Source: a virus. From it: a stretch of DNA of 20,324 bases. Both the position numbers and the translations under genes were made by a program. A model generated the notes under the pieces. That model saw nothing but the letters and a program-made list of their open reading frames with translations. It was not told where the DNA came from and searched no databases. Below, piece by piece: positions 1 through 20,324 of the stretch. Where the stretch lies: positions 1-20,324 of IMG/VR virus record IMGVR_UViG_3300001097_000099; one strand, given 5' to 3'. Position 1 is the stretch's first letter. Each line of letters opens with the position of its first letter.

Positions 1-20
1 AAGCAGACAATGAAAGCCAT
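1..20 (-). CDS. Start of a further leftward gene, cut by the window edge
   Basis: An ATG at 20-18 follows AGGTGAA and opens a frame (M-A-F-I-V-C) that runs off the left edge. The ribosome site overlaps the stop codon of the small zinc-finger ORF on its right, the same tight packing seen through the rest of this leftward cassette. Only six codons are visible, so no product can be named, and the call rests on the start context alone. Confidence 0.3.
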
Positions 21-21
21 T

Positions 22-114
22 TCACCTATGAGCCTCATCGTAATGTTTATGGAATTCCGCGACGCTACCTTTTCCCGTGGCTTTACACACAAAACATTTC
101 CAATGACCCGCCAT
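22..114 (-). CDS. Tiny C2H2-like zinc-finger protein (30 aa)
   Basis: A 30-codon ORF encodes a peptide that is almost entirely one Cys/His knuckle: K-C-F-V-C near residues 7-10, then H-K-H and a final H at about 22-29. This spacing suits a single C2H2-type zinc-binding fold. No clear Shine-Dalgarno precedes the ATG at 114, which lowers confidence. The stop codon overlaps the ribosome site of the next gene, as in an operon. Similar one-knuckle proteins recur in this window at 467-589, 1948-2136, 6402-6563, 6565-6657 and 11372-11494. The function is unknown; DNA, RNA or host-protein binding are all possible. Confidence 0.42.
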   Translation of the reverse strand: MAGHWKCFVCKATGKGSVAEFHKHYDEAHR

Positions 115-164
115 AGAAATAGTGTTACTTAACTAAAGTCGATAGTCAATTACTGTCGGGCGTG

Positions 165-491
165 TCACTCGTCGTCCTCGTCCCAATTACTAACAAACAA
201 GTAATCCTCATTAAGCATTTCACGGGCTGCATCCACCATCCCAGTCATTCTCCACTGAGGCATTTCGCTACATACTGGTGCCAATTGGGTTTCACCATTA
301 GGATCAATGTACTCAGCAATAATTACCCATGACGTAATCATGACGGGGCCTTCAGCATCAATAAGACCGTCAAGCGCCCACAAAATTTTTGCCTCTTGTG
401 ACGAACTCGCGTCAGGTTGATCTTTTTCTTTAGGCTTAGGTTTCGTCACACTCCAAGGGTACGCCCTTAACGGTTGTCTAGTAATCGACAT
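165..491 (-). CDS. Hypothetical small acidic phage protein (108 aa)
   Basis: The protein is unrecognised. The C-terminus is strongly acidic, ending W-D-E-D-D-E, and the N-terminal 30 residues are basic and proline-rich with a K-P-K-P-K-E-K run. The ATG at 491 is chosen over a TTG at 500 because GAGGG lies nine bases upstream of the ATG and would sit directly on the TTG. The 5' end overlaps the zinc-ribbon ORF 467-589 by 25 bases in another frame. It belongs to the leftward early cassette of small genes. No membrane segment or known motif is visible. Confidence 0.72.
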   Translation of the reverse strand: MSITRQPLRAYPWSVTKPKPKEKDQPDASSSQEAKILWALDGLIDAEGPVMITSWVIIAEYIDPNGETQLAPVCSEMPQWRMTGMVDAAREMLNEDYLFVSNWDEDDE

Positions 492-589
492 GTTGGGCAA
501 CCCTCAGTTTCTAACCGGGGTTTCCAAACTGGTAAACCGCATCTAAGACACATCACAATTTTGTTGTTTTTTTTGAACTCAATCAGCAT
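467..589 (-). CDS. Tiny zinc-ribbon protein (40 aa)
   Basis: Forty codons encode two Cys pairs, C-L-R-C (residues 14-17) and C-P-T-C (31-34), 13 residues apart, the ordinary geometry of a zinc ribbon or rubredoxin-like knuckle. The ATG overlaps the stop of the lysozyme-like gene upstream by seven bases, and the 3' end overlaps the next gene by 25 bases, so it fills what would otherwise be an 88-base gap in the operon. No strong ribosome site is visible, so translational coupling is the likely way it is read. The function is unknown. The two well-spaced Cys pairs are the main evidence that it is real. Confidence 0.5.
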   Translation of the reverse strand: MLIEFKKNNKIVMCLRCGLPVWKPRLETEGCPTCRLLDNR

Positions 590-1035
590 CTGTGCCGCGT
601 TAGGTTCCAATGTTTCGCCCCTTTTCCATTTGCCCAAACCGTGTAGAAAGCAGCATCCTGCCAGTAACGGTTCCAGTTTTCAATAGGTTTATTTCTAAGT
701 TCCTCTATTTCATCTTGCAAACCAACTTTCTTGGCTTCAGGTAAAAGAATCCACACAAGTGAATCTCTCCAAAAATTGTCTAAAAATTGGTATGTCCCTG
801 CGGCACTACTAACCGTGCTTCGTGCCCTGTAATTGTGTCGGGATTCGCGGAATGAAATACATTCACGCTGATTTTCAAGTTTAGGGTCAAACCATTTTCC
901 TGTGTATAAGGAAGGCTCGAAGCCTTTCCAGTCTTGCGCGGCCTCACTGTGAGCCGATCTATATTCGTGTGATTGTGGAACTTGAACAACGGGTGAAACG
1001 ATTACTGCTACTGACATGAAAATGCTGAGAATCAT
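583..1035 (-). CDS. Exported lysozyme/transglycosylase-like protein (150 aa)
   Basis: Residues 1-18 form a hydrophobic segment like a signal peptide or membrane anchor. After about 40 variable residues comes C-I-S-F-R-E-S-R-H-N-Y (59-69) and then A-A-G-T-Y-Q-F (78-84). This pair is characteristic of Rpf-like and SLT-type lysozyme folds, with Glu64 as the expected catalytic acid and the G-x-Y-Q-F strand behind it. A C-terminal W-A-N-G...H-W...C resembles the family end, so Cys59 and Cys150 may form a disulfide. The ATG at 1035 has GGAG close upstream. The gene lies in the leftward early cassette, far from the lysis genes at 15022-16582, which suggests a role other than final lysis, such as wall remodelling during infection. 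That role is inference. Confidence 0.72.
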   Translation of the reverse strand: MILSIFMSVAVIVSPVVQVPQSHEYRSAHSEAAQDWKGFEPSLYTGKWFDPKLENQRECISFRESRHNYRARSTVSSAAGTYQFLDNFWRDSLVWILLPEAKKVGLQDEIEELRNKPIENWNRYWQDAAFYTVWANGKGAKHWNLTRHRC

Positions 1036-1138
1036 TATGCTCCAATTTTCGAGGTACAGGGCAAGTGTTTGTCAGTAGGCCACCTCTTTCAATTGGATTA
1101 GTGTTTTTACAGTGTAACGTATTGTGTGGGGGTTTATT

Positions 1139-1171
1139 TTACTTTTTGCTGTAACGCGGTATCTCACTCAT
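1139..1171 (-). other. Ten-codon micro-ORF with a strong ribosome site
   Basis: A GGAGG seven bases before an ATG, coupled to the TGA of the 177-aa gene (TGATG), opens M-S-E-I-P-R-Y-S-K-K-stop. The start closely copies the start of that upstream gene (M-S-E-I-R-R-W); the two share ATGAGTGAGATAC followed by SGCG. It could be a leader peptide, or the remains of a duplicated gene start. It is too short to call a gene with confidence. Confidence 0.3.
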
Positions 1172-1704
1172 CACTTTACCTCCGGTGGGTCGCAGCGTTC
1201 GAGTGTGGCTAACGTATCTAAAATTGCTCCAGTATTCCAATGTATCAAATAATTATCCCCAGCCATTTTCGCGCCAACTTCGTCGTAGTAAACAGAAAAA
1301 GGGCCAAATCCCGTTCCGGTTTTGTACGTCCCGTTAACCCATTCATGCTCTTTCAGCGTCGGGATCAATTCGGCAGGGGAGGGTGGGACGCACAACGACA
1401 AGTCAGATGATCTTACAGTCCCGAAATTACCGTCATCCCAATTTACATTGACATAATATGGTTCCCGGCAGAGAGATAGTTTCTCATCAGGTTCGGCTAC
1501 TTCGGCTACTGTGCCAAAATCTTTATCCCATTGAACACGATCCCCAATCTTAAACTTCGGTTCGGGTGACCAACTTCCCACGTCGGGGAGTTCATTCCGC
1601 GCCGCCTTGAGCGCGGCACAGTGATCGTTCCAAGTAATAAACTCTCCTTGATCGTTTTCATTCATTTGGCTAAAGCCAACTTCCCAACGCCGTATCTCAC
1701 TCAT
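1171..1704 (-). CDS. Hypothetical protein with an SH3/KOW-like segment (177 aa)
   Basis: Residues about 50-105 contain F-K-I-G-D-R-V-Q-W followed by G-T-V-A-E-V and further beta-rich, Asp/Trp-rich sequence. This pattern is typical of small SH3-like or KOW-like barrels that bind nucleic acid or protein. The rest is unrecognised, with N-terminal M-S-E-I-R-R-W-E-V and a central proline-rich joint. AAGGGA precedes the ATG at 1704. It sits in the leftward early cassette between two unknown genes. The barrel assignment is pattern-based only. Confidence 0.75.
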   Translation of the reverse strand: MSEIRRWEVGFSQMNENDQGEFITWNDHCAALKAARNELPDVGSWSPEPKFKIGDRVQWDKDFGTVAEVAEPDEKLSLCREPYYVNVNWDDGNFGTVRSSDLSLCVPPSPAELIPTLKEHEWVNGTYKTGTGFGPFSVYYDEVGAKMAGDNYLIHWNTGAILDTLATLERCDPPEVK

Positions 1705-1730
1705 TTCGTTTCCCTTTCACTGCTGAAAAA

Positions 1731-1910
1731 TTACCCGTTAATAGAAGTGCCAAGCATTTGTATAGTTAAATGTTCGGCACCCTCCTCCGACCAGCCCGAA
1801 TCCAAAAACTGTTTCTTCAACCCGGTCGCCACAGCAACGTAATTTGCGGCTGCTTCCATCGCAACCAAAAGAGTTTCTGCGCTAGGAAATTCTGGTTCCT
1901 TACTCCTCAT
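1731..1910 (-). CDS. Hypothetical small protein (59 aa)
   Basis: A short protein, helical in the middle (A-M-E-A-A-A-N-Y) and rich in acidic residues. It matches no family I recognise. The ATG at 1910 is preferred because AAAGGG lies about six bases upstream; a longer reading from a TTG at 1943 has no ribosome site. It is spaced 26 bases from the next gene, whose ribosome site lies in that gap. It is supported mainly by operon packing and start context. Confidence 0.6.
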   Translation of the reverse strand: MRSKEPEFPSAETLLVAMEAAANYVAVATGLKKQFLDSGWSEEGAEHLTIQMLGTSING

Positions 1911-1947
1911 CCCAATCCCTTTCCCAAACGTGGAACCTGCCAATTAT

Positions 1948-2136
1948 TTAAGCGGAAACAAAACGTGAACTCTTACCACGCATGTAAGGATTCTGGTAGC
2001 GGCACAAAGCACAATACCTTGATCCTCGTGTTTCCCCGTGGGCGCACTCTCCACCCGCAACACACCAACCATGCTGAGTGACACCTATTTCAGCCCAGAC
2101 AGGATCCAAAGGTGTCTCGCAAATTAGACATTGCAT
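1948..2136 (-). CDS. Small zinc-ribbon protein (62 aa)
   Basis: The N-terminus M-Q-C-L-I-C-E-T-P-L-D-P-V is a recurring opening of small actinophage Cys proteins. A further C near residue 20, G-G-E-C, and C-A-L-C near residues 42-45 give two or three Cys pairs suited to one zinc site. The ATG at 2136 follows AAAAGAGGAAAACG; a longer upstream reading would overlap the neighbouring gene by 46 bases and is rejected. The C-terminus is basic (R-G-K-S-S-R). The function is unknown; nucleic-acid binding is a reasonable guess. Confidence 0.72.
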   Translation of the reverse strand: MQCLICETPLDPVWAEIGVTQHGWCVAGGECAHGETRGSRYCALCRYQNPYMRGKSSRFVSA

Positions 2137-2162
2137 CGTTTTCCTCTTTTCCCATAGTGCGG

Positions 2163-2735
2163 TTAGGATAAAGCATAACGCAGGTTCTCTAACTCCCCGT
2201 CTAGCCACTCCGTGAAGTTCCCTAACGACTCTTGGGGAACATGCACCCCGACACCCATACTGAACACGTTAGAGGTCGAATCCATGATTATTGCCACATC
2301 AACAGGGCTTTCACTCTTAGCAGTCAACAAGGATTCAGCCCACTCATTAAAAACTTGTTTCCTATCAGCCGTCGGGTCACCCCAACCTCCCGTTGTCCAA
2401 CCGTCGAATACTTCAACCCAACCCTCAATACTGGTTTCGTTGTATCCCCTCCACGAACTCGTGTTTTTGTAAACACGAGACATTTTCAAATCATCGAAAG
2501 ATTCCCCGTAACGGTTTTCAACAAAATTTTCGCTCACATACACGGTGACAGGTTTTTCGTCGTAATCGAACTCGTAACCCGGCCCAACCAAATAAACCGT
2601 TGACGCGCTGTTACGGTCATCTATGTAGCAGCCCTCACAGAATGTTTTACCGGATGATTCACTACCGTAAAACACGTCGTCGTCAGAATTGATCAGGTCA
2701 GTGCAATTGTCACACTTAAAAGTTTTTTCACTCAT
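2163..2735 (-). CDS. Hypothetical protein with an N-terminal zinc ribbon (190 aa)
   Basis: C-D-N-C at about residues 8-11 and C-E-G-C at about 34-37 form a LIM- or ribbon-like zinc knuckle. The remaining 150 residues are acidic and aromatic-rich (many Trp, Tyr, Asp) with no motif I recognise; a V-D-V-A-I-I-M-D stretch near 145 looks like a buried strand. The ATG at 2735 overlaps the upstream stop as ATGA, which favours it over the ATG four codons earlier. It is part of the leftward early cassette and presumably co-translated with the 72-aa gene before it. Confidence 0.75.
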   Translation of the reverse strand: MSEKTFKCDNCTDLINSDDDVFYGSESSGKTFCEGCYIDDRNSASTVYLVGPGYEFDYDEKPVTVYVSENFVENRYGESFDDLKMSRVYKNTSSWRGYNETSIEGWVEVFDGWTTGGWGDPTADRKQVFNEWAESLLTAKSESPVDVAIIMDSTSNVFSMGVGVHVPQESLGNFTEWLDGELENLRYALS

Positions 2736-2950
2736 GATGATCCCCATTCCATTTCGGCCTCCTTCAGTGTTCGGAAGTATTTTCCGCTAAACAAAGACCC
2801 GTTTTCCCATTGCCAAATAGCAAAAGGGTGAATTTCTTGTGCCCGTGCTGCAAGCACTTTGATAAAACCGTGATAGTCACGCACATCAATAATGGTGGCA
2901 TCCCCCGTTTCCAAGGGAATCACGTCACCTACGTCAGGCACAATTCTCAT
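2732..2950 (-). CDS. Hypothetical small protein (72 aa)
   Basis: Unrecognised as a named family. The N-terminal half is beta-like (V-G-D-V-I-P-L-E-T-G-D-A-T-I-I-D-V) and the end has an F-R-T-L-K-E-A-E-M-E-W helix, a pattern common in small accessory proteins of actinophages. The ATG at 2950 overlaps the stop of the preceding gene as TAATG, and AGAGGAAA lies upstream. The stop overlaps the next ATG as ATGA. Such tight coupling on both sides supports a real gene. Confidence 0.72.
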   Translation of the reverse strand: MRIVPDVGDVIPLETGDATIIDVRDYHGFIKVLAARAQEIHPFAIWQWENGSLFSGKYFRTLKEAEMEWGSS

Positions 2951-3810
2951 TATCGTTTCCTCTTTCCGTATTTCTGAAGCAATTCTTCACGTTTCGCTTC
3001 CACGCTGACATTGTGCTTACCGGCGAGGGCTGATTCGATGATTGACTGGTTTTCCCTATAAATGTGTTTCGTGGTGTGCGGAATCGAATCTTGAGCAAGG
3101 TTCCATTCCGATATTGCGGTTCGCTCAGTTTTGATTACGTTGGGGTAGTCCCCGTACACGCTGTGGATCGTCAGGAACTCACCTGAAGCGAGAGGTGCGC
3201 TCGCGTGACGCTTAGCATCCCTAGCCTCTTTAACGGCCTTAGCCTTGCTTACAGCGGCTTCCCGCTCTGACCTGTTTTTCGATTGAATCGTTGCAGGCTG
3301 ATTCAAAACGTGAGCGGGGGCTGACGGGTAACACACCGTGCAAGCGGTTTCGCCAGCGAGAGCCACAATTTCGTTTTCAGGATCTGAACTGTATTGGGTT
3401 AACCACTCGAATTCGGTTGTTGGGAAACACGTTGAACAGTTTGGTGTGTGGTGGACGTGCCCGCCTTGATTCGTGACGAGGAAAGCCCGGCTCCAATTGA
3501 ACTCGTAGTACAGGTCACCTAATTCTTCACGCTCAATTTCTATGTCTTGCGTTGCGGCTAAGCGTTCCCGATAGTTTTTTAGGATTTTAATGGCCCGTAA
3601 TTCACCGTCTAATTCTTTTTCGGCAAGCACGATCATGGCTTCAACTAAGGTTCCTGAAAATGATTGTGTTTTCCACGAGTAATCTTGACCGGCGGCGGTT
3701 CGGGCTTCAGCACCGGCTAAACCTAATGCGTAGGTAGCGGCTTGTTGCGCTTCGTATAGTTCGGCTAGTCGCTCGTCTACGAGGACTGCGAGTTTTTTTA
3801 GTTCGTTCAT
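2950..3810 (-). CDS. Conserved actinophage-type Cys/His protein (286 aa)
   Basis: The first 100 residues are helical and charged, probably coiled coil. The core reads W-S-R-A-F-L-V-T-N-Q-G-G-H-V-H-H (106-121), C-S-T-C-F-P-T-T (125-132), and A-C-T-V-C-Y-P (156-162). The paired His and Cys residues look like a zinc site. I know this W-S-R-A-F and C-x-T-C-F-P-T-T signature from uncharacterised proteins of actinobacteriophages. The C-terminus is basic (K-Y-G-K-R-K-R), which would suit nucleic-acid binding. AAAGGGG precedes the ATG at 3810. It is the first gene after promoter-like site A (3832-3857) and probably heads a transcription unit running to the left edge. Confidence 0.82.
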   Translation of the reverse strand: MNELKKLAVLVDERLAELYEAQQAATYALGLAGAEARTAAGQDYSWKTQSFSGTLVEAMIVLAEKELDGELRAIKILKNYRERLAATQDIEIEREELGDLYYEFNWSRAFLVTNQGGHVHHTPNCSTCFPTTEFEWLTQYSSDPENEIVALAGETACTVCYPSAPAHVLNQPATIQSKNRSEREAAVSKAKAVKEARDAKRHASAPLASGEFLTIHSVYGDYPNVIKTERTAISEWNLAQDSIPHTTKHIYRENQSIIESALAGKHNVSVEAKREELLQKYGKRKR

Positions 3811-3831
3811 GTTGTACCCCTTTCCTTAATT

Positions 3832-3857
3832 TAACCCCAGTTTAGCACTAGGGGTTA
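3832..3857 (-). promoter_or_regulatory. Promoter/operator site A: C/G-run inverted repeat
   Basis: Perfect 7-bp arms (TAACCCC and GGGGTTA) flank a 12-base loop. Read on the minus strand the loop contains TGC-TAAACT, an extended -10-like element ending 28 bases before the ATG at 3810. Site B (4426-4450) has nearly the same loop and the same 28-base distance to its gene. The arms would place a bound protein over the -10 region. There is no T-run, so it is not a normal intrinsic terminator. Confidence 0.6.
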
Positions 3858-3865
3858 TGTAACTG

Positions 3866-4084
3866 TTATTCGGGTAGCCCATCCAAAAACGCACGAGCCT
3901 CAGCAATCTTTCGCTCCCTCAGCAACGCGCCCGTCAACCGCTCACGGACGATCACCCCATTCTCACGTTGAACCTCACGCAAAATCTCCCGATACTCTTT
4001 TTCGTACCGCAACCTCAAACGCCTTAAGGCGATCACATGACAATCAACAATTTGCTTCGCTCTCTCTCGCTTAGCGTCAACCAC
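3866..4084 (-). CDS. Hypothetical charged coiled-coil protein (72 aa)
   Basis: The whole sequence is a Lys/Arg/Glu-rich helix with heptad-like Leu and Ile spacing, so it is likely a short coiled coil. The start is GTG at 4084 with GGAGG four bases upstream, overlapping the end of the preceding gene. No catalytic or metal-binding motif is seen. It is the last gene of its small transcription unit before site A. Dimerisation or partner binding is likely but not shown. Confidence 0.7.
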   Translation of the reverse strand: MVDAKRERAKQIVDCHVIALRRLRLRYEKEYREILREVQRENGVIVRERLTGALLRERKIAEARAFLDGLPE

Positions 4085-4092
4085 GAATCCTC

Positions 4093-4404
4093 CTAATGAG
4101 TGTGGGATTGATGTTGGGGCTTACCATTCCAAACGGAGGCACCAGAAAAACTAGCGATCTTCACCCAGTCGCCACCTTGAATTTTCCGGCGAAAGGTTTT
4201 ACCTGTCGCGGTTTCGGTTGGCACAACGGTTTCGCTTGCCCAGCCCGTGTTCTCGAAAATGGTTTGTCCGATTGGCTCAATGGTTGCCCAACCGTTAGCG
4301 ACTTTTACGACACGGTAAAAGTCAATGTTGGTTTGGTCGTATCCCCAACTGGATTTTAGAATTGATCCAACTTCGATTGTGTTTTCTTCGGTAGTGGTAT
4401 TCAT
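4093..4404 (-). CDS. Conserved phage/plasmid small protein, S-W-G-Y-D-Q-T-N family (103 aa)
   Basis: It begins with a short acidic leader, then V-G-S-I-L-K-S-S-W-G-Y-D-Q-T-N (12-26), F-Y-R-V-V-K-V, a Gly/Trp beta region, and K-T-F-R-R-K-I-Q-G (about 69-77) before a short tail. I recognise this as an uncharacterised family frequent on actinobacterial phages and plasmids. Its fold is likely a small beta barrel. A diverged paralogue lies on the opposite strand at 5675-5998, with shared F-Y-R-V, G-K-[TS]-F-x-R-K-I and A-S-V-W-[ND]-G. AAGGGA precedes the ATG at 4404, which lies 28 bases from the -10-like element of site B. Confidence 0.78.
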   Translation of the reverse strand: MNTTTEENTIEVGSILKSSWGYDQTNIDFYRVVKVANGWATIEPIGQTIFENTGWASETVVPTETATGKTFRRKIQGGDWVKIASFSGASVWNGKPQHQSHTH

Positions 4405-4425
4405 GTCATTTCCCTTTCGTTGGCT

Positions 4426-4450
4426 TACCCCCAGTTTAGCGCAGGGGGTT
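4426..4450 (-). promoter_or_regulatory. Promoter/operator site B: C/G-run inverted repeat
   Basis: Six-bp arms (ACCCCC/GGGGGT) flank an 11-base loop holding TAAACT on the minus strand, 28 bases before the ATG at 4404. Arms and loop closely match site A. The site overlaps the last codons and stop of the 83-aa gene upstream, so that gene's coding end is also part of the signal. Confidence 0.55.
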
Positions 4451-4687
4451 ACGGCTTTTTGCAGTGGGCATCAAACTCCGCGCCAGATACACGCAAAGAT
4501 CAATACGTCGAACCACATCCTGATTACGCAAAGACGAGAACGGATCGAATTTGTTTTTCGGTGAACCGTACTTCTCGCAAATTAAATATGCGTCCTGATT
4601 CGTCATCACCTCTGGAATACCCAACTCATTAACAAGTTGACGTTGAATCGTGAGTGCGAGCATTCCTTGTCGTTGTTTCAGATTCAT
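4436..4687 (-). CDS. Hypothetical small protein (83 aa)
   Basis: Unrecognised. Mostly helical, with L-K-Q-R-Q-G-M-L-A-L-T-I-Q-R-Q at the start and a basic end. Two adjacent ATGs exist (4690 and 4687); the second is preferred because AGGAG lies six bases upstream of it. That ribosome site overlaps the stop of the 82-aa gene before it. Its final codons lie inside promoter-like site B, so coding and control overlap here. Confidence 0.65.
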   Translation of the reverse strand: MNLKQRQGMLALTIQRQLVNELGIPEVMTNQDAYLICEKYGSPKNKFDPFSSLRNQDVVRRIDLCVYLARSLMPTAKSRNPLR

Positions 4688-4696
4688 CATTTTCTC

Positions 4697-4945
4697 CTAA
4701 CGGCTCAGGCAGATACCGAATGGGTGATCTGCTTTCAGTGTTTTGTAAACCTCGGCGCGGGTCGCAACATCTTCAACGAGCGGATTGTCGAAAAACGCAA
4801 TCGTCCATTGGAAGCCTGAGAGATCTGGCTTTGGTAGCAGGACGCAATCTTCGAGCGGGTAGGCATCCCAGCCGTCCTCGTGCTTGAACAGGACGGGCTT
4901 GCAGCACATGTATTTTCCTGAATACGTTCCAGTGTTGGCGCTCAT
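4697..4945 (-). CDS. Hypothetical small protein (82 aa)
   Basis: Unrecognised. It has a Y-M-C-C-K-P segment near the N-terminus and two further Cys, not in clear metal-binding pairs, and a central beta-like W-T-I-A-F-F-D-N-P. The ATG at 4945 follows GGAAGGTGAAAACC; the longer reading from 4972 lacks a ribosome site and would start inside the promoter region. It is the first gene of the leftward arm and faces the rightward gene at 5052 across a shared regulatory region. Confidence 0.7.
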   Translation of the reverse strand: MSANTGTYSGKYMCCKPVLFKHEDGWDAYPLEDCVLLPKPDLSGFQWTIAFFDNPLVEDVATRAEVYKTLKADHPFGICLSR

Positions 4946-4970
4946 GGTTTTCACCTTCCCTTCTACAACC

Positions 4971-5018
4971 ATTGTACTACCCCCCCTGTGTTGGCATGAC
5001 GGGGGGGTGTGATAAACT
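4971..5018. promoter_or_regulatory. Divergent promoter region with strong C/G-run inverted repeat (site C)
   Basis: The intergenic region holds 8-bp perfect arms, ACCCCCCC (4979-4986) and GGGGGGGT (5001-5008), around a 14-base loop. Leftward, a TACAAT at 4976-4971 lies 25 bases before the ATG at 4945. Rightward, TTGGCA (4991-4996) and TGA-TAAACT (hexamer at 5013-5018) have 16-base spacing and lie 33 bases before the ATG at 5052. The inverted repeat sits between the two -10-like hexamers, so one bound factor could control both arms. Confidence 0.62.
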
Positions 5019-5051
5019 CAATTGCAAAGCAAACTAAAGAAAGGAAATCTC

Positions 5052-5348
5052 ATGGCAGTAACACTTAAAAAAGCCGAAAAATATGCGGAAGCCATTGGCA
5101 AAAAGTTTGGTGCCGAAGAAGGCTTCGGGCCTCAAGTTCTGATTGGTGCCCAGTATTACGGTGCGCCCTTTACTGTGGTGTGGGAGGAAGGCCCGTATGA
5201 GTGGACGTTCCTTTTTCAGGAACTGGCCGCCGGTTACGAGGCTCAAGATCCAGAATTCGGTTGCAAGTATCAGCCATTCACTAATTTGCCGAAAGGCGTT
5301 TACGCGGAGGCTTACGCTTCCTACTCTTTGAATCTTTACGACGAGTAG
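5052..5348 (+). CDS. Hypothetical phage protein (98 aa)
   Basis: First gene of the rightward arm. It has an N-terminal K-K-A-E-K-Y-A-E-A-I helix, then G-P-Q-V-L-I-G-A and V-V-W-E-E-G-P-Y-E-W-T (about 42-52). The W-E-x-G-P-Y-x-W motif occurs in small uncharacterised actinobacterial phage or plasmid proteins as far as I can recall. AAAGGAAATCTC precedes the ATG at 5052; a longer reading from 5022 would start on the promoter transcript leader and has no ribosome site. A hairpin follows the stop, so it may be transcribed largely alone. Confidence 0.75.
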   Translation: MAVTLKKAEKYAEAIGKKFGAEEGFGPQVLIGAQYYGAPFTVVWEEGPYEWTFLFQELAAGYEAQDPEFGCKYQPFTNLPKGVYAEAYASYSLNLYDE

Positions 5349-5353
5349 TTTCC

Positions 5354-5393
5354 TGCCCGACCGACCCTACCTAACCCCCCTGTTAGTCGGGCA
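5354..5393 (+). terminator. Hairpin after the 98-aa gene
   Basis: TGCCCGAC (5354-5361) and GTCGGGCA (5386-5393) are perfect 8-bp arms starting six bases after the stop codon. A competing inner stem CTAAC/GTTAG exists, which could give an alternate structure. No T-run follows; U-tail-less terminators are common in actinobacteria. It lies directly upstream of promoter-like site D, so it probably separates two transcription units. Confidence 0.5.
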
Positions 5394-5411
5394 TAACCCC
5401 CGTGGTAGAAT
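5394..5411 (+). promoter_or_regulatory. Promoter-like site D
   Basis: TAACCCCCGTGG then TAGAAT (5406-5411) matches the left arm and extended -10 element of site F (AACCCCCGTGA then TACAGT). The right G-run is degraded to TTGG. TTAGTC at 5383-5388 is a weak -35 candidate at 17-base spacing. It shares a downstream ATTGCAA with site C. It is placed 36 bases before the ATG at 5448. Confidence 0.5.
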
Positions 5412-5447
5412 TGGATTGCAAGGAAAACCCAACCAAAGGAGCCAAAC

Positions 5448-5660
5448 ATGAAAAGAGTCGTCGTTTGCGAAACATGGAAAACCCGCAAGACTGCGGAAAA
5501 GCATTTGCCCTTCTACCACTACGCGGCAAAAAGCGAACTCCCCCACTTAGGTGACCTCAACTACCGGATCATCAAATCCGCACAAAACTTTTTAATCGTC
5601 CGAAACCTACATGTAGGCGAAACCGAAAATTATGTTTCAACCTACATCACAATTCCCTAA
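5448..5660 (+). CDS. Hypothetical small basic protein (70 aa)
   Basis: Unrecognised. Basic N-terminal half (M-K-R-V-V-V-C-E-T-W-K-T-R-K) and beta-like C-terminal half. The start has AAAGGAGCCAAAC-ATG, one of four near-identical start contexts in this arm (5435, 5663, 5983, 7127). It is 14 bases from the next gene and probably co-transcribed with it from site D. Confidence 0.68.
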   Translation: MKRVVVCETWKTRKTAEKHLPFYHYAAKSELPHLGDLNYRIIKSAQNFLIVRNLHVGETENYVSTYITIP

Positions 5661-5662
5661 CC

Positions 5663-5691
5663 AAAGGAGACACCATGAAATTTGAACTGAA
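5663..5691 (+). repeat. Start-associated direct repeat, copy 1
   Basis: A 29-base segment covering ribosome site, ATG and the first codons (M-K-F-E-L) matches the segment at 5983-6011 in 28 of 29 positions. The two genes then diverge completely. The repeat joins regulatory and coding sequence at the same point in both genes, as expected if gene starts were exchanged or copied by recombination. Confidence 0.8.
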
Positions 5692-5998
5692 CAACAAAAT
5701 TGGTAAAACCCGGGTACAGGTTGGCGCTTTTTTAGTTAGCAGCAACGACCTATGCGAGGTAGTTTTTTATCGGGTGAACGAAGTAAGCGAAAAAAGGTTC
5801 GCAGTTCTAGAACCCGTCAATTCAGAGTTTTTAGAAACCGGAGTCATTCCCGGTTTCAAGTCCGCTGGAAAATCCTTTAGCCGAAAAATTAAAAGTTACG
5901 GTTCCGGCGACGTGGTTCAAATATCCAAAAATCTGAAAGCCAGCGTATGGGACGGCCACATCAAATGGTCATCTGAATTACAAAAGGAGACAACATGA
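5675..5998 (+). CDS. Paralogue of the S-W-G-Y-D-Q-T-N family protein (107 aa)
   Basis: It aligns by eye with the protein at 4093-4404: V-G-A-F-L-V-S-S, V-F-Y-R-V, a beta region, G-K-S-F-S-R-K-I-K (about 67-75), then V-Q-I-S and A-S-V-W-D-G. The W-G-Y-D-Q-T-N loop of the family is lost here (N-D-L-C-E-V instead), so it is the more diverged copy. Its N-terminus M-K-F-E-L-N is shared with the next gene through the 29-base start repeat. Its stop overlaps the next ATG as ATGA. The function of the family is unknown. Confidence 0.75.
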   Translation: MKFELNNKIGKTRVQVGAFLVSSNDLCEVVFYRVNEVSEKRFAVLEPVNSEFLETGVIPGFKSAGKSFSRKIKSYGSGDVVQISKNLKASVWDGHIKWSSELQKETT

Positions 5999-6011
5999 AA
6001 TTTGAACTGAA
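5983..6011 (+). repeat. Start-associated direct repeat, copy 2
   Basis: Second copy of the repeat at 5663-5691, one mismatch in 29. It covers the last codons of the upstream gene, a GGAG ribosome site, ATG and six codons. Confidence 0.8.
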
Positions 6012-6189
6012 ACTCAAACTAGACAACGACGCATTCCAAAACGGCAACGCCCCATTTGAGGTCGCCCGAATCCTCAAATATCTTGCCGATCAACTTGACC
6101 GCAACGGATCCTGTGACGGTTTAGCCTTTGACCTGAACGGCAACAATGTTGGATCCGTGAAATACGTTTTCCCGAAAGATGGTGATTAA
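5995..6189 (+). CDS. Small conserved phage protein (64 aa)
   Basis: The sequence runs beta strand (M-K-F-E-L-K-L-K-L-D), then F-E-V-A-R-I-L-K-Y-L-A-D-Q-L helix, then D-L-N-G-N-N-V-G. I recognise this layout, ending with D-x-N-G-N-x-V-G, from small uncharacterised proteins in many phages. The start overlaps the upstream stop as ATGA and has AAAGGAG at the correct distance. The function is unknown; the fold is likely a compact alpha/beta domain. Confidence 0.75.
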   Translation: MKFELKLKLDNDAFQNGNAPFEVARILKYLADQLDRNGSCDGLAFDLNGNNVGSVKYVFPKDGD

Positions 6190-6190
6190 G

Positions 6191-6400
6191 ATGACATGGG
6201 ATGAAGCCGTCGCAAACAGTGGACGATTCGCGTGGCGACTGGACGCTGAAGGTAAGCGCAACGGCCCTGTTTTGCAATGGGGCAAGCCGTTTATTCGGAG
6301 ACACTTTGGCAAGGACTACCCGGCTATCCGTTGGAACGATGGAGTGTCTGAAGGTTGGATTGGGTTAGATCGTTTGACGTTGGAATGGGAGAGTGAGTGA
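6191..6400 (+). CDS. Hypothetical small protein (69 aa)
   Basis: Unrecognised. M-T-W-D-E-A-V-A-N-S-G-R at the start and several Trp and Gly residues. The ATG at 6191 lies one base after the upstream stop; an in-frame ATG at 6179 would overlap that gene, so the later start is chosen, though the earlier one is possible. The last codons (E-S-E-stop) are part of a 17-base junction repeat that recurs at 6551-6567. Confidence 0.65.
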   Translation: MTWDEAVANSGRFAWRLDAEGKRNGPVLQWGKPFIRRHFGKDYPAIRWNDGVSEGWIGLDRLTLEWESE

Positions 6401-6404
6401 GATG
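6388..6404 (+). repeat. Gene-junction direct repeat, copy 1
   Basis: The 17 bases GGAGAGTGAGTGAGATG supply the ribosome site, the upstream stop (TGA) and the downstream ATG. The identical 17-mer is at 6551-6567, also spanning a stop-start junction. A looser version precedes the ATG at 6660. Confidence 0.75.
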
Positions 6405-6563
6405 AGTAGAATCAAAGAGTTTAAGAGAACGCCTTTCACTGACTGGCTTGACGAAGTAGAAGGAATTTGCGTTGATTGTGGACGGAAACTAACCGACGAG
6501 GAATTTAACGGTAACTGGACTGGTGTTGGTCACGGTTGCAATAAATTGAAGGAGAGTGAGTGA
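6402..6563 (+). CDS. Small Cys/His protein (53 aa)
   Basis: C-V-D-C at residues 23-26 and H-G-C at 44-46 could bind one zinc ion in a C-C-H-C arrangement. The N-terminal 20 residues are basic then acidic. The start is fixed by GGAGAG in the junction repeat, and the gene ends E-S-E-stop like its upstream neighbour. It is one of several one-knuckle proteins in the window. Function unknown. Confidence 0.65.
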   Translation: MSRIKEFKRTPFTDWLDEVEGICVDCGRKLTDEEFNGNWTGVGHGCNKLKESE

Positions 6564-6567
6564 GATG
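6551..6567 (+). repeat. Gene-junction direct repeat, copy 2
   Basis: Identical to 6388-6404. It holds the stop of the 53-aa gene and the start of the 30-aa gene. Confidence 0.75.
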
Positions 6568-6657
6568 GAATGGAATGATTATTGCAAGCATGGAGTTTAT
6601 ATCGGTGATCGGTATGGCCCCGACTATTTATGTGGACGCTGTGAAGGTGGTGAGTAG
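6565..6657 (+). CDS. Tiny zinc-knuckle protein (30 aa)
   Basis: Thirty residues with C-K-H near residues 7-9 and C-G-R-C at 23-26, enough for a single zinc knuckle. GGAGAG lies at the right distance before the ATG at 6565, within the 17-base junction repeat. The stop lies two bases before the next ATG. The size and the Cys/His spacing match the other mini-knuckle ORFs in this window; the function is unknown. Confidence 0.58.
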   Translation: MEWNDYCKHGVYIGDRYGPDYLCGRCEGGE

Positions 6658-6659
6658 AT

Positions 6660-6821
6660 ATGAAAATTCGTGTGAGTGTCACCGTTGATATTGACCCGGA
6701 AGCGTATGCGAGTGAATTTGGGTTAAGCCTTGATTCTGTTCGGGCTGATGTTCAGAATCACGCGCAGCAAGTGGTTTTGACTACGTTTGCTGATTACAGT
6801 TTTGATTCGGGAGGTGGGTGA
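6660..6821 (+). CDS. Small conserved actinophage-type protein (53 aa)
   Basis: It begins M-K-I-R-V-S-V-T-V-D-I-D-P-E-A-Y, followed by a helix (V-R-A-D-V-Q-N-H-A-Q-Q) and ends with three Gly. The opening strand V-x-V-D-x-D-P-E-A-[WY] followed by an R-x-D-V helix is familiar from unnamed small actinophage proteins. GGTGGTGAG lies upstream of the ATG. It is packed two bases after the upstream stop and one base before the next start. Function unknown. Confidence 0.68.
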   Translation: MKIRVSVTVDIDPEAYASEFGLSLDSVRADVQNHAQQVVLTTFADYSFDSGGG

Positions 6822-6822
6822 T

Positions 6823-7062
6823 TTGGAATTGACCGTGGTTATTGAAGCGAACGAGGTCACCGATGAGATTCTTGAAGGTGCCATTGATATTTATGAATCC
6901 TATTTTGTGGATGATCGGTCAATGGATTGGGAGGATTTTATTGGGACTCTTGAGGGCATCGAACTCAAGGACGGTACTTATCTGGATTTTGGCCCTGAGT
7001 TTCAAACTCCCGCTCAAGCCAAGATTAAGAGGCATGTTCTCAAATACCGGAATACTGGATAG
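6823..7062 (+). CDS. Hypothetical acidic protein, TTG start (79 aa)
   Basis: Unrecognised. Strongly acidic, with E-L-T-V-V-I-E-A-N-E-V-T-D-E-I-L-E as a strand-helix opening and a basic final helix. TTG at 6823 is chosen because GGAGG lies eight bases upstream and the codon follows the previous stop by one base; a longer reading from 6787 overlaps that gene. The coding strand is rich in G and T here (22 T, 20 G, 12 A, 6 C in 6901-6960), opposite to the next gene. Confidence 0.68.
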   Translation: MELTVVIEANEVTDEILEGAIDIYESYFVDDRSMDWEDFIGTLEGIELKDGTYLDFGPEFQTPAQAKIKRHVLKYRNTG

Positions 7063-7078
7063 CCTGTTTGTTTTTCAC

Positions 7079-7115
7079 CCCCCGTGACACGGACGTTACG
7101 GGGGTTTAGTACAAT
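7079..7115 (+). promoter_or_regulatory. Promoter/operator site E
   Basis: CCCCCGT (7079-7085) and ACGGGGG (7098-7104) form perfect 7-bp arms with a 12-base loop. TAG-TACAAT follows, with the hexamer at 7110-7115, 24 bases before the ATG at 7140. The G-run, TAGTACAAT and GGTT downstream also occur in the leftward half of site C. It likely starts the transcript for the membrane peptide and the deacetylase-like gene. Confidence 0.58.
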
Positions 7116-7139
7116 AGGTTCAAAAGAAAGGAGCCAACC

Positions 7140-7253
7140 ATGACCGACCCCGGCTGGACAACACAAAGCATCATCACACTCATAATCGGAGTCACCGCAA
7201 CAATCGCACTCTGGGCCACATACCTGTGGTCAATCCTACAAAAAGAAGAATAG
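7140..7253 (+). CDS. Single-span membrane peptide (37 aa)
   Basis: A short N-terminus (M-T-D-P-G-W-T-T-Q-S) precedes one long hydrophobic segment, residues 11-33, and a charged end K-E-E. This is a single membrane span with the N-terminus probably outside by the charge rule. AAAGGAGCCAACC precedes the ATG. It lies directly before the deacetylase-like gene, nine bases from stop to start, and should be co-transcribed with it. It could be a partner or anchor for that enzyme, an antiholin-like peptide, or unrelated; the sequence does not decide. Confidence 0.65.
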   Translation: MTDPGWTTQSIITLIIGVTATIALWATYLWSILQKEE

Positions 7254-7261
7254 GAGAAAAC

Positions 7262-8158
7262 ATGAAAGACCTCATCATCGCCCACAGCGACTCATACGCC
7301 AACTGGATATTCGACCCCGACCACCCCACACAAGGACGACGATTCACCAACGGGTACAACGCCCTCATCATGCACATCAAATCCGAAGGGCTAACCCACG
7401 AAACCCGCGAACCAATCCCAGCCTTACGCAAATACCTCGAAACCGTCCACACACCCGCATACGTCACAGAAATTCTTTCCCAACACATAAGCGACGAATG
7501 GCTAGGGGTAAGACCCGACATGGCTCACCTAGCCGCACTCTTTGTTGGTGGAACGCAACTCGCCCTCAACGCCCTACGCAACAACGAAACACTCACAGCC
7601 GTGAACCTGCCCGGCGCTAAGCACCACGCCGCAACCGACCATTCAAGCGGATTCTGTGTGTTTGCGGATTTCGTGTTAGCAGCAAAAGAATTACGGGCTG
7701 ACGGGAAAAAAGTAGCGATCCTTGACGTTGACGCGCACCACGGTGACGGAACCGAAAACCTGTGCTTCAACGATTCTGGGATCCTCACATATTCCATTCA
7801 CGAATACGGGATTTTTCCCGGTACTGGGCTTAAAGACCATTTGAAAGAAAATGTTTACAATTGGCCTTTGGCGGGGAACGACGGGGATCGTGCCCTTTTA
7901 CAGGGAGTGAACGATTTCCTTGACGTGGCATCAGGATTCAAACCTGACTACATTTTTGTGGTAGGTGGGGCTGACGGTCATAGTTTAGATCCCTTATCCA
8001 ATCTTAATTACACGATTTCGGGGCTTGAACGTGCAATGGTCGTGGTGAGGGATTCTTACCCTGTCACACCGATTTTGTTTGGGGGGGCTGGTGGATACCA
8101 GCCTGACGGTGCCACCCCTTTAGTGTGGGCGAAAATGGTTACGGCGCTTGCCCGTTAA
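7262..8158 (+). CDS. Histone-deacetylase-superfamily amidohydrolase (AcuC / acetylpolyamine type, 298 aa)
   Basis: A complete class of zinc amidohydrolase signatures is present: G-A-K-H-H-A (118-123) with the catalytic His pair 121-122; D-V-D-A-H-H-G-D-G-T (155-164) with zinc ligands Asp157 and His159; S-I-H...F-P-G-T-G (178-189); G-G-A-D-G-H (235-240) with third ligand Asp238; and G-A-G-G-Y (275-279) with the transition-state Tyr279. The length is near that of bacterial members. Family enzymes remove acetyl groups from lysines, polyamines or small amides; the substrate here is unknown. ATG at 7262 has GGAG upstream; a GTG at 7226 inside the previous gene is rejected. The first part of the gene is C/A-rich and the last part G/T-rich. 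Its stop overlaps that of terL. Confidence 0.92.
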   Translation: MKDLIIAHSDSYANWIFDPDHPTQGRRFTNGYNALIMHIKSEGLTHETREPIPALRKYLETVHTPAYVTEILSQHISDEWLGVRPDMAHLAALFVGGTQLALNALRNNETLTAVNLPGAKHHAATDHSSGFCVFADFVLAAKELRADGKKVAILDVDAHHGDGTENLCFNDSGILTYSIHEYGIFPGTGLKDHLKENVYNWPLAGNDGDRALLQGVNDFLDVASGFKPDYIFVVGGADGHSLDPLSNLNYTISGLERAMVVVRDSYPVTPILFGGAGGYQPDGATPLVWAKMVTALAR

Positions 8159-9777
8159 ACCACCAGATTACTGAAATTGTCGCCCGTGAAATCATTCACC
8201 TGACCGAAACTAATTGGGATCACGTTAGGTACATTTCCACGCTTAGGCTCATACAAAGCCAACAGGACAGCCTCAGCCTGATCAGGGCTAGACACACCAC
8301 GGCGTTTCATTTCCACTTTCGACTCAATCTGTGTACGCCCCGCACTATCCGTTTTGAACGTCGGCCCCGCTAACTGTGACAACACTTTCCGTTCCACGTT
8401 AAGGCGAACATCTTGCCTCCCCTCATTGTTAGGTTGCAGGAGCGTCCGGCCATTCCACCACATTTCAGCCCTCATGTTCTTAAACTTTTCGTGATCCTTA
8501 GCCCTCTCAGCAACATTCACGGCAACAATCTTAGATTTATGTTTCCCTTCCGTGCCCCATTTTTGCAGCATAGACACCACACCCCAACCCACACCGATAG
8601 TGTCAATTTTTACTCGTACAGGTTCACCAATTTCACGTTTGTCGTGTTCAGCCTCAGCCTGATGAATATGTCGCAAACACACCCCGGCAACGTCAACAGC
8701 GTTTTCGTTTACCGCCCCCGATGATCTATGAATAATCTCTGTGACGAAACCGTCGGCTCGCGCTATAACGAACTCGTCACCACCATCGGATGCAATATCT
8801 ATCCCCAAACGAATCTTGTTCCCCACAAGGTGATCGTCGTTCGTCAACGAATTCTCGCACCAACTAAAAGGAATAACTTTATTTGCCGTGGAGCGCGGGA
8901 AACGCGCCCACACACGAGCCTCCACAAAAGGTGAATCCGCACCGAACTCGCTCGTAACATCATCCACCCACCTTTTATCCACCAAATGTTTAGTGATCAA
9001 ATGTTGCTCAACTTGAGGTGGACACGTTTTACATATCCCTACCGTTTCGCCCGTAAAATTTGGTGTATCAAAAGCACTAATCGTGATCGGGTTAAACAGT
9101 GGGGATTCGTAGCAACGCTCAAACCATCCGTCCTCCTGATCAGTGGGCGGGTTACCCAACAACAATAGGCGAGTGTTGCCGCCCGTCATGAGGGCTTCCA
9201 AAGCCTTACCCACCACCTCACCGATACCACCGGCCTCATCAATAATAATCAGTAAATTAGGTGCATGGATACCCTGCGTCGCGGCCTCATCGTAAGGTGA
9301 CGGAGAGAAACCGTAAGCAACAACGTCAGCCCCAACCTTCCACGTTTGAGTGAGAACCTCACCGGGTAACTTAGCCAAAAAATGACAACGCCGAATATGG
9401 GGCCAAATAATGTTTCTCACCTGACGGTGCGTAGGGGCAATCGTGATAGCCAACGCCGTACCGGGAGCGTGAGAAGCAATCCACCACGCCACAAGACGCG
9501 CAGACAAATGAGACTTACCGGGGGCATGGGACGCGGCCACAACGGTTCTCTGATTCACCACCACGGAATGAGCGATTTCGATTTGCTTCGACCACAAAGA
9601 CTCCCCTAAACCATTCTCAATAAACCCAACCGGGTCACCCTCATAAATAGCCCAAGGATTATTCACCTCCGCTTCCAAAAGCATCCCCAAAGCGTTTTTG
9701 TCATCATCACTCAACGCAGAATAAATCGCGTACCTATTCTGAGTGTCGGCACCAAGTACCTTGTCTACCAGTCTCAA
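8155..9777 (-). CDS. terL: Terminase large subunit (ATPase/nuclease, 540 aa)
   Basis: This is the DNA-packaging motor. The ATPase half has a Walker A variant A-S-H-A-P-G-K-S (82-89), Walker B L-L-I-I-I-D-E (175-181) with Glu181 as catalytic carboxylate, and a coupling motif L-L-G-N-P (206-210). The nuclease half has L-G-I-D-I-A (Asp327), K-I-D-T-I-G (Asp392) and S-P-D-Q-A-E-A (Asp499), the expected RNase H-like acidic triad. It begins one base after the small-subunit stop and ends tail to tail with the deacetylase gene. The full length suggests an intact enzyme. Unusually, the portal gene does not follow it; the downstream neighbour is the opposing rightward arm. Confidence 0.95.
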   Translation of the reverse strand: MRLVDKVLGADTQNRYAIYSALSDDDKNALGMLLEAEVNNPWAIYEGDPVGFIENGLGESLWSKQIEIAHSVVVNQRTVVAASHAPGKSHLSARLVAWWIASHAPGTALAITIAPTHRQVRNIIWPHIRRCHFLAKLPGEVLTQTWKVGADVVAYGFSPSPYDEAATQGIHAPNLLIIIDEAGGIGEVVGKALEALMTGGNTRLLLLGNPPTDQEDGWFERCYESPLFNPITISAFDTPNFTGETVGICKTCPPQVEQHLITKHLVDKRWVDDVTSEFGADSPFVEARVWARFPRSTANKVIPFSWCENSLTNDDHLVGNKIRLGIDIASDGGDEFVIARADGFVTEIIHRSSGAVNENAVDVAGVCLRHIHQAEAEHDKREIGEPVRVKIDTIGVGWGVVSMLQKWGTEGKHKSKIVAVNVAERAKDHEKFKNMRAEMWWNGRTLLQPNNEGRQDVRLNVERKVLSQLAGPTFKTDSAGRTQIESKVEMKRRGVSSPDQAEAVLLALYEPKRGNVPNVIPISFGQVNDFTGDNFSNLVV

Positions 9778-9778
9778 C

Positions 9779-10267
9779 TCAAGCCTCTAATTGTCGTTGC
9801 TCAAGGATCCGGTTCACTTTACGTTCCAACTCCTCCGTGGACACGTTGATTTGTATTGCGCCACCTTCAGGGCCAGATATTTCGGTTCTGTCGGAACGCC
9901 CCCATTTCTTTGGTTGTTTCCTTTCCAAGATCCATGCGGATGCTTGCCACGCCCCATTTTTGGCGGCGTTATCAATGTTCATGACGTGTCCGATGATTCC
10001 TTCAGCGTCTGCTATTTCGATTGCCTCAAGAAATTCAAGAAACGGTATTTCGTCTGATTGGGTTTGTAGCCCGGCTGCTTGGCGTTCTCGTTGTACTTTT
10101 CCTCTAGCGATCCAGTTGAAGAAACTTGTTGTGGATATTCCTACGGATTTGCATGAGTCGTCGATGTAGGCTCCTGCGCGGAGCATGGTGGTGATTGCGT
10201 TGAGTCGGTCGGCGTTGAGGAGTGTTTTGCGTCCTCGTTTTTCTTTGACGGGGGTTTTCTCTGTCAT
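9779..10267 (-). CDS. terS: Terminase small subunit (162 aa)
   Basis: The N-terminal region holds a basic K-R-G-R-K and a helix-turn-helix (about residues 19-56, with S-V-G-I-S-T-T-S-F-F-N-W-I). The C-terminal part has A-W-I-L-E-R-K-Q-P-K-K-W-G-R (111-124), a hallmark of phage small terminases, followed by a variable tail with a short coil. It recognises the packaging site and feeds DNA to the large subunit, whose gene starts one base after this one ends. The coding sequence crosses a sharp composition boundary near 10,060: 5' of it the coding strand is A/C-rich. Confidence 0.85.
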   Translation of the reverse strand: MTEKTPVKEKRGRKTLLNADRLNAITTMLRAGAYIDDSCKSVGISTTSFFNWIARGKVQRERQAAGLQTQSDEIPFLEFLEAIEIADAEGIIGHVMNIDNAAKNGAWQASAWILERKQPKKWGRSDRTEISGPEGGAIQINVSTEELERKVNRILEQRQLEA

Positions 10268-10286
10268 GGGGTCATGGTATCCGGGT

Positions 10287-10640
10287 TTAGGTGTATTGTC
10301 CGGCTGGTTCGGCTGCGAATTGGGCTTTGTGGGCGCTTGCGAGGCTTCTGCCGACTTCTATTTGTGTTCCTAGTGTTCTTATGCGTTCTTTGAGTGCCCG
10401 GACTTTAGCGGCGCTTATTTCGTATTCTAGGTTTTCGTCGCGGGTTTCGTAGTTGGCGATTTGTTTGCGTAGTTCCATGCTTCCTGTGTTGTCTAGGAAT
10501 GCTCTGGCGTAGGCGACTTCGTATTTTTGTTTGGCTCTTACGGATTCTTCGTCTAGTTGGGCGTAGTCGTCTGTGGCTTTGTCTAGGTATCGGGATAGTT
10601 CGGCTAGGCGTTCTAGGGCTTGTGCATGGTTGGGCATCAT
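10287..10640 (-). CDS. Conserved actinophage-type coiled-coil protein (117 aa)
   Basis: Almost wholly helical with heptads: E-R-L-A-E-L-S-R-Y-L-D-K-A, L-D-E-E-S-V-R-A-K-Q-K-Y-E-V-A-Y, and V-R-A-L-K-E-R-I-R-T-L-G-T-Q-I-E-V-G-R-S-L near the end. I recognise this pattern from an unnamed protein commonly found close to the terminase genes of actinophages and their prophages. The ATG at 10640 overlaps the upstream stop as ATGA; an ATG one codon later is equally possible. Function unknown; oligomerisation is expected. Confidence 0.8.
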   Translation of the reverse strand: MMPNHAQALERLAELSRYLDKATDDYAQLDEESVRAKQKYEVAYARAFLDNTGSMELRKQIANYETRDENLEYEISAAKVRALKERIRTLGTQIEVGRSLASAHKAQFAAEPAGQYT

Positions 10641-11137
10641 GGGGTTAGTTTATCGGGGTTTAGTGTTGTGAGTTCGGTTTTGTGTATGAGTCGCGTGTTT
10701 TCTTTGTCGTAGGGGGCTGGTTCTCCTAAACCCCAAGCCTGTTCCATGTTGATCCATCCCCATACGTCTACTGTTTTGAATTCTATGTCGGGTAGGTGGG
10801 CGGCGAAAAGGATCAGGTTTTTGTTGAGTTGGTGGCGGCGTACAGCAGCGGATTGTCCTGTTCTGACGCGGCGAACTTCAATGTTTGTTCCGACATCGGG
10901 GACGTTTCGGTATTTGTTGTGATCAGTTGAATGCCAGTAGTGCCCCGGCCAATACCTGTTGGTGGCTTTAGCGACCGCTAACTCGCATATGCAAGCGGCT
11001 TGTTGCGCTGTCCGGTCATCTTCCATACGTTTCGGGTCATAATGGGCGGCGTTTCCTTTACCCCAGTTTGCTGTGAATCGTTCGATTCCGACGTGGCAAG
11101 CCCACGAGTATTCCCACGGGTCAAGTTCAATGATCAT
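10637..11137 (-). CDS. Putative PD-(D/E)xK-like phage nuclease (166 aa)
   Basis: A helix with C-E-L-A-V-A-K (51-57) is followed by V-P-D-V-G-T-N-I-E-V-R-R (79-90) and then I-E-F-K-T-V-D-V-W-G-W-I (118-129). The P-D...E-V-R triad with an upstream Glu fits a PD-(D/E)xK core in which Lys is replaced by Arg. I have seen the layout D-V-G...E-V-R...G-W-I in uncharacterised phage proteins. If it is a nuclease it could supply the missing exonuclease of the Gam/Rad52 set, but that is inference. It overlaps both neighbours by four bases. Confidence 0.58.
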   Translation of the reverse strand: MIIELDPWEYSWACHVGIERFTANWGKGNAAHYDPKRMEDDRTAQQAACICELAVAKATNRYWPGHYWHSTDHNKYRNVPDVGTNIEVRRVRTGQSAAVRRHQLNKNLILFAAHLPDIEFKTVDVWGWINMEQAWGLGEPAPYDKENTRLIHKTELTTLNPDKLTP

Positions 11138-11379
11138 TCATTCCCCTTGTTTTTTGTTGGTTTCAGTGTGAAAGGTTTCCCGTTTTGTATAGCAAACCCT
11201 TCCGAACTCCACAAGTCAGGGATCTCAGTGAGAGAATCAAAAATTTGTAAAGCAACCGCCAACTCGTCAGCCCTACCCCTGTTGTACGCTTTTTCGAGCA
11301 TTTTTATTAACGAATCAGCCCCACACTGACACAAAGAATCACACTGCGGGAACTCATTTTGGTTATCCATCTCAGTCAT
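11134..11379 (-). CDS. Hypothetical small protein with N-terminal Cys cluster (81 aa)
   Basis: C-D-S-L-C-Q-C lies at residues 12-18, too tight for a normal zinc ribbon but possibly a metal or redox site. The rest has a helix L-I-K-M-L-E-K-A-Y-N-R-G-R-A-D-E-L and a basic C-terminus. The ATG at 11379 follows GGAGG; the in-frame TTG at 11406 lacks a site. Its start overlaps the end of the small zinc ORF by eight bases, and its stop overlaps the next gene as ATGA. Confidence 0.7.
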   Translation of the reverse strand: MTEMDNQNEFPQCDSLCQCGADSLIKMLEKAYNRGRADELAVALQIFDSLTEIPDLWSSEGFAIQNGKPFTLKPTKNKGNE

Positions 11380-11494
11380 CCCACCAATCCTCCGATTCCG
11401 TGTCAATACAACGCTGACAAAGAAGCCGCCAACCCTGAAACGCTTCAGCGCCCGGACTGTGGCAACGCTGACAATTAACTACAACATCTTCCAT
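11372..11494 (-). CDS. Tiny zinc-ribbon protein (40 aa)
   Basis: Two C-Q-R-C pairs (residues 8-11 and 26-29) are separated by 14 residues, a textbook zinc-ribbon spacing, followed by an acidic Trp-containing tail. The frame starts inside the end of rusA (16-base overlap) and ends inside the next gene's start (8-base overlap), exactly filling an otherwise non-coding gap of about 100 bases. The ribosome site is weak, so translational coupling to rusA is likely. Function unknown. Confidence 0.58.
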   Translation of the reverse strand: MEDVVVNCQRCHSPGAEAFQGWRLLCQRCIDTESEDWWDD

Positions 11495-17339: not shown

Positions 17340-19476
17340 TATCATTTATACCGGAGAAGTTTCCACCCAGAAGTATCTTGCCGTCAGATTGAATGGCAAT
17401 AGTTTCTACAGTGCTGCTTGCACCGGTACCAGTGTTAGTCGTAAAAGCAGTGTCTCTAGTACCGTCAGTATTAAGCCGAACGATACGGTTAACAGTGACA
17501 CCATTGAACGTGGTGAAGGAACCACCCATGAGTATCTTGCCGCCCGACTGGACGACAATAGTTTCTACAGTGAGGTCTGCACCGGTACCAGTATTGGTAG
17601 TAAACGCAGTATCTCTCGTCCCGTCAGTGTTAAGTCTGACGATACCGTTGACGGTAGCACCATTGAATGTGGCAAATTCTCCACCCACAAGTATCTTGCC
17701 GTCAGATTGAATGGCAATAGTTTCTACAGTGCTGCTTGCACCAGTACCATTATTGGTAGTAAAAGCAGTGTCCCTCGTCCCGTCAGCATTCAGCCGAACA
17801 ATATAGTTGACGGTGACACCATTGAATGTGAAGAACAACCCACCCAGAAGTATCTTGCCGCCCGATTGGACGGCAATAGTGCGGACAGTGCTGCTTGCAC
17901 CAGTACCATTATTGGTAGTAAAAGCAGTATCTCTGGTTCCGTCAGTATTAAGCCGAACAATACGGTTGACAGTGACACCATTGAATGTGGCAAATTCTCC
18001 ACCCGCAAGTATCTTGCCATCCGATTGGACTGCAATAGTGAAGACAGTGCTGCTTGCACCAGTACCCGTATTGGTAGTAAAAGCAGTGTCCCTAGTACCG
18101 TCACTATTCAAACGAACAATACGGTTAACAGTGACACCATTGAACGTGGTGAAGGAACCACCCACAAGTATTTTACCGTCCGATTGGACTGCAATAGTGA
18201 AGACAATGCCGCTTGCACCAGTACCAGTGTTAGTCGTAAAAGCAGTATCTCTGGTTCCGTCAGCATTCAAACGAACAATACGGTTGACAGTGACACCATT
18301 GAATGTGGTGAAATCCCCGCCCACAAGTATTTTACCGTCCGATTGGACGGCAATAGTGCGGACAGTGCTGTTTGCTGCTTCTAACACAGCAAACACGGAA
18401 GTATCTCTGGTTCCGTCAGTATTAAGCCGAACAATACGGTTGACAGTGACACCATTGAATGTGGTTAAGGTACCGCCAACAAGTATTTTACCGTCCGATT
18501 GGACGGCAATGGTGTTGACAGTGGTGTCTGCACCGGTACCAGTGTTAGTCGTAAAAGCAGTATCTCTAGTACCGTCAGTATTAAGCCGAACAATACGGTT
18601 GACAGTGACACCATTGAATGTGGTTAAGCCACCACCCATGAGTATTTTACCGTCCGATTGGACGGCAATAGTTTCTACAGTGGTGCTTGCACCAGTACCA
18701 TTATTGGTAGTAAAAGCAGTGTCCCTAGTACCGTCAGAATTAAGTCTGACGATACGGTTAACAGTGAAACCCCTTAATGTGGTGAAGGAACCACCCATGA
18801 GTATCCTGCCGTCCGACTGGACGACAATAGTTTGGACAGTGTTGTTAAAACCTGTACCGGTATTGGTAGTAAACGCGGTGTCCCTAGTACCGTCAGAATT
18901 AAGTCTGACAATACGGTTAACAGTGACACCATTGAACGTGGTGAAATCACCACCCATGAGTATTTTACCGTCCGACTGGACGGCAATGGTGTTGACAGTG
19001 GTGTCTGCACCGGTACCAGTGTTAGTCGTAAAAGCAGTATCTCTAGTACCGTCAGTGTTAAGTCTGACGATACTGTTGACGGTAGCACCATTGAACGTGG
19101 TGAAGGAACCACCCATGAGTATTTTACCGTCAGATTGGACGGCAATAGTGCGGACAGTGCTGTTTGCACCGGTACCCGTATTGGTAGTAAACGAGGTGTC
19201 CCTAGTACCGTCACTATTCAAACGAACAATACGGTTAACAGTGACACCATTGAACGCGGTGAAGCCACCACCCGCAAGTATCTTGCCGTCAGATTGGACG
19301 GCAATGGTGTTGACAGTGGTGCTTGCACCAGTACCATTATTGGTAGTAAAAGCAGTGTCCCTAGTACCGTCACTATTCAAACAAACAATACGGTTAACAG
19401 TGACACCATTGAATGTGGCGAAGGAACCACCCATGAGTATCTTGCCGCCCGACTGGACGACAATAGTTTGGACAGT
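17305..19476 (-). repeat. Tandem 159-bp coding repeats
   Basis: Fourteen near-identical 159-bp units encode the 53-residue repeats. The DNA identity is high enough for unequal recombination to change copy number. The seventh unit (18367-18522) is one codon short and carries an unrelated end. Long open frames on the plus strand here are a by-product of the repeats. Confidence 0.9.
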
Positions 19477-19656
19477 GCCGCTAAAAAGGTTTGCTGTATC
19501 AAAGGTATCAAAAGAATAATCATTGTTATTGAGATTGTAAAAAGATTTCCACACACCAGCAACTCGAACCGAACCTGAAGAAACCTGCTTCCACACCCCA
19601 CCGACTTTTACAGAAGGCACTGAATCCTTCCAAATACCAGCAACTTTAACTCTCAT
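17305..19656 (-). CDS. Tail fibre / receptor-binding protein with 14 delta-60-type beta-repeats (783 aa)
   Basis: Residues 1-40 contain three copies of a V-[KR]-V-[AG]-G-[IV]-W-K motif seen at the start of phage tail proteins. From residue 61, 13 full repeats of 53 residues (one of 52) and a final partial repeat follow. Each runs T-V-x-T-I-A-V-Q-S-D-G-K-I-L, G-G-x-F-T-T-F-N-G, V-N-R-I-V-R-L-N, D-G-T-R-D-T, which matches delta-60-type beta-propeller repeats of bacterial surface proteins. ATG at 19656 overlaps the upstream stop (TAATG), preferred over a TTG at 19674. It probably binds the host surface. The downstream hairpin ends its transcript. Confidence 0.88.
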   Translation of the reverse strand: MRVKVAGIWKDSVPSVKVGGVWKQVSSGSVRVAGVWKSFYNLNNNDYSFDTFDTANLFSGTVQTIVVQSGGKILMGGSFATFNGVTVNRIVCLNSDGTRDTAFTTNNGTGASTTVNTIAVQSDGKILAGGGFTAFNGVTVNRIVRLNSDGTRDTSFTTNTGTGANSTVRTIAVQSDGKILMGGSFTTFNGATVNSIVRLNTDGTRDTAFTTNTGTGADTTVNTIAVQSDGKILMGGDFTTFNGVTVNRIVRLNSDGTRDTAFTTNTGTGFNNTVQTIVVQSDGRILMGGSFTTLRGFTVNRIVRLNSDGTRDTAFTTNNGTGASTTVETIAVQSDGKILMGGGLTTFNGVTVNRIVRLNTDGTRDTAFTTNTGTGADTTVNTIAVQSDGKILVGGTLTTFNGVTVNRIVRLNTDGTRDTSVFAVLEAANSTVRTIAVQSDGKILVGGDFTTFNGVTVNRIVRLNADGTRDTAFTTNTGTGASGIVFTIAVQSDGKILVGGSFTTFNGVTVNRIVRLNSDGTRDTAFTTNTGTGASSTVFTIAVQSDGKILAGGEFATFNGVTVNRIVRLNTDGTRDTAFTTNNGTGASSTVRTIAVQSGGKILLGGLFFTFNGVTVNYIVRLNADGTRDTAFTTNNGTGASSTVETIAIQSDGKILVGGEFATFNGATVNGIVRLNTDGTRDTAFTTNTGTGADLTVETIVVQSGGKILMGGSFTTFNGVTVNRIVRLNTDGTRDTAFTTNTGTGASSTVETIAIQSDGKILLGGNFSGINDINRSRIARLLP

Positions 19657-19931
19657 TATACATACACCAACCAAACATCCCCATCAGAACCTCCAGTAGG
19701 TACAGCGGTAGACATAGTAATTTGACGGACACCATTGGAAACCGCAGCAGTCGGAGACGCAACATTGGTGGTGCCAGTAAATGTCGGTGACGCAAGATTT
19801 GCTTTCAGGTCATCCGCCGTCGTAACAAACGCGGTACTCGCCGCTTGAGTTGTATTCGTACCAGCCGTTGCTGTGGCAACAGCAACAACCCCACTCGTAG
19901 CGTCAATATCCCCTACTGGTTTCCAAGGCAT
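19656..19931 (-). CDS. Short tail-fibre-type protein (91 aa)
   Basis: The core has T-T-Q-A-A-S-T-A-F-V-T-T-A-D-D-L-K-A-N-L-A-S-P-T-F-T split over residues about 27-51, the T-T-x-A-A-S-T-A-F-V and L-A-S-P-x-F-T-G motifs that mark phage tail fibre shafts. Low-complexity Ala/Thr/Val composition fits a trimeric fibre. The C-terminus ends G-D-V-W-L-V-Y-V. It overlaps its neighbours by one base (TAATG) on both sides, so it is translated with the beta-repeat fibre. It may form a connector or base for that fibre. Confidence 0.78.
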   Translation of the reverse strand: MPWKPVGDIDATSGVVAVATATAGTNTTQAASTAFVTTADDLKANLASPTFTGTTNVASPTAAVSNGVRQITMSTAVPTGGSDGDVWLVYV

Positions 19932-20116
19932 TAGATCATCTCCATATCATCAACCGCAATCTCACCATCAACACTAATTTCACCCGAAGGTAAACGCCCA
20001 TCATCCCAACGGTATTCACCAACAGAATTGTCGTCAACGTCACGCGCAGGCTCCCCCAGCAGAATCCCGTTCACTTCCATGCCCGTGTGATTGAATGTGC
20101 TTCGCAGTGTTCCCAT
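19931..20116 (-). CDS. Hypothetical acidic virion-region protein (61 aa)
   Basis: Unrecognised. It has M-E-V-N-G-I-L-L-G-E-P near residue 13 and a strongly acidic second half (D-V-D-D-N, V-D-D-M-E-M-I). GGGAGG precedes the ATG at 20116, which overlaps the stop of the upstream gene as TAATG. Its place between a lectin-like protein and a fibre gene suggests a small tail or head-decoration component, which is inference from position only. Confidence 0.65.
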   Translation of the reverse strand: MGTLRSTFNHTGMEVNGILLGEPARDVDDNSVGEYRWDDGRLPSGEISVDGEIAVDDMEMI

Positions 20117-20324
20117 TACGACAACCTCCCTTGATAGTATGTACTGATCGTTGCGATCTCACCAGCGGTGAGTGCGCTACGGAACACGGCGACGGCAACA
20201 AGTTCCATGTCGGAATACGCAGTCCCACCGCCAGCCCCTCTACCGATCCGCAAAGGGAGCGCGTTAGCAAGACTGCCAACCGAGGATGTGGATGTGCTTG
20301 CGGTTGCCGTTGCGTTCGTGTAAG
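20116..20324 (-). CDS. C-terminal part of a LamG/concanavalin-like virion protein, cut by the window edge
   Basis: The open frame enters from the right edge and ends at a TAA at 20116-20118. Visible sequence has a Thr/Ala/Ser-rich start (Y-T-N-A-T-A-T-A-S-T-S), then L-P-L-R-I-G-R-G-A-G-G-G, Y-S-D-M-E-L-V-A-V-A-V-F-R-S-A-L-T-A-G-E-I and a short end. The pattern (L-x-I-G-R, G-x-I-x-x-x-x-x-F-x-x-x-L-T-x-x-E-I) is the usual C-terminal strand set of laminin-G or concanavalin-A-like domains in phage tail proteins, which bind sugars. The start and any N-terminal domains lie outside the window. Confidence 0.72.
   Translation of the reverse strand, partial: YTNATATASTSTSSVGSLANALPLRIGRGAGGGTAYSDMELVAVAVFRSALTAGEIATISTYYQGRLS

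Follow-up and report, generated by a model that had tools for sequence, protein, structure and literature searches.

The window analysed here is a stretch of 20,324 nucleotides, positions 1 to 20,324 of the IMG/VR virus record IMGVR_UViG_3300001097_000099; in the analysis it was identified with IMG/VR contig 3300001130_000106. An uninterrupted open reading frame with an ATG start and an AGGAG ribosome-binding site 5' of the ATG encodes a histone deacetylase (HDAC)-family protein of 298 aa, and the features of this locus are listed in Table 1. As the initial annotation had placed it, the gene is the last of the rightward block, and its stop meets a convergent terminase gene (8155-9777, minus strand). 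The one-span peptide described ahead of it was also found, with the span judged by eye, and in two related phages (L014 and L018) the HDAC gene likewise follows a peptide of this kind. The region of the hairpin in front of this gene pair, positions 7063-7130, folded as RNA with -24.7 kcal/mol (z -3.4). Other genes of the window were phage-like (small terminase, RusA, replication initiator, Gam-like and endolysin), and a second contig (L001) was identical to the window over 16,155 bases. The window terminase was about 52% identical to Arthrobacter phage terminases. Since it most resembles these, the host is likely actinobacterial.

Table 1. Features of the HDAC locus in the window.
Feature	Position	Strand	Basis
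Terminator-like 10-bp hairpin 5' of the peptide-HDAC pair	7079..7104	+	RNA fold
-10-like TACAAT, putative promoter of the peptide-HDAC pair	7110..7115	+	
37-aa peptide with one putative membrane span and its own ribosome-binding site, directly 5' of the HDAC gene	7140..7253	+	
HDAC-family (arginase/deacetylase fold) enzyme, phage clade A	7262..8158	+	PF00850, AlphaFold2 model, PDB comparison, tree
Catalytic His121-His122 and Lys120 (clade A signature, foot-pocket position by homology)	7619..7627	+	
Zinc ligands Asp157 and His159 (DVDAHHG 155-161)	7730..7738	+	Conserved residues
Zinc ligand Asp238 (GADGH)	7973..7975	+	Conserved residues
Catalytic Tyr279 (GGY motif)	8096..8098	+	Conserved residues

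Promoter-like elements, consisting of TANAAT or TAAACT no more than a few bases after a run of at least five G or C, recurred in the window at about 4980-5010 (both strands), 5385-5420, 7087-7115 and 4460 (minus strand). These putative elements stood 5' of several gene starts in both arms. Similar elements were seen 5' of the HDAC gene in several related phages.

Residues 22-294 of the 298-aa protein matched PF00850 (Hist_deacetyl) with an E value of 3.6e-50 and 171.4 bits (cut-off 27.9), which is far beyond chance. The AlphaFold2 model, built with a 49-sequence alignment, reached a pLDDT of 95.2 and a pTM of 0.94. When the model was compared with the PDB using VIA-align, 5ji5 gave a Z of 38.3 at 1.9 A with 289 of the 298 residues aligned; bacterial HDAH/HDAC proteins, human HDAC2, zebrafish HDAC6 and 5zmp, the last entitled a lysine deacylase, were tied within 1 Z of it. 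A BFVD fold search at E <= 1e-3 returned giant-virus HDACs and one arginase only, and weaker rows were not used. No family was assigned to the protein by PHROGs, NCBIfam or PADLOC. The initial annotation had called this a complete enzyme of the HDAC family and had proposed structure prediction as a check; the domain match, the confident model and the Z of about 38 to solved HDACs bear this out, and its numbering of the zinc ligands, the His pair and the catalytic Tyr was correct. These features indicate an intact classical zinc-dependent member of the HDAC fold, for which deacylase activity is predicted.

The initial annotation had called such enzymes uncommon in phage genomes, and the proposed search of phage databases for homologues and neighbours upheld this for isolates: only Magritte gp204 and E3 gp202 were credible relatives among 50,697 phage records. 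It did not hold for uncultured phages, as relatives were encoded on 199, 99 and 135 contigs in three pattern scans of IMG/VR, with some contigs shared between the sets. Uncultured huge-phage records also gave weak matches to E3 gp202. Two records (MT836077.1, and OQ572411.1 of Pseudomonas phage Y10; L008, L009) were set aside, as their flanking genes look like ordinary bacterial metabolic genes and their HDAC genes are probably host DNA filed as phage. Three Staphylococcus records are probably bacterial DNA likewise. Colwellia phage 9A is named in a review as having an HDAC homologue (PMC7826561).

A maximum-likelihood tree was made of 82 proteins, with cellular reference enzymes from plasmids and one other (non-actinobacterial) phylum. 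The window enzyme fell in clade A (33 rows, support 100/100, stem 0.65), whose nearest neighbours were AcuC-like cellular enzymes, joined to it by a branch with support of 92/72. Clade A did not lie inside the AcuC (cluster 2c) branch but formed a separate 100/100 branch beside it, and it did not group with cluster-5 enzymes. Instead, clade B (23 rows, 100/99), which contains E3 and its relatives, joined the enzymes with SGGYHH and GGSHH, that is, with cluster-5/HDAC11-like motifs. As the two clades have different nearest cellular groups, the tree suggests two separate captures, the cellular sampling being thin. Microbacterium phage Magritte gp204 also belongs to clade A and is 42% identical to the window enzyme, with Lys before HisHis; unlike the window, Magritte is a 133-kb phage with other neighbouring genes, and gp204 is annotated only as a hypothetical protein. 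Rhodococcus phage E3 gp202, annotated as a putative histone deacetylase, likewise has the HDAC fold and an intact catalytic centre, but it is a clade B protein with GLHH and is only about 28% identical to the window enzyme.

Full-length proteins of both clades were reduced at 90% identity to 109 representatives, among which L108 belongs to clade B although a motif regex sorts it into clade A. Every catalytic residue was kept in all 109. The dN/dS values in close pairs were 0.03-0.35, and the phage gene is under purifying selection. The invariant catalytic residues and low dN/dS agree with the earlier expectation that the enzyme is probably active.

We compared the active site with those of characterized groups. 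The nearest cellular group, the AcuC-like or class I-like bacterial deacylases (cluster 2 of Graf et al. 2024, PMC11532494), shares with the window enzyme the fold, the catalytic residues, XGGY and FPGTG-type motifs and the lack of an L1 insertion. However, these enzymes carry GGLHH or GGMHH where the window enzyme has GAKHH, their L2 loop is much longer, and the best cellular identity to the window enzyme is only about 35-37%. The Lys before HisHis was found in 70 of 70 clade A sequences, a set defined by Lys120 itself, though a similarity search yields the same set; in 21 HDACs outside the phage clades the residue was Leu, Gly, Ser, Tyr or Met. At the equivalent position in VcHdaH, Tyr135 lines the foot pocket that holds the acyl chain (PMC11532494). 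Thus, Lys120 is probably located in the acyl/product (foot) pocket, near the conserved Arg27. A roomier foot pocket is suggested by the lack of RPP, a motif of strict deacetylases, and by the small residue that precedes GGY. The acyl group removed is probably acetyl, and Lys120 could favour another.

At the entrance, the L2 loop of the model has 12 residues, between helices 65-72 and 85-106. It is too short to be aligned with the peptide-binding Asp of AcuC (Asp91 in BsAcuC), but Glu79 is conserved nearby, and the conserved Glu79-Trp80 in or near the loop may replace the peptide-binding Asp/Glu. The gatekeeper is PLS (244-246), with Leu245 present in 70/70 of the Lys-defined set and in nearly all of clade A overall. 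A PLS gatekeeper is typical of lysine deacetylases, and PEG or PIS of polyamine enzymes (PMC11532494). Features of HdaH (cluster 1) were also absent, as the model has no L1 insertion and PGAKHH stands where RPP would be expected.

We then examined the genes beside the HDAC in relatives. An HMM-based count found a dual-specificity-phosphatase-like gene (PF00782) in 141 of 285 HDAC loci, and in 139 of these 141 it was directly upstream and co-oriented, in most cases touching or overlapping the HDAC gene. These counts are not independent, because many of the loci are nearly identical copies and one scan started from a subclade that carries the phosphatase; on the tree at least two gains are needed. 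The pairs (L075-L092, L107, L113, L126, L133 and the L156-L313 set) occurred in both clades. The PF00782 match reached 1.5e-11 in clade A but in clade B was weaker and stayed below the cut-off. By blastp, the clade A and clade B phosphatases clustered separately, and they differed in signature, RC(Q/L)(A/S)G(I/L)NRS and HCHAGISRS. In whole-record searches, the phosphatase adjoined the HDAC in 7 of 8 positive records (at a distance of up to about 0.5 kb in L095); the eighth was a 619-kb contig. An HslV/proteasome-like Ntn hydrolase gene (phrog_1040), whose product has the family's expected N-terminal TT, Asp and Lys, was found just downstream of the HDAC in one clade A group (L024-L074); in another (L075-L092) it lay immediately upstream of the phosphatase. 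Neither partner was found in the searched records of the window's own subgroup, the window contig being incomplete. A search for a GNAT partner in 32 records gave matches in 16, of which 10 were over the cut-off and several lay within long frames, and none was beside the HDAC.

The reading that we favour, with somewhat better than even confidence, is that the enzyme is an active lysine deacylase of a phage clade that strips acyl groups from host proteins during takeover. It would hydrolyse acyl groups from protein lysine side chains in the infected cell, which is probably actinobacterial, and would be expressed in time to remove post-translational modifications from host rather than phage proteins. 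In some lineages, the deacylase would be coupled to a protein phosphatase as an eraser module. Three roles had been proposed in the initial annotation, namely reversal of protein acetylation, a change in polyamine pools and an answer to acetylation-based defence. Reversal of protein acylation is favoured among them because of the phosphatase-like gene adjoining the HDAC in the 139 loci and the absence of the polyamine-enzyme features tested. Counting against it are the window subgroup without phosphatase or HslV-like neighbour and the presence of a polyamine gene near the HDAC in two records. In addition, the HDAC fold is no proof of a protein substrate, since some cluster-1 enzymes of this fold have turned to small molecules (PMC11532494).

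The polyamine gene is an S-adenosylmethionine decarboxylase (AdoMetDC, speD-like) gene, which stands a few genes after the HDAC in L056 and L057, both clade A, and is absent from the other 30 of the 32 records. It would fit an acetylpolyamine amidohydrolase (APAH) that releases spermidine or putrescine from their acetylated stores, to be used in DNA packaging or translation, as would the common superfamily and the active APAHs of giant viruses (PMC9992855). The bacterial and giant-virus APAHs (cluster 4) share fold and catalytic centre with the window enzyme, which nevertheless lacks their extended L2 specificity loop, their L1 hairpin and the PIS gatekeeper (or PEG, as in HDAC10). Moreover, an APAH-seeded functional survey of viral polyamine enzymes found homologues in Imitervirales only and none in a phage (PMC9992855). 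Both the loops and the gatekeeper speak against polyamine deacetylation, as does the scarcity of polyamine genes in the vicinity; we consider this role doubtful and protein-lysine deacylation more likely. A role against an acetylation-based host defence or toxin (e.g., a GNAT toxin), whose target the enzyme would deacetylate, is similarly unlikely. The purifying selection on a phage gene near small accessory genes is consistent with it, and the phosphatase and HslV-like genes beside it in relatives could belong to an anti-defence block; however, there was no PADLOC match and no defence partner was found. Acetylation-based toxins such as GNAT often acetylate aminoacyl-tRNA, which is not a known substrate of HDAC-fold enzymes.

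The enzyme might also be an amide hydrolase acting on a host small metabolite or cofactor; the phosphatase would then share this substrate or use a related small molecule. Lys120 would suit an acidic ligand, and phosphatases of the DSP type have non-protein substrates also. The dimethoate and propanil hydrolases are HDAC-fold enzymes for small amides (PMC11532494). The conserved short open entrance and the PLS gatekeeper argue against this small-molecule role, no shared pathway genes stand beside the HDAC, and we hold it to be improbable, if marginally less so than the polyamine role. A recent incidental bacterial gene or a contig contaminant is highly improbable. Bacteria often carry HDAC-fold genes (in one phylum, 182 of the 201 genomes sampled did so), but the HDAC adjoins terminase genes in several phages and the second contig repeats the window over 16 kb. 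The deep phage-only clade with its low identity to cellular enzymes and the recurrence in divergent phages contradict such an origin.

A narrower form of the lysine deacylase reading is that Lys120 and Arg27 of clade A hold a succinyl, malonyl or glutaryl group, an acidic acyl chain, in the foot pocket; together with the adjacent phosphatase in relatives, such enzymes would make a phage module erasing several modifications of host proteins at a time. This is a tentative proposal with a low chance of being right. The bacterial classical deacylases that were assayed in PMC11532494 left both succinyl and glutaryl groups in place, so an enzyme of this kind would have a specificity new for bacterial enzymes, and the module would be a new takeover strategy.

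Enzymes by which phages attach ADP-ribosyl, phosphoryl and acetyl groups to proteins are well known. No description of a phage HDAC family, or of any widespread acyl-removing phage family, was found in the open-access literature, from which most subscription journals are missing, and the group of the window enzyme, present in hundreds of uncultured phage contigs, is apparently undescribed. New here are the invariant Lys120, the upstream phosphatase-like partner in both clades and the HslV/proteasome-like gene near many clade A loci. Two phage clades near different cellular groups each have phosphatase-coupled subgroups, which predicts joint removal of phosphorylation and acylation from host proteins. 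These results suggest that phages with an HDAC and a phosphatase-like gene strip chemical tags off host proteins in infection.

Two other genes of the window were noted. The gene at 2163-2747 (minus strand) encodes a Cys-motif protein with a very weak LIM match, and members of its family stand directly 5' of the HDAC in 15 other phage loci. The gene at 17305-19674 (minus strand) encodes a 789-aa protein with many copies of a repeat such as NRIVRLNSDGTRDTAFTTNTGTG, which is possibly a tail or fibre protein.
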